Source: Shinella sp. WSJ-2
GTDB taxonomy: Bacteria > Pseudomonadota > Alphaproteobacteria > Rhizobiales > Rhizobiaceae
Assembly: GCF_003432075.1 (NCBI RefSeq)
Contig: NZ_QWBU01000012.1
Coordinates: 1 to 64,000 of the forward strand
Direction of reading: 5' to 3'
Length of the DNA stretch: 64,000 nucleotides
Shown here one piece after another: positions 1-64,000 of the stretch. How positions within the stretch are numbered: the stretch's first letter is position 1; each line of letters begins with the position of its first letter. A model generated the notes under the pieces. That model saw only the letters and a program-made list of their open reading frames with translations, made no database searches and was not told the origin of the DNA. The translations under genes were made by a program, and so were the position numbers.

Positions 1-535
<535 letters not shown>

Positions 536-754
536 CTCTTTATTTCCTACTGAACGAAAGTTGGGCTAACCGGCCCGTCCGGTTTGGCAGGCGTTTAAGG
601 CTTTCGCAACGAATGCGCAAGCTTTAAATGCATGATGAAAACCGCCGGAAACGAGCTGAGGCAAGCCAGATGGACCATAAATCGGCATGCGGAATCGCTT
701 TTTCAAGGCAAAGCCTTAGTGCGAAGTGCTGATTCTTTTTGTGAAGGAAGAAAA

Positions 755-828
755 TGGAGCGGGTAGCGGGAATCGAACCCGCGTATTCAGCTTGGAAGGC
801 TGCTGCTCTACCATTGAGCTATACCCGC
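755..828 (-). tRNA. tRNA-Gly (anticodon UCC)
   Basis: This is a 74-nt cloverleaf including an encoded CCA. The acceptor is GCGGGTA/TACCCGC, the D arm GCTC/GAGC, the anticodon loop CTTCCAA (anticodon UCC) and the T arm GCGGG/CCCGC around TTCGATT. It lies 27 nt downstream of tRNA-Tyr on the same strand and ahead of tuf. Its anticodon arm is repeated exactly at 29265-29281, beside the tRNA-like RNAs. Confidence 0.97.
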
Positions 829-855
829 GGGGAGGTCTTGATCCGTACAACAGAA

Positions 856-940
856 TGGTGGAGGGAGTTGGATTTGAACCAACGTAGGCTGAGCCAACGG
901 ATTTACAGTCCGTCCCCTTTAACCACTCGGGCATCCCTCC
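856..940 (-). tRNA. tRNA-Tyr (anticodon GUA)
   Basis: This is an 85-nt class II tRNA with a long variable arm, acceptor GGAGGGA/TCCCTCC, anticodon loop containing GTA, and encoded CCA. It is the first gene of the tRNA-Tyr, tRNA-Gly, tuf run on the minus strand. Confidence 0.97.
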
Positions 941-1016
941 ATTATTCTGTCGGGATCAAGCGACCAGTTCGACCTATCGGCAGTGCCTTTTCGGCGGCGC
1001 CTTCGATCTGGCGGCG

Positions 1017-1045
1017 TATATGACGGGCACAATTCATCCTGTCAA
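1017..1045 (-). promoter_or_regulatory. Sigma-70 type promoter for the tRNA-Tyr/tRNA-Gly/tuf run
   Basis: Reading the minus strand there is TTGACA (1045-1040), a 17-nt spacer and CATATA (1022-1017), followed by the GC-rich CGCCGCC. A near-consensus -35 plus a GC-rich discriminator is what one expects for a growth-rate and stringently controlled tRNA operon. The predicted start lies roughly 70 nt upstream of tRNA-Tyr. Confidence 0.7.
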
Positions 1046-1199
1046 CACGACGTCACGGAAAAAATTGAGAAAAATGTCGCCGCCAGCACCCGCCTGTGGA
1101 TGGCCGCGATTTGCACGCGCCGCGCGCCATTTGAATTTTTCGCCTGTCGCCGATGCAAAACCGCTGCACACTTTTGCGCGACATGCTTTATAAGGCGCC

Positions 1200-2075
1200 A
1201 TGAGCAAAGACGATACCGGCGGCAAGACCGCAAAAGACACCCATTACGCAAAACTGCGCCGGGCGCACCGCGACCAGAAGCGTGAGCGCGGCGATATCCC
1301 GACACCCCGGGACGACCGCCGCCGCAAGCCGGCCGAGGGCTGGAAAGCGCCCACGCTCGCGCCCGATCAGGTCTATCTCTACGGCCTGCATACGGTGCGC
1401 GCCGCCCTCGACAATCCCGAGCGCAAGATCATCAAGCTGTCGGTCAGCCTCAACGCCGCCCAGCGGCTGGAGTTGCCCGATTTGTCGACCCTGCCCTACC
1501 CGGTCGAAACCGTGCTGCCATCGGACCTCGACAAGGTGCTCGGCCCGGAGGCGATCCATCAGGGCGTCATGCTGGAAACGCGGCCCCTGCCCGTTCGCCG
1601 GCTGGAGGCGCTGAAGGACAGCCCGCTGCTGCTCGTGCTCGACCAGGTGACGGATCCACACAATGTCGGCGCCATCATGCGCTCGGCCGTCGCCTTCAAT
1701 GCCGGCGCCGTCATCACCACGCAGCGCCATTCGCCGACGGAATCGGGCGTGCTGGCCAAGACCGCCTCCGGAGCGCTGGAGCTGATCCCCTATATCCAGA
1801 TCACCAATCTCTCGGATGCGCTGGAAGAGTTGCACAAGCTAGGCTTCCTGACCATCGGCCTTGATTCGGAAGGCCCCGCCCCGCTGGAAGGCACGCTATC
1901 GGGTCAGCGCATCGCGCTCGTCATGGGTTCCGAGGGCAAGGGCCTGCGCCAGAAGACGCGCGCCACCTGCAAGGCGCTCGCCCGCCTCGACATGCCCGGC
2001 GCCATCAAGTCGCTGAATGTGTCGAACGCCGCGGCCATCGCGCTCTACGCCACGCAGCGCCATCTCCTCGGCTGA
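1200..2075 (+). CDS. rlmB: TrmH/SpoU-family 2'-O-methyltransferase, RlmB-like
   Basis: The likely role is 2'-O-ribose methylation of 23S rRNA (G2251 in E. coli) using S-adenosylmethionine. Of the 291 residues, the first 50 or so are a basic tail (RRAHRDQKRERG) not found in the short enzymes. A substrate-binding domain follows at about 55-130, starting with LYGLHTVRAAL. The SPOUT domain carries motif 1 (DPHNVGAIMRSA, about 151-162), motif 2 (LVMGSEGKGL, about 240-249) and motif 3 (SLNVSNAAAIALY, about 271-283). The deep trefoil knot is therefore complete. The gene is monocistronic, divergent from tRNA-Tyr, and ends 16 nt before a strong terminator. Another SpoU tRNA/rRNA methylase is possible, but length and the N-terminal domain favour RlmB. 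Confidence 0.88.
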   Translation: MSKDDTGGKTAKDTHYAKLRRAHRDQKRERGDIPTPRDDRRRKPAEGWKAPTLAPDQVYLYGLHTVRAALDNPERKIIKLSVSLNAAQRLELPDLSTLPYPVETVLPSDLDKVLGPEAIHQGVMLETRPLPVRRLEALKDSPLLLVLDQVTDPHNVGAIMRSAVAFNAGAVITTQRHSPTESGVLAKTASGALELIPYIQITNLSDALEELHKLGFLTIGLDSEGPAPLEGTLSGQRIALVMGSEGKGLRQKTRATCKALARLDMPGAIKSLNVSNAAAIALYATQRHLLG

Positions 2076-2090
2076 ACACGCATCACATGA

Positions 2091-2137
2091 AAACAACGAA
2101 GGCCCGCCGGTGGATGCCGGCGGGCCTTCGTTGTTTT
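2091..2137. terminator. Bidirectional intrinsic terminator between rlmB and azoR
   Basis: Perfect 20-bp arms (2091-2110 and 2117-2136) surround the 6-nt loop TGGATG. The arms end in AAAC/GTTT runs, so both convergent genes get a hairpin followed by T residues. Confidence 0.9.
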
Positions 2138-2153
2138 GGATATCTGATCTCGC

Positions 2154-2777
2154 TTAGGAGGCGAGCTTCAGGCCGTTGCGGTCGCTGATCGTGCGCTCGG
2201 CTTCGGAAATCGCCTGGACCTTCGAATCGACCGAGAGGTTGAGACCTTCGGCGCGAACGATCTCGATATCGGTGACGCCGAGGAAACCGAGCACGGCGCG
2301 CAGATAGCTTTCCTGATGATCCATCACAGCTGCCGGGCCGGCGCTATAATGGCCGCCGCGGGTGGAAACGATGATGATCTTTTTGCCCTTGGCGAGACCC
2401 TCCGGGCCTTCGGCCGTGTAGCGGAACGTCTTGCCGGCGACGGCGACGCGGTCGATCCAGGCCTTGAGCTGGCTCGGCAGCGAGAAATTGTACATGGGCA
2501 CGCCGAGGATGATCGTATCGGCGGCGAGGAATTCTTCCAGCACGACCTTGCTTTCGGCAACCTCGGCGGCGACCTGCGTGTCGATCTGGTCCGGCGCGGC
2601 ATTGGCGGCACTCAGATGCGCGCCGGAGAGATGCGGCAGCGGGTTGGAGACGAGGTCGCGATAGGTGACGGTCGCGCCGGATTGTTCGGCCTTGATCTGG
2701 GCGGCAACGGCAGCGGTCAGGCGACGGGATACAGAATGATCTCCGAGAATGCCGGAGTCGATGTGAAGAACGTTCAT
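2154..2777 (-). CDS. azoR: FMN-dependent NADH-azoreductase (AzoR/AcpD family)
   Basis: A dimeric flavodoxin-like quinone/azo-compound reductase, cytosolic. It has 207 residues, the usual AzoR length. The N-terminus MNVLHIDSGILGDHSVSRRL gives the FMN phosphate-binding loop, and the middle has GVPMYNFSLPSQLKAWIDR, the family's hallmark around residues 95-113. STRGG (about 140) contacts the flavin. It is divergent from a LysR regulator whose intergenic region contains two palindromes, so regulation by that LysR protein, perhaps in response to quinones or electrophiles, is likely but inferred. The ATG is preceded by GAGGTGCTGACCC. Confidence 0.93.
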   Translation of the reverse strand: MNVLHIDSGILGDHSVSRRLTAAVAAQIKAEQSGATVTYRDLVSNPLPHLSGAHLSAANAAPDQIDTQVAAEVAESKVVLEEFLAADTIILGVPMYNFSLPSQLKAWIDRVAVAGKTFRYTAEGPEGLAKGKKIIIVSTRGGHYSAGPAAVMDHQESYLRAVLGFLGVTDIEIVRAEGLNLSVDSKVQAISEAERTISDRNGLKLAS

Positions 2778-2826
2778 GGGTCAGCACCTCTGTTCGGTTT
2801 GGGTGCAAAACATATGATCTGAAAAC

Positions 2827-2878
2827 AATCGCGCGATTAGACGGCAAAAATCCAATTGACTGTTTCACCAGGGAAACA
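2827..2878. promoter_or_regulatory. Azoreductase/LysR intergenic region with two palindromes (candidate operators)
   Basis: Two symmetric elements lie between the divergent genes. One is the 12-nt palindrome AATCGCGCGATT (2827-2838). The other is TGTTTC-ACCAGG-GAAACA (2861-2878), a perfect 6-bp inverted repeat with a 6-nt spacer, 28 nt before the LysR start codon. Neither is a textbook T-N11-A LysR box, but position and symmetry fit an operator shared by the two genes. Confidence 0.45.
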
Positions 2879-2906
2879 ATAATCAGGTCATGACCGGAGA
2901 CACCAC

Positions 2907-3854
2907 ATGCAGGACCTGAACGATCTCGCCCTCTATGCCGCCGTTGTGCGGCACAAGGGTTTTACAGCGGCAGCAAATGCGCTGTCCGTGCCGAAATCGA
3001 AGATCAGCAAGCGGGTCGCAGCCCTCGAGGAGCAGCTCGGCGTGCGCCTCATCGAGCGCTCCACCCGAAAACTCGCCATCACCGACATCGGCCAGTCCTT
3101 CTATGAGCGCTGTGAGGCGGTGCTGTCAGGCGTCGAGGCGGCGGAAGCGGTCGTCGCCGTCGCCAAGGCGGAGCCGGCGGGAACCGTGCGGCTCTCCATG
3201 CCGCCGGGTTTCGCCCCCATGATGGCCGATGTGCTGCCGGGTTTCCTGAAACGTTATCCGCTGGTGCGCCTGTCGATCCTCACCACCGGGCGCCCCGTCG
3301 ATCTCATCGAGGAGCGAATCGATGTCGCGCTGCGCGTGCGCGACAGCTACGACACGGACCAGTCGCTGATCGTGCGCCGTTTCGGCGCCACGCGCCGCTA
3401 CCTCGCAGCAAGTCCGCGTTTTCTGAAGCGCTACGGCCCCGTCGATCTCCACACGATCGGCCGCATTCCCACGCTCTCGATGCAGGAAAACAATCCGCGC
3501 GCCATCTGGACGCTGCTGCATTCGAGCGGAGAAATTCATGACGTCTCGCACTCGCCGGTCCTCACCTGCTCGGATTTTAGCGTGCTGGAACGCGCGACGA
3601 TCGAGGGCATCGGCCTTGGCTTGCTGCCCGACATCATCGTCGAGCGCGGATTCCGCAATGGCCTACTGACCCCGGTGCTGCCGGACTGGTCATCGACGGA
3701 AGCGACGGTCCACGCCGTCTTCACCTCCCGCCATGGCATGCTGCCGGCGGTGCGGGCACTAATCGAGCACCTCGCCGAAAACCTGCCGCGCTCCATGCAC
3801 CGCTGCCAGGAAATCGTGCCCAAACCCGCCGACGACAGCAACTGGTCGATCTGA
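2907..3854 (+). CDS. LysR-family transcriptional regulator
   Basis: 315 residues. An N-terminal winged helix-turn-helix (about 1-60, with GFTAAANALSVPKSKISKR) is followed by a LysR substrate-binding domain (about 90-300) beginning GTVRLSMPPGFAPMM. The sequence resembles the LysR branch often found beside NAD(P)H-quinone or azo reductases and oxidoreductases. It is transcribed away from azoR with 129 bp between the start codons, so it probably controls azoR and itself. The effector is not deducible from sequence. The basic-polar C-terminal tail after about residue 290 is not part of the domain. Confidence 0.92.
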   Translation: MQDLNDLALYAAVVRHKGFTAAANALSVPKSKISKRVAALEEQLGVRLIERSTRKLAITDIGQSFYERCEAVLSGVEAAEAVVAVAKAEPAGTVRLSMPPGFAPMMADVLPGFLKRYPLVRLSILTTGRPVDLIEERIDVALRVRDSYDTDQSLIVRRFGATRRYLAASPRFLKRYGPVDLHTIGRIPTLSMQENNPRAIWTLLHSSGEIHDVSHSPVLTCSDFSVLERATIEGIGLGLLPDIIVERGFRNGLLTPVLPDWSSTEATVHAVFTSRHGMLPAVRALIEHLAENLPRSMHRCQEIVPKPADDSNWSI

Positions 3855-3909
3855 TCCTCCCTTTTCGCTTTACTCCGGCGGAAAATATGCTAACTCCCTC
3901 GCATTGCGT

Positions 3910-3985
<76 letters not shown>

Positions 3986-4060
3986 TTATTTCCGCTTCGC
4001 GACAGATTGGATGGCCGGCCTGGCCGGTTTTTCACGCGCGGCGCTCCGGAGGATTTTACC

Positions 4061-4255
4061 GTGGCTACAGAAAAAGAACCGGTCTCCAAGGTCCAGATCG
4101 AGAAGCGCTCGGACGGGAAATTTTTCGTCGCGCTGACATTCCGCGGCGTAACCAATCCTCTGATCGGCCCGTTCCGCAACCCTTTCGAGGCGGCAGCTGC
4201 CGGTGAAGCGGCGTTGAAGGCACTTGAAGCGCGTGTTGGTGCGCGCAAGGCCTGA
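4061..4255 (+). CDS. Small conserved-looking protein of unknown function
   Basis: 64 residues from a GTG start at 4061 with GGAGGA (4047-4052) at good spacing. An upstream in-frame start exists but would overlap tRNA-Thr. The product starts MATEKEPVSKVQIEKRSDGK, continues through KFFVALTFRGVTNPLIGPF and ends in an Ala-rich helix. It looks like a soluble beta-strand/helix mini-protein without signal peptide or Cys. I do not recognise the family. It sits between tRNA-Thr and nadK on the same strand and could share the tRNA's transcript. Confidence 0.65.
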   Translation: MATEKEPVSKVQIEKRSDGKFFVALTFRGVTNPLIGPFRNPFEAAAAGEAALKALEARVGARKA

Positions 4256-4398
4256 TCGCCGGCGGCCGTATCCACAGCCGAGTTCACAGATCATTGTCAT
4301 ATTTTTCAGATGCGCATGCCGTAAAGGCATGCGACAAAGACCGGCCTTGTGCACCGCGCGAGGCTTGAACCTTTGCATTGAGGATGCGGATCAGTGGC

Positions 4399-5172
4399 AT
4401 GGCGCGTGAGTTGAACACCCTTTCCTTCGTCGCCTCGCAGGCGCCCGAAGCGCAGGATGCGCGCGACGAGCTGATCGCCATCTATGGCAATGCCGATCCG
4501 GAAGAGGCCGACGTGATCGTCGCGCTCGGCGGCGACGGTTTCATGCTGCAGACGCTGCACACGACCATGAATACCGGCAAGCGGGTCTATGGCATGAACC
4601 GCGGCTCGATCGGTTTCCTGATGAACCGCTACGATTCGGCCAACCTGCGCGAGCGCATCGGCGGCGCTGTCGAAAATGCCTTCCGGCCGCTGGAAATGGT
4701 GACGAGCGATGCGAGCGGGCAGGAACGGCGGGCGCTGGCCATCAACGAGGTCTATCTCTTCCGCCAGTCCTACCAGGCGGCAAAGCTGCGGGTCAGCGTC
4801 GATGGCCGTGTGCGGCTGGAAGAGCTGATCTGCGATGGCCTGCTGCTGGCGACCCCCGCAGGCTCCACGGCCTACAATCTCTCTGCCCACGGCCCCATCC
4901 TGCCCCTGGAGGCGCCGCTACTGGCCTTGACGCCGGTCAGCCCCTTCCGGCCGCGGCGTTGGCGCGGGGCTCTGCTGCCCAACAAGGTGACCGTCAAGAT
5001 CGAGGTGCTGGAAGCGGAAAAGCGACCGGTCAATGCCGTGGCCGACAATACCGAGGTCAAATCGGTGACCTCGGTGCGGATTGCCGAATCGGAGGGCCTT
5101 TCCGCGCATATTCTCTCGGACCCGGATCATTCTTGGTCCGACCGGATTCTTGCCGAACAATTCGATTACTGA
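4399..5172 (+). CDS. nadK: NAD kinase
   Basis: Phosphorylates NAD to NADP with ATP or polyphosphate. From the ATG at 4399 the product is 257 residues, the size I expect for the short alphaproteobacterial enzyme (E. coli has about 292). An in-frame TTG (4378) and ATG (4384) lie upstream, but homologous proteins usually begin a few residues before LSFVAS. Motifs are ALGGDGFML (GGDG at 44-47), the NE pair in LAINEVYLFR, and the glycine-rich LLATPAGSTAYNLSAHGPIL, all intact. It ends 32 nt before an exported unknown protein with which it may be co-transcribed. Confidence 0.93.
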   Translation: MARELNTLSFVASQAPEAQDARDELIAIYGNADPEEADVIVALGGDGFMLQTLHTTMNTGKRVYGMNRGSIGFLMNRYDSANLRERIGGAVENAFRPLEMVTSDASGQERRALAINEVYLFRQSYQAAKLRVSVDGRVRLEELICDGLLLATPAGSTAYNLSAHGPILPLEAPLLALTPVSPFRPRRWRGALLPNKVTVKIEVLEAEKRPVNAVADNTEVKSVTSVRIAESEGLSAHILSDPDHSWSDRILAEQFDY

Positions 5173-5204
5173 CACCCTCTCCTTTTCAGGGACAGGAGCA
5201 GATC

Positions 5205-5705
5205 ATGAAACGTGCCCTCACCGCCGCTCTCGCCGTTCTCCTGATCGCCGGCATGCCGGCTTTTGCCGAGGAAGAATCACCGGTCTCGGAAGCAATCACC
5301 TTCGTGGTGAGCACCGGGTTCTGGGAAGAGCCTGCGGAGGCGGATGGCGATGCGGCTGCCGCGGCGGCTGAAAAGACGACTGCTGAAAAACCCGCTCCGC
5401 GTCGCGGCTATTACAAGCTGATAGCCGTGCGCCAGCAGGACGGAACGGCGCAGATCCATCTCCAGCAGATCGAGGCAACCGCCAAAGGGCCCAAGATCGT
5501 TTCCTCGACTGTTCTGGACGAGTTTTCTGCGCTGAAACCCTATGTCACTGATATAAGACCGGAGAATTCCTCCGGCGTCACTACCCAGCCCGGCCTCTTC
5601 GCCACCGTCCATCTGAAGACGGACCCGAAGGCGACGGAGCCGGAAAGCTGGACGGTGCTGATCGACGATCTCGGCGAGATCAAGATCGAGCGCGCGACGA
5701 ATTGA
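5205..5705 (+). CDS. Exported protein of unknown function
   Basis: 166 residues, ATG at 5205 preceded by ACAGGAG. Residues 1-21 (MKRALTAALAVLLIAGMPAF) are a typical Sec signal peptide with cleavage after AFA. An Ala/Glu-rich linker at about 45-65 follows, then a globular part with RRGYYKLIAVRQQDGTAQIH and ESWTVLIDDLGEIKIER. No catalytic motif or domain is recognisable. It lies downstream of nadK and ends at a shared terminator opposite prfB. The likely location is the periplasm. Confidence 0.75.
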   Translation: MKRALTAALAVLLIAGMPAFAEEESPVSEAITFVVSTGFWEEPAEADGDAAAAAAEKTTAEKPAPRRGYYKLIAVRQQDGTAQIHLQQIEATAKGPKIVSSTVLDEFSALKPYVTDIRPENSSGVTTQPGLFATVHLKTDPKATEPESWTVLIDDLGEIKIERATN

Positions 5706-5721
5706 GCGCCGCAGAAACGAG

Positions 5722-5745
5722 AACGGGCGCCGAAGCGCCCGTTTT
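5722..5745. terminator. Bidirectional terminator between the exported protein gene and prfB
   Basis: AACGGGCGC (5722-5730), loop CGAA, GCGCCCGTT (5735-5743), followed by TT on the plus strand and preceded by GAGAACG. A perfect 9-bp tetraloop hairpin between convergent genes. Confidence 0.8.
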
Positions 5746-5762
5746 CAGTGTGTATTTCAAAC

Positions 5763-6894
5763 TCAGTTGAGGTCGTCCACGACCGCGTCCGCGCCACCGT
5801 TCACACGATGGGCAAGGGCCGCCTCCATGAACTCGTTGAGTTCGCCGTCGAGAACATCCGAGGGCGCCGTGCTTTCGACGCCTGTGCGCAGGTCCTTGAC
5901 CAGCTGGTAGGGTTGCAGGACGTAGGAGCGGATCTGGTGGCCCCAGCCGATATCGGACTTGGAGGCCGCCTCGGCATTGGCCGCTTCTTCGCGCTTCTTC
6001 AACTCCGCCTCGTATAGACGGGCACGCAGCATGTCCCACGCCTTGGCGCGGTTCTTGTGCTGCGAACGCTCCTGCTGGCAGGCAACGACGATGCCCGACG
6101 GGATGTGCGTGATGCGCACGGCCGAGTCGGTCGTATTGACGTGCTGGCCGCCGGCGCCCGACGAACGGTAGGTGTCGATGCGGCAGTCGCTCTCGTTGAT
6201 GTCGATGGTGATCGAATCGTCGATGACCGGATAGACCCAGATCGACGAGAACGAGGTGTGACGGCGCGCATTGCTGTCATAGGGCGAGATGCGGACCAGG
6301 CGGTGCACGCCCGACTCGGTCTTCAGCCAGCCATAGGCATTGTGCCCCTTGACGAGCAGCGTCGCGGATTTGATGCCGGCTTCTTCGCCGTCATGTATTT
6401 CCAGAAGCTCCACCTTGTAGCCCGAGCGCTCCGCCCAGCGGGTGTACATGCGCAGAAGCATGTTGGCCCAGTCCTGGCTTTCCGTACCGCCGGCGCCGGA
6501 GTGCACTTCGAGATAGGTGTCGTTGGTGTCCGCCTCGCCCGAAAGCATGGCCTCGACCTGCTTGCGCGACGCTTCGGTGCGAACCGCCTTCAGGGCATCC
6601 TCGGCATCCTTGACGATATCGGCATCGCCCTCTTCCTCACCGAGTTCGATGAGTTCGATATTGTCCTTCAGCTGCTGCTCGATGGCGCGCACGCCATTGA
6701 TGCTTTCGTCCAGCTGCTGGCGCTCGCGCATCAGCTTCTGAGCTTCCTGGGCATCGTTCCAGAGGTTGGGATCCTCTGCCTTGTTGTTCAACCAGTCCAG
6801 TCGTCTTACCGCCTGATCCCAGTCAAAGATGCCTCCTCAGCAGGCTTATGGCCTGCTTGATTTCGTCGACGACGTTCTCGATTTCCGCGCGCAT
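5763..6894 (-). CDS. prfB: Peptide chain release factor 2, with programmed +1 frameshift
   Basis: RF2 terminates translation at UGA and UAA. The gene is in two frames. Codons 1-23 run from the ATG at 6894 ([20 protein letters not shown]...) to CTT followed by an in-frame TGA (6825-6823). The remaining 353 residues continue in the +1 frame from GAC, giving 376 residues in all. The main part has the peptidyl-hydrolysis motif GAGGQHVN. The stop-codon recognition tripeptide reads SPY (in [15 protein letters not shown]) rather than the textbook SPF of E. coli. The frameshift makes RF2 synthesis self-limiting: when RF2 is scarce the ribosome pauses at UGA and slips. It is downstream of mrcA on the same strand. 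Confidence 0.96.
6822..6837 (-). other. prfB: prfB autoregulatory +1 frameshift signal
   Basis: Minus-strand reading: internal Shine-Dalgarno AGGAGG (6837-6832), three nucleotides CAT, then the slippery CTT TGA C (6828-6822). Spacing and slip codon match the E. coli element (SD, 3 nt, CUU UGA C). Confidence 0.95.
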
Positions 6895-6936
6895 ATCCGT
6901 TTCTTCAATGCTCTGTTTCGGTGGCCTCGAAATAGA

Positions 6937-6974
6937 GAGGGCGGGCGCGGATGTAAAGCCCCGTGCCCGCCCTC
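6937..6974 (-). terminator. Hairpin downstream of mrcA
   Basis: A perfect 10-bp stem GAGGGCGGGC/GCCCGCCCTC encloses an 18-nt loop, 19 nt after the mrcA stop codon and ahead of prfB. Only a weak T-rich tail (TCTATTTCG) follows on the minus strand, so read-through into prfB is possible. Confidence 0.5.
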
Positions 6975-6992
6975 ATCCGAGATGATGATGGA

Positions 6993-9443
6993 TCAGAACA
7001 GGCCGCCGCTGCCGCCCGTGACCGCCTGGTTGGCCTGCGGCGAGCTCTTCAGGATTTCCTCGGGGCTGGCATATTCCTCGCCGCCGATGACCGAGAAGAC
7101 GTCGGCCGGGCCGGTACCGGGCTTGAAGGCTTCCATGATCGTATCCGGATCGCCCTCGTTCGCCTGCATGCCGGTCTTGCGATTGACGGGAATGAACTGC
7201 ATGCCCTCGGGCACGATGAATTTCGTCGGCTTGGTGCCTTCGACGGCGGCCGTCATGAACTCGTTGAAGATCGGCGCGGAGAGCGAGCCGCCGGTCGCAC
7301 CGCGACCGAGCGGGGCCGGGTTGTCGAAGCCGATATAGAGGCCGGCGACAAGATCGGGCGTATAGCCGACGAACCAGGCGTCCTTTTCATCATTGGTCGT
7401 GCCGGTCTTGCCGGCCGTCGGGCGGTCCAGCTTGATCTTGCCGGCCGCCGTGCCGCGCGTGACGACGCCCTCCATCATCGACGTGATCTGATAGGCGGTC
7501 ATCGGATCAAGGACCTGCTCGCGGTTGTCGGTGAGAACGGGCTCTTCCTGATTTTCCCAGTCGTTGGCATTGCAGTTTTCACAGGTCCGCTCTTCGTGAC
7601 GGAAGATCGTCTTGCCGTAACGGTCCTGGATGCGGTCGATCAGCGAGGGCTTGATCTGCTTGCCGCCGTTCGCCAGCACCGAATAGGCCGAGACCATGCG
7701 GAGAACCGTGGTTTCGCCCGAGCCGAGCGACATGGCGAGAACGGGGAGCATCTTGTCGTAGATACCGAAGCGTTCGGCATATTCGGCGACAAGGTTCATG
7801 CCCATGTCGTTGGCGAGGCGAACCGTCATCAGGTTACGCGAGCGCTCGATGCCGAGGCGCAGCGTCGACGGGCCGGCCGAGCCGCCGCCGTAGTTCTGCG
7901 GACGCCAGACCTGGCCGCCTGCGACGATCTCGATCGGCGCATCCATGATAACCGATGCAGGTGTATAGCCATTGTCGAGTGCGGCGGCGTAGACGAAGGG
8001 CTTGAAGGACGAGCCCGGCTGGCGCATCGCCTGAGTGGCGCGGTTGAACTCCGACTGGCCATAGGAAAAGCCGCCGACCATGGCCAGTACGCGGCCGGTA
8101 TGCGGGTCCATTGCGACGAGACCGCCCTGAACCTTCGGCGGCTGGCGCAGGCGATAGATGTTGCTATCCTCGGTCGGCTCGACATAGACGACGTCGCCGA
8201 CATTGAAAACGCCGGCCGGAGATTTCGCCGTCTTGCGATCGCCCTTGGCCGAACGATAGGCCCAGCTCATGCCCTTGGCCTCTATGCGGCCGGTCACGCG
8301 CTGTTCGACGACCTTGCCGGAGGCTTCCTTGCTCGGCTGCAGGCCGATATCAGCCCCACCGTCATCAACCGCCAGCACGACAGCAAGCTTCCATTCCGGC
8401 ACATCAGAAAACGGCTCGATCTTGGCCAGCTCGACACCCCAGTCGCCGCCGATCTCGATCGTCTTGACCGGGCCATGGAAACCGCGGCGCTCGTCATAGC
8501 TGATCAGGCCATGCTGAAGCGCCTTGCGGGCAGCGATCTGGATGCGCGGGTCCAGCGAGGTGCGGACCGACAGGCCGCCTTCATAAAGGGCGTTGTCGCC
8601 ATAGCGCTCGATAATCTGGCGGCGCACCTCTTCGGAGAAATAATCCGAGGCAAACAGATAGGTGCCGCGGTGGCGCGGCGTCACGCCGAGCGGCTGCGTC
8701 TTCGCCTCATCGCCATCAGCTTTTGTGACATAACCGTTCTCCACCATACGGTCGATCACCCAGTTGCGGCGCTCGATAGCGGCTTCCGTGCGGCGGAAGG
8801 GATGGTAGTTCGACGGGCCCTTGGGCAGCGCGGCGAGATAGGCGGTCTCGGCGACAGTCAGTTCCGTGACCGACTTGTCGAAATAGGTGAGTGCCGCGCC
8901 GGCAATACCGTAGGAATTCAGGCCGAAGAAAATCTCGTTCAGATAGAGTTCGAGAATGCGGTCCTTGGAATAGGCCTGCTCGATGCGGAACGAGAGGATG
9001 GCTTCCTTGACCTTGCGGTCGATGGTCTGGTCTGACGAGAGCAAGAAGTTCTTGGCGACCTGCTGCGTGATCGTCGATGCACCGACCGGGCGGCGGCCCG
9101 AGCCGAAATTCTGCAGGTTGACCATGATGGCGCGGAACAGGCCCGTCACGTCAACGCCGGGATGCTGATAGAAATTCTTGTCTTCGGCCGAAAGGAAAGC
9201 GGCCTTCACGCGGTCCGGGATCGCTTGGATGGGCAGATAGAGGCGGCGTTCACGGGCATATTCGGCCATCAGCGCGCCGTCGCCGGCATGCACGCGTGTG
9301 GTTACCGGCGGCGCATAGCTGTTGAGGACTTCATAATCGGGAAGATCCTTGGTGACACTTCCGAGATAGAGGGCGACTGCTGCCGCCACGCCGAGGAACG
9401 CCACGGCGCCGATCCCGAAGAAATATCCAATCAGTCTGATCAT
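6993..9443 (-). CDS. mrcA: Penicillin-binding protein 1A (bifunctional class A PBP)
   Basis: Polymerises and cross-links peptidoglycan at the cytoplasmic membrane. 816 residues. A single N-terminal membrane anchor spans about 2-28 (IGYFFGIGAVAFLGVAAAVA). The GT51 glycosyltransferase has AFLSAEDKNFYQHPG with catalytic Glu at about 87 and GASTITQQVAKN. An OB-like linker precedes the transpeptidase, with SxxK in PGSSFKPFVYAA (about 492), SxN-region residues in GIERSRNLMTVRL and KTGTTNDEKDAWF (about 670). A CENCNAND stretch near 630 adds two Cys of unknown role. It lies between the upstream amidase and downstream prfB on the same strand; the amidase-PBP1A order suggests a wall-related functional cluster. 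Confidence 0.96.
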   Translation of the reverse strand: MIRLIGYFFGIGAVAFLGVAAAVALYLGSVTKDLPDYEVLNSYAPPVTTRVHAGDGALMAEYARERRLYLPIQAIPDRVKAAFLSAEDKNFYQHPGVDVTGLFRAIMVNLQNFGSGRRPVGASTITQQVAKNFLLSSDQTIDRKVKEAILSFRIEQAYSKDRILELYLNEIFFGLNSYGIAGAALTYFDKSVTELTVAETAYLAALPKGPSNYHPFRRTEAAIERRNWVIDRMVENGYVTKADGDEAKTQPLGVTPRHRGTYLFASDYFSEEVRRQIIERYGDNALYEGGLSVRTSLDPRIQIAARKALQHGLISYDERRGFHGPVKTIEIGGDWGVELAKIEPFSDVPEWKLAVVLAVDDGGADIGLQPSKEASGKVVEQRVTGRIEAKGMSWAYRSAKGDRKTAKSPAGVFNVGDVVYVEPTEDSNIYRLRQPPKVQGGLVAMDPHTGRVLAMVGGFSYGQSEFNRATQAMRQPGSSFKPFVYAAALDNGYTPASVIMDAPIEIVAGGQVWRPQNYGGGSAGPSTLRLGIERSRNLMTVRLANDMGMNLVAEYAERFGIYDKMLPVLAMSLGSGETTVLRMVSAYSVLANGGKQIKPSLIDRIQDRYGKTIFRHEERTCENCNANDWENQEEPVLTDNREQVLDPMTAYQITSMMEGVVTRGTAAGKIKLDRPTAGKTGTTNDEKDAWFVGYTPDLVAGLYIGFDNPAPLGRGATGGSLSAPIFNEFMTAAVEGTKPTKFIVPEGMQFIPVNRKTGMQANEGDPDTIMEAFKPGTGPADVFSVIGGEEYASPEEILKSSPQANQAVTGGSGGLF

Positions 9444-9724
9444 GAGCCAGTTACCGATGCCTTATGTCTTTTAATTTCATCGGGCAGAGTTGCTGCCCGG
9501 CCTTTTGTCGCCGCGGCCCAATACGACCGTTGCGCCTGCCCTGTCGAAGACGAGTCGTCCCACGTTTCCCGCACCCGTCTAGCGATCGGAATGTGAGGAA
9601 AATAGGGCTTACAGCATGCATCCCGGCTTCGCCACCGCACAATGGCCGCCGCTGTCACTTTTCCGGCACAGGCAGAACAATACCACGGCCTCCCGATACT
9701 TGCTCGGGCAAAGGCAGGATAGAC

Positions 9725-10966
9725 TTAACCGCCGTTCGCAACGACCGTCGCGCGGTACTCGCCGACCGCTTTCGCAACAAGGCCGGCCACCTTCGTCTGC
9801 CAGGCCGGGTCGATCAAAAGCTGCTCGTCGTCCTTGTTCGACATGAAGCCAAGTTCGAGCAGGATCGACGGCACATCCGGTGCCGTCAGCACGCGAAAAC
9901 CGGCATGGCGATGCGGATTGTTGATCAGCAACACCTCGTTCTTGAAGGTGCTGACCACGCTCTGCGCCAGATTGATTGAGAAGGCCTGCGTCTCGCGACG
10001 TGTCAGGTCGAGCAGAATATCGGCAACCTCGGCCGGTTCGTCGACGAAGGCGATACCCGCAATCTGGTCGGAGAGGTTTTCACGCTCGGCAAGGCTGGCG
10101 GCGAGGCTGTCGGAGGCCTTGTCGGAAATCGTATAGACCGTCGCTCCGCGCGTATCCTTCTGCTTCAGCGTGTCGGCATGAATGGAGATGAGCAGATTGG
10201 CGCCCTCATTGCGGGCAAGCTGCACCCGCTGGGAGAGTGATAGGAACTCATCCTTGTCGCGGGTCAGAATGGCCTTGGTGTCTGGCAATTTATTGAGCGC
10301 ATCGGCAAGCGCCTTGGCGAAGGCGAGCGTGACGTGCTTTTCCTCCGTCTTGGTGACGCCGCCGCGCGCACCGTTGTCGATGCCGCCATGGCCCGCGTCG
10401 ACAGCAATGACGAACGGTCCTTCGGCGCTGCCGCCCGGCAGCATGACGGGCTTCTGCTCGACATTGGCCGGGGTCGCTGTTTCCTGCCAACTTTGCTTTT
10501 CCATCTGCGCCTGGAACGCCTCTTTCTTGACGATCGCAGCATCGATGACGAGACGATAGCTTGCAGCCCCCTGCTCCTCCTGCACCTCGGCGAGTACCAC
10601 GGTGATCGGCTTCTCCGCCGTCAGCACAATGCGCGAGCGTCCCTCGGCCATGGTGCCGTAGCGGATCTCCGAAAAGATGCCGCGCGCTTCGAGCTGTTCG
10701 GCCTTGATGCCGAAATCAGTCTCCGGCAGGTCGATCAGCACGCGGTAGGGACTGGCGACATAGTGGACTTTAAAGTCGGGCTTGCGGTCGAAGTCGATGA
10801 TCAGCCGCGTGCGGGCGTCGTCGCCGGCAATGCGCGCGGAAAAGGCCAGCAGCGGCGCAGCCGTGGCGGACAGGGCAAAGGCTGGCGCGGTAACGGTCAG
10901 CGCCAGCAAAACAGCAAATGCACCCGTCAAATGACGAAGCGATTTTTCCCAGAGAAAGCGTAGCAT
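9725..10966 (-). CDS. N-acetylmuramoyl-L-alanine amidase (AmiC-type, AMIN + Amidase_3)
   Basis: Periplasmic zinc amidase that cuts the bond between MurNAc and the stem peptide, usually needed for daughter-cell separation. 413 residues from the ATG at 10966 (two GTG codons just upstream are alternatives). A signal peptide covers about 1-34. An AMIN domain (about 45-150, ARTRLIIDFDRKPDFKVHY) normally targets the septum. The Amidase_3 domain has IAVDAGHGGIDNGA (His ligand), a Glu in KTEEKHVTLAFAKAL, SIHADT (second His) and LELGFMSNKDDEQLL (catalytic Glu). It is followed by mrcA after 281 bp. Confidence 0.94.
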   Translation of the reverse strand: MLRFLWEKSLRHLTGAFAVLLALTVTAPAFALSATAAPLLAFSARIAGDDARTRLIIDFDRKPDFKVHYVASPYRVLIDLPETDFGIKAEQLEARGIFSEIRYGTMAEGRSRIVLTAEKPITVVLAEVQEEQGAASYRLVIDAAIVKKEAFQAQMEKQSWQETATPANVEQKPVMLPGGSAEGPFVIAVDAGHGGIDNGARGGVTKTEEKHVTLAFAKALADALNKLPDTKAILTRDKDEFLSLSQRVQLARNEGANLLISIHADTLKQKDTRGATVYTISDKASDSLAASLAERENLSDQIAGIAFVDEPAEVADILLDLTRRETQAFSINLAQSVVSTFKNEVLLINNPHRHAGFRVLTAPDVPSILLELGFMSNKDDEQLLIDPAWQTKVAGLVAKAVGEYRATVVANGG

Positions 10967-11600
10967 CACCACAGGCAGTCCGTTCGAACGCGTGAAAACC
11001 GCGCGGCGCGGCTGAGGACAAGCCTCATAGATGCCCCCATATGGTTAACCAAAGCTTGCCGGGAGGCGTGCCGCCGCAACCGCTGCACCATGATGGCAAA
11101 TCCATCAAGATTATGACGCTTTTGGCTTTTCCCTTGCCATTGTGACATATCCGCCATAAAAGCAAAATCAGGGAAAAAGACCAGACGGGATAGAATCGCC
11201 CTGGGCAGGCAGCCACTCCTTCGGGACTTGGCGCCGAACAGGGGCCTCATCCGCCGTCATAGCCCCTTTTTCCCGGCCGAACAGATCGCGTAAACCGGCG
11301 GTGGCCGGAACAGACAAGGTGGATTTCCACCAAACGCCCTTACCAAAGGGCAATTTCATCGGACCTTCAGGGTCTATGGCACTGGCATTCTCGTTGGACG
11401 TTGATGTTGACGCAGCGGACGCTATCAGAGGGTAACAGGCACCGGGACGTTCGCGCTCCGGCCTTCCTCCGTCCGCTTACCCCTCACCCGGGCCTAACGA
11501 GAACTTACTTATCCGGCGCATCCCCCTCCTCCCCCGGCTCACCCGCTTCAGGGTACAGCTTGCCGCCAGGATTGCGGCTGCGCCGAGGAGTTCAATCTAC
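10967..11600 (+). promoter_or_regulatory. Long gene-free region: divergent amidase/rne promoters and rne 5' leader
   Basis: 634 bp without a supportable gene. On the plus strand TTGCCA (11134-11139), a 17-nt spacer and TAAAAG (11157-11162) form a candidate promoter, which would give rne a leader of about 430 nt. The leader contains hairpins such as GCCCTT/AAGGGC near 11336-11351 and a pyrimidine-rich stretch before GAGGAG (11586-11591). Long leaders that are targets of RNase E itself are known for rne in other bacteria; autoregulation here is inference. A 63-codon minus-strand ORF at 11168-11359 is not convincing. Confidence 0.4.
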
Positions 11601-14477
11601 ATGGCAGAGAAAATGCTTATCGACGCGTCTCACTCCGAGGAGACGCGCGTCGTTGTCGTACGCGGAAACCGCATAGAAGAATTCGACTTCGAATCCGAAC
11701 ACAAGAAGCAGATCCGTGGCAATATCTACCTTGCCAAGGTCACGCGCGTCGAACCGTCGCTCCAGGCGGCCTTCGTCGATTACGGCGGCAACCGCCACGG
11801 CTTTCTGGCCTTCGCCGAAATCCATCCGGATTACTACCAGATCCCGCTGGCAGATCGTCAGGCGCTCCTGAGAGCGGAAGCCGAAGAACACCGCCGCGAC
11901 GACGATATCGAACATGTCGAGACGGCAAATGACCGTTCCGAGGAAAGCGAATCGCCGGCAGGAACGGAAGCCGACGTCGCTGTCGCCGCGGCCGTCGAAG
12001 AAGTAACGGTCGACGTCGCCGCCGAGCCTGAGGTCGTCGAGGCCTCCGCCGATCTCGCCGCGGAAGACGCGCCGGCCGAAAAGCCGAAGAAGCCGCGCCG
12101 CACGCGCAAGGCCAAGACGAAGACCGAGGAAGCCCCAGCCGCTGAAACTGAGGACGCCGCCGCTCCTTCTGAAGGCAGCGATGACGAAACGCCGGGTGGC
12201 GCGATGGCCATGGCCGTCGATACCGACGAAATCTCCGAGCCCTCCGACCGCAAGCGCCGCCGTCGTCGCGATGACGACGACGATGATGACGATCACAACG
12301 GTGAAGAAAAGGAAGTCATCGAATCCGTCGGCGCCGAAGACGCCATGGAAGAGGTGCCGGATCGCGTCAGCCGCAAGCCGCGCAAGCAGTACCGCATCCA
12401 GGAAGTCATCAAGCGCCGCCAGATCCTGCTCGTGCAGGTCGCCAAGGAAGAGCGCGGCAACAAGGGTGCTGCTCTCACCACCTATCTGTCGCTGGCCGGC
12501 CGCTACTCCGTTCTGATGCCGAACACGGCGCGCGGCGGCGGCATTTCCCGCAAGATCACGAACCTTCAGGACCGCAAGCGCCTGAAGGAAATCGCCCGCG
12601 ACCTTGAGGTTCCGCAGGGCATGGGCGTCATCCTGCGCACCGCCGGCGCCAACCGCACCCGCGTCGAGGTCAAGCGCGACTTCGAATACCTGATGCGCCT
12701 GTGGGAAAACGTTCGCACGCTGACGCTGCAGTCGACCGCGCCGACCCTCGTTTACGAGGAAGGCTCGCTCATCAAGCGCTCGATCCGCGACCTCTACAAC
12801 AAGGATATCAGCGAGATCGTCGTTGCCGGCGAGGAAGGCTATCGCGAAGCGAAGGCCTTCATGAAGATGCTGATGCCGAGCCATGCGAAGGTCGTCCAGC
12901 CCTATCGCGACGTGCATCCGATTTTTTCGCGCTCGGGCATTGAAGCCCAGCTCGACCGTATGCTGCAGCCGCAGGTGACGCTGAAGTCCGGCGGTTACAT
13001 CATCATCAATCAGACCGAGGCGCTCGTCTCGATCGACGTCAACTCGGGCCGCTCGACGCGCGAACACTCGATCGAAGAAACCGCGTTGCAGACGAACCTG
13101 GAAGCGGCGGAAGAAGTCGCCCGTCAGCTGCGCCTGCGCGACCTTGCCGGCCTCGTCGTCATCGACTTCATCGACATGGAGGAGAAGCGCAACAACCGGG
13201 CCGTCGAGAAGCGTCTGAAGGACCATCTCAAGAACGACCGCGCGCGCATCCAGGTCGGCCGCATCTCGCATTTCGGCCTGCTCGAAATGTCGCGCCAGCG
13301 CATCCGCGCCTCTGTCCTCGAATCTACCATGCAGGTCTGCTCGCACTGCAACGGCACGGGCCATGTGCGCTCGCAGTCGTCGGTGGCCCTGCATGTCCTG
13401 CGCGGCATCGAGGAGTATCTCCTCAAGAACACCACGCACAATATCAGTGTGCGCACGACGCCCGATATCGCGCTCTACCTGCTCAACCACAAGCGCGGCA
13501 CGATCATCGATTATGAAGGCCGCTTCGGCGTCGCCATCCTCATCGAGGCCGATGCCCATGTCGGCGCGCAGCATTTCGCGATCGACCGTGGCGAAGCTGT
13601 CGAGAACCCGGTCAAGATCGAGCAGATCCTGCATTTCGAGCCTGAGCCCGAAGACGACGATGTCGTGATCGAGGACGAGATCGACGAGGAAGAGGACGAA
13701 GCAGCCCGTCCGGCCGCCGCCGCGCCGACTACCCAGACTTCGGCCTCCTCGGATGAGAACGGCCGCAACAACAAGCGCAAGCGCCGCCGCCGCCGCCGTG
13801 GCCGTGGTCGCGATGGCGAAGGTGCCGACACCGCCTCCTTCGGCGGCGAACAGGCTGGCGACGAAGACGCCCTCGAAGAAGATGATGCCGATGCAGAGGG
13901 TGACGACGGTGCGGAAGCGCCGAAGACTGCCGAGGCCTCGGAGGATGCTGGCGATCGCCGCAAGCGTCGCCGTCGTGGCAAGCGTGGCGGTCGTCGCAAT
14001 CGTCCGGAAGACGGTGCTGTCGAAGCGGCCGGTGAAGGCGATGAAGACGGTGACGAAGGTGAAGGTGAAGCCGAAGAGGTTGTCGCCGTCGAAGCCGAGG
14101 TAGTGGAAGTCGCTGTCGTCGCCGAGGAAACGCCGGTCGAAGCTGTTGCCGGTGAAGCGGCGGCCAAGCCGAAGCGCGCTCGCAAGAGCCGCGCCAAGGC
14201 CGCTGCCGAAGAGGTGACGACCGACGAAGCGGCCCGGGTGGAAATAGAAGCGCAGCCCGCAGCCGTCGCGGAAGAAACGACGCCGGTCGAGCCGGCCGTC
14301 GAGGAAGCCGCGGCCGATCTCGAAGACACCGCCAAACCCGCCCGTGGAAACCGCGACATCAACAAGATTGCATCCGAACCGGTGGTGAAGTCCTCCACGA
14401 CGAAAGAAGCCGCCGCGGAAGAAGATGCTGACAAGCCCAAGAAGGGCGGCTGGTGGCAGCGCCGCGGCTTCTTCTAA
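11601..14477 (+). CDS. rne: Ribonuclease E
   Basis: Single-strand endonuclease that initiates mRNA decay and processes rRNA/tRNA and sRNA targets, the scaffold of the degradosome. 958 residues. The S1 domain starts at about 36 (GNIYLAKVTRVEPSLQAAFV) but is interrupted at about 93-255 by an acidic/Ala-Pro segment with a basic patch, an insertion typical of alphaproteobacterial enzymes. The DNase I-like catalytic core has the Mg-binding Asp pair in LVSIDVNSG (about 478) and VVIDFIDM (about 521). The Zn-link is CSHC (about 579). From about 690 the C-terminal half is low complexity with alternating acidic and RRRRRG-type blocks, expected to be disordered and RNA/partner-binding. A good terminator follows. 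Confidence 0.96.
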   Translation: MAEKMLIDASHSEETRVVVVRGNRIEEFDFESEHKKQIRGNIYLAKVTRVEPSLQAAFVDYGGNRHGFLAFAEIHPDYYQIPLADRQALLRAEAEEHRRDDDIEHVETANDRSEESESPAGTEADVAVAAAVEEVTVDVAAEPEVVEASADLAAEDAPAEKPKKPRRTRKAKTKTEEAPAAETEDAAAPSEGSDDETPGGAMAMAVDTDEISEPSDRKRRRRRDDDDDDDDHNGEEKEVIESVGAEDAMEEVPDRVSRKPRKQYRIQEVIKRRQILLVQVAKEERGNKGAALTTYLSLAGRYSVLMPNTARGGGISRKITNLQDRKRLKEIARDLEVPQGMGVILRTAGANRTRVEVKRDFEYLMRLWENVRTLTLQSTAPTLVYEEGSLIKRSIRDLYNKDISEIVVAGEEGYREAKAFMKMLMPSHAKVVQPYRDVHPIFSRSGIEAQLDRMLQPQVTLKSGGYIIINQTEALVSIDVNSGRSTREHSIEETALQTNLEAAEEVARQLRLRDLAGLVVIDFIDMEEKRNNRAVEKRLKDHLKNDRARIQVGRISHFGLLEMSRQRIRASVLESTMQVCSHCNGTGHVRSQSSVALHVLRGIEEYLLKNTTHNISVRTTPDIALYLLNHKRGTIIDYEGRFGVAILIEADAHVGAQHFAIDRGEAVENPVKIEQILHFEPEPEDDDVVIEDEIDEEEDEAARPAAAAPTTQTSASSDENGRNNKRKRRRRRRGRGRDGEGADTASFGGEQAGDEDALEEDDADAEGDDGAEAPKTAEASEDAGDRRKRRRRGKRGGRRNRPEDGAVEAAGEGDEDGDEGEGEAEEVVAVEAEVVEVAVVAEETPVEAVAGEAAAKPKRARKSRAKAAAEEVTTDEAARVEIEAQPAAVAEETTPVEPAVEEAAADLEDTAKPARGNRDINKIASEPVVKSSTTKEAAAEEDADKPKKGGWWQRRGFF

Positions 14478-14502
14478 GCAACGGCTTGCAGTGCAGAATT
14501 CG

Positions 14503-14530
14503 AAAGGCCCGGTTTTAACCGGGCCTTTTT
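14503..14530 (+). terminator. rne intrinsic terminator
   Basis: AAAGGCCCGG (14503-14512), loop TTTTAA, CCGGGCCTTT then TTTCG. A 10-bp GC-rich stem with a T tract, 26 nt after the rne stop codon. Confidence 0.92.
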
Positions 14531-14610
14531 CGTTTACGCGGGAATCGGGTGGTTGCCCGGTCGGCCTTCTGCGACATCGGCGGTCGTCAGAAACCAGCAA
14601 GGAGACATCC

Positions 14611-15375
14611 ATGACCCGCCTCGAAAACAAGGTCGCCATCATCACCGGTGCAAGCTCCGGCATCGGCCGCGCCACCGCCCTGCTCTTTGCCCGCCGTGGC
14701 GCAAAGCTCGTTCTGTCCGCCCGCGGGCAGGAACGGTTGAACGATGTCGCGGACGAAATCCGCACGGAAGGCGGCGCCGTGATCGCCCTGCCTGGCGATG
14801 TCGGCGAGGAGGCGCATCACCGGGCACTGGTCGAGGCGGCACAGGCGGAATTCGGCGGCGTCGATATCGCCTTCAACAATGCCGGCACGACCGGCCCGAT
14901 CGGACCGCTGCCATCACTTTCCGAGCAGGAATGGCAGGACGTGCTCACCGTCAACCTGACGAGCGGTTTCCTGGCGGCAAAGTACCAGCTGCCGGCGATG
15001 GAGGCGCGTGGAGGCGGCAGCCTCGTCTTCACCTCCACTTTCGTCGGCTATACCGCAGGCTTTCCGGGCCTTGCCGCCTATGCCGCCTCGAAATCCGGTC
15101 TCGTCGGCCTCGTGCAGGTGCTTGCATCGGAATATGGCCCGAAGGGCATTCGCGTGAATGCGCTGCTGCCGGGCGCAACGGACACGCCGATGGGCCGGGA
15201 GGTCGCCAACACGCCGGAAGCCCGGCAATTCGTCGCCGGCCTCAACGCCTTCAAGCGCATCGCGGCACCGGAAGAGATCGCGGAAGCAGCTCTCTTCCTC
15301 TGCTCGGACGCATCGAGCTTCACCACCGGCACGGCCATGCTGGTCGATGGCGGCGTGTCGATCAACCGGGTCTGA
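14611..15375 (+). CDS. Short-chain dehydrogenase/reductase (SDR), substrate unknown
   Basis: 254 residues, classical SDR length. ATG at 14611 has AAGGAGACATCC directly upstream. NAD(P)-binding TGASSGIG is at 14-21, NNAGTTG at about 92, the catalytic Ser in FTSTFVGYTAG, YxxxK as YAASK (about 157-161), and LLPGATDTPMG after it. ARGQERL following beta-2 suggests NADP preference (Arg after the second strand), which is an inference. The end SDASSFTTGTAMLVDGGVSI is typical of the FabG-like branch. It stands alone between rne and a convergent aminotransferase. Confidence 0.9.
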   Translation: MTRLENKVAIITGASSGIGRATALLFARRGAKLVLSARGQERLNDVADEIRTEGGAVIALPGDVGEEAHHRALVEAAQAEFGGVDIAFNNAGTTGPIGPLPSLSEQEWQDVLTVNLTSGFLAAKYQLPAMEARGGGSLVFTSTFVGYTAGFPGLAAYAASKSGLVGLVQVLASEYGPKGIRVNALLPGATDTPMGREVANTPEARQFVAGLNAFKRIAAPEEIAEAALFLCSDASSFTTGTAMLVDGGVSINRV

Positions 15376-15402
15376 GAAAGCGATTCAGGCCCCTGACGGA
15401 TC

Positions 15403-15439
15403 GATTCCGTTTCCCGCCACAAGGTGCTGAAACGGAATC
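15403..15439. terminator. Hairpin between convergent SDR and aminotransferase genes
   Basis: An 11-bp perfect inverted repeat GATTCCGTTTC/GAAACGGAATC with a 15-nt loop, in the 75-bp gap between the two convergent stop codons. There is no long T tract, so termination strength is uncertain. Confidence 0.5.
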
Positions 15440-15450
15440 CCTTTCCGGCC

Positions 15451-16590
15451 TCAGGCGAGCCAGCGTGCGAGGCGATCGACCGCCTCGTTCATATCCTCGA
15501 AGGAGCCGGCATAGGAGAAACGCATCGTGTGGTGGCCATCCCTGGGATCGAAGTCGATGCCGGGCGTGGCCGCCACATCCGTCTCGGCCAGCATGCGGCG
15601 GGCGAAGGCCATGCTGTCATTGGTGAAGCGGCTGACGTCGACATACGCATAAAAAGCACCATCCATCGGCGAAGCGATGGAGAAGCCGATTTCCGGCAGG
15701 CGCTTCACCAGGAAGTCGCGGTTCACGCGGTAGGCGTCTCGATAGACGTTCAGCTCCGCCTCGGCGCCAAGCGCTGCTTCCGCCGCGATCTGCGACAGTT
15801 CCGGCGCGGAAATGTAGAGGCTCTGGGCGATGCGCTCGACGGGGCGCACCAGTTTTTCCGGCAGCACCATCCAGCCGATGCGCCAGCCGGTCATGCAATA
15901 ATATTTCGAGAACGAATTGATGATGACGGCCTCGTCGCCGAATTCCAGCGCCGTCGCCTCCTCGCCGACGAAGGTCAGGCCGTGATAGATCTCGTCCGAG
16001 ATGAAGGCGATGCCGTTGTCCCGGCAATAGGCCGAGAGGGCCGCGAGGTTCGCGCGGCCCGTGACGGTGCCGGTCGGATTGGCGGGGCTTGCGAGCAGCA
16101 CGCCATCGATCTTTCCGGCGGCCTCAAGCGCTTGCGGCGTCAGGGTAAAGCCGTTTTCGGCATTCACCTCGATCTCGACCGTCTCGATACCGAGCGCCGC
16201 CAGAATGTTGCGATAGGCCGGATAACCGGGACGCGCGATGGCGACGCGGTCGCCGGCATCGAACAGCGCAAGGAAGGCCAGGTTGAAGCCTGCCGACGAG
16301 CCCGTCGTGATGGCGATGCGGCCGGGATCGACGGAAACGCCGTGATGGCTCCGGTAGAAATTCGAAATGGCGTGGCGCAGCGAAAGCAGGCCGAGCGCGT
16401 CCGTATAGCCGATGCGGCCGACCTCCAGCGCCTTGCGAGCGGCCTCGCGGGCGGCGGCGGGGGCCGGATGCACCGGCTGGCCGACGGCCATGGAGATCAC
16501 CGGCCGGCCGGCGGCGCGGCTCTTCGTCGCCTCGGCGAGCACGTCCATGGCGTGAAAGGGTTCGACGGCGCCGCGGCGGGAAAGTTTCAT
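15451..16590 (-). CDS. PLP-dependent class I/II aminotransferase
   Basis: 379 residues if begun at the ATG at 16590 (MKLSRRGAVEPFHAMDVL), where homologous proteins normally start; the reading frame is open 40 codons further upstream. It is a fold-type I aminotransferase: PVISMAVGQPVHPAP at the N-terminus, GSSAGFNLAFLALFDAGD, SPANPTGTV (Asn contacting PLP), ISDEIYHGL (Asp and Tyr), the Schiff-base Lys in NSFSKYYCMTGWRIGW, and MRFSYAG with the carboxylate-binding Arg near the end. It probably transaminates aspartate, an aromatic amino acid or a related substrate; the exact acceptor cannot be read from the sequence. It converges with the SDR gene. Confidence 0.9.
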   Translation of the reverse strand: MKLSRRGAVEPFHAMDVLAEATKSRAAGRPVISMAVGQPVHPAPAAAREAARKALEVGRIGYTDALGLLSLRHAISNFYRSHHGVSVDPGRIAITTGSSAGFNLAFLALFDAGDRVAIARPGYPAYRNILAALGIETVEIEVNAENGFTLTPQALEAAGKIDGVLLASPANPTGTVTGRANLAALSAYCRDNGIAFISDEIYHGLTFVGEEATALEFGDEAVIINSFSKYYCMTGWRIGWMVLPEKLVRPVERIAQSLYISAPELSQIAAEAALGAEAELNVYRDAYRVNRDFLVKRLPEIGFSIASPMDGAFYAYVDVSRFTNDSMAFARRMLAETDVAATPGIDFDPRDGHHTMRFSYAGSFEDMNEAVDRLARWLA

Positions 16591-16801
16591 GGGGCTTATC
16601 TTCCGGTTTGAAGGATCGAGGCCTTCCTGCCGCAAGATTTGCGCCTTCACAATCCCGCGAGGGCCGAAAATCCGCCGCTTTTTCCCTATCGTTTGCGCCT
16701 CACCGCTCATAAGGTCGTTGAAAGCGCCCTGCCCCGCATTGACGCGGCAGCGCCGGCAATGGCACTTCTGCGGGCCGCATCACGACGAGGACCAGACTGA
16801 C

Positions 16802-17563
16802 ATGACATTCAAGACCAAGCTTGCGGCCACCGTGGCTCTTCTTTTTACGGTCGCAGCGCCCCTTCCGGCCCTCGCCCTCGACGATGCGCAGAAGAAGGAG
16901 ATCGGCGAATTCATCAAGGAATATCTCGTCGAGAACCCCGAGATCCTGCTGGACGTGCAAGAAGCCCTGCAAAAGAAGCAGGAAGCGCAAAAGCAGGCCA
17001 AGGCCAAATCCGCTATTACCGACAATGAAAAGGCGATCTACAACTCGCCCTATGATATCGCGCTTGGCAATCCGAAGGGTGACGTTACCATCGTCGAGTT
17101 CTTCGATTACAATTGCGGCTACTGCAAGCGCGCCCTCTCCGACATGGACGACATTCTGAAAGAGGACAAGAACGTCCGCTTCGTCCTCAAGGAACTGCCG
17201 ATCCTCGGTCCAGATTCGCTTGCCGCCCACAAGGTGAGCGCTGCCTTCCGCGACCTCGCACCGGAGAAATACGGCGAATTCCACCGCGCGCTGCTCGGCG
17301 GCGAAGGCCGTGCCACGGAAGAAAGCGCCATTGCGCTGGCCGCCAACATGGGAGTTTCGGAAGCCGACATCCGCAAGACCATGACCGAAAAGCCGCATGA
17401 CGATGCCGTGCGAGAAGCCTATTCGCTGGCGAACGACCTCGGCATCACCGGCACGCCCTCTTACGTTCTCGGCAACGAGATGGTGTTCGGTGCCGTCGGT
17501 GCGGATGACCTGCGCGCGAAGATCGCCAATGTCCGCGCCTGCGGCAAGGCAAGCTGCTCGTAA
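16802..17563 (+). CDS. DsbA-family periplasmic thiol-disulfide oxidoreductase
   Basis: 253 residues. The signal peptide covers about 1-24 (LAATVALLFTVAAPLPALA). A helical segment at about 30-70 (DDAQKKEIGEFIKEYLVENP, then Lys/Gln-rich coiled coil) may mediate oligomerisation as in ScsC-like proteins. The thioredoxin-fold DSBA domain has the active site YNCGYCKRA (CxxC) and the cis-proline loop ITGTPSYVLG. The domain ends with a GKASCS tail bearing one more Cys pair (RACGKASC). It belongs to the ScsC/BdbD-like group rather than classical DsbA. It heads the forward run that continues to aroQ-accBC; a small lipoprotein ORF overlaps its last 35 bp. Confidence 0.92.
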   Translation: MTFKTKLAATVALLFTVAAPLPALALDDAQKKEIGEFIKEYLVENPEILLDVQEALQKKQEAQKQAKAKSAITDNEKAIYNSPYDIALGNPKGDVTIVEFFDYNCGYCKRALSDMDDILKEDKNVRFVLKELPILGPDSLAAHKVSAAFRDLAPEKYGEFHRALLGGEGRATEESAIALAANMGVSEADIRKTMTEKPHDDAVREAYSLANDLGITGTPSYVLGNEMVFGAVGADDLRAKIANVRACGKASCS

Positions 17564-17678
17564 CCGCCATCTTCTTGCCATGCTGGCCTGTTCAGGCCTT
17601 GCTGCTTGTGGACACGCCCCCATGACCGGAAAACCCCAGTGCCTTGGGGCTTTCCTCACGGAAACCACCGGTCTATAG
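17529..17678 (+). CDS. Candidate small lipoprotein overlapping the end of the dsbA-like gene
   Basis: 49 codons, ATG at 17529 inside the previous gene in another frame. The product starts MSAPAARQAARNRHLLAM, then LACSGLAAC, a clear lipobox (LAAC) after a basic n-region and a hydrophobic core. The mature part would be about 23 residues, CGHAPMTGKPQCLGAFLTET plus GL. No Shine-Dalgarno is obvious, though overlap could allow translational coupling. It ends 31 nt before aroQ. The lipobox architecture is the only support; without it I would discard the ORF. Confidence 0.4.
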   Translation: MSAPAARQAARNRHLLAMLACSGLAACGHAPMTGKPQCLGAFLTETTGL

Positions 17679-17709
17679 GTAATCCTCGATCCAGCATGCG
17701 GAATTGCGA

Positions 17710-18147
17710 ATGGCTTTACCCCTTTTCGTGCTCAACGGCCCCAACCTGAACGCCCTCGGCAAGCGCGAGCCCGGTATCTATGGCGGCCAGACGCTCGCCG
17801 ATATCGAAGTGCTGTGCAAGGCTGAAGGCGAGAAGCTTGGTTTTGCCGTCGATTTCCGTCAATCCAATCATGAAGGCGATCTGGTCGACTGGATCCACGA
17901 GGCCGGCGACGTCGCCGCCGGCATCGCCATCAACGCCGGTGCCTATACCCACACCTCGATCGCGCTTCATGACGCCATCCGCGCCATCAAGATCCCGGTG
18001 GTCGAACTGCACCTTTCCAACGTGCATGCCCGCGAGGAATTCCGCCACAAGTCGATGATCGCGCCCGCCGTGAAGGGCGTGATCTGCGGTTTTGGTGTGC
18101 AGAGCTATATCCTCGCACTGCATGCGCTTTCATCCATCACGACATAA
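17710..18147 (+). CDS. aroQ: 3-dehydroquinate dehydratase, type II
   Basis: Shikimate pathway step 3: 3-dehydroquinate to 3-dehydroshikimate. 145 residues, normal for the dodecameric type II enzyme. It has LFVLNGPNLNALGKREPGIY (catalytic Tyr at the end of this motif), FRQSNHEGDLVDWIH, ININAGAYTHTS-like INAGAYTHTSIALHDA, VELHLSNVHAREEFRH (catalytic His, Arg) and GVICGFGVQSY. ATG at 17710 is preferred; an in-frame TTG lies 6 nt upstream. Directly followed (22 nt) by accB, an arrangement common in proteobacteria. Confidence 0.96.
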   Translation: MALPLFVLNGPNLNALGKREPGIYGGQTLADIEVLCKAEGEKLGFAVDFRQSNHEGDLVDWIHEAGDVAAGIAINAGAYTHTSIALHDAIRAIKIPVVELHLSNVHAREEFRHKSMIAPAVKGVICGFGVQSYILALHALSSITT

Positions 18148-18169
18148 GAAGAACCAGAGGCTCAATCCC

Positions 18170-18640
18170 ATGGCTGACAAGAAACACGGCATCGATCAGG
18201 CTCTGATCCGCGATCTCGCCAATATCCTCAACGAGACGGACCTGACCGAGATCGAAGTGGAGCAGGACGACCTGCGTATCCGCGTCTCGCGCGCCGGCAC
18301 GCCCCAGTATGTTCAGGCGCCGATCGCCGCACCGGCCGTCGCTGCACCGGCTGCTGTCGCCGCGACCGCCGCCGTTGCCGCAGCACCGGCCGACGCGCGC
18401 AACAACAAGAACGCCGTGACGGCGCCGATGGTGGGCACCGCCTACCTGTCGCCTGCTCCGGGTGCGCGCGCCTTCATCGAAGTCGGCGCGACGGTCAAGG
18501 AAGGCCAGACCATCCTCATCATCGAGGCCATGAAGACGATGAACCAGATCCCGGCGCCGCGCTCGGGCAAGGTCACCGAAATCCTCGTCCAGGACGCAAG
18601 CCCTGTCGAATACGGCGAACCGCTCGTCATCATCGAATAA
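18170..18640 (+). CDS. accB: Acetyl-CoA carboxylase biotin carboxyl carrier protein
   Basis: Carries biotin between biotin carboxylase and the carboxyltransferase in the first step of fatty-acid synthesis. 156 residues. The N-terminal helical region (1-50) is followed by an Ala/Pro-rich flexible linker (about 50-75) and the biotinyl domain with the biotinylation site EAMKTMNQI (Lys about 121). Preceding thumb residues [15 protein letters not shown] are present. 10 nt separate it from accC, so coupled expression is expected. Confidence 0.97.
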
Positions 18641-18650
18641 GGCAGGTCCC

Positions 18651-19997
18651 ATGATCTCCAAAGTCCTCATTGCCAACCGCGGCGAAATCGCCCTTCGCGT
18701 CCTTCGGGCGTGCAAGGAGCTCGGCATCGCCACGGTCGCCGTGCATTCGACGGCGGATGCCGACGCCATGCATGTGCGCCTTGCAGACGAGAGTGTCTGT
18801 ATCGGCCCGCCGCCGTCGCGCGAGAGCTACCTGAACATCCATCAGATCGTCGCCGCCTGCGAGATCACCGGTGCCGACGCCGTGCATCCGGGCTATGGCT
18901 TCCTGTCGGAAAACGCCAAGTTCGCGGAAATCCTCGACGCGCACGGCATCACCTTCATCGGCCCGACGGCGGAACATATCCGCATTATGGGCGACAAGAT
19001 CACCGCCAAGCAGACGGCGCAGGAACTCGGCATTCCCGTGGTTCCCGGCTCCGACGGCGAAGTGAAACCCGAGAACGCGCTGGAAGTCGCCCGCCAGATC
19101 GGCTTCCCCGTGCTCATCAAGGCCACCGCCGGCGGCGGTGGTCGTGGCATGAAGGTCGCCAAGACCGAAGCCGATCTTGAAGAAGCCGTCTCGACGGCCC
19201 GTTCCGAGGCGCTCGCCGCTTTCGGCAACGACGCCGTCTACATGGAAAAATATCTCGGCAAGCCGCGTCACATCGAAATCCAGGTCGTCGGCGACGGCAT
19301 GGGCAATGCGGTGCATCTGGGTGAACGCGACTGCTCGCTGCAGCGCCGCCACCAGAAGGTCTGGGAAGAAGCCAATTCCCCGGCCCTCAATGTCGACCAG
19401 CGCATGAAGATCGGCCAGATCTGCGCCGACGCCATGAAGAAGCTGAAATACCGCGGCGCCGGCACGGTCGAATTCCTCTACGAAAACGGCGAGTTCTATT
19501 TCATCGAAATGAACACCCGTCTTCAGGTGGAGCATCCGATCACCGAAGCCATCACCGGCATCGACCTCGTGCACGAGCAGATCCGCGTCGCCTCCGGTGC
19601 CGGCCTCTCGGTCACGCAGGACGAGATCGTATTTTCCGGCCATGCCATCGAATGCCGCATCAATGCCGAGGATCCGCGCACCTTCGTCCCCTCTCCAGGC
19701 ACGATCACGCATTTCCACGCGCCGGGCGGTCTGGGCGTTCGTGTCGATTCAGGTGCCTATCAGGGTTACAAGATCCCGCCCTACTACGACAGCCTGATCG
19801 GCAAGCTCATCGTGCACGGCCGCACCCGCGTCGAATGCATGATGCGCCTGCGCCGCGTTCTCGACGAGTTCGTCATCGACGGCATCAAGACGACGCTGCC
19901 GTTGTTCCAAGACCTCATCGGCAACCAGGATATCGCCAACGGCGACTATGACATCCATTGGCTGGAGAACTATCTGGCCAACAGCACCGACGCCTGA
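18651..19997 (+). CDS. accC: Acetyl-CoA carboxylase, biotin carboxylase subunit
   Basis: ATP- and bicarbonate-dependent carboxylation of biotin on AccB. 448 residues, standard length. The N-terminal domain begins [20 protein letters not shown]. The ATP-grasp domain has [14 protein letters not shown] (glycine-rich lid loop), [35 protein letters not shown] and [14 protein letters not shown] (catalytic Glu/Arg). All hallmark residues are present. It forms an operon with accB, and aat starts 13 nt after its stop codon. Confidence 0.97.
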
Positions 19998-20010
19998 GGC
20001 GGCGTCGGTT

Positions 20011-20625
20011 ATGGCAGGGCGTCGCAGCCGGCACCCGGAAATAACCCCGGAACTGCTTCTGCGCGCCTATTCCATCGGGCTCTTTCCGATGGCCGATTCG
20101 GCCGATGACCCGGAACTCTTCTGGGTCGAGCCGGATATGCGCGGCGTCATTCCGCTCGATAAGTTCCATGTCTCGCGCAGTCTCGCCAAGACAATCCGCC
20201 AGAAGCCCTTCGACATCCGCTTCGACACCGCCTTCGACGCCGTGGTCGCCGCCTGCGCCGAAGCCGCACCGGACCGGCCATCGACATGGATCAATGCCAA
20301 GATCAAATCGCTCTACGGTACGCTGCACCGCATGGGACATGCGCATTCCGTGGAGGCATGGGACGGCGGAGATCTTGTCGGCGGCCTCTACGGCGTCTCG
20401 CTGGGAGCAGCCTTCTTCGGCGAAAGCATGTTCTCGCGCCGCACCGACGCGTCGAAGATCTGCCTCGTGCATCTCGTGGATCGCCTGAAAGCCCACGGGT
20501 TCCGCTTGCTCGATACGCAGTTCACGACCGAACATTTGAAAACGTTTGGAGCGATCGATGTGCCGAAGATTCAATATGAGGACATGCTGGCCAACGCGCT
20601 CGCCTCGCCGCATCTACAATTTTAG
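20011..20625 (+). CDS. aat: Leucyl/phenylalanyl-tRNA-protein transferase
   Basis: Adds Leu or Phe from aminoacyl-tRNA to proteins with N-terminal Arg/Lys, creating N-degrons for ClpS/ClpAP. 204 residues. Family motifs are [73 protein letters not shown] and [16 protein letters not shown], in the expected order. It is the GNAT-like enzyme normally linked to accC in rhizobia. Start ATG at 20011 is 13 nt after accC, so it likely belongs to the same transcript. Confidence 0.96.
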
Positions 20626-20701
20626 CGTTTTCAAAACTCGCCCCAAGATTGCTTTTGCCTCCCCTTCGTATAGTGTCACCCGGCACATGGGGGATACCAA
20701 T

Positions 20702-21631
20702 TTGAAACGCATATATGCTGTCGCGACCGCTCTCGTTCTAATGCTGGCGGGGAGCGCGCTTGCCCAGCCCTATCAGAGTATGTTCCCAGAAAGGAACGAC
20801 TTCACGGACGAAGCCAAGAAGTATCTGGAGGGAATGGATTTCAAACAGGGCGCCATCCCGCTGCCGGGCGCGAATGCGACCTTGAACATTCCCGCCGATT
20901 TCTATTATCTCGACCCCAAGGATACCAAGACCGTCATCGTAGACATCTGGGGCAACCCCGCAGACGCTGCGGAAGGAATGCTCGGGATGATTTTCCCGGC
21001 AAAATACGCTCCAACCGAGACTGAGGCCTGGGGATCACTCGTTGAGTACAGCGCCGACGGCTATATTTCTGATCTCGACGCAGCAACCACAGACTATGAC
21101 GACCTGCTGAAAACGCTGAAAGAATCAGTGGCCGAAAGCAATATCGAGCGCGAAAAACAGGGATTTCCGACGATTACGCTGGTCGGCTGGGCATCTGCGC
21201 CGCGCTACGATCAAGCCGCGCATGCCCTCCACTGGGCGCGCGATCTGATTTTCGGCAACGAACAGCCGACATCGCACACATTGAACTACTCGGTCCGCCT
21301 GCTTGGGCGCGAAGGCGTGGTCCAGTACAATTTCGTGGCGGACCTCTCGCAGCTCGAAGAGATCAAGGCTGCCATTCCCAGCGTCATCAAGCTCGTCCAG
21401 TTCGACAAGGGCAAAACCTACGAAGACTATCAGCAGGGCGACAAGCTTGCAGCCTACGGTCTAGCCGGCATTATCGCCGCTGGTGCGGGCGCCAAGGTCG
21501 CAGCCAAGGTTGGCCTCCTCGCCGTCGCTCTCGCCTTTCTCAAGAAAGGCGGCTTCCTGATCGTACTGCTTTTCGGGGGTGTGGTTCGCTTCTTCCGTGG
21601 CCTCTTCGGCAAAAAGTCGCCAGACGCCTGA
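20702..21631 (+). CDS. DUF2167-type membrane protein
   Basis: 309 residues from TTG at 20702, chosen because GGGGGA lies 6-7 nt upstream and the protein then opens with a classical signal peptide (MKRIYAVATALVLMLAGSAL, cleavage after ALA). The alternative ATG at 20687 adds five residues including an Asp. The exported part carries the DUF2167 pattern (VDIWGNPADAAEGMLGMIFP, ITLVGWASAPRYD). The C-terminus has one or two membrane segments (YGLAGIIAAGAGAKVAA and FLIVLLFGGVVRFF). Function unknown; the family is often near stress or envelope genes. It ends 9 nt from the convergent DUF2155 gene. Confidence 0.8.
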   Translation: MKRIYAVATALVLMLAGSALAQPYQSMFPERNDFTDEAKKYLEGMDFKQGAIPLPGANATLNIPADFYYLDPKDTKTVIVDIWGNPADAAEGMLGMIFPAKYAPTETEAWGSLVEYSADGYISDLDAATTDYDDLLKTLKESVAESNIEREKQGFPTITLVGWASAPRYDQAAHALHWARDLIFGNEQPTSHTLNYSVRLLGREGVVQYNFVADLSQLEEIKAAIPSVIKLVQFDKGKTYEDYQQGDKLAAYGLAGIIAAGAGAKVAAKVGLLAVALAFLKKGGFLIVLLFGGVVRFFRGLFGKKSPDA

Positions 21632-21640
21632 AGCGTCCTT

Positions 21641-22096
21641 TTACTGACTCTTCGTCTCGCCGTCTTCCGGCGGCGGCACGTCCGATTTGCCTTTGCACTC
21701 AACAAGCCACACGTCATACACGGGGTGCTCGACGGCGTTGAGGCCGGGGCTGTCGGCGAACATCCAGCCGGTGAAGATGCGGCGGATTTTCCGGTCGAGG
21801 GTGATTTCGTCGACTTCGACGAACGAGGTGACCTTCTGGGCCTCGGTGTCGTCACGGCTGTAGCAGACCTTCGGCGTCACCTGGAGCGCGCCGAACTGCA
21901 CGGTCTCGCCGATATAGACATCAAAATTTGTGATGCGGCCGGTGATCTTGTCGATGCCTGAGAAGGCGGCAACCGGGTTTTCGATGCGGGCGGCTTCGGA
22001 CGAAACGGGCGCCAGAGCAAGGCCGGCAGCCGCAGCTGCAAGCACACTCGCCAGGAACCGCCGTCCGGCGTTCACCTTTAAAACCCCTGATGTCAT
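21641..22096 (-). CDS. DUF2155 exported protein
   Basis: 151 residues from the ATG at 22096, which has AGGAGA at ideal spacing; the frame stays open upstream. A signal peptide is predicted at about 1-32 (RRFLASVLAAAAAGLALAP). The mature part carries the alphaproteobacterial DUF2155 signature: a strand-rich domain ENPVAAFSGIDKITGRITNF, CYSRDDTEAQKV, IFTGWMFADSPGLNAVEHPV and VWLVECKG, with a probable disulfide. Function unknown, and the family is nearly confined to alphaproteobacteria. It follows NDUFA12 on the same strand. Confidence 0.88.
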   Translation of the reverse strand: MTSGVLKVNAGRRFLASVLAAAAAGLALAPVSSEAARIENPVAAFSGIDKITGRITNFDVYIGETVQFGALQVTPKVCYSRDDTEAQKVTSFVEVDEITLDRKIRRIFTGWMFADSPGLNAVEHPVYDVWLVECKGKSDVPPPEDGETKSQ

Positions 22097-22170
22097 GAAG
22101 CCGTCTCCTGCGATCTGAACCGGCGTCGCCGATTGCTTGGAGCTACCGGCGAAATGTGGCCAAATCGGTA

Positions 22171-22569
22171 TCAGTTGCCCGGCGTCCAAGCGTCATAGTC
22201 GCCCGTCACGCGCGGACGTTCGCCGGCGACCGCAATGGAGCCCGGCGGGCGGTAGGCCTGCGCCGTACCAGTTCCGTTCGGGCGGTGCGGCTTCTGCCAC
22301 TCACGCGCGACATACGTCTCGTCGGCGGGGGAAACGTCCGTGCGGTGGTGCATCCAACCGTGCCAACCCGGCGGAATCGCAGAGGCATCGGCATAGCCGT
22401 TGTAGATCACCCAACGGCGCGTGCGGCCCTCGGAATCCTTGCCGCCGCCCTGATAATAGGTGTTGCCGAATTCGTCCTGGCCGACCTTGGTGCCGAAGCG
22501 CCAGGTGTGAAAGCGGGTGCCGATCGTCTGACCGTTCCACCAGGTGAAAATCTGCTTGAGAAGGCTCAT
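22171..22569 (-). CDS. NDUFA12-family respiratory complex I accessory subunit
   Basis: 132 residues. The sequence MSLLKQIFTWWNGQTIGTRF, GTKVGQDEFGNTYYQGG, RWVIYNGYADASAIPPGWHG and WMHHRTDVSPADE is the NDUFA12 (B17.2) pattern shared by mitochondrial and alphaproteobacterial complex I. This accessory subunit binds the matrix/cytoplasmic arm near the Fe-S subunits. The gene is outside the nuo operon, as is usual in alphaproteobacteria, between a GNAT gene and DUF2155 on the minus strand. Confidence 0.95.
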   Translation of the reverse strand: MSLLKQIFTWWNGQTIGTRFHTWRFGTKVGQDEFGNTYYQGGGKDSEGRTRRWVIYNGYADASAIPPGWHGWMHHRTDVSPADETYVAREWQKPHRPNGTGTAQAYRPPGSIAVAGERPRVTGDYDAWTPGN

Positions 22570-22698
22570 GGGCTGGCGTCCTTGGGAGGGCCACGCTTGG
22601 GATGTGGCCCGAGACTGAATATTTCTTCCGCTTATGGCGCGGCGGGTGCCGAATGTCCAGCGATTCCCGCGCCTTCGCCCACGGCTTTTCGCCGGGGC

Positions 22699-23199
22699 TC
22701 AGCCGCCAAGGGGCTTCTCGTAGAGATCCAGCGGCACGCCGGACACACTGTCGGCCGTATGCGTGTTTTCACCGACCTTTGCAAAGCCATGCGCGTAGTA
22801 GAAGGCGACGGCGGCGTCATTGCGCGGGTCGACCTCAAGCAGCATGGCGTTCGCATCAGGAAAGCAGGTTTCGAGCTCGGCAAACATGTCGCGGCCGATG
22901 CCATGCCGCTGATGGCGCGGCAACACATAGAGATTGTGCAGGAAGGCAGTCTTCGGCCTGTCCTTCAACATGGCGGCATAGCCCATGCCGGCAAGTTCCC
23001 GTCCGTTGTCGGCCACGACGAACTCGCTGTCCTTGCGCTCCAGCTTGGCCTTCAGCGCTGGCACAGAATGCCAGCGCGCGGTGATTTCGCTTACCTTTTC
23101 GATGCCGTAGAGCGCGTCGTAGGTCGCATGCCACGTCTCAGTAAGCAACGCGCTGACTTTCGCCAGATCGCGCTCGGAGGCCGTGCGGACGAAGAACAC
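22699..23199 (-). CDS. GNAT-family N-acetyltransferase
   Basis: 166 residues. The GNAT fold shows FLHNLYVLPRHQRHGIGRDM (strand 4 and the acetyl-CoA pyrophosphate loop Q-R-H-G-I-G) and NDAAVAFYYAHGFAKVGE. The N-terminus (MFFVRTASERDLAKVSALLT) is typical for small-molecule or protein acetylases. It starts 4 nt after the gatB stop codon, so it is almost certainly co-transcribed and perhaps translationally coupled. Substrate unknown. Confidence 0.9.
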   Translation of the reverse strand: MFFVRTASERDLAKVSALLTETWHATYDALYGIEKVSEITARWHSVPALKAKLERKDSEFVVADNGRELAGMGYAAMLKDRPKTAFLHNLYVLPRHQRHGIGRDMFAELETCFPDANAMLLEVDPRNDAAVAFYYAHGFAKVGENTHTADSVSGVPLDLYEKPLGG

Positions 23200-23203
23200 G
23201 GGA

Positions 23204-24706
23204 TTACTCCTCGATGCCGAGCTTGGCCTTGACCAGCGCCTGGACGGCCTGCGGATTGGCCTTACCGCCCGTCGCCTTCATGACCTGGCCGACGAACCAA
23301 CCCGCTAGCGTCGGCTTGGCGAGAACCTTGGCGACCTGATCGGGATTGGCGGCGATGATTTCATCCACGGCTTTCTCGATGGCGCCAGTGTCCGTCACCT
23401 GCTTCATGCCGCGGGCTTCGACGATCTCGGCCGGGTTGCCGCCCTCGTTCCAGACGATCTCGAACAGGTCCTTGGCGATCTTGCCGGAGATGGTGCCGTC
23501 CTTGATGAGATCGATGATGCCGCCGAGCTGATCGGGCGAAACCGGAGTCTCTTCAATGGCTTTGCCGTCCTTGTTCAAGGCGCCCAGCAGGTCGTTGATC
23601 ACCCAGTTGGCGGCAATCTTGCCGTCGCGGCCGGCGGCCACGGCCTCGTAGTAGTCGGCAATCGCCTTTTCCGAGACGAGTACGGAAGCGTCGTAAACCG
23701 AGAGACCGAGATCCTTGACGAAGCGGATCTTCTTGTCATCAGGCAGTTCAGGCAGATCGGCGAGCAGCGACGCGACGAACGCGTTGTCGAACTCCAGCGG
23801 CAGCAGATCCGGATCAGGGAAGTAGCGGTAGTCGTGCGCGTCTTCCTTCGAGCGCATGGAACGCGTCTCGCCCTTGCCGGGATCGAAGAGACGGGTTTCC
23901 TGGTCGATGGAACCGCCATCCTCCAGAATGCCGATCTGACGGCGGGCTTCGTATTCGATCGCCTGGCCGATGAAACGGATGGAGTTGACGTTCTTGATTT
24001 CGCAGCGCGTGCCGAAGGGCTCGCCGGGCCGGCGCACGGACACGTTGACGTCGGCGCGCATGGAGCCCTCGTCCATGTTTCCGTCGCAGGTGCCGAGATA
24101 GCGCACGATGGAGCGCAGCTTCGTCATATAGGCCTTGGCCTCATCCGACGAGCGCATGTCCGGCTTGGAAACGATCTCCATCAGCGCGACGCCCGAGCGG
24201 TTGAGGTCGACATAGGACATGGTCGGATGCTGGTCATGCATCGACTTGCCGGCGTCCTGCTCGAGATGCAGGCGCTCGATGCCGATCTCGATGTCCTCGA
24301 AATTGCCCTGGCGATCGGGGCCAAGCGAGATGACGATCTTGCCCTCGCCGACGATCGGGTCCTTGAACTGCGAGATCTGGTAGCCCTGCGGCAGGTCCGG
24401 ATAGAAGTAGTTCTTGCGGTCGAAGATCGAGCGATGGTTGATCTCAGCCTTCAGGCCGAGACCGGTACGGACGGCCTGCTTGACGCATTCCTCGTTGATG
24501 ACGGGCAGCATGCCGGGCATGGCGGCATCGACGAGCGACACATTGGCGTTCGGCGCCTTGCCGAATTCCGTCGAAGCGCCGGAAAACAGTTTCGAATTCG
24601 AAAGGACCTGCGCGTGCACCTCCATGCCGATGATGACTTCCCAATCGCCGGTGGCGCCGGGGATGAAGCGTTTCGGATCAGGGGTGCGGACGTCGACGAG
24701 GGTCAT
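23204..24706 (-). CDS. gatB: Asp-tRNA(Asn)/Glu-tRNA(Gln) amidotransferase subunit B
   Basis: Kinase/transamidase subunit that activates mischarged Glu-tRNA(Gln) or Asp-tRNA(Asn) in the GatCAB complex. 500 residues from the ATG at 24706; the frame is open further upstream but [14 protein letters not shown] fits the rhizobial start. Motifs: [77 protein letters not shown], and the C-terminal YqeY-like tRNA-binding domain ending in [10 protein letters not shown]. It is split from gatCA, which lie at 29.7-31.9 kb, as usual for alphaproteobacteria. Confidence 0.97.
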
Positions 24707-24835
24707 TTTCGGCTCTTGCTGTGCTGTCTTCGGTGCTGTCTCGGTAGAACATATGGGCAGGCGGCGCAAGGTTTTCAGCGGGTGCGTCGCACCGTCGTTA
24801 GCCAAGTCGCAAGCTTGGCTAGCTAAAACCGCATC

Positions 24836-25141
24836 ATGAACATGACGACAGCGCTTCTGATCATTTTCCTTCTCCTCAATATCGTGACGTTCTGCCTCTT
24901 CTGGTGGGATAAGGATGCGGCGCGGAATGGCGGCTGGCGGGTTTCTGAAGCAAGCCTGCTGCAATTCGCCTTCTTCGGCGGCAGCCTAGGTGCCGTTGCC
25001 GCGCAACGCCTGCTGCGGCACAAGACGCGCAAGGAACCGTTTCGCACGTATTTGATGGCGATCCTGATTCTGCACACCGTTTTTGCCCCCGTCGGGCTCA
25101 TTTTTGGTCCCACCATCGTCCGCGTGTTGCTAGCCGGCTGA
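24836..25141 (+). CDS. DUF1294 small membrane protein
   Basis: 101 residues with three hydrophobic stretches: [36 protein letters not shown] and [20 protein letters not shown]. The motif [20 protein letters not shown] followed by HKTRKEPF is the DUF1294 signature. Function unknown; in other proteins the domain is fused to a cold-shock domain, which is absent here. Transcribed away from gatB; ends 57 nt before the Rrf2 gene. Confidence 0.88.
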
Positions 25142-25162
25142 CACCCTTCCAGCCGGCCTGTC

Positions 25163-25198
25163 TTGACAGGCGGCACGATTCGTAACTATTATTGTTAC
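25163..25198 (+). promoter_or_regulatory. Promoter and operator of the Rrf2 gene (possible leaderless mRNA)
   Basis: TTGACA (25163-25168), an 18-nt spacer and TATTAT (25187-25192). The inverted repeat GTAAC-TATTATT-GTTAC (25182-25198) covers the -10 element. The first base after the repeat is the A of the ATG at 25199, about 7 nt from the -10, so the transcript would start at or within a base or two of the start codon. No Shine-Dalgarno is possible. Confidence 0.7.
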
Positions 25199-25642
25199 AT
25201 GAAAAGAAACAGCCGCCTTTCCGCCGTGCTTCATGCACTCATGCATATGGCTGAACGCGAGGTGCCGATGACCTCGGACGATCTCGCGCTCTGCCTCGAT
25301 ACCAATGCCGTTGTCGTGCGCCGCACCATGGCCGGGCTTCGCGATGCCGGCATCGTGCAATCCGGCCGCGGCCATGGCGGCGGCTGGCATTTCGCCAAGC
25401 CGCTTGCCGATATCTCGTTGCTCGATATCTACAATGCGCTCGGCGAACCGATCGTCTTCCAGATCGGCCCGGCGACGGAAATGCCGGGCTGCGTCGTCGA
25501 AAAATCCGTCAACCGCGTTATCGGCGATGCCCTGAAGGACGCCGAGGCAATCCTGATGGCGCGCTTTGCCGGCACGACGCTCGCCGACCTCGCCGCCGAT
25601 TTTCGGGTGGCGGCGAAACATTGCCGGGCCGATACCGGCTGA
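25199..25642 (+). CDS. Rrf2-family transcriptional regulator
   Basis: 147 residues, MKRNSRLSAVLHALMHMAER being the canonical Rrf2 winged-HTH opening, with VVRRTMAGLRDAGIVQSGRG as recognition helix and wing (GHGGGWHFAKPL). One Cys near residue 42 (ALCLDTNAV) and a second in MPGCVVEKS are present, but not the three-Cys cluster of IscR/NsrR, so an Fe-S cofactor is doubtful. This resembles the YwnA/redox-type branch. It is followed by a flavoprotein that it probably controls. The start is fixed by the promoter/operator abutting the ATG. Confidence 0.9.
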   Translation: MKRNSRLSAVLHALMHMAEREVPMTSDDLALCLDTNAVVVRRTMAGLRDAGIVQSGRGHGGGWHFAKPLADISLLDIYNALGEPIVFQIGPATEMPGCVVEKSVNRVIGDALKDAEAILMARFAGTTLADLAADFRVAAKHCRADTG

Positions 25643-25726
25643 CGGCAACCAAATCCCAAGACCTGCATCGAACGCCCTGTAACCGCCGGGCGAACGATGC
25701 CGCACGTTCCATCGAAAGGATCCACC

Positions 25727-26629
25727 ATGACCGAAGATGCCATCATCATCGGCGGGGGCTTTGCCGGCCTCTCCGCAGCCATGCAGCTCGCCCGCGCCCG
25801 CCGCCGCATCACCATTCTGGACACCGGCCTGCCACGCAACCGCTTTGCCGCCCATTCGCACGGCTTCCTTGCGCAGGACGGCCGGCCGGGCGGCGAGATC
25901 CTCGCCGATGCCCGCCGTCAGCTTGCCGCCTACGAGACCGTCACCTTCGGCGATGTGCCGGCCGAAAGGCTGGAGGGAGAGCGGGATGCGTTTTCGGTGA
26001 TCACCGGCGACGGCGGGCGGATCGATGCGCGGCGCGTGCTGCTCGCCACCGGCTTCGAGGACAAGCTGCCCGATATTCCCGGCCTTGCGGAACGCTGGGG
26101 CAAGACGGTGCTGCATTGCCCCTATTGCCATGGCTACGAGGTCGGCGGCGGGCCGGTCGGCGTGCTGGCGCGAACCTCCGAGGCCGCACGTTTTGCGGCG
26201 GTCGTGGCCGATTGGGGCAACGTCACGCTCTTCACCAATGAAGTCCCGGAGCCCGATGAAAAGGACCTCGCCGTGCTCGAGGCGCGCAATGTGAAACTCC
26301 GCCCCGGCCGCGTCACCGCGATCTCGGATGGTCCCGATGGTTTGCTCTCCGTCGAGACCGGCCCCGGCATTCCCGCCCTCGTCAAGGCGCTGTTTGTTGC
26401 ACCGGAAGCGCGCGTGCGCAGCACGATCCCGGACGATCGCGGCCTGAAGCGAAGGGAAACGCCCATCGGCAACATTCTGCACACCGACGACATGGGCCAA
26501 ACCTCATTGCCCGGACTCTACGCAGCCGGTGATATCGCTCTCGGCGCGGCCAATATTTCGCTTGCCTCGGCCAATGGCGTGAAGACCGCCGTCTTCCTGC
26601 ACCACTCGCTGATCTGGCCAACGCATTGA
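25727..26629 (+). CDS. Thioredoxin-reductase-like NAD(P)/FAD oxidoreductase
   Basis: 300 residues. The FAD-binding GGGFAGLSAAMQLARARR is at about 8-25, the redox pair CPYC in LHCPYCHGYE at about 130, an unusual NAD(P) domain loop GVLARTSEAARFAAVVAD lacking the full GxGxxG, and the C-terminal FAD motif GLYAAGDIALGAANISLA. Low-molecular-weight thioredoxin reductases have CAxC; CPYC is typical of a side branch often paired with Rrf2 or other redox regulators. The exact electron acceptor is unknown. The ATG at 25727 has AAAGGATCC upstream. It lies 84 nt after the Rrf2 gene on the same strand. Confidence 0.88.
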   Translation: MTEDAIIIGGGFAGLSAAMQLARARRRITILDTGLPRNRFAAHSHGFLAQDGRPGGEILADARRQLAAYETVTFGDVPAERLEGERDAFSVITGDGGRIDARRVLLATGFEDKLPDIPGLAERWGKTVLHCPYCHGYEVGGGPVGVLARTSEAARFAAVVADWGNVTLFTNEVPEPDEKDLAVLEARNVKLRPGRVTAISDGPDGLLSVETGPGIPALVKALFVAPEARVRSTIPDDRGLKRRETPIGNILHTDDMGQTSLPGLYAAGDIALGAANISLASANGVKTAVFLHHSLIWPTH

Positions 26630-26678
26630 CCTTTGCGGACGCCCCGGTTATTTCGAGACGTCCGTAAAAGGAGTTTTG

Positions 26679-26705
26679 ATGTCCAACTCGTCTGAGACCT
26701 GCTGA
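26679..26705 (+). CDS. Candidate 8-residue leader peptide (uORF)
   Basis: ATG at 26679 with AAAAGGAG (26666-26673) five nt before it, coding for MSNSSETC and ending in TGA (26703-26705). A near-perfect ribosome binding site in front of an 8-codon frame, immediately followed by mutually exclusive hairpins, is the layout of a translation-controlled attenuator. The run SSETC-stop suggests a possible response to serine/cysteine supply or to a ribosome-stalling drug; this is inference. Confidence 0.5.
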   Translation: MSNSSETC

Positions 26706-26708
26706 GGG

Positions 26709-26786
26709 CCCTGCCCGCATCATGCTTGCGCGCAGGGTCGAAAAAACGCTGAACCCTGCCACCCCGTGGGTGGCGGACGTTTTTTC
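26709..26786 (+). promoter_or_regulatory. Attenuator-like alternating hairpins ahead of the UPF0386 gene
   Basis: Segment 1 CCCTGC (26709-26714) pairs with segment 2 GCAGGG (26732-26737), extendable to 9 bp with one mismatch. Segment 2 can instead pair with segment 3, a second CCCTGC (26754-26759). Segment 3 overlaps the 5' arm of a terminator-like hairpin: GCCACCC/GGGTGGC (26758-26774) nested in GAAAAAACG/CGTTTTTTC (26740-26748 and 26778-26786), ending in six T. It could alternatively be just the terminator of the flavoprotein gene. Confidence 0.5.
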
Positions 26787-26821
26787 GCGTTCATTCGAAC
26801 GCCCGACGGACACTCAAGACA

Positions 26822-27079
26822 ATGGACATTTCGCGCGCCGAACAGCGCATTCTTCACCTGCTCGCCCAGGGCGGCAGGATCGACATCGAAAAAGACGACA
26901 ACCGCAAGATCATCACCGTCGCCTGCATCACGCGGGACGGCTGGCGTGCCGGTGGTCTCGACCTCGACCTCTTCCGCAAGCTGAAACGCCGGCGCTGCAT
27001 CGCCTCCTCCGGCGGCAGGCCCTACCGCATCACGCAGCGCGGCCTGGTTCTGGTGCGGTCGCAGCTCGACAATCAGTGA
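26822..27079 (+). CDS. UPF0386 / YjhX-family protein
   Basis: 85 residues, MDISRAEQRILHLLAQGGRI, then ACITRDGWRAGGLDLDLFRK and IASSGGRPYRITQRGLVLVR. A small winged-helix-like fold with a MarR/ArsR flavour. The family includes E. coli YjhX, described as the toxin of a pair with the acetyltransferase YjhQ; rhizobial members are conserved as single genes and their role is unknown. There is no strong Shine-Dalgarno in front of ATG 26822 (ACTCAAGACA). Its leader contains the uORF/attenuator described separately. A GNAT gene lies convergently 33 nt downstream. Confidence 0.85.
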   Translation: MDISRAEQRILHLLAQGGRIDIEKDDNRKIITVACITRDGWRAGGLDLDLFRKLKRRRCIASSGGRPYRITQRGLVLVRSQLDNQ

Positions 27080-27112
27080 AAGACGGGAGGCGTGGCGAAA
27101 GCTGCGCCTCCT

Positions 27113-27625
27113 CTAAAATCTGCCCGGCCCGTAGCCGATCGGTTCATCGGCGACGAGCTGCCGGCGCAGGCCGACCGATTCCACGTCCCGGTCGAGACGT
27201 TCGGAGTAATCGACCGAAAGCCAGTTCACCGAATAGCCGTGCTTCTGGAAGAAACCGACGGCGGCCGTGTTGCGCGCATGGGTCTGCAGCCGCGCCGCCT
27301 CGAAACCGGCGGCGACGATCTCCTCTTCCATGGCGGCAAGCAAAGCGGCACCGAGGCCCTTCTTCTGCTGGGGTGGATCGACCCAGAGATCGCTGATCTC
27401 GTCGTCCAGCGCTTCGCGCGAGGCCCAACCGGCCAGCACGCCCTCACTCTCCACGACGCTGACGCGCAGCCATTTTTCGGCAAGGAACTGCTGGAAGGCA
27501 TTGCGGGCATGTTCGCTGCGCACCTGAAGATCGACGACGCCGACGACGGCCTGCCCCCAGGCTCTCACGCCGATCTCGACGAGTTCCGGAACATCATCTC
27601 CACGGACATTGCGAACAGTGATCAT
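27113..27625 (-). CDS. GNAT-family N-acetyltransferase
   Basis: 170 residues from the ATG at 27625 (MITVRNVRGDDVPELVEIGV). The acetyl-CoA binding segment is ISDLWVDPPQQKKGLGAALL (Q-K-K-G-L-G) and the C-terminal part has NTAAVGFFQKHGYSVNW. It is convergent with the UPF0386 gene and transcribed in the direction of slipin but downstream of slipin's terminator. The closest-named partner of YjhX in E. coli is a GNAT enzyme, so the neighbourhood is suggestive; orientation argues against a simple toxin-antitoxin operon. Confidence 0.88.
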   Translation of the reverse strand: MITVRNVRGDDVPELVEIGVRAWGQAVVGVVDLQVRSEHARNAFQQFLAEKWLRVSVVESEGVLAGWASREALDDEISDLWVDPPQQKKGLGAALLAAMEEEIVAAGFEAARLQTHARNTAAVGFFQKHGYSVNWLSVDYSERLDRDVESVGLRRQLVADEPIGYGPGRF

Positions 27626-27710
27626 GCATCGGCCCTTTCCCATGCCATGAAAGCATTGCGCAGGCGGCTTGGCGAGGGAGACGAAAGGCTATCCACGGCG
27701 ATGATGGGAC

Positions 27711-27744
27711 TAAAAACGAAACCGCCCGGTCTTTCGACCGGGCG
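27711..27744 (-). terminator. Slipin gene terminator
   Basis: On the minus strand CGCCCGGT, loop CGAAAG, ACCGGGCG (27744-27723) is followed by GTTTCGTTTTTAG. An 8-bp GC stem with a T tract, six nt after the slipin stop codon. Confidence 0.88.
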
Positions 27745-27749
27745 ATCCC

Positions 27750-28895
27750 CTACTTGTCGCGCAACTGCACGAGGTCGTTCATCAGGCCCGCCGTCCCGTT
27801 GTGGATGGTCAGGCGCTCGACCTTGCCGGCAATGGCTTCCAGAGCCTCCAGCTCCTTCAGCCGCAGCATGACCGGGTTTTCGGCCATCACCTTCGCCGTG
27901 TTCAGGAGCGAACGGGTAGCGTTCGTTTCCTCGCGGCGCCGGATGACATTGGCCTCAGCCTGCTTTTCAGCTGCGACCACCTGGTTCAGGATATCGCGCA
28001 TCTCGCCCGGCAGGATCACGTCCTTGAGCTCGATGGCCGAGACCTCGACCCCGATGGCGGCCATGTCGGCACGAACCTTCCCGGCGGCTTCCGCATTGAC
28101 CGTCACCTTGCGTTCAAGGATCTGGTCAAGCGTCAGCGTGCCGAGCGTCTGGCGGAAGGCGAACTGCAGAGCACGGTACAGCGCGTCCGTGAAGTCCTTG
28201 ACCTCCGACACCGCCTTCAGCGGATCGACGACGCGGTATTCGGCGGAAATGTTCACCCGGATCGTGACCTTGTCACGGGTGAGCAGTTCCTGACCGGTCA
28301 CGTCGAGCGACTGGCGCTTCAGATCCACCACGCGCACCTGGACCGTCTTGCCGACATTCCAGAAGGCGTGCATGCCCGGCTGCAGCATGCGCTGATGCGT
28401 TCCGTCAACGAAGAGCAGACCGACCTGACCGTCATTGACGAGGAAGGCGGTCGTGAGCTCCGTGCGGCGTGCGCGCATCAGCCGGCGCATCAGCTCCGGG
28501 TCGATGTCGAGCCGTTCCGTCAGGTCGACACGCGTCTCGGTCCACGGACCGGCAGCGTTCCAGACCACCAGCTTCTGGTTCGGCGCCAGCACCGTGTAGA
28601 GTTCACCGTCGCGCTCGACGACCGAGATTTCCCGGGCCGTGGTGCGGATGACCGTCAGTTCACGCTGTGCGACCTCCGGCAGACCATCGAACAACGGCTT
28701 CTCGTAGGCCGACGCGAAAACCGGCCGGTTCATGTCGTGACGCTCCAGCTCGAGCAGCCCGCGGCGGTTCGGCAGGCTGTGTTCGCCCGCGCCGAAAATA
28801 CCGAGAACCGTACCCTTGTACAGGGCGAGCACCCGCTCGTTGGCCTTCACGAGGACGCGCTTGCGCCCCAAAATCATATCGAGAAACATCGTCAT
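27750..28895 (-). CDS. Slipin-type SPFH (Band 7) protein
   Basis: 381 residues from the ATG at 28895 with AAGGAG upstream. No clear transmembrane helix is present at the N-terminus (MTMFLDMILGRKRVLVKANE), so it may be peripheral. The SPFH domain spans about 120-290: GLLFVDGTHQRMLQPGMHAF, VRVVDLKRQSLDVTGQELLT, KVTIRVNISAEYRVVDPLKA, then YRALQFAFRQTLGTLTLDQI and EVSAIELKDVILPGEMRDIL. The C-terminal helix EKQAEANVIRRREETNATRS is the coiled-coil oligomerisation region. Upstream on the same strand lie a 380-nt structured leader and two tRNA-like RNAs; this pairing is known from RtcB RNA-repair loci, but no RtcB, RtcA or RtcR gene is in the window. Confidence 0.93.
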   Translation of the reverse strand: MTMFLDMILGRKRVLVKANERVLALYKGTVLGIFGAGEHSLPNRRGLLELERHDMNRPVFASAYEKPLFDGLPEVAQRELTVIRTTAREISVVERDGELYTVLAPNQKLVVWNAAGPWTETRVDLTERLDIDPELMRRLMRARRTELTTAFLVNDGQVGLLFVDGTHQRMLQPGMHAFWNVGKTVQVRVVDLKRQSLDVTGQELLTRDKVTIRVNISAEYRVVDPLKAVSEVKDFTDALYRALQFAFRQTLGTLTLDQILERKVTVNAEAAGKVRADMAAIGVEVSAIELKDVILPGEMRDILNQVVAAEKQAEANVIRRREETNATRSLLNTAKVMAENPVMLRLKELEALEAIAGKVERLTIHNGTAGLMNDLVQLRDK

Positions 28896-29264
28896 TGGTC
28901 TTGCTCCTTCGGTCATACGCTACGTCATGAACCGATTGTCCTTTCGTTTACGGTTGCTGTTTCATCGGCGGCATGCTTGCCGCCAGTCTCCGTGAAACCC
29001 CTGGTCGCCCGGGAAACCTGCGGGCGGGGCATGCGAATGCAATGATCCGGGAACCGGTTGACGGCCATCGGCGGCGGGTTTCCGGGAGAGGACCGCGCAG
29101 CCTTTCGGCGGGCTTTGGAGCACGGCTCCATCGCTGGCCGAAAGGCGGCTTGATCGTCACCGGCAACCGGACCGCACATGTCCGGCGTCGGGCTTTCCGA
29201 AGAGGGACCTTGCGGCCCTACCCCGGTCTACCGTCCGCAGTCCGGTCCCCGGACCGGATAAGAG
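28896..29264 (-). other. Structured, gene-free leader between tRNA-like RNAs and slipin
   Basis: About 370 nt with no credible ORF but several stable inverted repeats: GCCTTTCGGC/GCCGAAAGGC (29100-29109 and 29137-29146) enclosing GGAGC/GCTCC, TCCGGTCC/GGACCGGA (29241-29258), and CCGGAC/GTCCGG near 29167-29185. It could be a 5' UTR of slipin processed from the tRNA-like precursor, or a further structured RNA. Only the structure is seen; the role is unknown. Confidence 0.5.
28971..28985 (-). promoter_or_regulatory. Weak sigma-54-like promoter element upstream of slipin
   Basis: Minus strand TGGCGGCAAGCATGC: GG and GC doublets exactly 10 nt apart, matching TGGC and three of four bases of TTGC, about 76 nt before the slipin ATG. 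Noted because RtcR-controlled RNA-repair operons use sigma-54. In GC-rich DNA such a match is not rare. Confidence 0.25.
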
Positions 29265-29281
29265 ACAGCTTGGAAGGCTGT
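29265..29281 (-). other. Exact copy of the tRNA-Gly(UCC) anticodon arm
   Basis: On the minus strand ACAGC-CTTCCAA-GCTGT forms a 5-bp stem with a 7-nt loop carrying U33 and UCC. Fifteen nt (CAGCCTTCCAAGCTG) are identical to the anticodon arm of the real tRNA-Gly at 755-828. It begins at the 3' end of tRNA-like RNA B and overlaps its last bases. It may be a tRNA remnant or an anticodon-stem mimic. Confidence 0.55.
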
Positions 29282-29346
29282 TGGAGAAGGATTTGAACCT
29301 TCGACTTCAGAATCTAAATCTGATGCTCTACCACTGAGCTATCCAA
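29279..29346 (-). ncRNA. tRNA-like RNA B (degenerate, anticodon-position UAG)
   Basis: The D arm GCTC/GAGC with loop AGTGGTA, the anticodon arm TCAGA-TTTAGAT-TCTGA and the T arm GAAGG-TTCAAAT-CCTTC are all perfect. The acceptor stem has only five pairs (TTGGA/TCCAA), no CCA follows, and the 5' end abuts the CCA of RNA A. UAG would read the Leu codon CUA, but there is no long variable arm (4 nt) as bacterial tRNA-Leu requires. It therefore looks like a structured tRNA mimic rather than a decoding tRNA. Confidence 0.75.
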
Positions 29347-29421
29347 TGGAGCAGACAACGGGAATCGAACCCGCGACCTCCGAACGTCTCGTTCGGCGCT
29401 CTACCACTGAGCTAGGTCCGC
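29347..29421 (-). ncRNA. tRNA-like RNA A (no U33, closed anticodon loop)
   Basis: 75 nt with encoded CCA. The acceptor GCGGACC/TGTCTGC has a mismatch at 7-66 and discriminator T73; the D arm GCTC/GAGC and T arm GCGGG-TTCGATT-CCCGT are normal. The anticodon arm reads CCGAA-CGAGACG-TTCGG: position 33 is G instead of the universal U, and the loop can close further (CG/CG) to a triloop AGA. Such an RNA should fold and be matured like a tRNA but could not decode. It is directly followed by RNA B. Confidence 0.78.
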
Positions 29422-29537
29422 AAACGGTCTTTCTGGTGCGGGGCATCCGTACACGACGACGGCAGGGCCGCCTCGCGCGGGAGGAGCAGAAAACTCCATC
29501 CGTTGACATCCGCACCGGCTGAACGACCGGGAGGGCG

Positions 29538-29566
29538 CGTTTATTCGCGTCGTGGAAAAGGTTCAA
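29538..29566 (-). promoter_or_regulatory. Possible promoter of the tRNA-like RNAs
   Basis: Minus strand TTGAAC (29566-29561), 17 nt, TAAACG (29543-29538), followed by a GC-rich stretch CGCCCTCCCGG as in stable-RNA promoters. The -10 match is poor. It lies about 115 nt upstream of RNA A. Confidence 0.3.
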
Positions 29567-29591
29567 GCCGAAAACGGCACGCGTAAGTTTC

Positions 29592-29616
29592 CGTAACGGC
29601 AAGTGTTGCCGTTACG
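29592..29616. repeat. Perfect 11-bp inverted repeat downstream of gatA
   Basis: CGTAACGGCAA (29592-29602), GTG, TTGCCGTTACG (29606-29616). It lies 44 bp after the gatA stop codon and upstream of the tRNA-like promoter region. There is no T tract on either strand, so it may be a Rho-assisted 3' end or a protein-binding site rather than a classic terminator. Confidence 0.6.
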
Positions 29617-29659
29617 ACACAACTTTGCGGATAGGCGGTCTATGGGGCGGAGGCGCCCC

Positions 29660-31141
29660 TTACCACCACTTGGCCGGGGTGAAGCGGCCGGCAGCCTGCT
29701 CGATGACATGGGCTGTCTTGAAGAGGCTTTCCTCCTCGAAGGGCTTGCCGATGAGCTGGAGGCCGAGCGGCAGGCCCTTGTGATCCAGGCCGGCGGGTAC
29801 GGACAGGCCCGGCAGGCCGGCCATGTTCACGGTCACCGTGAAGATATCCTGCAGGTACATCTTGACCGGATCCGACGCCAGATCCTCGTCGGCGATGCCG
29901 AAGGCCGACGACGGCGTGGCTGGCGTCAGAATGGCATCGACGCCGGCATTGAAAGCCAGTTCGAAGTCGCGCTTGATCAGCGTACGGACCTTCTGGGCCT
30001 GCAGGTAATAGGCGTCGTAGTAGCCGGCCGAAAGCACATAGGTGCCGATCATGATACGGCGCTTGACCTCGGTGCCGAAGCCGGCGGCGCGGGTCTTCTC
30101 GTACATGTCGACGATATCCTTGCCGTCGACGCGCAGGCCGTAGCGCACGCCGTCGTAGCGGGCGAGGTTCGACGATGCCTCGGCCGGAGCCACGATGTAG
30201 TAGGCCGGCAGGGCGTATTTCGTGTGCGGCAGCGAGATATCGACGATCTCGGCACCGGCGTCCCTCAGCCAGGCGATGCCCTGCTGCCAGAGCGCTTCGA
30301 TCTCGTCCGGCATGCCATCGACGCGATATTCGCGCGGAATGCCGATGCGCATGCCTTTCAGCGACTGCCCAAGCGCGGCTTCGTAATCCGGCACCGGCAA
30401 ATCTACGGAGGTCGTGTCCTTGGCGTCGACGCTCGCCATCGACTTCAGCATGATCGCGGCATCGCGCACGTCGCGGGCGATCGGGCCGGCCTGATCGAGC
30501 GAAGAGGCGAAGGCGACGATGCCCCAGCGCGAGCAACGGCCATAGGTCGGCTTGATGCCGACGGTGCCGGTGAAGGCGGCGGGCTGGCGGATCGAGCCGC
30601 CGGTATCGGTTGCGGTCGCACCCGCGCAAAGGAAGGCCGCGACGGCCGCGGCCGAACCGCCGGAAGAACCGCCCGGCACCAGATCGGCGTTGGAACCTTG
30701 CGCGCGCCACGGGTTCTTGACGGCGCCGTAATAGGAACTCTCGTTGGAGGAGCCCATGGCGAACTCGTCCATGTTGAGCTTGCCGAGCATGACGGCGCCA
30801 TCGTTCCAGAGGTTCTGGGTGACGGTCGATTCGTATTTCGGCTTGAAGCCGTCGAGAATGTGGCTGCAGGCCTGCGTATGAATACCGTCGGTGGCAAAGA
30901 GGTCCTTGATGCCGAGCGGAATGCCCTCCAGCGCGCCGGCCTTGCCGTCGGCGATACGGGCGTCGGAAGCCTTGGCCATCTCGCGCGCCTTCTCGGGCGT
31001 GACGGCGACATAGGCGTTGATCGCCGGATTGGCCGCCTCGATCGCGGAAAGATACGCGTCCGTCAGCTCGACCGCCTTGATCTCCTTGGCGGAGAGCTTT
31101 TCGCGGGCTTCGGCAATGGTCAGGCGGGTCAGGTCGGTCAT
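29660..31141 (-). CDS. gatA: Asp-tRNA(Asn)/Glu-tRNA(Gln) amidotransferase subunit A
   Basis: Glutaminase subunit of GatCAB. 493 residues from the ATG at 31141 (a GTG 12 nt upstream is the alternative). Amidase signature: Lys in [14 protein letters not shown], the cis-Ser region [14 protein letters not shown] and the nucleophile Ser in [15 protein letters not shown], i.e. the full Ser-cisSer-Lys triad. The tail [20 protein letters not shown] is normal. It lies third in the minus-strand run gatC, GNAT, gatA. Confidence 0.97.
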
Positions 31142-31159
31142 GGGTGCGGTCACTTCAGG

Positions 31160-31624
31160 TCAGGCAGCACGAAGCTGCTTTTGATAGAATACGGAATAGG
31201 GTGAATCCGGGTAGTCGAGCACGGGGCCGCAGCGGGTAAAACCCGCCTTCTCATAGATCGCCCATGCCGCCGGATGCTGGTCGCCCGTTTCGAGCACGAG
31301 CGTCTCCAGCTCCTCCCGTTCGGCGGTCTCCAGGATCTTGTCGAGCACATGCCGGCCGACGCCTTTCCCCTGCCAGGCCGGCCGGGTGAACATGCGCTTG
31401 ACTTCGCCCACCGTGTCGGAGTGGCGCTTCAGCGCGCCGCAGCCGATCGCGGCGTCGCCGTCGCGCGCGATCCAGACGGTTACCGTGGGATCGGCCATCT
31501 CCTCCACGGTGAGGTTATAGCACGCCTCCGGCGGCGACAGCGCAAGCAGGACCGTGTTCAGCTCTGCGATCAGCGTGCGAACCTCATCCGTAAGCGGGCT
31601 TTCGACGTCGATTGTGACGGTCAA
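31160..31624 (-). CDS. GNAT-family N-acetyltransferase inserted between gatC and gatA
   Basis: 154 residues. Acetyl-CoA binding motif VKRMFTRPAWQGKGVGRHVL (Q-G-K-G-V-G) and HPAAWAIYEKAGFTRCG. It is 3 nt after gatC and 18 nt before gatA, so it is embedded in the amidotransferase operon and must be co-expressed. Substrate unknown. A different GNAT gene directly follows gatB at 22.7 kb, so both Gat loci carry one. Confidence 0.92.
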   Translation of the reverse strand: MTVTIDVESPLTDEVRTLIAELNTVLLALSPPEACYNLTVEEMADPTVTVWIARDGDAAIGCGALKRHSDTVGEVKRMFTRPAWQGKGVGRHVLDKILETAEREELETLVLETGDQHPAAWAIYEKAGFTRCGPVLDYPDSPYSVFYQKQLRAA

Positions 31625-31627
31625 GGA

Positions 31628-31915
31628 TTACTCCACAACCTTCGGCACCTGGAAGAAATTGCGGTCGGTGGCCGGGGCGTTGGCGACGATCGCGTCGGCC
31701 TTGTTGCCGTCGTTGACGATGTCCTGGCGCTTGCGCATCTCCATCGGGGTGACTGAGGTCATCGGCTCGACTCCCTCGACATTCACCTCGGAAAGCTGCT
31801 CGACGAAGCCGAGGATACCGTTCAACTCGCCGGTCATCCGGCTTGCCTCTTCCTCGCTGACAGCGATGCGGGCAAGGCGCGCGACGCGCTTCACAGTGGC
31901 TAGATCTACGGACAT
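31628..31915 (-). CDS. gatC: Asp-tRNA(Asn)/Glu-tRNA(Gln) amidotransferase subunit C
   Basis: 95 residues. Small linker subunit that wraps GatA and GatB. It has [51 protein letters not shown] and the C-terminal [17 protein letters not shown], the usual GatC end. First gene of the gatC-GNAT-gatA operon. Confidence 0.96.
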
Positions 31916-32020
31916 GGACGGTCTCCGACAGGAAATTTCATACCCGCTATACTGACCAAGCCCCGGAGGCGCAACGGGGGAATGGCCCGTTCCACGCCCC
32001 CTCGCCCGTTTTCCTGCCGC

Positions 32021-32725
32021 TTAGCGCGTCACCACACCGCCGGACTTCGGCACCTCGATCCTGGCGGACCCACCGTCCATCGCCTGCACGAAGAGGTCGG
32101 CCGTCTGGTCGATGATGCCAAAGGAGCCGTAGTGGCAGGGAATGATCGTGTCGAACTTGAAGAAGCGCTGGCAGGCCAGTGCTGCGACGGCACCGCCCAT
32201 GGTGAAACGGTCGCCGATCGGCACGAGGCCGATCTCCGGCTGGTGCAGTTCGTTGATCAGCGCCATGTCGGAAAAGATGTCGGTGTCGCCCATATGGTAG
32301 AGCGTCGGCTCGTCCTCGAAATGCAGGACAAGGCCGTTGGCGTTGCCGAGCGAATGGGAGGTGCCGTCCTCGGTGATTTGCGCGGAGGAATGCAGCGCAT
32401 TGACGAAGGTGGTGGAGAACCCGTCGAAATGCACGGTGCCGCCGGTATTGCCCATATCGACCTTCTCGACACCCTTGGCGCCCAGCCAGGCGGCGAGGTC
32501 AGCATTGGCGAGCACTGTGGCGCCGGTCTCCTTGGCAATCTGGATCGTATCGCCGACATGGTCACCATGACCATGTGTAAGCAGGACATGCGTGAGGCCG
32601 GCGACGGCGTCCTTGCGGGTCGCATCGTCAAAGGCCGGATTGCCGGTGAAGAACGGGTCGATGAGGATCTTCGCCTTCGCCGTTTCGATGCGGAAGGCGG
32701 AATGGCCGAGCCAGGTGATTTTCAT
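32021..32725 (-). CDS. UPF0173 metal-dependent hydrolase (metallo-beta-lactamase fold)
   Basis: 234 residues. Metal-binding HGHGDHVGD (about 51-59), an Asp in [11 protein letters not shown] and a terminal His in [10 protein letters not shown]. The N-terminus [20 protein letters not shown] is the UPF0173 opening. It is a conserved, uncharacterised hydrolase of the MBL superfamily, cytosolic with no signal peptide. Isolated between gatC and the divergent PhnA-like gene. Confidence 0.92.
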
Positions 32726-32835
32726 GCTTGTTCTCCATTTGGGATTCGCAAGGCAATATAGTCCCGGTGAAGGCCGTTTCCATCCGTCGCGGGATCGTTA
32801 TAAGCGTGGGCCAGACGAGATTGAGGAATACCGCC

Positions 32836-33132
32836 ATGAGCGACGACGATTATATCTATGACGAAGCAACCGGCGAGTGGCGCCCGGCCTCCGAGATCGC
32901 TGCGGAAAAGGCGGCGAAGAGCGTGGTGCTCGATGCCGGCGGCAATGTGCTGACCGATGGCGATTCGGTCGTGCTCATCAAGGACCTGAAGGTGAAGGGT
33001 GCGGGACAGACTCTGAAGCAGGGCACCGTCATCAAGACGATCCGCCTCACCGACACTCCGGATGAGATCGACTGCCGGCACGAGACGATCCGCGGCCTGG
33101 TGCTGCGCACCGAATTCGTCCGCAAGCGCTGA
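32836..33132 (+). CDS. PhnA-domain protein
   Basis: 98 residues from ATG 32836 ([20 protein letters not shown]). The C-terminal 70 residues match the PhnA domain: [51 protein letters not shown] and [11 protein letters not shown]. The N-terminal zinc ribbon of full-length PhnA is replaced by a short acidic stretch. Despite the name (alkylphosphonate uptake) its biochemical role is unknown. It is 11 nt ahead of ruvX and likely co-transcribed. Confidence 0.88.
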
Positions 33133-33143
33133 GAGGTTTGGCC

Positions 33144-33629
33144 ATGGCGACGCTGACACTGGAAGACCTGGCGCAAAGCCTCCTGCCCGGCCAGCCGATC
33201 GCCGGCCTCGACTTGGGTACCAAGACGATCGGGCTTTCGGTCTCCGATCTCGGCCGCCGGCTGGCGACACCCCGGCCAGTGTTGAAGCGTGTGAAGTTCA
33301 CGCAGGATGCCGAGACGCTGCTGGCGTTTGCAGCAAAGGAGAGGGTCGTGGCCTTCGTCATCGGCCTGCCCGTGAACATGGACGGCAGCGCCGGCCCGCG
33401 CGTCCAGGCGACGCGCGCCTTCGTGCGCTCCATGTCCGACAAGACCGACATTCCCTTTGTCTTCTGGGACGAACGGCTATCGACGGTCGCGGCCGAGCGG
33501 ACGCTGATCGAGATGGATGTGTCGCGCAGGAAGCGGGCCGAGCGCATCGATTCGGCCGCCGCCTCCTTCATTCTTCAGGGTGCGCTGGACAGGCTTTCAT
33601 CGCTGGCAAGGGAAGCCGCCGGCGATTGA
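33144..33629 (+). CDS. ruvX: Putative pre-16S rRNA nuclease (YqgF/RuvX)
   Basis: 161 residues. RNase H-like fold with [20 protein letters not shown] (first catalytic Asp), [37 protein letters not shown] (Glu/Arg) and [16 protein letters not shown] (last Asp). It matures the 5' end of 16S rRNA. GAGAGG sits 7 nt before the ATG at 33144. Its last 55 bp overlap the 3' end of the convergent membrane-protein gene. Confidence 0.94.
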
Positions 33630-33901
33630 TGCCGGGCCTGCCACCAGGCGGAAATCTGCCTGCGGCGGCGGAAGGCGAGGATGGCGAAGACAAGCAAGCT
33701 ATCGACGATGATCGCGCGCAGCACCAGGAGCGGCAGGTCTTCCGGCGGAACGCCGAGGATGTGGCCGTAGATCTGGAATACCAGATCATGCGTCTGGCGC
33801 GTCAGCATGAAGAAGCCGAAATTCATGTCGTAGTAGGAAAGCCCGTACCAGCTTCCCAGGAGCGCGATGGGGCCTGCCCACAGGATGAGGAACCACTTCA
33901 T
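33575..33901 (-). CDS. Small two-TM membrane protein (DUF6105-like)
   Basis: 108 residues: TM1 [20 protein letters not shown], an amphipathic stretch [22 protein letters not shown]2 [19 protein letters not shown] and a polar tail. I associate it tentatively with the alphaproteobacterial DUF6105 family. The start codon overlaps the stop of a 52-codon gene upstream (ATGA), so the two are translationally coupled. Function unknown. The 3' end overlaps ruvX by 55 bp. Confidence 0.75.
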
Positions 33902-34056
33902 GCCGCCCTCCTCTTCGCCGTAACGAGATCGGCGGCAGCGAAGAGCACTTCACTGACAGCGATGCTCCCCACAATCACGAGCAACGGGACGACGATGTCC
34001 ACCGCCGCGAAGGAAAACATGGTCGTCATGACCGAGATCCGGGCCGTACTGGCCAT
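33898..34056 (-). CDS. 52-residue membrane protein coupled to the downstream DUF6105-like gene
   Basis: ATG at 34056, TGA at 33900-33898 sharing bases with the next ATG. The product begins MASTARISVMTTMF and has one hydrophobic helix, AAVDIVVPLLVIVGSIAVSE, and a basic end TAKRRAA. ATGA overlap, the absence of other coding potential and the hydrophobic helix support it as real. No homologue comes to mind. Confidence 0.6.
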   Translation of the reverse strand: MASTARISVMTTMFSFAAVDIVVPLLVIVGSIAVSEVLFAAADLVTAKRRAA

Positions 34057-34249
34057 GGCTTACACTCACTCGCATGGTTAATACCAAGTAAACGGCACCT
34101 TCACCCGTTAACCTTCATCGCGCAACGGAAACCATTCGGTAAGGTTAATTTCCACATGGGCGCCTTTTGGGAAGGCCCGCGGCCAGCCTCTTGCCACGCG
34201 GCGCGCGGCGTGGAATGAGCACATATCTCCCCTCGCCCTATCCGGTTCC

Positions 34250-35185
34250 ATGCTCCCCATCTTCGAAAGCATCCTGCCCGTCTTCCTGCTTGTCATGCTG
34301 GGCGCGTTTCTCAAGCGCTGGCGGCTGATTGACCGGGATATGTGGAACGGGCTCGAACAGCTCGGTTTCTTCGTGCTGTTTCCCTCGCTGCTTTTCACCA
34401 CGCTCGCCAATGCGGAGTTTTCCGGCATGGCGACCGGCAGGATTGCCATAGGCTCCATCGGGTCGGTGACGGTGATTGCCGCGGTGCTCGCGCTGTGCTG
34501 GCCGCTCTTTCGCGCCGCCGGCGTTGCGGCACCGACCTTCACCTCGGTCTTCCAGACCTCGACGCGCTGGAACGCCTTCATCGCGCTCGCCATCGCCGAA
34601 AAGCTCTACGGCGCACAGAGCCTGACCCTTGTCGCGCTGGTGGCGACGCTGATCATCATCCCGATCAATCTCTACAATATCGGCATGCTCGTCTGGTTTG
34701 GCGGCGGCACGCGCAGCCTGAAGATCTTTGCGCAAAAAATCCTGACCAATCCGATGATCATCGGCTCGGTGCTGGGCGTCGCGATCAACCTGCTCGGGAT
34801 CGAAATCTACAAGCCCTTGATGCAGACCGTCGAAATGGTGGCGGATACGTCGCTCAGCCTCGGCCTCATCATGGTGGGCGCCGGGCTTAAGCTTGCCGAT
34901 GCGCTGAAACCGCGCCCACTTGCGCTTCTGCCAGTCGGGCTGAAACTCGTCTTCATGCCGTTGGTCATGACGGGGGCGGCCTATGCGCTCGGCATGCGTG
35001 GCGAACCGCTTCTGACAATCGCGATGGGCGCCAGTGTGCCCACCGCGATGAACGGCTATGTGCTGGCCAAGCAGATGGGCGGCGATGCGCCCTTCTATGC
35101 CGCCGCCGCAACGCTTCAGACTATCGCCTCATTCTTCACCATTCCCATGGTGCTGGCGACGACGGCCTATCTGGCCGGCGGATAG
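34250..35185 (+). CDS. AEC (auxin efflux carrier) family transporter
   Basis: 311 residues with about ten membrane helices (ILPVFLLVMLGAFLKRW, LGFFVLFPSLLFTTLA, FTIPMVLATTAYLAG and others). The family moves organic acids such as malate or malonate across the inner membrane; substrate not deducible. Conserved polar residues include N in TSTRWNAFIALAIAEKLYG and NPMIIGSVLGVAINLLG. The stop codon overlaps the end of the convergent AidB-type gene by 19 bp. Confidence 0.9.
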   Translation: MLPIFESILPVFLLVMLGAFLKRWRLIDRDMWNGLEQLGFFVLFPSLLFTTLANAEFSGMATGRIAIGSIGSVTVIAAVLALCWPLFRAAGVAAPTFTSVFQTSTRWNAFIALAIAEKLYGAQSLTLVALVATLIIIPINLYNIGMLVWFGGGTRSLKIFAQKILTNPMIIGSVLGVAINLLGIEIYKPLMQTVEMVADTSLSLGLIMVGAGLKLADALKPRPLALLPVGLKLVFMPLVMTGAAYALGMRGEPLLTIAMGASVPTAMNGYVLAKQMGGDAPFYAAAATLQTIASFFTIPMVLATTAYLAGG

Positions 35186-36813
35186 AGCAGGTCGACGATA
35201 TAGGCCGAATCGAAGCGTGAATCGAGCATGCCGTAGGTCGAGCGCCAGCCGGAGGCGAGGCGCGTTTCCAGGAAGGCATCGGCAACGCGGCCGGCACCGG
35301 CGCGATAGAGCTCGGCAGCGGCGGCGGCAAGCGCCAGCTGCTCGACCAGCATGCGGGCGGCGCCCTCGTCCCGTTCACAGAGCGACAAGCAGGCGCGCAG
35401 CACGTCCACCGTCTTCTTGCCGGCCGAGCCGAGATCGCGCGCGAGCCCGGTGAAGAGGATTTCGAACAGATCCCTGCCCCGGCCGATGACGCGCATCAGA
35501 TCGAGCGCCATGACATTGCCGGAGCCTTCCCAGATAGCGTTGACCGGCGCCTCGCGATAATGCCGGGCGATCGGCCGTTCCTCGACATAACCGCTGCCGC
35601 CGATGCACTCCATCGCTTCATAGATAAGGGCGGGTGCGATCTTGCAGCACCAGTATTTCACCACCGGCGTCATGATGCGGGCATAGGCGGCATCCTCCGC
35701 GCTGTCGCGCGCCTTGTCAAAGGCCTCGGCGAGACGCAGGGAAAGCGCGGTCGCGCCGGCAACGTCGAGCGCCATGTCGGCGAGAACGCGCGTCATGATC
35801 GGCTGGGCGACGAGCGGCTTGCCGAAGACATTGCGGCCTCGTGCGTGGTGCACGGCTTCGGCAAGCGAGGCACGCATGATGCCCGAGGAGGCGAGCGCAC
35901 AATCGAGCCGCGTCAGCGTGACCATGTCGAGAATGGTGCGGATGCCGGCGTCGGGGGCGCCCAGCAGGAAGCCGAACGTATCGGAGAACTCCACCTCCGA
36001 CGAAGCGTTGGAGCGGTTGCCGATCTTGTCCTTGAGGCGCTGGAAGCGCAGGCCGTTGCTGGCGCCGTCTTCGAGCAGGCGCGGCACGAGGAAGCAGCCG
36101 ACACCCTCGCGCGTCTGCGCCAGCATCACGAAGCCGTCGCTCATTGGCGCGGACATAAACCATTTGTGGCCCGTCAGCCGATAGATGCCCTCGCCGACGC
36201 GCTCGGCGGACGAGGTGTTGGCGCGCACATCCGTGCCGCCCTGCTTTTCAGTCATGCCCATGCCGATGGTGATGGCACTCTTCTGCATGGCCGGCTTGTT
36301 GGCGCTGTCATATTTGCGCGACAGGATCTTTCGGCCCCATTCGCGCTGCACCTGCGGCGACGCCGAGAGTGCGGCGACAGAGGCGCTCGTCATCGTCAGC
36401 GGGCAAAGATGGCCGCATTCGAGCTGCGCCGTCAGGTAGAAGCGTACGGCGCGCGCCTTGTGCGCCCGGCCCTGCTCCTCGGCGACGTTTTCCCACAACG
36501 ACGAATGAAGCCCGCTTGCCATGGAGCGGCGCATCAGCGCATGCCAGGCGGGATGATAATCGACGACGTCGAGACGCTCGCCGCGCGGGCCATGGGTGCG
36601 CAGCTGCGGCACCCCCTCATTCGCCATGCGCGCCAGCTCCTGTGCCTCCGGCGAGGTGACATAGCGGCCTATCGCATCGAACTCGTCGCGCAGGCCCCTC
36701 GGCATCGCGTCGGTCGCATCCACCAGAAGCGGATCGGAGCGATAGGCGTTGATGCCCGACCAGAGCGGCGGCTGGTTGAGATCGGCGAGTTTCTGTTCGG
36801 TGTCACGAGTCAT
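35167..36813 (-). CDS. Acyl-CoA dehydrogenase family protein, AidB-like
   Basis: 548 residues, matching AidB (about 540) rather than ordinary acyl-CoA dehydrogenases (about 380). It opens with LNQPPLWSGINAYRSDPLL, has the FAD contact MGMTEKQGGTDVRANTSSA, HKWFMSAPMSDGFVMLAQT, and IYEAMECIGGSGYVEERPIA (Glu in the position of the dehydrogenase base). E. coli AidB binds FAD and DNA and is induced by alkylation stress; a fatty-acyl or isovaleryl-CoA dehydrogenase role is an alternative. It stands alone, divergent from pyrB. Confidence 0.9.
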   Translation of the reverse strand: MTRDTEQKLADLNQPPLWSGINAYRSDPLLVDATDAMPRGLRDEFDAIGRYVTSPEAQELARMANEGVPQLRTHGPRGERLDVVDYHPAWHALMRRSMASGLHSSLWENVAEEQGRAHKARAVRFYLTAQLECGHLCPLTMTSASVAALSASPQVQREWGRKILSRKYDSANKPAMQKSAITIGMGMTEKQGGTDVRANTSSAERVGEGIYRLTGHKWFMSAPMSDGFVMLAQTREGVGCFLVPRLLEDGASNGLRFQRLKDKIGNRSNASSEVEFSDTFGFLLGAPDAGIRTILDMVTLTRLDCALASSGIMRASLAEAVHHARGRNVFGKPLVAQPIMTRVLADMALDVAGATALSLRLAEAFDKARDSAEDAAYARIMTPVVKYWCCKIAPALIYEAMECIGGSGYVEERPIARHYREAPVNAIWEGSGNVMALDLMRVIGRGRDLFEILFTGLARDLGSAGKKTVDVLRACLSLCERDEGAARMLVEQLALAAAAAELYRAGAGRVADAFLETRLASGWRSTYGMLDSRFDSAYIVDLLYPPAR

Positions 36814-36985
36814 GAGCGGGTTCTAGCCCAAGTCGCGGACGGGCGAAACGGGGCGTTCAGCCGCGCGGCACCGTTGCGAACACAAAAGCGTGGGAATGCG
36901 CGAAACGCCGGCCGCTTCGCCTTGCCGCAGTGGAACCGAGGCTCTATAGACCCCGCGTATCCAACGACAGTTGAGGCGGAGTTCC

Positions 36986-37927
36986 ATGCACTTCTTTCCG
37001 CATCGCCACCTTCTCGGCATCAAGGGGCTGACCGAGCAGGACATCACCCTGCTGCTCGACCGCGCCGACGAGGCGGTGAAAATCTCCCGGCAGCGGGAGA
37101 AGAAGACGTCGACGCTTCGCGGCCTGACGCAGATCAATCTCTTCTTCGAAGCCTCCACCCGCACGCAATCGTCCTTCGAGCTGGCCGGCAAACGGCTTGG
37201 CGCCGACGTGATGAACATGTCGGTCGGCAATTCCTCGGTGAAGAAGGGCGAAACGCTGATCGACACGGCGATGACGCTGAACGCCATGCACCCCGACGTG
37301 CTGGTGGTGCGCCACTCGTCCGCCGGTGCCGCCGCGCTTCTGGCGCAAAAGGTCTCCTGTTCGGTGGTCAATGCCGGTGATGGCCAGCACGAGCACCCGA
37401 CGCAGGCGCTTCTCGACGCGCTGACCATCCGCCGCGCCAAGGGCAAGCTGTCGCGCATCATCGTCGCCATCTGCGGCGACGTGCTGCATTCGCGCGTCGC
37501 ACGCTCCAACATCCTGCTGCTGAATGCCATGGGCGCCCGCGTGCGCGTCGTCGCCCCGGCCACGCTGCTGCCCTCGGGCATCGCCGACATGGGCGCGGAA
37601 GTCTATCACTCCATGGAGGAAGGCCTGAAGGACGCCGACGTCGTGATGATGCTGCGCCTGCAGCGCGAGCGCATGTCCGGTGCCTTCGTGCCCTCGGTGC
37701 GCGAATACTTCCACTATTACGGCCTCGACGCGGAAAAGCTGAAGGCGGCCAAGGAAGACGCGCTCGTCATGCATCCCGGGCCGATGAACCGCGGCGTCGA
37801 AATCGCCTCCGAGATCGCCGACGGTCCGCAAAGCGTGATCGAACAGCAGGTCGAGATGGGCGTCGCCGTGCGCATGGCCGTCATGGAAACGCTTCTTGTC
37901 TCGCAGAACCAGGGGGGCCGCGCATGA
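36986..37927 (+). CDS. pyrB: Aspartate carbamoyltransferase catalytic subunit
   Basis: Second step of pyrimidine synthesis: carbamoyl phosphate plus aspartate. 313 residues from ATG 36986 (GAGGCGGAG upstream). The carbamoyl-phosphate loop is [13 protein letters not shown] (STRT), with the Ser/Lys loop in [41 protein letters not shown], and [10 protein letters not shown] with the aspartate-binding Arg. It overlaps pyrC by 4 bp (ATGA), so stoichiometric production is expected, consistent with a PyrB-PyrC' holoenzyme. Confidence 0.96.
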
Positions 37928-39216
37928 CCCGCACGGCCGTCCTGAAAAACCTCCGCATCCTCGACCCCTCGCGCAATCTTGATGAAAAGGGTTCCATCGT
38001 CATCGAGAACGGCAGGATTGCCGCGATCGGCGCCAGTGCGCAGAATCAGGGTGCGCCCGAAGGCGCCGAGGTCGTCGACGGCCGCGGCATGATCGCCGCC
38101 CCCGGCCTGGTTGATGCCCGCGTCTTCGTCGGCGAACCCGGCGCGGAACACAGGGAGACCATCGAGTCCGCCTCGCGTGCAGCCGCCGCCGGCGGTGTTA
38201 CCACCTTCATCACCATGCCGGACACCGATCCCGTCATCGACGACATCGCGCTGGTCGAATTCGTGCTGAAGAATGCCCGCGACAAGGCCATCGTCAACAT
38301 CCACCCTGCAGCCGCCCTGACCAAGGGGCTCGCCGGAGAGGAGATGACCGAATTCGGCCTGCTCCAGGCCGCCGGTGCCGTCGCCTTCACCAATGGCCGC
38401 AACCCGATGCACAATGCGCAGGTGCTGCGCCGCGCCATGACCTATGCACGCGAATTCGGCAGCGTCATTTCGCTTGAAACCCGTGACAAATATCTCGGCG
38501 CCGGCGGCGTGATGAACGAGGGGCTGCTTGCGAGCTGGCTCGGCCTGTCCGGCAGCCCGCGCGAAGCCGAACTGATCCCGCTTGAACGGGACCTGCGCAT
38601 CGCAGGCCTGACGCGCGGCAAGTATCACGCCGCGCAGATCTCGGTGCCGGAATCGGCGGAAGCGGTGAAGATCGCCCGCGAGCGGGGTGCGAATGTCACC
38701 TGCGGCGCGTCGATCAACCACCTGACGCTGAACGAGAACGATATCGGCGAATACCGCACCTTCTTCAAGCTCTCCCCGCCGCTGCGAAGCGAGGACGACC
38801 GCAAGGCGATGGTCGATGCGCTGGCCCGTGGCGAGATCGACATCATCGTCTCCTCGCACGATCCGCAGGACGTCGACACCAAGCGCCTGCCCTTCGCGGA
38901 TGCCGCCGACGGCGCCATCGGTCTCGAAACCATGCTGGCGGCGGCACTCAGGCTGCACCATAGCGGTGAGGTCCCGCTGATACGCCTCATCGATGCCCTT
39001 TCCACGCGGCCCGCAAAAATCTTCGGCCTCGATGCCGGCACGCTGGCGCCGGGTGCGAGGGCCGATATCGTGCTGATCGATCCGGACGAGCCGTGGCTCG
39101 CCACGAAGGATACCTTCGTTTCGCGCTCGAAGAACACGCCGTTCGAAGATGCCCGCTTTACGGGACGCGCAGTTAGCACCTATGTTGCCGGCGAACGGGT
39201 GCATTCGCTCGGCTGA
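37924..39216 (+). CDS. pyrC: Dihydroorotase homologue lacking metal ligands (PyrC', non-catalytic)
   Basis: 430 residues, class I dihydroorotase fold. The active-site HxH-x-R of the family (DMHVHLREPG in active enzymes) reads [10 protein letters not shown] (residues 64-73): both His and the Arg are gone. The later metal-binding region is SSHDPQD instead of the usual DHAPH pattern, and the central His position is SLETRDKYL. The scaffold motifs GLET and [10 protein letters not shown] remain. In Pseudomonas such PyrC' proteins are structural partners of PyrB, with active dihydroorotase encoded elsewhere. Annotation as 'dihydroorotase' would be misleading. Confidence 0.88.
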
Positions 39217-39294
39217 TGCATCTGGGGCGGAAGGGACGCCGCCCCGCATTGGCCTTGTTGCACCCGCCGCAATGAAATCTCGGGGGAGAACCAC

Positions 39295-39909
39295 GTGTCC
39301 GACATTTTCACCTGGCAGCTCGGCGCGCTGCCGACACTCGCCGCCCTTGCCTTCGGCTATCTCCTCGGCTCCATTCCCTTCGGTCTGATCCTCACCCGCA
39401 TGGCAGGGCTCGGCGATGTGCGTCAGATCGGTTCGGGCAATATCGGCGCGACGAACGTGCTGCGCACCGGCAACAAGAAACTCGCCGCCGCCACACTTCT
39501 CCTCGATGCGCTGAAGGGCACGGCTGCTGCCGCCATCGCCTCACGCTGGGGGCTCGACGCGGGCATTGCCGCCGGCTTTGCAGCCTTCCTCGGCCATCTC
39601 TTCCCGGTCTGGCTCGGCTTCAAGGGTGGCAAGGGCGTTGCGACCTATGTCGGCCTGCTGCTCGGCCTCGTCCCCGTCATGCTCGCGGTCTTTGCTGCCA
39701 TCTGGATCGGCATTGCCTATCTCACCCGCTATTCCTCGCTTTCAGCACTGGTTGCAACGGCGGCATCTCCGGTTGTATTGTGGTTTCTCGGTCACGAGAA
39801 GGTGGCACTGCTCTTTCTCCTACTCACCGTCATCACCTGGTGGAAACACAGCGCCAATATCAGCCGCCTTCTAAGCGGCACGGAAAGCAAGATCGGCAGC
39901 AAGGGATAG
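39295..39909 (+). CDS. plsY: Glycerol-3-phosphate acyltransferase PlsY
   Basis: Acylates glycerol-3-phosphate from acyl-phosphate in the inner membrane, the first step of phospholipid synthesis. 204 residues, GTG start at 39295 with GGGGGAGAACC upstream. Motifs: [38 protein letters not shown] (motif 1), [20 protein letters not shown] (motif 2), and the end [20 protein letters not shown] (motif 3). Five to six membrane helices. dprA starts 2 nt after its stop codon. Confidence 0.96.
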
Positions 39910-39911
39910 CC

Positions 39912-41063
39912 ATGGACGACCACAGCGCAAGGACAAGGGGAATTGCGCTGACGGAAAAACAGAGGATCGCCTGGCTGCGGCTCATCCGCAGCGACAATGT
40001 CGGTCCGGTCACCTTTCGAGAACTGATCAACCATTTCGGCAGCGCGGAAACGGCGCTGGAGATGCTGCCGGAACTATCCCGCCGTGGAGGCGCCTCCCGC
40101 AGCATCCGTGTCGCGTCGAAGGCCGAAGCCGACCGCGAACTGGAAATCGCCGAACGGCACGGCGCCACCTTCATCGGCATCGGTGAGCCCGATTATCCGC
40201 CCTTGCTGCGCCAGATCGACGGCGCCCCGCCGCTTCTTGCCGCCAAGGGCAATCGAAGGGTGACATCGGCACCGGCCGTCGGCATCGTCGGCGCGCGCAA
40301 TGCCTCGATTTCGGGAATGAAATTCGCCGGACTTCTGGCGCGGAATATCGGCCGCGCGGGCTATTCCATCGTTTCGGGTCTGGCACGCGGCATCGATACG
40401 GCCGCTCACAGGGCCAGCCTGGAGACCGGCACGATCGCCGCCATGGCCGGCGGTCTCGACAAGCCTTACCCGCCGGAGAATATCGGCCTGCTTGATGAAC
40501 TCACCGGCGGCGAGGGCCTCGCCGTCAGTGAAATGCCCTTTGGGTGGGAACCCCGCGCCCGCGATTTCCCCCGTCGCAACCGGCTGATCGCCGGCATGGC
40601 GCTCGGCCTCGTCGTGGTGGAGGCCGCTGTGCGTTCCGGTTCGCTCATCACGGCGCGCAATGCCGCAGATTTCGGCCGGCTGGTCTTTGCCGTGCCCGGC
40701 TCGCCGCTCGACCAGCGTTGCGAAGGCACGAACGGCCTGCTGAAGGACGGCGCGACGATCACCACGACACCGGAAGACGTACTGGAGGGGCTGCGGCCAC
40801 TAGCCGAGCCGGACCTCTTCTCCTCCCGTCCCGATGCGAGGGAACCTGGCGATGATATGGCCCCAGCTTTGCGGCTGCCGCCGAGCGACGGCGACCGCGA
40901 GAGGATCGCCGAGGCTCTGAGCCAGGTGCCGGCCGAGATCGACGAGATCATTCGCCATACCGGCATCGACGCGGCGAGCGTCTATCTCGTCCTGTTAGAG
41001 CTTGATCTTGCCGGCCGCCTTCAGCGGCACGCCGGTGGCGGCGTCTCGATCGCGCCGAATTGA
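39912..41063 (+). CDS. dprA: DNA processing protein DprA/Smf
   Basis: 383 residues. Protects incoming single-stranded DNA and loads RecA in natural transformation; widespread also in non-competent bacteria. A SAM-like N-terminus (RIAWLRLIRSDNVGPVTFRE) is followed by the Rossmann fold with VGIVGARNASISGMKFAGLL, SGLARGIDTAAHRASLETG, GTIAAMAGGLDKPYPPEN, FPRRNRLIAGMALGLVVVEA and SGSLITARNAADFGR. A C-terminal winged helix (DEIIRHTGIDAASVYLVLLE) closes the protein. Coupled to plsY. Confidence 0.95.
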   Translation: MDDHSARTRGIALTEKQRIAWLRLIRSDNVGPVTFRELINHFGSAETALEMLPELSRRGGASRSIRVASKAEADRELEIAERHGATFIGIGEPDYPPLLRQIDGAPPLLAAKGNRRVTSAPAVGIVGARNASISGMKFAGLLARNIGRAGYSIVSGLARGIDTAAHRASLETGTIAAMAGGLDKPYPPENIGLLDELTGGEGLAVSEMPFGWEPRARDFPRRNRLIAGMALGLVVVEAAVRSGSLITARNAADFGRLVFAVPGSPLDQRCEGTNGLLKDGATITTTPEDVLEGLRPLAEPDLFSSRPDAREPGDDMAPALRLPPSDGDRERIAEALSQVPAEIDEIIRHTGIDAASVYLVLLELDLAGRLQRHAGGGVSIAPN

Positions 41064-41249
41064 GAACGGGCGCTGGCCCGACTGGATGTCGCCGGCCTCC
41101 ACATAGGCCATTTCGATCAGATAGCGCAGCATGTCTGCTCCCTCGTTTGCGGCGACGGTGCGCAGTTCTGCGAGCATCTGTCTGATATAGGCGATGTTCT
41201 CTTATGCCGTGTGGGGCGGGAGCATGGGCTTGGCTGGTTTCGAATTCAT
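40995..41249 (-). pseudogene. Small gene interrupted by an in-frame stop codon
   Basis: From ATG 41249 the frame reads MNSKPAKPMLPPHTA then TAA (41204-41202), and continues in the same frame as ENIAYIRQMLAELRTVAANE, GADMLRYLIEMAYVEAGDIQ, SGQRP. The post-stop part looks like a well-formed amphipathic helical mini-protein, and I have an impression of rhizobial homologues reading ...HTEENIAYIRQML..., i.e. without the stop. A 3-nt insertion (CAT) in GAA would produce exactly GCA TAA. An internal ATG (41177) could still give a 60-codon product, whose tail overlaps the end of dprA antisense. Confidence 0.5.
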
Positions 41250-41287
41250 GACTTATCCGTTGTGCCAGTAATCTGGAATCACCGATA

Positions 41288-41378
41288 GGTTGCAATTCCT
41301 ACGCCTAGGAAACGATACAACGATTATTTATAATTGCAACCACGGATTAAGCTCGTTTTGGTTGCATTGCGTTGTATC
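41288..41378. repeat. Nested inverted repeats in the topA upstream region
   Basis: GGTTGCAATT (41288-41297) is mirrored by AATTGCAACC (41332-41341), and the latter again by TGGTTGCA (41359-41366). Outer arms GATACAACG (41314-41322) and CGTTGTATC (41370-41378) are perfect, and TTCCTA/TAGGAA (41296-41311) forms a small extra hairpin. The region is AT-rich between arms (ATTATTTATAAT). It could be a cruciform-forming, supercoiling-sensitive control region or a degenerate palindromic repeat element. Confidence 0.7.
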
Positions 41379-41508
41379 TCACTAAATTCAGCCCTACCTC
41401 TTGACCCGAACGCTTTCCCTGTTCATGTCGAAACACGACTTTCCGGCGCGAGATGCGCCCTTCACCGCGTGAGACAAGCCGCGGCGCGTGGTATCAGAGA
41501 AAATGACG

Positions 41509-44175
41509 ATGAATGTTGTAGTTGTGGAATCGCCCGCCAAGGCCAAGACGATCAACAAATATCTTGGCCCGGGCTACAAGGTGCTTGCCTCTTTCGGCCA
41601 TGTGCGCGATCTGCCGGCCAAGGACGGTTCCGTGCGTCCGGACGAAGACTTCGAAATGCTGTGGGAGGTCGACAGCGCGTCGGCCAAGCGCATCAAGGAC
41701 ATTGCCGATGCGGTAAAGGATTCCGACGGCCTCATCCTCGCAACCGACCCGGATCGCGAGGGCGAGGCAATCTCCTGGCACGTGCTGGACGTGCTTAAGA
41801 AGAAGCGCGTGCTTGGCGACAAGCCGGTGCAGCGCGTCGTCTTCAATGCCATCACCAAGTCGGCCGTGCTCGAGGCAATGCGCAATCCGCGCGACATCGA
41901 CACGCCGCTGGTCGATGCCTATCTCGCCCGCCGCGCGCTCGATTATCTTGTCGGGTTCAACCTGTCGCCGGTACTCTGGCGCAAGCTGCCTGGTGCGCGT
42001 TCGGCCGGCCGCGTGCAATCAGTGGCGCTGCGTCTGGTCTGTGACCGCGAAGCCGAGATCGAGCGTTTCGTCTCGGAAGAGTACTGGAACATTTCCGCCC
42101 TCCTGAAGACGCCGCGCGGCGACGAGTTCGAGGCCCGCCTTGTTTCGGCCGAAGGCAAGCGGCTTCCCCCCAGGGCGGTCGGCAACGGCGAAGAGGCGAG
42201 TAACCTGCGCACGCTGCTCGAAGGTGCGGCCTACCGCGTCGAGAGCGTCGAGGCCAAGCCCACGAAGCGCAACCCGTCACCGCCCTTCACCACCTCCACG
42301 CTGCAGCAGGCCGCGTCCTCCAAGCTTGGCTTCTCGGCCTCGCGCACCATGCAGGTGGCGCAAAAGCTCTATGAAGGCATCGATATCGGCGGCGAGACGG
42401 TCGGTCTCATCACCTATATGCGTACCGACGGCGTGCAGATGGCGCCCGAGGCGATCGATGCCGCCCGCAAGGCCGTCGCCGAGCAGTTTGGCGCGCGCTA
42501 TGTGCCGGAAAAGGCTCGCATCTATTCCACCAAGGCGAAGAACGCCCAGGAAGCCCACGAGGCGATACGCCCGACTTCCTTCGACCGCACGCCCGACCAG
42601 GTGAAGCGCTATCTCGATCCGGACCAGTTGAAGCTCTACGACCTCGTGTGGAAGCGTGGCATCGCGAGCCAGATGGCATCGGCCGAAATCGAGCGCACAA
42701 CCGTCGAAATCGAAGCCGACAATGGCGGACGCAAGGCCGGCCTGCGTGCCACCGGCTCCGTCATCCGCTTCGACGGCTTCATCGCCGCCTATACCGACCA
42801 GAAGGAAGACGGCGAACAGTCCGACGACGGTGACGACGACGGCCGCCTGCCCGAAATCAACGCCCAGGAAAAGCTCGCCAAGGAGAAGGTGAACGCCACC
42901 CAGCACTTCACCGAGCCGCCGTCGCGCTATTCCGAAGCATCGCTTATCAAGAAGATGGAAGAACTCGGCATCGGCCGCCCGTCGACCTATGCCGCCACGC
43001 TCGCCACGCTGCGCGACCGCGAATATATCGTCATCGACAAGCGCAAGCTGATCCCGGAGGCCAAGGGCCGTCTCGTGACGGCCTTCCTCGAGAGCTTCTT
43101 CACGCGGTATGTCGAATACGACTTCACCGCCGATCTCGAGGAAAAGCTCGACAAGATCTCCGCCGGCGAACTCGACTGGAAGCAGGTTCTGCGCGATTTC
43201 TGGAAGGACTTTTTCGCGCAGATCGAGGATACCAAGGAACTGCGCGTCACCAACGTGCTCGATGCGCTGAACGAGGAACTGGCTCCGCTGGTCTTCCCGA
43301 AGCGCGAGGACGGCAGCGATCCACGCATCTGCCAGGTCTGCGGCACCGGCAAGCTGTCGCTGAAACTCGGCAAATTCGGCGCCTTCGTCGGCTGCTCGAA
43401 CTATCCGGAATGCAACTACACCCGCCAGCTTTCGGCCGACAATGGTTCGGATGCGGAGGCGGCCGCCTCCAACGAGCCGCAGAGCCTCGGCAAGGATCCG
43501 CATACGGGTGAGGAAATCACTCTGCGCTCCGGCCGTTTCGGACCCTATGTCCAGCGCGGTGACGGCAAGGAGGCGAAGCGTTCGAGCCTGCCCAAGGGCT
43601 GGACGCCGGCCAGCATCGACCATGAGAAGGCCGTCGCGCTGCTCTCGCTGCCGCGCGATATCGGCCAGCATCCGGAATCCGGCAAGATGATCTCGGCGGG
43701 CCTCGGCCGTTATGGACCGTTCCTGCTGCATGACGGCAGCTACGCCAATCTTGAAACCGTCGAGGATGTGTTCTCGATCGGCCTCAACCGCGCCGTCACC
43801 GTCATTGCCGACAAGGCGTCGAAGGGGCCAGGTGGTCGCGCGCGGGGCACGCCGGCGGCGCTGAAGACGCTGGGCGACCATCCCGACGGTGGCCCGATCA
43901 CGGTACGCGACGGCAAGTACGGCCCCTATGTCAACTGGGGCAAGGTCAACGCTACCTTGCCGAAGGGCAAGGCCGCCGACAGCTTAACGATGGAAGAAGC
44001 GCTCGTTCTGATCGCCGAAAAGGCCGGCAAGATGCCTGCCAAGGGCGGTAAGGCCAAGGCTCCCGCCAAGGCAAAGACCACGAAGGCGGCCAAATCCGAC
44101 GAGACGAAGGCCGCAAAGCCGAAGGCAAAGGCTGCGGCCAAGCCCAAGGCTGCAGCAAAGGCAAAGAAGGCCTGA
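41509..44175 (+). CDS. topA: DNA topoisomerase I (type IA)
   Basis: Relaxes negative supercoils. 888 residues from ATG 41509 (an ATG at 41503 adds two residues). Toprim VVVVESPAKAKTINKYLG with the acidic LATDPDREGEAISWHV, the active Tyr in GLITYMRTDG (about 308), and SAGRVQSVALRLVCDRE. One Cys4 zinc ribbon, CQVC...CSNYPEC (about 609-634), precedes three C-terminal topo repeats (e.g. SGRFGPYVQRGDG, GLGRYGPFLLHDG, DGKYGPYVNWG) and a Lys/Ala-rich tail that probably binds DNA or RNA polymerase. rnr starts 4 nt after the stop. Confidence 0.96.
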   Translation: MNVVVVESPAKAKTINKYLGPGYKVLASFGHVRDLPAKDGSVRPDEDFEMLWEVDSASAKRIKDIADAVKDSDGLILATDPDREGEAISWHVLDVLKKKRVLGDKPVQRVVFNAITKSAVLEAMRNPRDIDTPLVDAYLARRALDYLVGFNLSPVLWRKLPGARSAGRVQSVALRLVCDREAEIERFVSEEYWNISALLKTPRGDEFEARLVSAEGKRLPPRAVGNGEEASNLRTLLEGAAYRVESVEAKPTKRNPSPPFTTSTLQQAASSKLGFSASRTMQVAQKLYEGIDIGGETVGLITYMRTDGVQMAPEAIDAARKAVAEQFGARYVPEKARIYSTKAKNAQEAHEAIRPTSFDRTPDQVKRYLDPDQLKLYDLVWKRGIASQMASAEIERTTVEIEADNGGRKAGLRATGSVIRFDGFIAAYTDQKEDGEQSDDGDDDGRLPEINAQEKLAKEKVNATQHFTEPPSRYSEASLIKKMEELGIGRPSTYAATLATLRDREYIVIDKRKLIPEAKGRLVTAFLESFFTRYVEYDFTADLEEKLDKISAGELDWKQVLRDFWKDFFAQIEDTKELRVTNVLDALNEELAPLVFPKREDGSDPRICQVCGTGKLSLKLGKFGAFVGCSNYPECNYTRQLSADNGSDAEAAASNEPQSLGKDPHTGEEITLRSGRFGPYVQRGDGKEAKRSSLPKGWTPASIDHEKAVALLSLPRDIGQHPESGKMISAGLGRYGPFLLHDGSYANLETVEDVFSIGLNRAVTVIADKASKGPGGRARGTPAALKTLGDHPDGGPITVRDGKYGPYVNWGKVNATLPKGKAADSLTMEEALVLIAEKAGKMPAKGGKAKAPAKAKTTKAAKSDETKAAKPKAKAAAKPKAAAKAKKA

Positions 44176-44179
44176 CGAT

Positions 44180-46531
44180 ATGAGCAAGGAACCACGCAGC
44201 CGGGCAGGACAAACGAAACGGCCTGGCCGCGCGGGCCGTGAGGCAGCGTCTGCCAACGAGACGCCGATCATCCATGGCGCCATTCCGCCGCGCGACGTGT
44301 TGTTGCGCTTCATCGCGGAACACCCGGAACAGGCCTCCAAGCGCGAAATCTCCAAGGCCTTCGGCCTGAAGGGCGAAACGCGTGTGGAATTGAAGGCTCT
44401 GCTCAAATCCTTCGAAGAGGACGGCCTTCTCGAGAAGCGCCGCAAGTCGCTGGTGCGGCCCGGCGCGCTGCCCCCCGTCACCGTACTCGACATCACCACG
44501 CGCGACGTCGATGGCGAGCTGATCGGCCGTCCGGCGGAATGGCTTGACGATGCCGGCGTGGCTCCGGCGGTGCTCATTCGCCAGTCGAGTGGCGCGCGCA
44601 AGGACAAGGCGCCCGTCGCCGGTCTCGGCGATCGGGTTCTGGCAAAGATTTTCCCGGCCAAGGAGCGCGGCGGCCCGGCCTATACCGGCCGCGTCATCAA
44701 GGTTCTCGACAAGAAGAAGAATTCCGGCATGGGCGTGTTCCGCACCATGGCGGGCGGTGGCGGCCGCATCATGCCGATCGACCGCCGTGGCGACGAAATG
44801 GACGTCGATGCGGATTTCACGGCGGGTGCCAAGGACGGCGACCTCGTGGAGATCGATGTCGTGCGCATGGGCCGCTACGGCCTGCCGCGCGCGCAGGTCA
44901 AGAGCGTGGTCGGCTCCGTCGCCTCGGAAAAGGCGATCTCGATGATCGCCATTTACGCCCACGGCATTCCCCACATTTTCCCGGATGCGGTCATTCGCGA
45001 GGCGGAAGCCGCGGGTCCGGCGACCATGGCGCACCGCGAGGACTGGCGCAGCCTTCCCCTCATCACCATCGACCCGGCCGACGCCAAGGACCACGACGAC
45101 GCCGTCTATGCCGAGCCGGACACCTCGCCGGACAATCCAGGCGGCGTGATCGTCACCGTGGCGATCGCCGATGTCAGCTATTATGTTCGCCCGAAATCGG
45201 CGCTCGACCGCGAGGCGCAGAAGCGCGGCAACTCGGTCTATTTCCCGGATCGCGTCGTGCCCATGCTGCCAGAGCGCATCTCCAACGATCTCTGCTCGCT
45301 CAAGGAAGGCGTCGACCGGCCGGCGCTCGCCGTGCGCATGGTCTTTTCGCATGACGGCCGCAAGGCCAGCCACACCTTCCACCGCATCATGATGAAGAGC
45401 GCGGCAAAGCTCTCCTACCAGCAGGCGCAGGCGGCCATCGACGGTGCGCCCGACGACAAGACCGGCCCGATCCTCGAAACGATCCTGAAGCCGCTCTGGC
45501 AGGCCTACAAGATCATGACGGTCGGCCGTAACCGCCGTCAGCCGCTCGAACTCGACATGCCCGAGCGCAAGATCCTGCTGAAGCCCGACGGCACCGTGGA
45601 TCGGGTTTTCATCCCGCCACGGCTCGATGCGCACAAGCTCATCGAGGAGATGATGATCCAGGCCAACGTCGCGGCCGCCGAGACGCTGGAGAAAAAGAAG
45701 CAGGCTCTGATCTACCGCGTGCACGACGCACCGTCGCTCGCCAAGCAGGAAGTGCTGCGCGAGTTCCTGCAGACGCTCGACATATCCCTAGTCAAGGGCG
45801 GCAACATGCGCTCGAACCATTTCAATGGCATCCTCGCCAAGGTGGCGGACAAGCCGTTCCAGGAAATGGTCAACCAGATGGTGCTGCGTTCGCAGAGCCA
45901 GGCGATCTACAGCCCAGAAAATATCGGCCATTTCGGTCTGAACCTCATGAAATACGCCCACTTCACCTCGCCGATCCGCCGCTATGCGGACCTGATCGTG
46001 CATCGTGCGCTGGTGGGCTCGCTCGGACTTGGCGAAGGCGGCATCACGCCGGATGAGGAAGCCGTGTTCGACGATATCGCGGCCGAAATCTCGACCTTCG
46101 AGCGCCGCGCCATGGCGGCCGAGCGCGACACGGTCGACCGGCTGATCGCGCACCATCTCGCAGAGCGTGTCGGCGAGGAATTCGATGGCCGCGTCTCCGG
46201 CGTCACCAAGGCGGGACTTTTTGTCACCCTGCCCGAATATGGTGCCGACGGGTTCGTGCCTATATCTATGCTTGGACGCGACTATTATATCTACGACGAG
46301 GCGCATCAGGCTCTATCCGGTGAAAAGACCGGGCTCGGCTACCGCCTCGGCGATACGGTTCGCGTCAAGCTCGCCGAAGCGGTGCCGTTGGCCGGTTCGC
46401 TCCGGTTCGACATGATCAGCGAAGGACGCAAGATGCCGACGGCCGTGCGCTCCTTCCACAAGTCGGGCCGACGCAAGGGCGGCGAAACCCGGCGCCAGCC
46501 GGGCACGCGCCCGCCGCGCGGAAGACGCTGA
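44180..46531 (+). CDS. rnr: Ribonuclease R
   Basis: 3'-5' exoribonuclease that degrades structured RNA and helps tmRNA-linked decay. 783 residues. An N-terminal winged-helix (LLRFIAEHPEQASKREISKA) is followed by cold-shock domains, the RNB catalytic core with LITIDPADAKDHDDAVYAEP (Asp cluster) and VTVAIADVSYYVRPKSALDR, FTSPIRRYADLIVHRAL, and a C-terminal S1 domain (GVTKAGLFVTLPEYGADGFV) ending in a basic RRKGGETRRQPGTRPPRGRR tail. 4 nt after topA, so co-transcription is likely. Confidence 0.95.
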   Translation: MSKEPRSRAGQTKRPGRAGREAASANETPIIHGAIPPRDVLLRFIAEHPEQASKREISKAFGLKGETRVELKALLKSFEEDGLLEKRRKSLVRPGALPPVTVLDITTRDVDGELIGRPAEWLDDAGVAPAVLIRQSSGARKDKAPVAGLGDRVLAKIFPAKERGGPAYTGRVIKVLDKKKNSGMGVFRTMAGGGGRIMPIDRRGDEMDVDADFTAGAKDGDLVEIDVVRMGRYGLPRAQVKSVVGSVASEKAISMIAIYAHGIPHIFPDAVIREAEAAGPATMAHREDWRSLPLITIDPADAKDHDDAVYAEPDTSPDNPGGVIVTVAIADVSYYVRPKSALDREAQKRGNSVYFPDRVVPMLPERISNDLCSLKEGVDRPALAVRMVFSHDGRKASHTFHRIMMKSAAKLSYQQAQAAIDGAPDDKTGPILETILKPLWQAYKIMTVGRNRRQPLELDMPERKILLKPDGTVDRVFIPPRLDAHKLIEEMMIQANVAAAETLEKKKQALIYRVHDAPSLAKQEVLREFLQTLDISLVKGGNMRSNHFNGILAKVADKPFQEMVNQMVLRSQSQAIYSPENIGHFGLNLMKYAHFTSPIRRYADLIVHRALVGSLGLGEGGITPDEEAVFDDIAAEISTFERRAMAAERDTVDRLIAHHLAERVGEEFDGRVSGVTKAGLFVTLPEYGADGFVPISMLGRDYYIYDEAHQALSGEKTGLGYRLGDTVRVKLAEAVPLAGSLRFDMISEGRKMPTAVRSFHKSGRRKGGETRRQPGTRPPRGRR

Positions 46532-46557
46532 CGAGTTCCGGCAAGGAAGGACAGGAT

Positions 46558-47031
46558 ATGCACGCGAACGAGACCGACGGCAAAAGGCTGCATTTCGGCG
46601 ATACCGCAAGCGGAAAGCCGGCGGATCGTCCGGTCGGCCGCGCCATCAAGCGCGGCATGCTGAACCATTGCCCGGCTTGCGGCACCGGCCGCCTGTTCAA
46701 GTCCTTCCTCAAGCCGGTCGAAAACTGCGCCGCCTGTGGCGAGGACTACACGCACCAGCGCGCCGACGACCTGCCACCCTATCTCGTCATCACCATCGTC
46801 GGCCATATCGTTCTCGGTGGCTACATGGCGACGGATCTCGTCTGGCCGCTCACCACCTGGCAGCATCTCGCCATCTGGGCGCCGATCACCATCATCCTCT
46901 CCCTGATAATGCTCCAACCCGTCAAAGGCGGTACGATCGGCCTGCAATGGGCGGTCAGGATGCATGGCTTCGGCGAAAAGCCCGATGCCGATGAGGATGC
47001 AACGCCCGCTTACCGCGATAAAACCGCATGA
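46558..47031 (+). CDS. DUF983 family membrane protein
   Basis: 157 residues. A zinc-ribbon-like pair CPACGTG (about 38-44) and CAACGEDYTH (about 57) is followed by two membrane helices, LVITIVGHIVLGGYMATDLV and LAIWAPITIILSLIMLQPVK. DUF983 members are common in alphaproteobacteria, sometimes near cytochrome oxidase genes; function unknown. The stop codon overlaps the NUDIX start (ATGA), giving translational coupling. Confidence 0.9.
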   Translation: MHANETDGKRLHFGDTASGKPADRPVGRAIKRGMLNHCPACGTGRLFKSFLKPVENCAACGEDYTHQRADDLPPYLVITIVGHIVLGGYMATDLVWPLTTWQHLAIWAPITIILSLIMLQPVKGGTIGLQWAVRMHGFGEKPDADEDATPAYRDKTA

Positions 47032-47687
47032 CGCCTGTCCGTCCCGTCGACGCAGCCTCCATCCTGCTTCTCGACCGGTCGGGCGGGACGATACGGGTGC
47101 TGGTGGGCAAGCGCAGCAGCAGGCATGTCTTCATGCCCGACGTCTATGTCTTTCCCGGCGGCCGGCGTGATGCGGGCGACCGCCTCGTTTCCATCGCGAG
47201 CCCTCTGAACCCGCTGGCGCTGGAGCGCATGGCCGTGCGCGTGCCACGCTGTTCGGGCTCGCGGCTGCGTGCGCTCGCCGTCGCAGCGCTGAGGGAGCTT
47301 TACGAGGAGGCAGGGCTCAGCGTCGGCGCGCCGCTTGCCGACGTGCCCGAAGGCGGACTGCCGTTCCGTCCTGATCTCTCGAAGCTCCGTTTCCTGGCCC
47401 GCGCCATCACGCCCACCGGCATGGTGCGGCGCTTCGATACGCGCTTCTTCACGCTCTTTGCCGATGAGGCCGGCATCGACCCTTCCGGTGCTGCGGCCAG
47501 TCATGAGCTCGAGGATGTGCGCTGGGTGGATATTTTTGACCACACGGGCATCGAGATGCCCGACATAACCGTCTTGATCCTTGAAGAACTTCAAAAAAGC
47601 ATTCAGGAAGACAAGTCTCTCCCCTTCGGAAGACCGGCGCCGCTCTATCGCAACAGGCACGGTCACTTCCTCCGGGACCTGCTTTAA
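47028..47687 (+). CDS. NUDIX hydrolase
   Basis: 219 residues. The Nudix box lies in LAVAALRELYEEAGLSVGAP (REL-x2-EAG with the metal-binding Glu pair), preceded by VFMPDVYVFPGGRRDAGDRL. The substrate (a nucleoside diphosphate-X, possibly CoA or ADP-sugar) is unknown. It is coupled to DUF983 by a 4-bp overlap and precedes an MFS permease by 13 nt. Confidence 0.88.
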   Translation: MTPVRPVDAASILLLDRSGGTIRVLVGKRSSRHVFMPDVYVFPGGRRDAGDRLVSIASPLNPLALERMAVRVPRCSGSRLRALAVAALRELYEEAGLSVGAPLADVPEGGLPFRPDLSKLRFLARAITPTGMVRRFDTRFFTLFADEAGIDPSGAAASHELEDVRWVDIFDHTGIEMPDITVLILEELQKSIQEDKSLPFGRPAPLYRNRHGHFLRDLL

Positions 47688-47700
47688 GGGTCGATTACAT

Positions 47701-48885
47701 ATGACGCAGCCGCAATCGGGCACCTCCGGCCCGGTGGAGCACATCCACTGGCGATCGCTCATCGCAGCCGTCGCCGCCATTTCCGCCGTCGGGATCGCCA
47801 TCGGGCTCGGTCTCCCGCTGCTTTCCATCATCATGGAAAAGCGCGGCATTTCCCCCACGATGATCGGCATCAACTCTGCCATGGCCGGTGTCGCCGCCAT
47901 GGCCGCCGCGCCCTTCACCACGCGCCTGGCCCATGCCTGGGGCACATCGACGACGATGCTTCTGGCCATCCTGCTGTCGGCGATCAGCGGCCTCGGTTTC
48001 TATTATATCGAGAACTTCTGGCTGTGGTTTCCGCTCCGTCTCGTCTTCCACGGCGCGATCACCACGCTGTTCATCCTGTCAGAATTCTGGATCAACGCGG
48101 CAGCGCCGCCGCGCCGCCGCGGCCTGGTGCTCGGCATCTATGCGACGGTTCTGTCGCTCGGCTTCGCCACCGGTCCCCTGCTCTTCTCCATCCTCGGCAG
48201 CGACGGCGTGCGCCCCTTTGCCGTCGGCGCCCTGATCATCCTCGTCGCCGCCATTCCTATCTTCATCGCCCGCAGCGAGAGCCCCGTCATCGACGAGAAG
48301 CCGGAGCTGCATTTCATGCGCTACATCCTTCTCGTGCCCACGGCGACAGCCGCCGTTTTCATCTTCGGCGCCGTGGAAGTCGGAGGCCTGTCGCTCTTCC
48401 CGATCTATGCCACGCGGGCGGGCTTCAGCGAGCCGCAGGCGGCCCTGCTGCTCACGGTGATGGGCATCGGCAACATGGCTTTCCAGATCCCGCTGGGCAT
48501 GATCTCCGACCGCATGAAGGACCGCAGGCGTCTTCTCACCATCATGGCAGTCATCGGCCTTGTGGGGGCTCTTTCGCTGCCCTGGGTGTCGCAGAACTGG
48601 CTTCTGATGGCCGTCGTGCTGCTCTTGTGGGGCGGCTGCGTTGCGGGCCTCTATACGGTCGGTCTCAGCCACCTCGGCTCGCGACTCGTCGGCGCGGATC
48701 TCGCGGCAGCCAATGCGGCCTTCATCTTCTGTTATGCCGTCGGCACGGTTGTCGGTCCCCAGGCGATCGGCGCGGCGATGGATGTGTCCGGCAATGACGG
48801 TTTTGCCTGGGCAATCGTTGCTTTCTTCGGCTTTTACCTCGTACTTTCCCTGGGCCGGATCGTTTTCCGACCGAAACGGGGTTGA
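47701..48885 (+). CDS. Major facilitator superfamily permease
   Basis: 394 residues, 12 predicted membrane helices in two blocks of six with a central polar loop around RSESPVIDEKPELHFMRYIL. MFS features: AHAWGTSTTMLLAILLSAIS (loop 2-3), IPLGMISDRMKDRRRLLTIM (loop 8-9 GxxSDRxxRR-like). It resembles the YcaD/DHA group of drug or metabolite exporters; the substrate is not deducible. Its TGA stop lies inside the -35 box of the rpmG promoter. Confidence 0.9.
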   Translation: MTQPQSGTSGPVEHIHWRSLIAAVAAISAVGIAIGLGLPLLSIIMEKRGISPTMIGINSAMAGVAAMAAAPFTTRLAHAWGTSTTMLLAILLSAISGLGFYYIENFWLWFPLRLVFHGAITTLFILSEFWINAAAPPRRRGLVLGIYATVLSLGFATGPLLFSILGSDGVRPFAVGALIILVAAIPIFIARSESPVIDEKPELHFMRYILLVPTATAAVFIFGAVEVGGLSLFPIYATRAGFSEPQAALLLTVMGIGNMAFQIPLGMISDRMKDRRRLLTIMAVIGLVGALSLPWVSQNWLLMAVVLLLWGGCVAGLYTVGLSHLGSRLVGADLAAANAAFIFCYAVGTVVGPQAIGAAMDVSGNDGFAWAIVAFFGFYLVLSLGRIVFRPKRG

Positions 48886-48909
48886 CTTTTCGGGCGCGAT
48901 TTGTAGTTT
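48882..48909 (+). promoter_or_regulatory. rpmG promoter
   Basis: TTGACT (48882-48887), 16 nt, TAGTTT (48904-48909), then the GC-rich CCGCCC. The -35 box overlaps the stop codon of the MFS gene. The leader to the rpmG ATG would be about 60 nt. Confidence 0.65.
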
Positions 48910-48978
48910 CCGCCCAGATTTAAGCCGTGGAGCAGACTGGCTGTCCGCGGCTTCGTTTTTGATAAAGGCAGGACGACC

Positions 48979-49146
48979 ATGGCCAAGGCTACCACCATCA
49001 AGATCAAGCTGCTGTCGACGGCCGACACCGGTTTCTTCTACGTAACGACGAAGAACAGCCGTACGATGACCGACAAGATGACCAAGACCAAGTACGATCC
49101 GGTCGCGAAGAAGCACGTCGAATTCAAGGAAACCAAGATCAAGTAA
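48979..49146 (+). CDS. rpmG: 50S ribosomal protein L33
   Basis: 55 residues: [55 protein letters not shown]. This is the cysteine-free (C-minus, zinc-independent) form of L33. GGACGACC precedes the ATG. It has its own promoter and a strong terminator. Confidence 0.97.
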
Positions 49147-49170
49147 TCTTGGGAGCCTTTTCAGGTTCGC

Positions 49171-49210
49171 AAAGGCGCTGGACGGAAACGTCCGGCGCCT
49201 TTCCTTTTTT
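49171..49210 (+). terminator. rpmG terminator
   Basis: AAAGGCGCTGGACG (49171-49184), loop GAAA, CGTCCGGCGCCTTT then CCTTTTTT. A 14-bp stem (one T-G pair) with a T tract, 25 nt after the stop codon. Confidence 0.93.
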
Positions 49211-49249
49211 AGACTTGCGAAATGCAACCTGGCCGCGGGGATAGAATCA

Positions 49250-49380
49250 AAAACGCCGCTCCCTTGCCGGGAGCGGCGTTGAATGGGGGTCGGTCAGTAC
49301 GACGACGGCACGAGGATTCCGTATTTGTCGTAACCGACCGACCGACCCCACGACCCAGGAGATGCGGCGGACCTAGCATC
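49250..49380 (-). ncRNA. Candidate trans-acting small RNA between rpmG and pleD
   Basis: Read on the minus strand: a long hairpin with outer arms GGGGTCGGTC/GACCGACCCC (49340-49349 with 49286-49295), inner TACGAC/GTCGTA and ACGG/CCGT, then a 12-bp terminator stem AACGCCGCTCCC/GGGAGCGGCGTT (49280-49252) and TTTTTGATTC. No ORF with coding character. Several 'alpha-r' family sRNAs are encoded in rhizobial intergenic regions with this hairpin-plus-terminator plan; I suspect but cannot confirm that it is one of them (perhaps alpha-r45). The 5' end is uncertain. Confidence 0.6.
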
Positions 49381-49842
49381 ATGGGGTAACCGGTTGTGCG
49401 GGCTTGTTTGCCGCCCATGAGTTGAGCATCGCGCCAAAACGAAAAAAAATCAACGAATTCTTAACGTTTCCGCCAAGACTCCTTGTCTCATAGTTAACCG
49501 CCGAGCGGCTGATTGTCTCAGCAAGCGGCATCTACGTTATAGAAGATAACAGTAAGCTCGCCCCAGCAAAGCAACCATTGCGCGCACTTAATACAACCTT
49601 AAAAAATAGACGCAACTTCGCAAGGCGTGAGTACATTTTGTACAACCCGTTGAAATCCATCGGAAAAGTAAATCGTACGATTTATAGCCAAATTTGACCA
49701 CACGGGCCACAGTATGAACCCTCGATTTGGTTCATGTCCGGAAAAATCTTCTGAGGGACAAGCGCCCTAAAAATTAGGCACTTGCCCGAAAAGCGTTTGA
49801 GCCTGTGGAAAAAGCGTAGGCGGAAGTCAGTTCGGATGTGGC
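49381..49842. other. Gene-free AT-rich stretch between the sRNA and pleD
   Basis: No coding sequence is supported. It contains a 16-bp perfect palindrome TAAATCGTACGATTTA (49669-49684), ATGAACC-N8-GGTTCAT (49714-49735) and a hairpin (49755-49787) with loop AAA and arms GGGACAAGCGCCCTAA/TTAGGCACTTGCCC, with two bulges. The last lies 56 nt after the pleD stop and may be the 3' end signal of divK-pleD. The stretch should also hold the sRNA promoter, which I could not identify. Confidence 0.5.
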
Positions 49843-51210
49843 TCAGGCCGCAGCGGCCACAACGCGGTTGCGACCGGAGCGTTTGGCTTCGTAAAGCGCG
49901 GTATCGGCGCGCTTCAGTAAGCTGTCCGGGCTATCGCCGGCTGGCAGGACGGAAGCGGTGCCCATCGAGGCGGTAATCGGCAACAGGACATCCGTGCCCG
50001 GAATGCGGAACGGCTCGAGTTCGACGATCGTGCGGAGGCGCTCCGCCACCCCAGCCGCCATTTCCGGCGTCGTGTCCGGCATCACGAGCACGAACTCCTC
50101 CCCGCCATAGCGGCAGGCGAGATCGGCGCCGCGCACGGCCGAGCGCACACGGTTGGCGAATTCGCGCAGTACCGCGTCGCCGGCATCATGGCCATAGGTG
50201 TCGTTGACCAGCTTGAAACGGTCGATATCCGTAATGCAGACCGAGAGCGGCCGGGCACGCGCCGTCGCACGGTCGATCAGCAGCTTCATGTGGTTGTCGA
50301 GATAGCGGCGGTTGTGCAGCCCCGTCAGGCCGTCCGTCACGGCAAGCTCTATCGTCTGGCGCACACTCGCGCGCAGACGGTCGTTACAGCGCTTGCGGCG
50401 GATCTGGGTGAGGCTGCGGGCTATCAGCTCGTTGGGGTCGATCGGCCGGATCAGGTAATCCGTGACGCCGAGATCGAGCGCGCGCACAACCATGTCGTCG
50501 TCGCCCTGCTCGGCGATCAGCAGGATCGGCAGGAAGCGCGTGCGCTCCAGCGACCGTAACTGCGAGCAAAGGCGCAGCGGGTCGTAATCCGTGAAATTGG
50601 CGTTGACGATGACAAGCTCGTAATTGCTCTCGGCCGCCTGGAATAGCGCCGCCTGCGGATCGGACATGCAGGTGACTTCGGCGATGGGCTTCAGGGCACG
50701 CGCAACACGCTCCTGCGAGCTCGCACGGCCGTCGACCAACAGAATGTCGCCCGGCTCGTCGCCGAGATTGCTGTCCAGCCCGTCTTCCATCGAGATGGCG
50801 CGGGCGGTCGTTGCGCGCATGCGCAGTTCATCCGTCAGCGTCTTGAGGCGAACGAGGCTTTTCACCCGCGACATCAGCTGCAGGTCGTTGACCGGCTTGG
50901 TGAGAAAATCGTCGGCACCGGCCTTCAGGCCGCGCACGCGGTCGGACGGCTGGTCGAGCGCCGTGACCATGACAACGGGAATATGGGCAGTGCGCGGATT
51001 GGCCTTCAACCGCTCGCACACTTCGAAACCATCGATGCCGGGCATCATAATGTCGAGCAGGATGAGGTCGACCTGGGTACGCTCGCAGATCGATAGCGCC
51101 TCATACCCGTTTTCGGCCGTCAGCACGTCGAAGTACTCCGCGAGCAGCCGCGCTTCAAGCAGCTTCACGTTGGCCGGAATATCATCGACGACGAGGATGC
51201 GTGCTGTCAT
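49843..51210 (-). CDS. pleD: PleD response regulator / diguanylate cyclase
   Basis: Makes cyclic-di-GMP when phosphorylated by the PleC/DivJ type kinases and controls the polar development and motility cycle. 455 residues: REC1 (about 1-120, VDLILLDIMMPGIDGFEVCE with phospho-Asp), a degenerate REC2 (about 150-265, FLPILLIAEQGDDDMVVRAL), then a GGDEF domain (about 290-455) with the active site YGGEEF and, five residues before it, the inhibitory I-site RGAD. All parts of Caulobacter PleD are present in order. It is 15 nt downstream of divK. Confidence 0.96.
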   Translation of the reverse strand: MTARILVVDDIPANVKLLEARLLAEYFDVLTAENGYEALSICERTQVDLILLDIMMPGIDGFEVCERLKANPRTAHIPVVMVTALDQPSDRVRGLKAGADDFLTKPVNDLQLMSRVKSLVRLKTLTDELRMRATTARAISMEDGLDSNLGDEPGDILLVDGRASSQERVARALKPIAEVTCMSDPQAALFQAAESNYELVIVNANFTDYDPLRLCSQLRSLERTRFLPILLIAEQGDDDMVVRALDLGVTDYLIRPIDPNELIARSLTQIRRKRCNDRLRASVRQTIELAVTDGLTGLHNRRYLDNHMKLLIDRATARARPLSVCITDIDRFKLVNDTYGHDAGDAVLREFANRVRSAVRGADLACRYGGEEFVLVMPDTTPEMAAGVAERLRTIVELEPFRIPGTDVLLPITASMGTASVLPAGDSPDSLLKRADTALYEAKRSGRNRVVAAAA

Positions 51211-51225
51211 GGTCGCGCCCCTGCC

Positions 51226-51597
51226 TCACGCGTCGCCGAGATAGGTTTTGATCGTCTCGATGAATTTCGGCACGGAAATCGGCTTGGAGACATAGGCCTC
51301 GCAACCGCCCTGCCGGATGCGCTCCTCGTCGCCCTTCATCGCAAAGGCCGTAACCGCGATGACAGGGATCACGTGAAGCTCGTCGTCCTCTTTCAGCCAC
51401 TTCGTGACTTCAAGGCCGGAGACCTCCGGAAGCTGGATATCCATCAAAATCAGATCGGGGCGATATTTGCGGGCAAGATCAAGGGCTTCCATACCGTTCC
51501 GGGTCTGGATGGTCGTGTAGCCGGACGCCTCGATAAGGTCCCGGAAGAGCTTCATGTTGAGCTCGTTGTCCTCGACAATCATGACCTGCTTGGGCAT
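51226..51597 (-). CDS. divK: DivK single-domain response regulator
   Basis: 123 residues, exactly the DivK size. REC domain only: [20 protein letters not shown], the phospho-acceptor Asp in [17 protein letters not shown] (about 53), [13 protein letters not shown] and the Lys in [12 protein letters not shown]. It signals through DivJ/PleC and DivL-CckA to lower CtrA activity. The ATG at 51597 is preferred because of the conserved start; the frame is open upstream. First gene of divK-pleD. Confidence 0.97.
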
Positions 51598-51738
51598 CGT
51601 AAGTCCCTGTTCCTCTGACCGGCCTTGCAACCCATCGGAAGATGGATAAGTTGCGGCAAAGCCGAAATCACCCAGCCTGACCGCAGCCACGTTAGCGTCA
51701 CTTGGTTGATTAAAAGGTAAATTTCCCGAGGGAAAAGA

Positions 51739-52029
51739 ATGAAAAGCCAAAAAGATACACTTGCGGCAGAGGCTGCGGAGGCAACTGCCGTCACCATTCT
51801 CGGCTGGCTTGCCGGCGAGCCGGAACTTCTATCGCGTTTCCTGGCGCTGACGGGTGTCTCACCGTCCGAAGTGCGTACAGCCGTCAAAGATACCGGCTTC
51901 CTCGCGGGCATCGTCGATTTCCTGATGAGCCACGAGCCGGATCTGCTGGCTTTCTGCGACGCGACCGGCACCAAACCGGAAGCAGTCGTGCACGCCCATG
52001 CGGTACTGTCAGGCCCCGCCGACTGGTGA
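51739..52029 (+). CDS. DUF3572 family protein
   Basis: 96 residues, helical and acidic: [60 protein letters not shown], and [20 protein letters not shown]. This is the alphaproteobacterial DUF3572 pattern; function unknown. GAGGGAAAAGA precedes the ATG. It is divergent from divK with 141 bp between. Confidence 0.9.
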
Positions 52030-52097
52030 GTCGGCAGCGGCAGACAGCGTTCCCGCGCCTGTCTGTGTACGGTCATGCATTACACTCCGGGCGACAC

Positions 52098-52147
52098 TTG
52101 AGACTCGTGAATTTAGGCACTAATGTCGCGATGTTCAATGTTTGTTC
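52098..52147 (+). promoter_or_regulatory. dinB promoter with SOS (LexA) box
   Basis: TTGAGA (52098-52103), 17 nt, TAATGT (52121-52126), and the alphaproteobacterial LexA box GTTC-AATGTTT-GTTC (52133-52147) covering the predicted transcription start. It lies 6 nt before the preferred dinB ATG. Confidence 0.85.
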
Positions 52148-52153
52148 CTAAAG

Positions 52154-53500
52154 ATGCGTACTGCCGCACCACACTTTCCGGGCTTCTGTCGCGACTGCCT
52201 GACCGGGCAGAAGGCGGACCTGCGCCGCTGCAGCGCCTGCGGCAGCCCGCGCCTCATCTATCATGACGAACTCTACGACCTGACGCTGGCGCATATCGAC
52301 TGCGACGCCTTTTATGCCGCCGTCGAAAAGCGCGACAATCCCGAGCTTGCCGACAAACCGGTTATCATCGGTGGTGGCAAGCGCGGCGTCGTTTCCACCG
52401 CCTGTTACGTGGCCCGCATCCACGGCGTGCGTTCGGCAATGCCGATGTTCAAGGCACTGGAGGCCTGCCCCAATGCCATCGTCATTCCGCCGGACATGGA
52501 AAAATACGTCAAGGTCGGCCGCGAGGTACGCACCATGATGCAGGAGCTGACCCCGCTGGTGCAGCCACTGTCCATCGACGAGGCCTTTCTGGAACTGAGG
52601 GGTACGGAACGCCTGCACCACGATCCCCCTGCCCGCGTGCTCGCCCGCTTCGTCCAGCGCGTGGAAAAGGAGATAGGCATCACCATTTCCGTCGGTCTCT
52701 CCTACTGCAAATTTCTCGCCAAGGTCGCCTCCGATCTTAACAAGCCGCGCGGTTTCTCCGTCATCGGCGAGAAGGAAGCATTGGATTTCCTTAAAGATAA
52801 ACCGGTGCGCCTCATCTGGGGCGTCGGAAAGACCTTTGCGGAGACGCTGGAGCGCGACGGCATCCGCAGCGTCGGCCAGCTCCAGACCATGGAAGAGACC
52901 GACCTGATGCGCCGCTACGGCGTGATGGGCAAGCGGCTATTCAACCTCTCGCGCGGCCAGGACGACCGCGAGGTCCACCTGAACGACGCCGCAAAGAGCG
53001 TTTCGTCCGAAACCACGTTCTTCGATGATCTCTCCGGCTATGACGAACTCGTCGCGCATCTGCGCCGTCTCAGCGAAAAGGTTGCCGCGCGGCTACGCAA
53101 ATCCGGCATCGCCGGCCATACCGTCGTGCTCAAGCTGAAGACCGCCGACTTCAAGAGCCGCACGCGCAACCGCAAGCTCGAAGACCCGACCATGCTCGCC
53201 GACCGCATCTTCCGCACCGGCATCGAGCTTTTGCGCAAGGAGACCGACGGCACGAAATACCGCCTGATTGGCATCGGCGTCACGGATCTCACCGATCCCG
53301 GCCGCGCCGACCCGCCCGATCTCGTCGATCCCGCCGCCGGCCGCCGTGCCGCCGCCGAAGCGGCGATGAACATTCTGCGCGACAAATTCGGCAAGGCGAG
53401 TGTCGAGACCGGCTATACATTCGGCAAATCCGGCCCCGACCGCTTTCACGGAAAGTTGACTTTCAAGACGGCCGGAAAAATCGACGACCCCACCGAATAA
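52154..53500 (+). CDS. dinB: DNA polymerase IV (Y family)
   Basis: Error-prone translesion polymerase. 448 residues from ATG 52154; a TTG at 52142 is the alternative but falls within the SOS box. It carries an N-terminal zinc-ribbon-like extension with two CxxC pairs (CRDC and CSAC), absent in E. coli DinB. The polymerase core has [40 protein letters not shown] and [11 protein letters not shown] (catalytic Asp-Glu), and [20 protein letters not shown]. The little-finger domain follows. There is no clear C-terminal QLxLF clamp motif; [11 protein letters not shown] ends the protein. Confidence 0.95.
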
Positions 53501-53631
53501 ATCCCGGCAAACCGGCGTTCTTCCCTGCATCGGGTTGGCACAGATCGGGGGATCGGCCGGGTGCATCAAGCCTTCCTTAAATCAGATGCACTAGGCTTGC
53601 CGTCGGTTTGTATTGCGTACGGATGGGTAAC

Positions 53632-54945
53632 ATGAAGTTTCGCCTGGCGACTGGTATGAGCATACTTGGCCTGCTGTTGAGCTGCGGTACCGCGCTTGCG
53701 GGCACGCTCGAAGGGCCGTTGCAGATCATCGTGTCGAAGGATCTGCAGGAACTGAAGATCTACGATGGCGGCGTGGTCGTCGCCACTTCGCATGTGTCCA
53801 CCGGCAAGGCCGGCCATTCGACGCCGACGGGCATCTTCTCGATCCTGGAGAAGAAGCGCACGCATTTCTCCAATATCTATGACAGCGCGCCGATGCCCTT
53901 CATGCAGCGGCTCACCTGGTCGGGCATCGCGCTGCACGCCTCCAACAGTGTGCCGTCCTATCCCGCCTCGCACGGCTGCGTGCGCCTGCCGAACGCCTTT
54001 GCCAAGACGCTGTTCAGCGTGACGCGGCGCGGCGGCCATGTGCTGATCACCGACCGCGAGATCGTGCCGCAGGAAATCGTTCATGCGGCGCTGTTCAAGC
54101 CCGTCGTCGTGGTGCCGGATACACCGCTTCTCTCCCAGGCGGGTCTGCGGCCCGGCCTGATCGAGGCCGGCGACAAGGCCGTCGAGGTCGCGATGACCGA
54201 TCCCAAGCCGGAAATCCTCACGCCGGCCGTACAGAAGACCGAGCAGGACCCGATCCGCATCCTCGTCACCCGCCGCGGCGACCGCGAGATGATGATCGAC
54301 CTCCAGACGCTGCTGACCTCGCTCGGTTATGACGCCGGGATACCGGACGGACTGCACGGCAAGCAGACCGTCATCGCCATTCGCGCCTTCCAGCTTGCCG
54401 AAGGCCTGAAGGAAGACGGCATGGTGACGCCCGAACTCGTCGCCGCCGTCTACGCCAAAGCCGGCAAGGGCGCGCCGCCGAACGGCCAGATCCTCGTGCG
54501 CCAGAAATTCAAGCCGCTGGTCGAGGCCGCCATCACCATCCGCAACCCGGAAATCGCGCTCGGCACCCATTTCCTGCTCGCCCGCGACGTCGATAGCGAC
54601 AAGGGCAAGGCGGACTGGTTCGGCGTCAGCGTCGACAACCAGCTCTCGCCCACTACGCTGAAGCGCCTCGGCATCACCACCGAAGCCGACGCCACGCAGC
54701 CGGACGCGCTGGCGAAGACGCTCGACCGGCTGGACATCCCCGCCGACACGCGCCTGCGTATCTCCGAGCTGATGGGCGAAGGCGCCTCGCTGTCGATCTC
54801 CGACACCGGCCTTGGCCCGGAAACCGGTGACGGCACGGACTTCATCACCGTGACGCGCAAGGTGCAGCAGAAGGCCGATGCCTCGGCGGTGCAGGGCACC
54901 AAGAAAAGGAAGAAAAAGACGTCATCGATCACGGTCGTGAATTGA
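53632..54945 (+). CDS. L,D-transpeptidase (YkuD) with peptidoglycan-binding domain
   Basis: 437 residues from ATG 53632 (ATG 53623 is possible). A signal peptide covers about 1-24. The YkuD domain (about 30-155) opens with QIIVSKDLQELKIYDGGVVV and contains HASNSVPSYPASHGCVRLPN with the His and catalytic Cys (SHGC). A peptidoglycan-binding-like repeat follows at about 230-285 (LQTLLTSLGYDAGIPDGLHG), then a region of unknown fold and a basic tail KKRKKKTSS. It forms 3-3 cross-links or attaches proteins to peptidoglycan in the periplasm. The stop codon overlaps the next reading frame by 4 bp. Confidence 0.92.
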   Translation: MKFRLATGMSILGLLLSCGTALAGTLEGPLQIIVSKDLQELKIYDGGVVVATSHVSTGKAGHSTPTGIFSILEKKRTHFSNIYDSAPMPFMQRLTWSGIALHASNSVPSYPASHGCVRLPNAFAKTLFSVTRRGGHVLITDREIVPQEIVHAALFKPVVVVPDTPLLSQAGLRPGLIEAGDKAVEVAMTDPKPEILTPAVQKTEQDPIRILVTRRGDREMMIDLQTLLTSLGYDAGIPDGLHGKQTVIAIRAFQLAEGLKEDGMVTPELVAAVYAKAGKGAPPNGQILVRQKFKPLVEAAITIRNPEIALGTHFLLARDVDSDKGKADWFGVSVDNQLSPTTLKRLGITTEADATQPDALAKTLDRLDIPADTRLRISELMGEGASLSISDTGLGPETGDGTDFITVTRKVQQKADASAVQGTKKRKKKTSSITVVN

Positions 54946-55356
54946 CGGAGCAGACGGCCGTTTGTTTCCAGGTCGAGGAGGTCTTCGCCGAAGAGAATGA
55001 CCTTCTCGTCCTGTCTCTCGCCTTCGCCTCTCCGGAGGACCCGCTCGACATCGTCCATATCGCCTGCGGACGTGCGCGAAGCGGCTCAAGCCCGCCGCCG
55101 GCCGAAGACCTGCTCTATGTGGAACGCACCGACCGGGAACTCGCCTGCGACGGCCGCGACGTGCTGTGTCTTGCCGACAGGATCGAACTCGGCTCACGCA
55201 AGCCGGCGGCCGACGCGTTGAGGTTGCCGGCCCACACTCACACTTTGTTCCGGTTCGATAAATCCAGCTCTGCTCGGCGAAGCGATCACCGTCCTGACTG
55301 CCATGGTCATGGCGGGGCAAACACAGGTCGCCATCAATGACGCGCTGAAGCTTTGA
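54942..55356 (+). pseudogene. Unknown gene broken by a +1 frameshift near its end
   Basis: TTG start at 54942 overlapping the previous stop (MTEQTAVCFQVEEVFAEEND). Coding character (LLVLSLAFASPEDPLDIVHI, IELGSRKPAADALRLPAH) continues to FRFD, then the frame shifts: removing one A at 55260 restores NPALLGEAITVLTAMVMAGQ and TQVAINDALKL before TGA at 55354-55356. Without correction the ORF ends at 55340 in a low-quality tail. It may be a true frameshift mutation or a sequencing error in GATAAATCC. I do not recognise the family; it is coupled to the L,D-transpeptidase. Confidence 0.7.
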
Positions 55357-55365
55357 GCCGGCCCG

Positions 55366-58300
55366 CTAGACCAGCTCCACATCCAGCACACCCGGCGCCG
55401 AACGCAGGGCGGCGGCGATTTCGGGGGAGATGCGGAAGCGTTCGTTCAGCTCCACCTCGATCTCGCGCTGGCCGTTGTCCTTGATAACGATGAACGAAAC
55501 GAGGCCGTCGCCTTTCGTGTTGAGATGGGCGGCGATGGAGCGCAGCGGGCCACTGTCGCGGACATAGACGCGCAACGCTTTCTGGGTCTGGAGCGACTCC
55601 TCCTCCAACGAGCGAAGGGTCTGGATACGCAAGCCGATACCTTCCGGGCGCTCTTCCGCCTGCACCGTCATGACCAGTGATTTGCCGGGCTCCAGCAGGT
55701 CGCGATACTGGTTGAGCATTTCGGAAAACAGCACGGCCTCGAACTGGCCGGACGAATCCGAGAAGGCGACGATGCCCATCTTGTTGCCGGTGCGCGTCTT
55801 GCGCTCCTGTTTGGAGGTGACCGTGCCGGCCAGGCGGCCGGCCGTCGCACCGCGCTTCACGGCAGCGGAAAAATCGCCGAAAGTCTGCACGCGCATTTTC
55901 GCCAGCAGCGGCGCATAGGTATCGAGCGGATGGGCGGAGAGGAAGAAGCCGAGCACCTGGAACTCGCGGTGCAGTTTTTCAGAGGCGAGCCAGGGCGTGT
56001 AGGCCGGCAGCGTGATGACCTCCGGCCCGGTCGCCGCGCCCATGCCGAAAATGTCGCCCTGCCCGCTCGTCTTGTTTTCCTGCGCGCGCTGGGCAGCACC
56101 CAACAGACGGTCGAGGCCGGCGATCATGGCGGCGCGGTCGTGACCGAAGCAGTCGAAGGCGCCGGCGACGATCAGGCTTTCGAAGACGCGGCGGTTGACG
56201 AATTTCGGATCGATGCGCGTGCAGAAATCCTCGAGGCTCTTGAACGGCTTGTCGCCGCGCACCTCGACAATATGCTGCACCGCCGCCTCGCCGACGCCCT
56301 TGATGGCGGCGAGCGCGTAATAGATGCGGTTCTCGCCGGTTTCGAAATGCGCGAATGACGTCTGCACCGACGGCGGGATGACGGCGATGCCGAGGCGGCC
56401 GGCGTCCTGCCGGAAATCGTTCAGCTTGTCCGTGTTGGACATATCGTAGGTCATCGACGCGGCGAGGAACTCGACCGGGTAATGCGCCTTCAGATAGGCC
56501 GTCTGGTAGGAGACGATGGCGTAGGCCGCGGCGTGCGACTTGTTGAAGCCGTAGTTGGCGAATTTGGCAAGCAGGTCGAAAATGAGGTCGGCCTGCGGCT
56601 TCGACACGCCGTTCTTCACCGCGCCGTCGACGAAGCGGGCGCGCTGCTTGTCCATCTCCTCCTTGATCTTCTTGCCCATGGCACGGCGCAAGAGATCGGC
56701 CTCGCCGAGTGAATAGCCCGACAGCACCTGGGCGATCTGCATCACCTGTTCCTGGTAGACGATAACGCCCTGGGTTTCCTTGAGCAGATGATCGATCGTC
56801 GGATGGATCGATTCGATCTCCTCCTCGCCGTGCTTGCGGGCGTTGTAGACCGGAATGTTCTCCATCGGGCCGGGACGGTAGAGCGCGACCAGCGCGATGA
56901 TGTCCTCGATGCAGTCGGGCCGCATGCCGATCAGCGCCTTGCGCATGCCGGCGCTTTCCACCTGGAACACGCCGACCGTCTCGCCCCGCGACAGCATCTC
57001 ATAGGTCAGCTGGTCGTCCAGCGGCAGGCTTTCGAGATGGACCTCGATATTGCGCTTGCGGATGAAATCCACGGCGGTCTTCAGGACGGTGAGCGTCTTC
57101 AGGCCAAGGAAGTCGAACTTCACGAGGCCGGCCTGTTCCACCCATTTCATATTGAACTGCGTGACCGGCATGTCGGAGCGCGGATCGCGGTACATCGGCA
57201 CCAGCTGAGACAGCGGTCGGTCGCCGATCACGATGCCGGCGGCATGCGTGGAGGCGTGGCGGTAGAGGCCTTCGATCTTCTGGGCGATATCGAGCAGGCG
57301 GGCGACGACCGGCTCCTTCTCCGCCTCCTCTTGCAGCTTCGGCTCTTCCTCGATCGCCTTGTAGAGCGGTGTCGGATTGGCTGGATTGTTCGGCACGAGC
57401 TTGCAGATCTTGTCGACCTGGCCATAGGGCATTTCGAGAACGCGGCCGACGTCGCGCAACGCCGCGCGGGCCTGCAGCGAACCGAAGGTGATGATCTGCG
57501 CCACCTGCTCGCGACCGTATTTCTGCTGCACGTAGCGGATCACCTCTTCGCGGCGATCCTGGCAGAAGTCGATGTCGAAGTCGGGCATCGAGACGCGTTC
57601 CGGGTTGAGGAAGCGTTCGAAGAGCAGCGAGAAGCGCAGCGGATCAACGTCGGTGATGGTGAGCGCATAGGCCACCAGCGAGCCCGCACCGGAGCCGCGG
57701 CCCGGACCGACAGGAATATTGTGCTGCTTGGCCCATTTGATGAAGTCGGCAACGATCAGGAAGTAGCCGGGGAACTTCATGCGCTCGATGACGCTGAGCT
57801 CGAAATCCAGCCGCTCGCGGTAATCCTGCTCCGTATAACCCGGCGATAGGCCGAGCAGCGCCATGCGGTTCTCGAGACCTTCCACCGACTGGCGGCGCAG
57901 CTCTGCCGATTCCGCGCGTTCCGCCTCTTCCGGATCGTCCGTCGCGCCGGTGAAGCGCGGCAGGATCGGCCCGCGCGTCTTCAGCACGAAGGAGCAGCGT
58001 TTGGCGATCTCGACCGTGTTCTCGAGCGCCTCCGGCAGGTCGGCAAAGAGTTTTGCCATGTCCTTGCGGCTCTTGAGGTAGTGATCCGGCGACAGACGGA
58101 AGCGGTTGTCGTCCGACACCATCGCATTGTGCGCCACCGCCATCAGCGCGTCATGCGCATCGTAATCGTCCGGCGACGGGAAGAACGGCTCGTTGGTCGC
58201 GACCAGCGGCACGTCTTGCGCATAGGCGAGCTCGACCATGCGCCGTTCATGCGACTTGTCGTAACGCCCATGGCGCTGCAACTCGATATAAAGTCGATCG

Positions 58301-58863
58301 CCGAACACTGTCTTCAGCGCATCGAGCCGCGCCTTTGCGATAGAAGGCTGCCCGGCAAGGTAGGCCATGTCGACAGGACCGCCCCGCGCGCCGGTCAGCG
58401 CGATCAGTCCATCCGCGCCGCCCGCTGCCAGCCAACTGTAGGCGATACGAACCGCCTGCCCGCTTTCACCGCCGAGATAGGCGCGGCTTACGAGTTCAAC
58501 GAGCCGTGCATAGCCGGCGTCGCTCGCGGCAAGAACGACGATCGACGGCAGTTTCTGAAGTTGCGCCTGTCCGCCGCGCCTTTCCCCCTCGCCCTCGTCT
58601 TCCATGTCGATCGACAGCTGGCAGCCGATCAAGGGCTGGATGCCGTCGCCGACGGCCTTCTGTGAAAATTCGAGCGCCGCGAACAGATTGTTCGTATCGG
58701 TTATGGCAATCGCCGGCTGATGATCGGATACGGCCTTACCGATGATCTTCTTGATCGGCAAAGCGCCTTCGAGCAGCGAGAAGGCCGAGTGCACGCGCAG
58801 ATGCACGAATTCGGGCGTCTCGGCGATCTTCTCGCCAACCGTTACTTCCGCCGCTTCCGCCAT
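55366..58863 (-). CDS. dnaE: DNA polymerase III alpha subunit (DnaE1)
   Basis: Replicative polymerase. 1165 residues from ATG 58863; the frame is open upstream but MAEAAEVTVGEKIAETPEFV fits the rhizobial start. The PHP domain (FVHLRVHSAFSLLEGALPIK) still has its metal-binding His. The palm has VGPGRGSGAGSLVAYAL and the catalytic MPDFDIDFCQDRREE (Asp pair). Finger and thumb motifs, HhH, an OB fold (VQTFGDFSAAVKRGATAGRL, then GNKMGIVAFSDSSGQFEAVL) and the C-terminal region ending in GVLDVELV follow. Full length, not the SOS-inducible DnaE2. Confidence 0.97.
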   Translation of the reverse strand: MAEAAEVTVGEKIAETPEFVHLRVHSAFSLLEGALPIKKIIGKAVSDHQPAIAITDTNNLFAALEFSQKAVGDGIQPLIGCQLSIDMEDEGEGERRGGQAQLQKLPSIVVLAASDAGYARLVELVSRAYLGGESGQAVRIAYSWLAAGGADGLIALTGARGGPVDMAYLAGQPSIAKARLDALKTVFGDRLYIELQRHGRYDKSHERRMVELAYAQDVPLVATNEPFFPSPDDYDAHDALMAVAHNAMVSDDNRFRLSPDHYLKSRKDMAKLFADLPEALENTVEIAKRCSFVLKTRGPILPRFTGATDDPEEAERAESAELRRQSVEGLENRMALLGLSPGYTEQDYRERLDFELSVIERMKFPGYFLIVADFIKWAKQHNIPVGPGRGSGAGSLVAYALTITDVDPLRFSLLFERFLNPERVSMPDFDIDFCQDRREEVIRYVQQKYGREQVAQIITFGSLQARAALRDVGRVLEMPYGQVDKICKLVPNNPANPTPLYKAIEEEPKLQEEAEKEPVVARLLDIAQKIEGLYRHASTHAAGIVIGDRPLSQLVPMYRDPRSDMPVTQFNMKWVEQAGLVKFDFLGLKTLTVLKTAVDFIRKRNIEVHLESLPLDDQLTYEMLSRGETVGVFQVESAGMRKALIGMRPDCIEDIIALVALYRPGPMENIPVYNARKHGEEEIESIHPTIDHLLKETQGVIVYQEQVMQIAQVLSGYSLGEADLLRRAMGKKIKEEMDKQRARFVDGAVKNGVSKPQADLIFDLLAKFANYGFNKSHAAAYAIVSYQTAYLKAHYPVEFLAASMTYDMSNTDKLNDFRQDAGRLGIAVIPPSVQTSFAHFETGENRIYYALAAIKGVGEAAVQHIVEVRGDKPFKSLEDFCTRIDPKFVNRRVFESLIVAGAFDCFGHDRAAMIAGLDRLLGAAQRAQENKTSGQGDIFGMGAATGPEVITLPAYTPWLASEKLHREFQVLGFFLSAHPLDTYAPLLAKMRVQTFGDFSAAVKRGATAGRLAGTVTSKQERKTRTGNKMGIVAFSDSSGQFEAVLFSEMLNQYRDLLEPGKSLVMTVQAEERPEGIGLRIQTLRSLEEESLQTQKALRVYVRDSGPLRSIAAHLNTKGDGLVSFIVIKDNGQREIEVELNERFRISPEIAAALRSAPGVLDVELV

Positions 58864-59004
58864 GTCAAACGTCCTTCCGATCAGAAGAAAGACCTTAAGC
58901 GGATTCGGACCCGTCTCGTCCAGACGGTTCTTGGCTTTGCGCCCGCTTTCCACCGGACGAGGCCGCACGGAAAGCGCAAATGATCAATGGATAGAGTTGT
59001 GCCT

Positions 59005-59091
59005 TCAGATTCCGAACAGGAGAACGGAGAAGCTGGCGACGAACAGGGCGATGGAGGTGAATGCTGCAAAGTCACGAAGAAAATCGGTCAT
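59005..59091 (-). CDS. 28-residue SOS-controlled membrane protein
   Basis: ATG at 59091, TGA at 59007-59005. The protein starts MTDFLRDFAAFTS and continues as one hydrophobic helix IALFVASFSVLLFGI to the C-terminus. The mRNA leader is about 20 nt with AGGAAAGAGAGCC upstream of the ATG. Its promoter contains an SOS box (separate entry), so LexA control is very likely. One-helix micro-proteins under LexA control are known as division inhibitors: Caulobacter SidA, 29 residues, acts on FtsW/FtsN. The gene lies directly upstream of dnaE on the same strand (141 bp gap). Confidence 0.72.
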   Translation of the reverse strand: MTDFLRDFAAFTSIALFVASFSVLLFGI

Positions 59092-59118
59092 TGTGGCTCT
59101 CTTTCCTTTTATGTTTTT

Positions 59119-59147
59119 ATTTTGTTCTATTATTGTTCTCATGTCAA
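59119..59147 (-). promoter_or_regulatory. Promoter with SOS box in the spacer
   Basis: Minus strand: TTGACA (59147-59142), 17 nt, CAAAAT (59124-59119). Inside the spacer is GAAC-AATAATA-GAAC (59138-59124), the reverse complement of the alphaproteobacterial LexA box GTTC-N7-GTTC. Predicted start about 59112, 20 nt before the 28-codon gene. The same box at dinB supports the consensus. Confidence 0.8.
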
Positions 59148-59218
59148 TGGCTTTCCGTCACCCTCTGGACCGGCGCCGCCCAGCGCAATAAGGTCGCCCC
59201 GACCCATGGAGGAATCAG

Positions 59219-59797
59219 ATGAAGTCGCTTGCCGCCGCCCTCGCATTTTCGATTGTTCTGCCCGCCGCAACGATGGCTACAGACTTTCCGGCAGACCGCA
59301 TCGTCGCCATGGCGAGCGGCGACTGGAACAAGGACGGCACGGCGGACCTGGCCGTGATCGCAACGCCGGACGATGACGGCGGTGACGACAACGGTCTCTA
59401 CATCTACCTCGCCAATCCCGACGAAAACCGTCTGACGCTTGCCTTGTCGCTGCCGAACAGCGTCTGGGGCGACCTCACCATGTCCGGTCGCGAACCGGAG
59501 CTTGCCGCGCTCGCAAACGGCTCCTTCACGATCACGACCAAAAACGATTCAGTCGGACGCGACCGCTGGCGGCAGTCGCTGACCATCGCCTACCGCAATT
59601 TCGATTTCATCGTGGCGGGGTACACTTATGCGAGCTACGATACGCTCGACCCGAATGCCAGCGCCGAATGCGACCTCAATGTGCTGACTGGCAAGGGCAA
59701 GACCAGCGGTGGTCCGGTTGCCGGACAGGCACAATTCGCGCTGCTTAAGGACTGGAAGGACGAGACCGCCCGCTCCATCTGCGGGTTGGATAACTGA
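59219..59797 (+). CDS. Exported protein with an FG-GAP/VCBS-like motif, unknown function
   Basis: 192 residues, signal peptide about 1-20 (KSLAAALAFSIVLPAATMA). Directly after it comes ASGDWNKDGTADLAVIATPD, an Asp-rich calcium-binding-like loop (D-x-N-x-D-G) as in FG-GAP repeats, then YIYLANPDENRLTLALS and a beta-rich remainder ending in GLDN. ATG 59219 has GGAGG. Periplasmic or secreted. The family is unknown to me. Confidence 0.8.
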   Translation: MKSLAAALAFSIVLPAATMATDFPADRIVAMASGDWNKDGTADLAVIATPDDDGGDDNGLYIYLANPDENRLTLALSLPNSVWGDLTMSGREPELAALANGSFTITTKNDSVGRDRWRQSLTIAYRNFDFIVAGYTYASYDTLDPNASAECDLNVLTGKGKTSGGPVAGQAQFALLKDWKDETARSICGLDN

Positions 59798-59829
59798 TAG
59801 CAGGGTGACGACACGGAAGGGCAATCGCG

Positions 59830-60267
59830 ATGACCGACGACATCAGCTTTGAAATATCCCTGTTCGTCGAGCACGGACGCGAACAGGAGGCCGTGGATTT
59901 TTACAGTTCCGCCTTTGGCGCAATCGTGGTCGAGCCCTACAGTCTTGACGGGGTGCTGATGGGCTTTGCCATGCGCTTCGGCGCGATGCCGGTCGCGGTC
60001 GCGGGATCGAACCCGCGGCGTGAGGAGAACCCGTCCTATGGCGGACCATTCTTCCCAAAAGCCGCCGGGTCTGTCAGCGCGATTTTCACGCTGATCGTCG
60101 GCGACATCGAGTGCGCGATGCAACGAGCAATCGAAGCCGGCGCCGTAACGCGGGATGTGGTGCAGGTGGATGTGCTGGGCCGCCGCGTCGCGTCGATCTT
60201 CGACCCGTTCGGGCACATCTGGGCGCTCGTCGAGCGCAGGGCAGAAACCGTCACGCTCGCGGCGTGA
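59830..60267 (+). CDS. VOC-family (glyoxalase-like) protein
   Basis: 145 residues. PhnB-like VOC protein: FEISLFVEHGREQEAVDFYS, the core SAIFTLIVGDIECAMQRAIE, AGAVTRDVVQVDVLGRRVAS and IFDPFGHIWALVER with the typical D-P-F-G-H-x-W signature. No specific activity can be assigned. It follows the exported protein by 32 bp, and its end lies 18 bp from the end of the convergent lolD. Confidence 0.9.
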   Translation: MTDDISFEISLFVEHGREQEAVDFYSSAFGAIVVEPYSLDGVLMGFAMRFGAMPVAVAGSNPRREENPSYGGPFFPKAAGSVSAIFTLIVGDIECAMQRAIEAGAVTRDVVQVDVLGRRVASIFDPFGHIWALVERRAETVTLAA

Positions 60268-60285
60268 TATCGAACGGCAGGTCGT

Positions 60286-60972
60286 TTAGACCAGTTCCTT
60301 GACCAGCCCGTCTTCGATCGTCACCCGGCGATCCATCAGACCGGCGAGCTCGTGGTTGTGCGTGGCGATCATCGCGGCAAGGCCGGACTGGCGGGCGAGC
60401 GCTTCCAGCGCCTCGAAGACATAGCCGGCGGTTTCCGGGTCGAGATTGCCGGTGGGCTCGTCGGCGAGAAGCAGCAGCGGCGCGTTGGCGACCGCGCGTG
60501 CAATGGCGACACGCTGCTGCTCACCGCCGGAAAGCTCGGAGGGACGGTGATCGGCGCGGTGGCCGATGCGCATATAATCGAGCAGCTGCGCGGCGCGTTC
60601 GCCCGCCTCGGCCTTGGAAAGGCCGCCGATCAGCTGCGGCATCATGATGTTTTCGAGCGCGGTGAATTCCGGCAGCAGGTGATGGAACTGGTAGACAAAG
60701 CCGATCTCGCTGCGACGGATCGCCGTGCGCTGGTCGTCCGAAAGCTCCGCGCAGGAATGGCCGTTGACGAGGACTTCACCGGCATCTGGCTTTTCGAGCA
60801 GGCCCGCGACATGCAGCAACGTCGACTTGCCGGTGCCCGATGGGGCGACGAGCGCGACGGTCTCGCCACTTCTCAGCGTGAAATCGGCACCCTTGAGGAT
60901 CGACAGGACCGTCTCGCCCTGACCGTAGTGCCGTTCGATACCCTTCAGTTCCAAAGCGACGCGCGCTGCCAT
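60286..60972 (-). CDS. lolD: Lipoprotein-releasing system ATP-binding protein LolD
   Basis: 228 residues. ABC ATPase: Walker [10 protein letters not shown] (about 44-52), signature [14 protein letters not shown], Walker [18 protein letters not shown]-loop ATHNHEL. The order with the adjacent LolC-type permease identifies it as the engine that extracts lipoproteins from the inner membrane for LolA. It starts 9 nt after lolC. Confidence 0.96.
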
Positions 60973-60981
60973 GCTGAATTC

Positions 60982-62283
60982 CTATTCGTACCTGAGAGCC
61001 TGAACCGGATCGAGCTTGGAGGCACGCCAGGCGGGGAAGATCGTCGCGAGGAAGGAGAGCGCCAGCGCCATGACAATGACGGTGACAGTCTCGCCGGCAT
61101 TCATGTCGGCCGGCAGCTGGCTAAGGAAATAGAGTTCCGGGTTGAACAGCGTCGTGCCCGAGATCCAGGAGAAGAACTGGCGGATCGACTCGACATTCAG
61201 ACAGACGATGACGCCAAGCAGCACGCCGGCGAAAGTGCCGACCGTGCCGATGGCTGCCCCCGTCATGAAGAAGATACGCATGATGGAGCCCGACGTGGCG
61301 CCCATGGTGCGCAGGATAGCGATATCACTGCCCTTGTCCTTCACAAGCATGATCAGGCCGGAGATGATGTTGAGTGCGGCGACGAGCACGATCAGCGTCA
61401 GGATCATGAACATGACGTTGCGCTCGACCTGAAGGGCCGAAAAGAAAGTCTGGTTGCGCTGGCGCCAGTCGGTGATGAAAATCTGCCGCTCGGCCGCTGC
61501 CTCGATCGGCTGGCGCAAGCTGTCAATCTGGTCCGGATTGGACACGAAGAGCTCGATCGACTGCACAACCCCTTCTGAATTGAAGTAGAGCTGGGCCTCA
61601 TCGAGCGGCATATAGATGATCGAAGCATCATATTCCGACATGCCGATCTCGAAGATCGCCGAGACGGTATAGGTTTTTACGCGCGGATTGACGCCGAGCG
61701 GCGTGACGTCTCCTTCCGGCGCCACGAGCGTGATCTGGCCGCCGGCGCTGAGGCCGAGCTGCTCGGCCATGCGCGCGCCGATGGCAACGCCGCCGCCGGA
61801 AGCAAAGCCGACGAGGTCGCCTTCCTTGATATGGTCAGAGACGGACTTCATCTTGGCGAGATCGTCGGCGCGGATGCCACGGACCAGAGCGCCCGTGCCG
61901 CCGCCAGCCGTGCCCTGCGCCAGCGTCTGGCCTTCCACGAGCGGAATGGCCATGGTGACGCCGGGAACAGCGGCAAGACGTTCGGCGAGCTTGCCGTAGT
62001 CGTTCAGCGGGCTGTCGATCGGCTGGATGATCATGTGCCCGTTGATACCGAGGATGCGCGAGATCAGCTCGGTGCGGAAGCCGTTCATCACCGCCATGAC
62101 GATGATGAGTGTCGCCACGCCCAGCATGATGCCGATGAAGGAGAAGCCGGCAATGACCGAGATGAAGGCTTCCTTGCGCCGGGAGCGCAGGTAGCGCCAG
62201 GCGACCATCCGCTCGAAAGCGGAGAACGGGCGGCTCTTCTTGAAGGCCTGGGCCTCTGTCGCCCCGCTCGCTGCGTCAGCCAT
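60982..62283 (-). CDS. lolC: Lipoprotein-releasing system permease (LolC/LolE)
   Basis: 433 residues, four membrane helices: FISVIAGFSFIGIMLGVATL near the N-terminus, then a large periplasmic MacB_PCD domain (about 60-280) with HMIIQPIDSPLNDY, and helices such as MILTLIVLVAALNIISGLIM and GAAIGTVGTFAGVLLGVIVC. Alphaproteobacteria usually have one such permease acting as a homodimer, whereas E. coli has LolC and LolE. GGGAGACAGC precedes ATG 62283. It is 33 nt after proS and likely in one transcript with proS and lolD. Confidence 0.95.
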   Translation of the reverse strand: MADAASGATEAQAFKKSRPFSAFERMVAWRYLRSRRKEAFISVIAGFSFIGIMLGVATLIIVMAVMNGFRTELISRILGINGHMIIQPIDSPLNDYGKLAERLAAVPGVTMAIPLVEGQTLAQGTAGGGTGALVRGIRADDLAKMKSVSDHIKEGDLVGFASGGGVAIGARMAEQLGLSAGGQITLVAPEGDVTPLGVNPRVKTYTVSAIFEIGMSEYDASIIYMPLDEAQLYFNSEGVVQSIELFVSNPDQIDSLRQPIEAAAERQIFITDWRQRNQTFFSALQVERNVMFMILTLIVLVAALNIISGLIMLVKDKGSDIAILRTMGATSGSIMRIFFMTGAAIGTVGTFAGVLLGVIVCLNVESIRQFFSWISGTTLFNPELYFLSQLPADMNAGETVTVIVMALALSFLATIFPAWRASKLDPVQALRYE

Positions 62284-62316
62284 GCTGTCTCCCTGTTTTC
62301 CCGGCTCAAGCCGACA

Positions 62317-63645
62317 TCAGTTGCCGGACGTCAGGCGGTTGATCGCCGCCTCGATGGTCAGCGTCTCGCGTTCGCCGGTCTTGCGGTCCTTGATCTCGAC
62401 TTCGCCACTGGCGACGCCGCGCGGGCCTGCAATGACCTGCACCGGCGCCCCGATAAGGTCAGCCGTCGCGAACTTCGCACCGGCGCGCTCGTCCTTGTCG
62501 TCATAGAGCACGTCGACGCCGGCATTCAGAAGCGCGCCATAGATCGTTTCGCAGGCGGCGTCGCAGGCGGCATCGCCCGACTTCATGTTGATGACGATTG
62601 CCTCGAAGGGTGCCACCGACTTCGGCCAGATGATGCCGTTCTCGTCATGCGAGGCCTCGATGATGGCGGGCACGAGGCGCGTCGGGCCGATGCCGTAGGA
62701 GCCCATATGCACGGTGTGCTCCTTGCCGTCGGGGCCCTGAACCTTGGCGCCCATGGCTTCGGAATATTTCGTGCCAAAATAGAAGATGTGGCCAACTTCG
62801 ATGCCACGCGCCGACAGACGCTCGCCTTCCGGGATCGCCTCGAAAGCCGGCGCGTCGTGCATTTCCGACGTGGCGGCGTAGCGTGAGGTCCACTTGTCGA
62901 AAATGCCCTTGAGGCCGGCAACGTCATCGAAGTTCGTATCGATGCCGGGAATGTCGAAGTTCAGGAAGTCCTTGTGGCAGAAGACTTCCGACTCACCGGT
63001 ATCGGCAAGAATGATGAATTCGTGGCTGAGGTCGCCGCCGATCGGGCCGGTATCGGCACGCATCGGGATGGCGCGCAGGCCCATGCGCGAGAAGGTGCGC
63101 AGATAGGCCGCGAACATGCGGTTATAGGCATGCACGGCGCCTTCACGGTTCAGGTCGAAGGAATAGGCGTCCTTCATCAGGAATTCGCGCGAGCGCATGG
63201 TGCCGAAGCGCGGGCGGATCTCGTCACGGAACTTCAGCTGGATGTGATAGAGGTTGAGCGGCAGGTCCTTGTAGGACTTCACGAACGAACGGAAGACGTC
63301 CGTGATCATTTCCTCGTTGGTCGGACCGTAGAGCATCGGACGCTCCTGGCGGTCCTTGATGCGCAGCATTTCCTTGCCATAGGCGTCGTAGCGGCCGCTC
63401 TCCTGCCAGAGTTCGGCGGATTGCAGCGTCGGCATCAAAAGCTCGATCGCGCCGGAGCGGTTCTGCTCCTCGCGGATGATGGCGTTGACCTTGTCGAGAA
63501 CGCGCTTCCCCAGCGGCAGCCAGGTATAAATGCCCTGGGACTGTTGCTTGACCATGCCCGCACGCAGCATAAGGCGGTGCGAGACGATTTCGGCTTCCTT
63601 GGGGTTTTCCTTGAGGATGGGCAGAAAGAAGCGGGAAAGGCGCAT
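62317..63645 (-). CDS. proS: Prolyl-tRNA synthetase (short, alphaproteobacterial type)
   Basis: Charges tRNA-Pro. 442 residues, lacking the large editing insertion (about 180 residues) of the E. coli type; this is the common form in alphaproteobacteria. Class II motif 2 ([20 protein letters not shown]) and motif 3 ([20 protein letters not shown]) are intact; the anticodon-binding domain is at the C-terminus ([20 protein letters not shown]). The loss of the INS domain means editing of Ala-tRNA-Pro must be in trans. First gene of the proS-lolC-lolD run. Confidence 0.96.
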
Positions 63646-64000
63646 ATCGGTTTCCGGTGTGACTGATCCGCCCTATTCCGGGAATCGGGCAAAATGACGT
63701 TGATTTTCACGCGTTCATAAACGCTTCGCGGGCGGAAAGAAACCCGGCAGGCCAAGCCGGCATCGCAGCACGAAAAACTGTCCACCGCTCTTGGCGGGAC
63801 CGGCGATTGTGGCGGAAAAATGAGGGCGCCAATAACAGAAATTGCGCACGTGTTGTCAATCGAAAAAATTTATTCCAGTGTAGCAAAAATGCAAAAAAAG
63901 CGGATGACAACGCCTAACGTTTGGGCTAGTTTCAGGCCACAAAACAGGCAGGAAGTGCAAATTCCAGCCATTTTCGCGGTCAAGTCTTGGGAGGATCAGA
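63646..64000. other. proS upstream region and start of next leader (no gene inside)
   Basis: 355 bp. The minus-strand ORF frame 63707-63910 lacks coding character. The AT-rich 63830-63915 segment is a plausible promoter zone. The last bases CTTGGGAGGATCAGA contain a good Shine-Dalgarno GGGAGGA with the plus-strand start codon presumably just beyond the window edge. Confidence 0.45.

What the first reader, a model, noticed from the sequence alone, without database searches (positions are those of the whole stretch)
27750..29421. Slipin gene preceded by two tandem, decoding-incompetent tRNA-like RNAs, without RtcB
Sequence: on the minus strand RNA A (29421-29347) and RNA B (29346-29279) abut, both with intact D and T arms. 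RNA A lacks U33, and its anticodon loop closes to a triloop. RNA B has a 5-bp acceptor and no CCA, and its UAG anticodon position does not fit a short variable arm. The next gene in the same direction is an SPFH/Band-7 protein. Established knowledge: a comparative survey of RNA-repair systems (Burroughs and Aravind, as I recall it) reported SPFH/Band-7 modules with a novel cognate tRNA-like molecule near RtcB-type ligases. Here no RtcB, RtcA or RtcR is within the window. Inference: this is an orphan or core-genome form of that system, perhaps a sensor or scaffold for tRNA damage using the tRNA-like RNAs as decoys or cofactors.
Basis: partly seen in the sequence, partly recalled or inferred. 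Interest (0 to 1): 0.88.

Follow-up and report, generated by a model that had tools for sequence, protein, structure and literature searches.

The report
Slipin gene with tRNA-mimic leader RNA
A compact, patchily distributed bacterial module pairs a slipin-like protein with a large structured leader RNA that carries two tRNA look-alikes, whose anticodon loops change much faster than their surroundings; this suggests a replaceable bait for enzymes that attack tRNAs.

Summary
Two abutting tRNA-like RNAs (A 29421-29347, B 29346-29279, minus strand) precede a slipin/SPFH gene, and the genome has no RtcB match. The linkage is real: a slipin-blind covariance scan of 199 Rhizobiales genomes gave 15 compact pairs of at least 85 bits; 14 of 15 lie directly upstream of a slipin homologue. 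The object is larger than described: A and B sit in a leader of about 600 nt with a strongly covarying 3' domain, and a same-genus genome lacks the whole 1.95-kb unit. The main new finding is that the scaffold is kept while the anticodon loops are hypervariable: among close relatives the B loop differs about 13 times more per site than the rest, and B changes at least 40 times among only 13 anticodons. In nine non-alpha proteobacterial loci the slipin shares its neighbourhood with RtcB (9 of 9) and RtcR (6 of 9), so the RNA-repair link is real and the alphaproteobacterial form is a stand-alone branch. Most likely it is a tRNA-damage sensing or protection module with exchangeable anticodon-loop baits. 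That function is inferred; no expression or biochemical data were available.

The parts
27706..29652 (-). whole module, defined by the empty site in a same-genus genome (G507)
   Evidence: blastn: G507 matches the window up to 29653 and again from 27705, the two matches 11 nt apart in G507
29592..29616 (.). palindrome CGTAACGGCA-N5-TGCCGTTACG, operator-like, about 25 nt upstream of the -35-like element
   Evidence: single copy in the 64-kb window; exact in 5 of 6 Shinella rows examined. At a similar distance from A, 16 of 79 rows (other genera) carry GTTGC-N6-GCAAC
29541..29567 (-). sigma70-like promoter (CTTGAA ... GAATAA), putative start near 29530
   Evidence: -35/-10-like elements seen by eye directly before the 5' domain in A3; inferred
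29422..29530 (-). structured 5' domain of the leader RNA (boundaries approximate)
   Evidence: conserved by eye in loci from Rhizobiales to sphingomonads; RNAalifold hairpins on 31 sequences, some outer pairs broken in up to 15
29347..29421 (-). tRNA-like RNA A: encoded CCA, irregular loop without U33
29279..29346 (-). tRNA-like RNA B: truncated acceptor, no CCA, 7-nt tRNA-like anticodon loop (TAG here)
29044..29255 (-). 3' structured domain of the leader RNA, closed by a 14-bp stem
   Evidence: 28 of 51 pairs with two-sided changes, 0 of 500 shuffles reach it; model R2 finds it in 32 of 49 sources, none in the other 17
28920..28928 (-). two-codon mini-ORF ATG-ACG-TAG in a hairpin just before the slipin ribosome-binding site
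   Evidence: [AG]TG-NNN-stop in 68 of 79 rows; hairpin in the window's fold, by eye elsewhere
27750..28916 (-). slipin/SPFH protein (ORF 388 aa; likely start 28895); no transmembrane helix predicted
   Evidence: PF01145; hydropathy; AlphaFold2 model pLDDT 82.8
27711..27744 (-). intrinsic terminator (CGCCCGGTC-GAAA-GACCGGGCG, T-rich tail), read by eye
   Evidence: sequence

Best explanation
The module is a stand-alone (RtcR/RtcB-free) branch of the SPFH-plus-tRNA-like system that elsewhere shares gene clusters with rtcR, rtcB and rlaP. Shown: one discrete 1.95-kb unit; a leader of about 600 nt with a covarying 3' domain, two tRNA mimics and a mini-ORF before slipin; the anticodon loops of the mimics are hypervariable on a fixed scaffold. 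Inferred mechanism: the mimics display exchangeable anticodon loops as baits for ribonucleases that cut tRNA anticodon loops (toxins, phage-response or competitor nucleases). Cutting of the bait in the leader, or binding of the leader RNA by a slipin ring, signals or limits tRNA damage and adjusts slipin production through the mini-ORF hairpin. Loop turnover follows the nuclease repertoire each lineage meets.
For: Blind linkage: 14 of 15 compact pair hits of at least 85 bits in 199 Rhizobiales genomes lie next to slipin; none of the 15 lower-scoring loci fetched in the same call do. Covariation of pair and 3' domain. Hypervariability: 0.296 and 0.178 differences per site in the B and A loops against 0.023 elsewhere among 58 close (not independent) locus pairs; in L001/L002 nothing outside the loops differs while both loops do. 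Mean column changes on the slipin tree: A loop 19.2, B loop 17.7, B anticodon stem 1.9, B T stem 1.0. B loops stay tRNA-like: 7 nt in 78 of 79, U33 in 67 of 78, 13 anticodons with at least 40 changes; 10 of 29 distinct loops match a genuine loop at positions 33-38, null mean 4.3, 9 of 5000 as high. Context: in nine non-alpha phylum loci RtcB is within the fetched 13-15 kb in 9 of 9, RtcR in 6 of 9. [quoted passage not shown] Anabaena slipin alr0740 is co-repressed with rtcB and a tRNA operon (PMC10272220, passages). Patchy presence and the empty site.
Against: No expression, cleavage or binding data. Single columns outside the loops also change often (A D-loop 29 and 22, T-loop 25 and 23, A T-stem 24), so the loops are fastest as regions, not alone. 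B labels are still somewhat clustered by descent: 40 changes, fewer than every one of 200 shuffles (minimum 42). 19 of 29 distinct B loops do not match a genuine loop at 33-38, and the genuine list is that of the window's genome only. A loops (3-7 nt in the 79 rows) are not anticodon-like and could be drifting. PADLOC has no model for the slipin or for Citrobacter RlaP; association with defence genes was not sought. No RNA ligase sits in the module; RtcB occurs in only 5 of 14 and 5 of 16 alphaproteobacterial carriers. The 3' domain was not recognised in 17 of 49 sources, among them all five plasmid-collection records and nine of the divergent Rhizobiales slipin loci.
Confidence: 0.42

Rival explanations
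1. Cis-regulatory leader: the structured RNA, tRNA mimics and mini-ORF together control slipin synthesis, for example by binding a tRNA-handling protein (RNase P, CCA-adding enzyme, synthetase, EF-Tu) or by ribosome stalling on the two-codon ORF. The mimics are receptors, not baits.
For: Everything lies in the slipin 5' leader after a promoter-like site; mini-ORF in 68 of 79 rows just before the slipin ribosome-binding site; a palindrome upstream.
Against: Does not predict that the loops are the fastest regions, nor changes among a restricted set of anticodons. The mini-ORF's second codon is mostly ACG, ACT or AGT and does not follow the B anticodon.
Confidence: 0.25
2. The mimics are processing or folding modules (tRNA-like punctuation, RNase P/Z sites) and their loops drift neutrally because they never decode.
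For: A has variable loop length and often no U33; its acceptor helix covaries and it encodes CCA in the window; no decoding is needed. Some other loop columns change as often.
Against: The B loop keeps length 7 in 78 of 79 rows, mostly U33 and purine 37, and uses 13 anticodons where 40 random draws would give about 30 (rough, since changes are not independent draws).
Confidence: 0.2
3. RNA-protein particle: the leader RNA acts in trans as the RNA part of a soluble SPFH ring or cage, loosely as in vaults.
For: No transmembrane helix; three beta-repeats (my reading), SPFH domain and long helix in the model; Foldseek hits stomatin (E 6.2e-15), HflK/C and major vault protein (E down to 7.5e-11).
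Against: The N-terminal repeats alone match nothing in the PDB at E 0.001 or better, so the vault match may rest on the SPFH-plus-helix part alone. RNA binding is unknown.
Confidence: 0.1
4. Ordinary or decaying tRNA genes next to an unrelated slipin.
For: tRNA tools score both above threshold.
Against: Linkage, abutting arrangement, flanking domain and covariation are conserved; B lacks an acceptor end and CCA; anticodons vary within a genus.
Confidence: 0.02

Closest known systems
Rtc RNA-repair gene clusters with an SPFH gene (rtcR, slipin, rtcB, rlaP; P. aeruginosa PaFlo8 in the rtc locus, PMC13086221, passages)
   Same: Homologous slipin (37-39% identical to the window protein in the E. 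coli, Citrobacter, Burkholderia and Photobacterium copies), with pair-model hits of 76 bits or more upstream in 6 of 9 non-alpha phylum loci and in Photobacterium
   Different: Here no RtcR, RtcB or RlaP beside it; a promoter-like site of sigma70 type instead; a large 3' RNA domain not recognised in the five plasmid-collection records
SPFH/Band-7 with a cognate tRNA-like molecule
   Same: Presumably the same kind of pairing
   Different: Cannot be compared; loop hypervariability and the leader RNA could not be checked against it
Y RNA YrlA (RF02553)
   Same: tRNA-like module linked to the RtcR/RtcB world (PMC7790460, passages)
   Different: Only 26.1 bits against a gathering score of 69; two tandem mimics
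Bacterial stomatin/HflK-type SPFH proteins
   Same: SPFH domain and helix
   Different: No transmembrane helix; three N-terminal beta-repeats
Lambda bar minigenes (recalled)
   Same: A two-codon ORF, start-X-stop
   Different: Here in a hairpin before a downstream gene, conserved across genera

Membership tests
SPFH/Band-7 (slipin) | Band_7 domain PF01145 above the curated cut-off | tested here: met
   102.9 bits, cut-off 23.6
SPFH/Band-7 (slipin) | N-terminal membrane anchor typical of stomatins | tested here: not met
   highest 19-residue hydropathy mean 1.25
RtcR/RtcB RNA-repair cluster with SPFH and tRNA-like | SPFH gene preceded by tRNA-like RNA | tested here: met
RtcR/RtcB RNA-repair cluster with SPFH and tRNA-like | RtcR next to the module | tested here: not met
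   no match in genome G000; 2 of 14 pair-bearing Rhizobiales genomes have RtcR at all
RtcR/RtcB RNA-repair cluster with SPFH and tRNA-like | RtcB or RlaP nearby | tested here: not met
   no RtcB match in G000; tblastn at E 1e-15 finds no RtcB or RlaP in the fetched stretches of L001-L080 (0 of 80) or in the window
RtcR/RtcB RNA-repair cluster with SPFH and tRNA-like | sigma54 promoter before the tRNA-likes | tested here: inconclusive
   sigma54-like sites seen by eye in L172 and L173, none seen by eye in the window; no motif search run
Functional elongator tRNA | 7-bp acceptor, CCA, U33 and variable arm fitting the anticodon | tested here: not met
   A lacks U33; B has 5 bp, no CCA, and a short variable arm with a Leu anticodon
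YrlA Y RNA (RF02553) | Rfam gathering score | tested here: not met
   26.1 bits, gathering 69
Major vault protein | MVP-type N-terminal repeats | tested here: not met
   no PDB match at E 0.001 or better for residues 1-199; the full-length model does hit MVP
Known anti-phage systems (PADLOC-DB 2.0.0) | profile match of the slipin | tested here: not met
   0 families

The most novel reading that the evidence does not exclude
The slipin leader is an undescribed large structured RNA class carrying two tRNA-mimic domains. Its anticodon loops are replaced under arms-race selection, making a bait RNA, with a soluble SPFH ring as its partner, that detects or absorbs anticodon nucleases: an RNA immune receptor with a hypervariable recognition loop.
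Probability: 0.3. Interest if true: 0.93.

Novelty: new variant of a known kind. Interest (0 to 1): 0.78.

Why it matters
If the loops are baits, each loop records which tRNA was attacked in that lineage, and the target tRNA of unknown toxins could be read from genome sequence. It would also give the slipin found near Rtc RNA-repair genes a cognate RNA and a testable role, and add a large structured RNA to those known. Annotators should note that ARAGORN calls these two genes tRNA-Ser and tRNA-Leu.

Tried and rejected
Burroughs and Aravind 2016 was looked up by DOI and PMC id and is not held; nothing here rests on it. Slipin with RtcB and tRNA-like: 0 papers. SPFH with tRNA-like and RtcB: 0. 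Slipin with tRNA-like: 0. Slipin with RtcB: 2. Slipin with RtcR: 1. Vault with bacteria, SPFH and RNA ligase: 0. The others were. The library is open-licence papers only, so this is no proof that nothing is in print. Papers were seen as listings or passages, none whole.

Vault idea: attractive from the full model but the N-terminal repeats alone did not match; kept only as a rival. Mini-ORF codon matching the B anticodon: no correspondence. Pairing between A and B loops: looked for by eye in several loci, none seen. Co-occurrence with RtcB in Rhizobiales: 5 of 14 pair-bearing against 33 of 185 others, no strong association. Phages: no slipin match. L151, the one compact pair without slipin, is a phage-like locus with tandem tRNA-Asn and tRNA-Arg calls.

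Dropped before counts: L030 (the contig ends before the pair) and L078 (only a partial B-like match, 23 bits) are not among the 79 rows (78 loci plus window). One search set aside a tRNA-Stop loop from the genuine list and one 6-nt B loop. The R2 training set (A4) holds 30 rows and R1 (A1) 33, all from the same 80 loci plus window; some loci are probably the same species as training rows and were not removed. 12 of the 16 phylum loci were fetched wide.

Full report
CHECK. ARAGORN and Rfam both see the two RNAs at the stated place, and the gene behind them is a Band_7 protein. Genome G000 has no RtcB match and no RtcR match.

LINKAGE. The best 80 slipin relatives (of 179 found) were fetched. 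A covariance model of the pair (R1, 33 training rows from these loci and the window) finds a full-length pair in 78 of the 80; L030 is cut by the contig end and L078 has only a partial B-like match. In a search that knew nothing of slipin, R1 was run over 199 Rhizobiales genomes, own genome included. Fifteen compact hits of at least 85 bits came out and 14 have a slipin homologue, 38-100% identical, immediately downstream. None of the 15 lower-scoring loci fetched in the same call has one; the exception L151 is phage-like with ordinary tandem tRNA calls.

THE OBJECT IS A LARGE LEADER RNA. Flanks of the pair are conserved as well: a 5' domain of about 110 nt behind a promoter-like site, and a 3' leader of about 340 nt. 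The core of the latter (29255-29044) is a domain of about 212 nt closed by a 14-bp stem. On 30 sequences, 28 of 51 pairs change on both sides, 95.3% of cells pair, and no shuffle of 500 and no slid structure comes near. Its model (R2) matches 32 of 49 sources at E 0.001 or better, three of them training rows and some others probably the same species as training rows; the 17 without a match include all five plasmid-collection records and nine divergent Rhizobiales slipin loci. In 199 Rhizobiales genomes R2 rings in 4, all among the 14 pair-plus-slipin genomes; ten of those 14 are not found, under the strict filters of that scan. So the 3' domain is shown for the closer alphaproteobacterial loci and open for the rest. 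Rfam 15 has no family above its gathering score there except tRNA. Just before slipin, a Shine-Dalgarno-like site and a two-codon ORF ([AG]TG-NNN-stop) are found in 68 of 79 rows, in a hairpin in the window's fold.

BOUNDARIES AND MOBILITY. A genome of the same genus without slipin (G507) matches the window up to 29653 and again from 27705, 11 nt apart, so the module is a clean 1.95-kb presence/absence unit between gatA and a GNAT gene. The slipin is in 12 of 247 family genomes at E 1e-60, 5 of 289 class genomes at 1e-40 and 16 of 299 phylum genomes at 1e-50, own genome counted each time. gatA, the GNAT gene and gatB lie in the fetched stretch of 11 of 80 loci and not in that of the others. 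An upstream palindrome is present: GTTGC-N6-GCAAC in 16 of 79 rows, against one such site elsewhere in 830 kb of the same loci, and a different palindrome at a similar distance in 5 of 6 Shinella rows.

HYPERVARIABLE LOOPS. In Shinella species the pair is nearly identical except for the anticodon loops. On a tree of 79 slipin genes the A and B loop columns change 19.2 and 17.7 times on average, the B anticodon stem 1.9, the B T stem 1.0; single columns in the A D-loop (29, 22), the T-loops (25, 23) and the A T-stem (24) change as often. Among 58 locus pairs with at most 5 differences elsewhere (pairs share loci and are not independent), the per-site difference is 0.023 outside the loops, 0.296 in the B loop and 0.178 in the A loop; the B loop differs at 3 or more positions in 26 and is identical in 22; L001 and L002 differ only in the loops. 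B is not free: 78 of 79 loops have 7 nt, 67 of 78 keep U33, position 36 is U or G in 75 of 78, and only 13 anticodons (mostly Asn, Met, Leu, Thr, Ile, Lys, Arg types) are used, with at least 40 changes. Shuffled labels need 48.5 on average, minimum 42 of 200, so some clustering by descent remains. Against the genuine loops of the window's genome, 10 of 29 distinct B loops match at positions 33-38, null mean 4.3, 9 of 5000 as high; 19 do not match. A loops (3-7 nt in these rows) are not anticodon-like.

THE PROTEIN. No transmembrane segment. The model (pLDDT 82.8, pTM 0.59) shows, as I read it, three beta-repeats, the SPFH domain and a long helix. PDB sequence relatives are mainly stomatin and HflK. 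Foldseek adds major vault protein, but the repeats alone match nothing at E 0.001 or better.

LINK TO RNA REPAIR. Twelve of 16 phylum loci were fetched wide. In the nine that are not alphaproteobacterial, RtcB lies in the 13-15-kb stretch in 9 of 9 (about 3.8 kb off in L219, upstream of slipin in L224, downstream in the others), RtcR in 6 of 9 (partial, at the stretch's end, in L219), RlaP in 5 of 9. In the three alphaproteobacterial ones none was found. R1 hits upstream reach 76 bits or more in 13 of 16 phylum loci (6 of the 9 non-alpha); the other three (57, 52 and 34 bits) are no better than single ordinary tRNAs (compare 54-55 bits). Citrobacter has rtcR, slipin and RlaP, with only a degenerate T-arm-like sequence seen by eye and no tRNA or pair call. 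In E. coli, 1,621 of 5,426 genomes hold at least 80% of the queried stretch. In the 80 loci L001-L080 no RtcB or RlaP was found in the fetched stretches, and one partial RtcR-like match, L063, not resolved. RtcB anywhere in the genome: 5 of 14 and 5 of 16 carriers (the two sets share two genomes). The Rtc operon is regulated by damaged tRNAs (PMC7790460: title and abstract start, passages), an SPFH gene lies in the rtc locus of P. aeruginosa (PMC13086221, passages), and an Anabaena slipin is co-repressed with rtcB and a tRNA operon (PMC10272220, passages).

INTERPRETATION. Shown: unit, structured leader, tRNA mimics, loop turnover, RNA-repair kinship. Inferred: baits for anticodon-loop nucleases with slipin as RNA partner and response protein. 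I hold this at 0.42; a purely cis-regulatory leader (0.25) and neutral loops on a structural element (0.2) are the main rivals. Filed as a new variant of the SPFH/tRNA-like kind, not as a member of RtcR/RtcB clusters, whose defining genes were tested and not found.

Noticed in passing
window 49283-49389 (-): Rfam match to Atu_C6/EcpR1 sRNA, 82.7 bits.
   Followed up: no
L006-L012, L017, L018, L026, L031, L068, L073, L075-L077, 173-211 nt upstream of A: Palindrome GTTGC-N6-GCAAC, exact in 16 of 79 rows and almost absent elsewhere in the same loci; an unlinked regulator is likely.
   Followed up: partly
window 23204-31915: Module sits in the gat region in the 11 loci whose fetched stretch carries gatA, GNAT and gatB (L001-L011: Shinella, Rhizobium, Metarhizobium and others); a favoured site or an ancestral position with many losses.
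   Followed up: partly
L218 5669-5883: Three tandem tRNA-like calls, not two, upstream of slipin in an RtcR/RtcB-type locus.
   Followed up: no
L215, L217, L218, L219, L220: Anticodon calls starting with A (aag, aga, agt, aat), which bacterial tRNAs almost never use (recalled), in non-alpha and distant alpha tRNA-likes.
   Followed up: no
L151 1501-1654: Phage-like locus with two nearly abutting tRNA calls (Asn, Arg) that score 102 bits with the pair model.
   Followed up: partly
L078 4377-4738, L084 3137-3201: Slipin loci where only one tRNA-like was recognised; L078 still has the 3' domain (72 bits).
   Followed up: no
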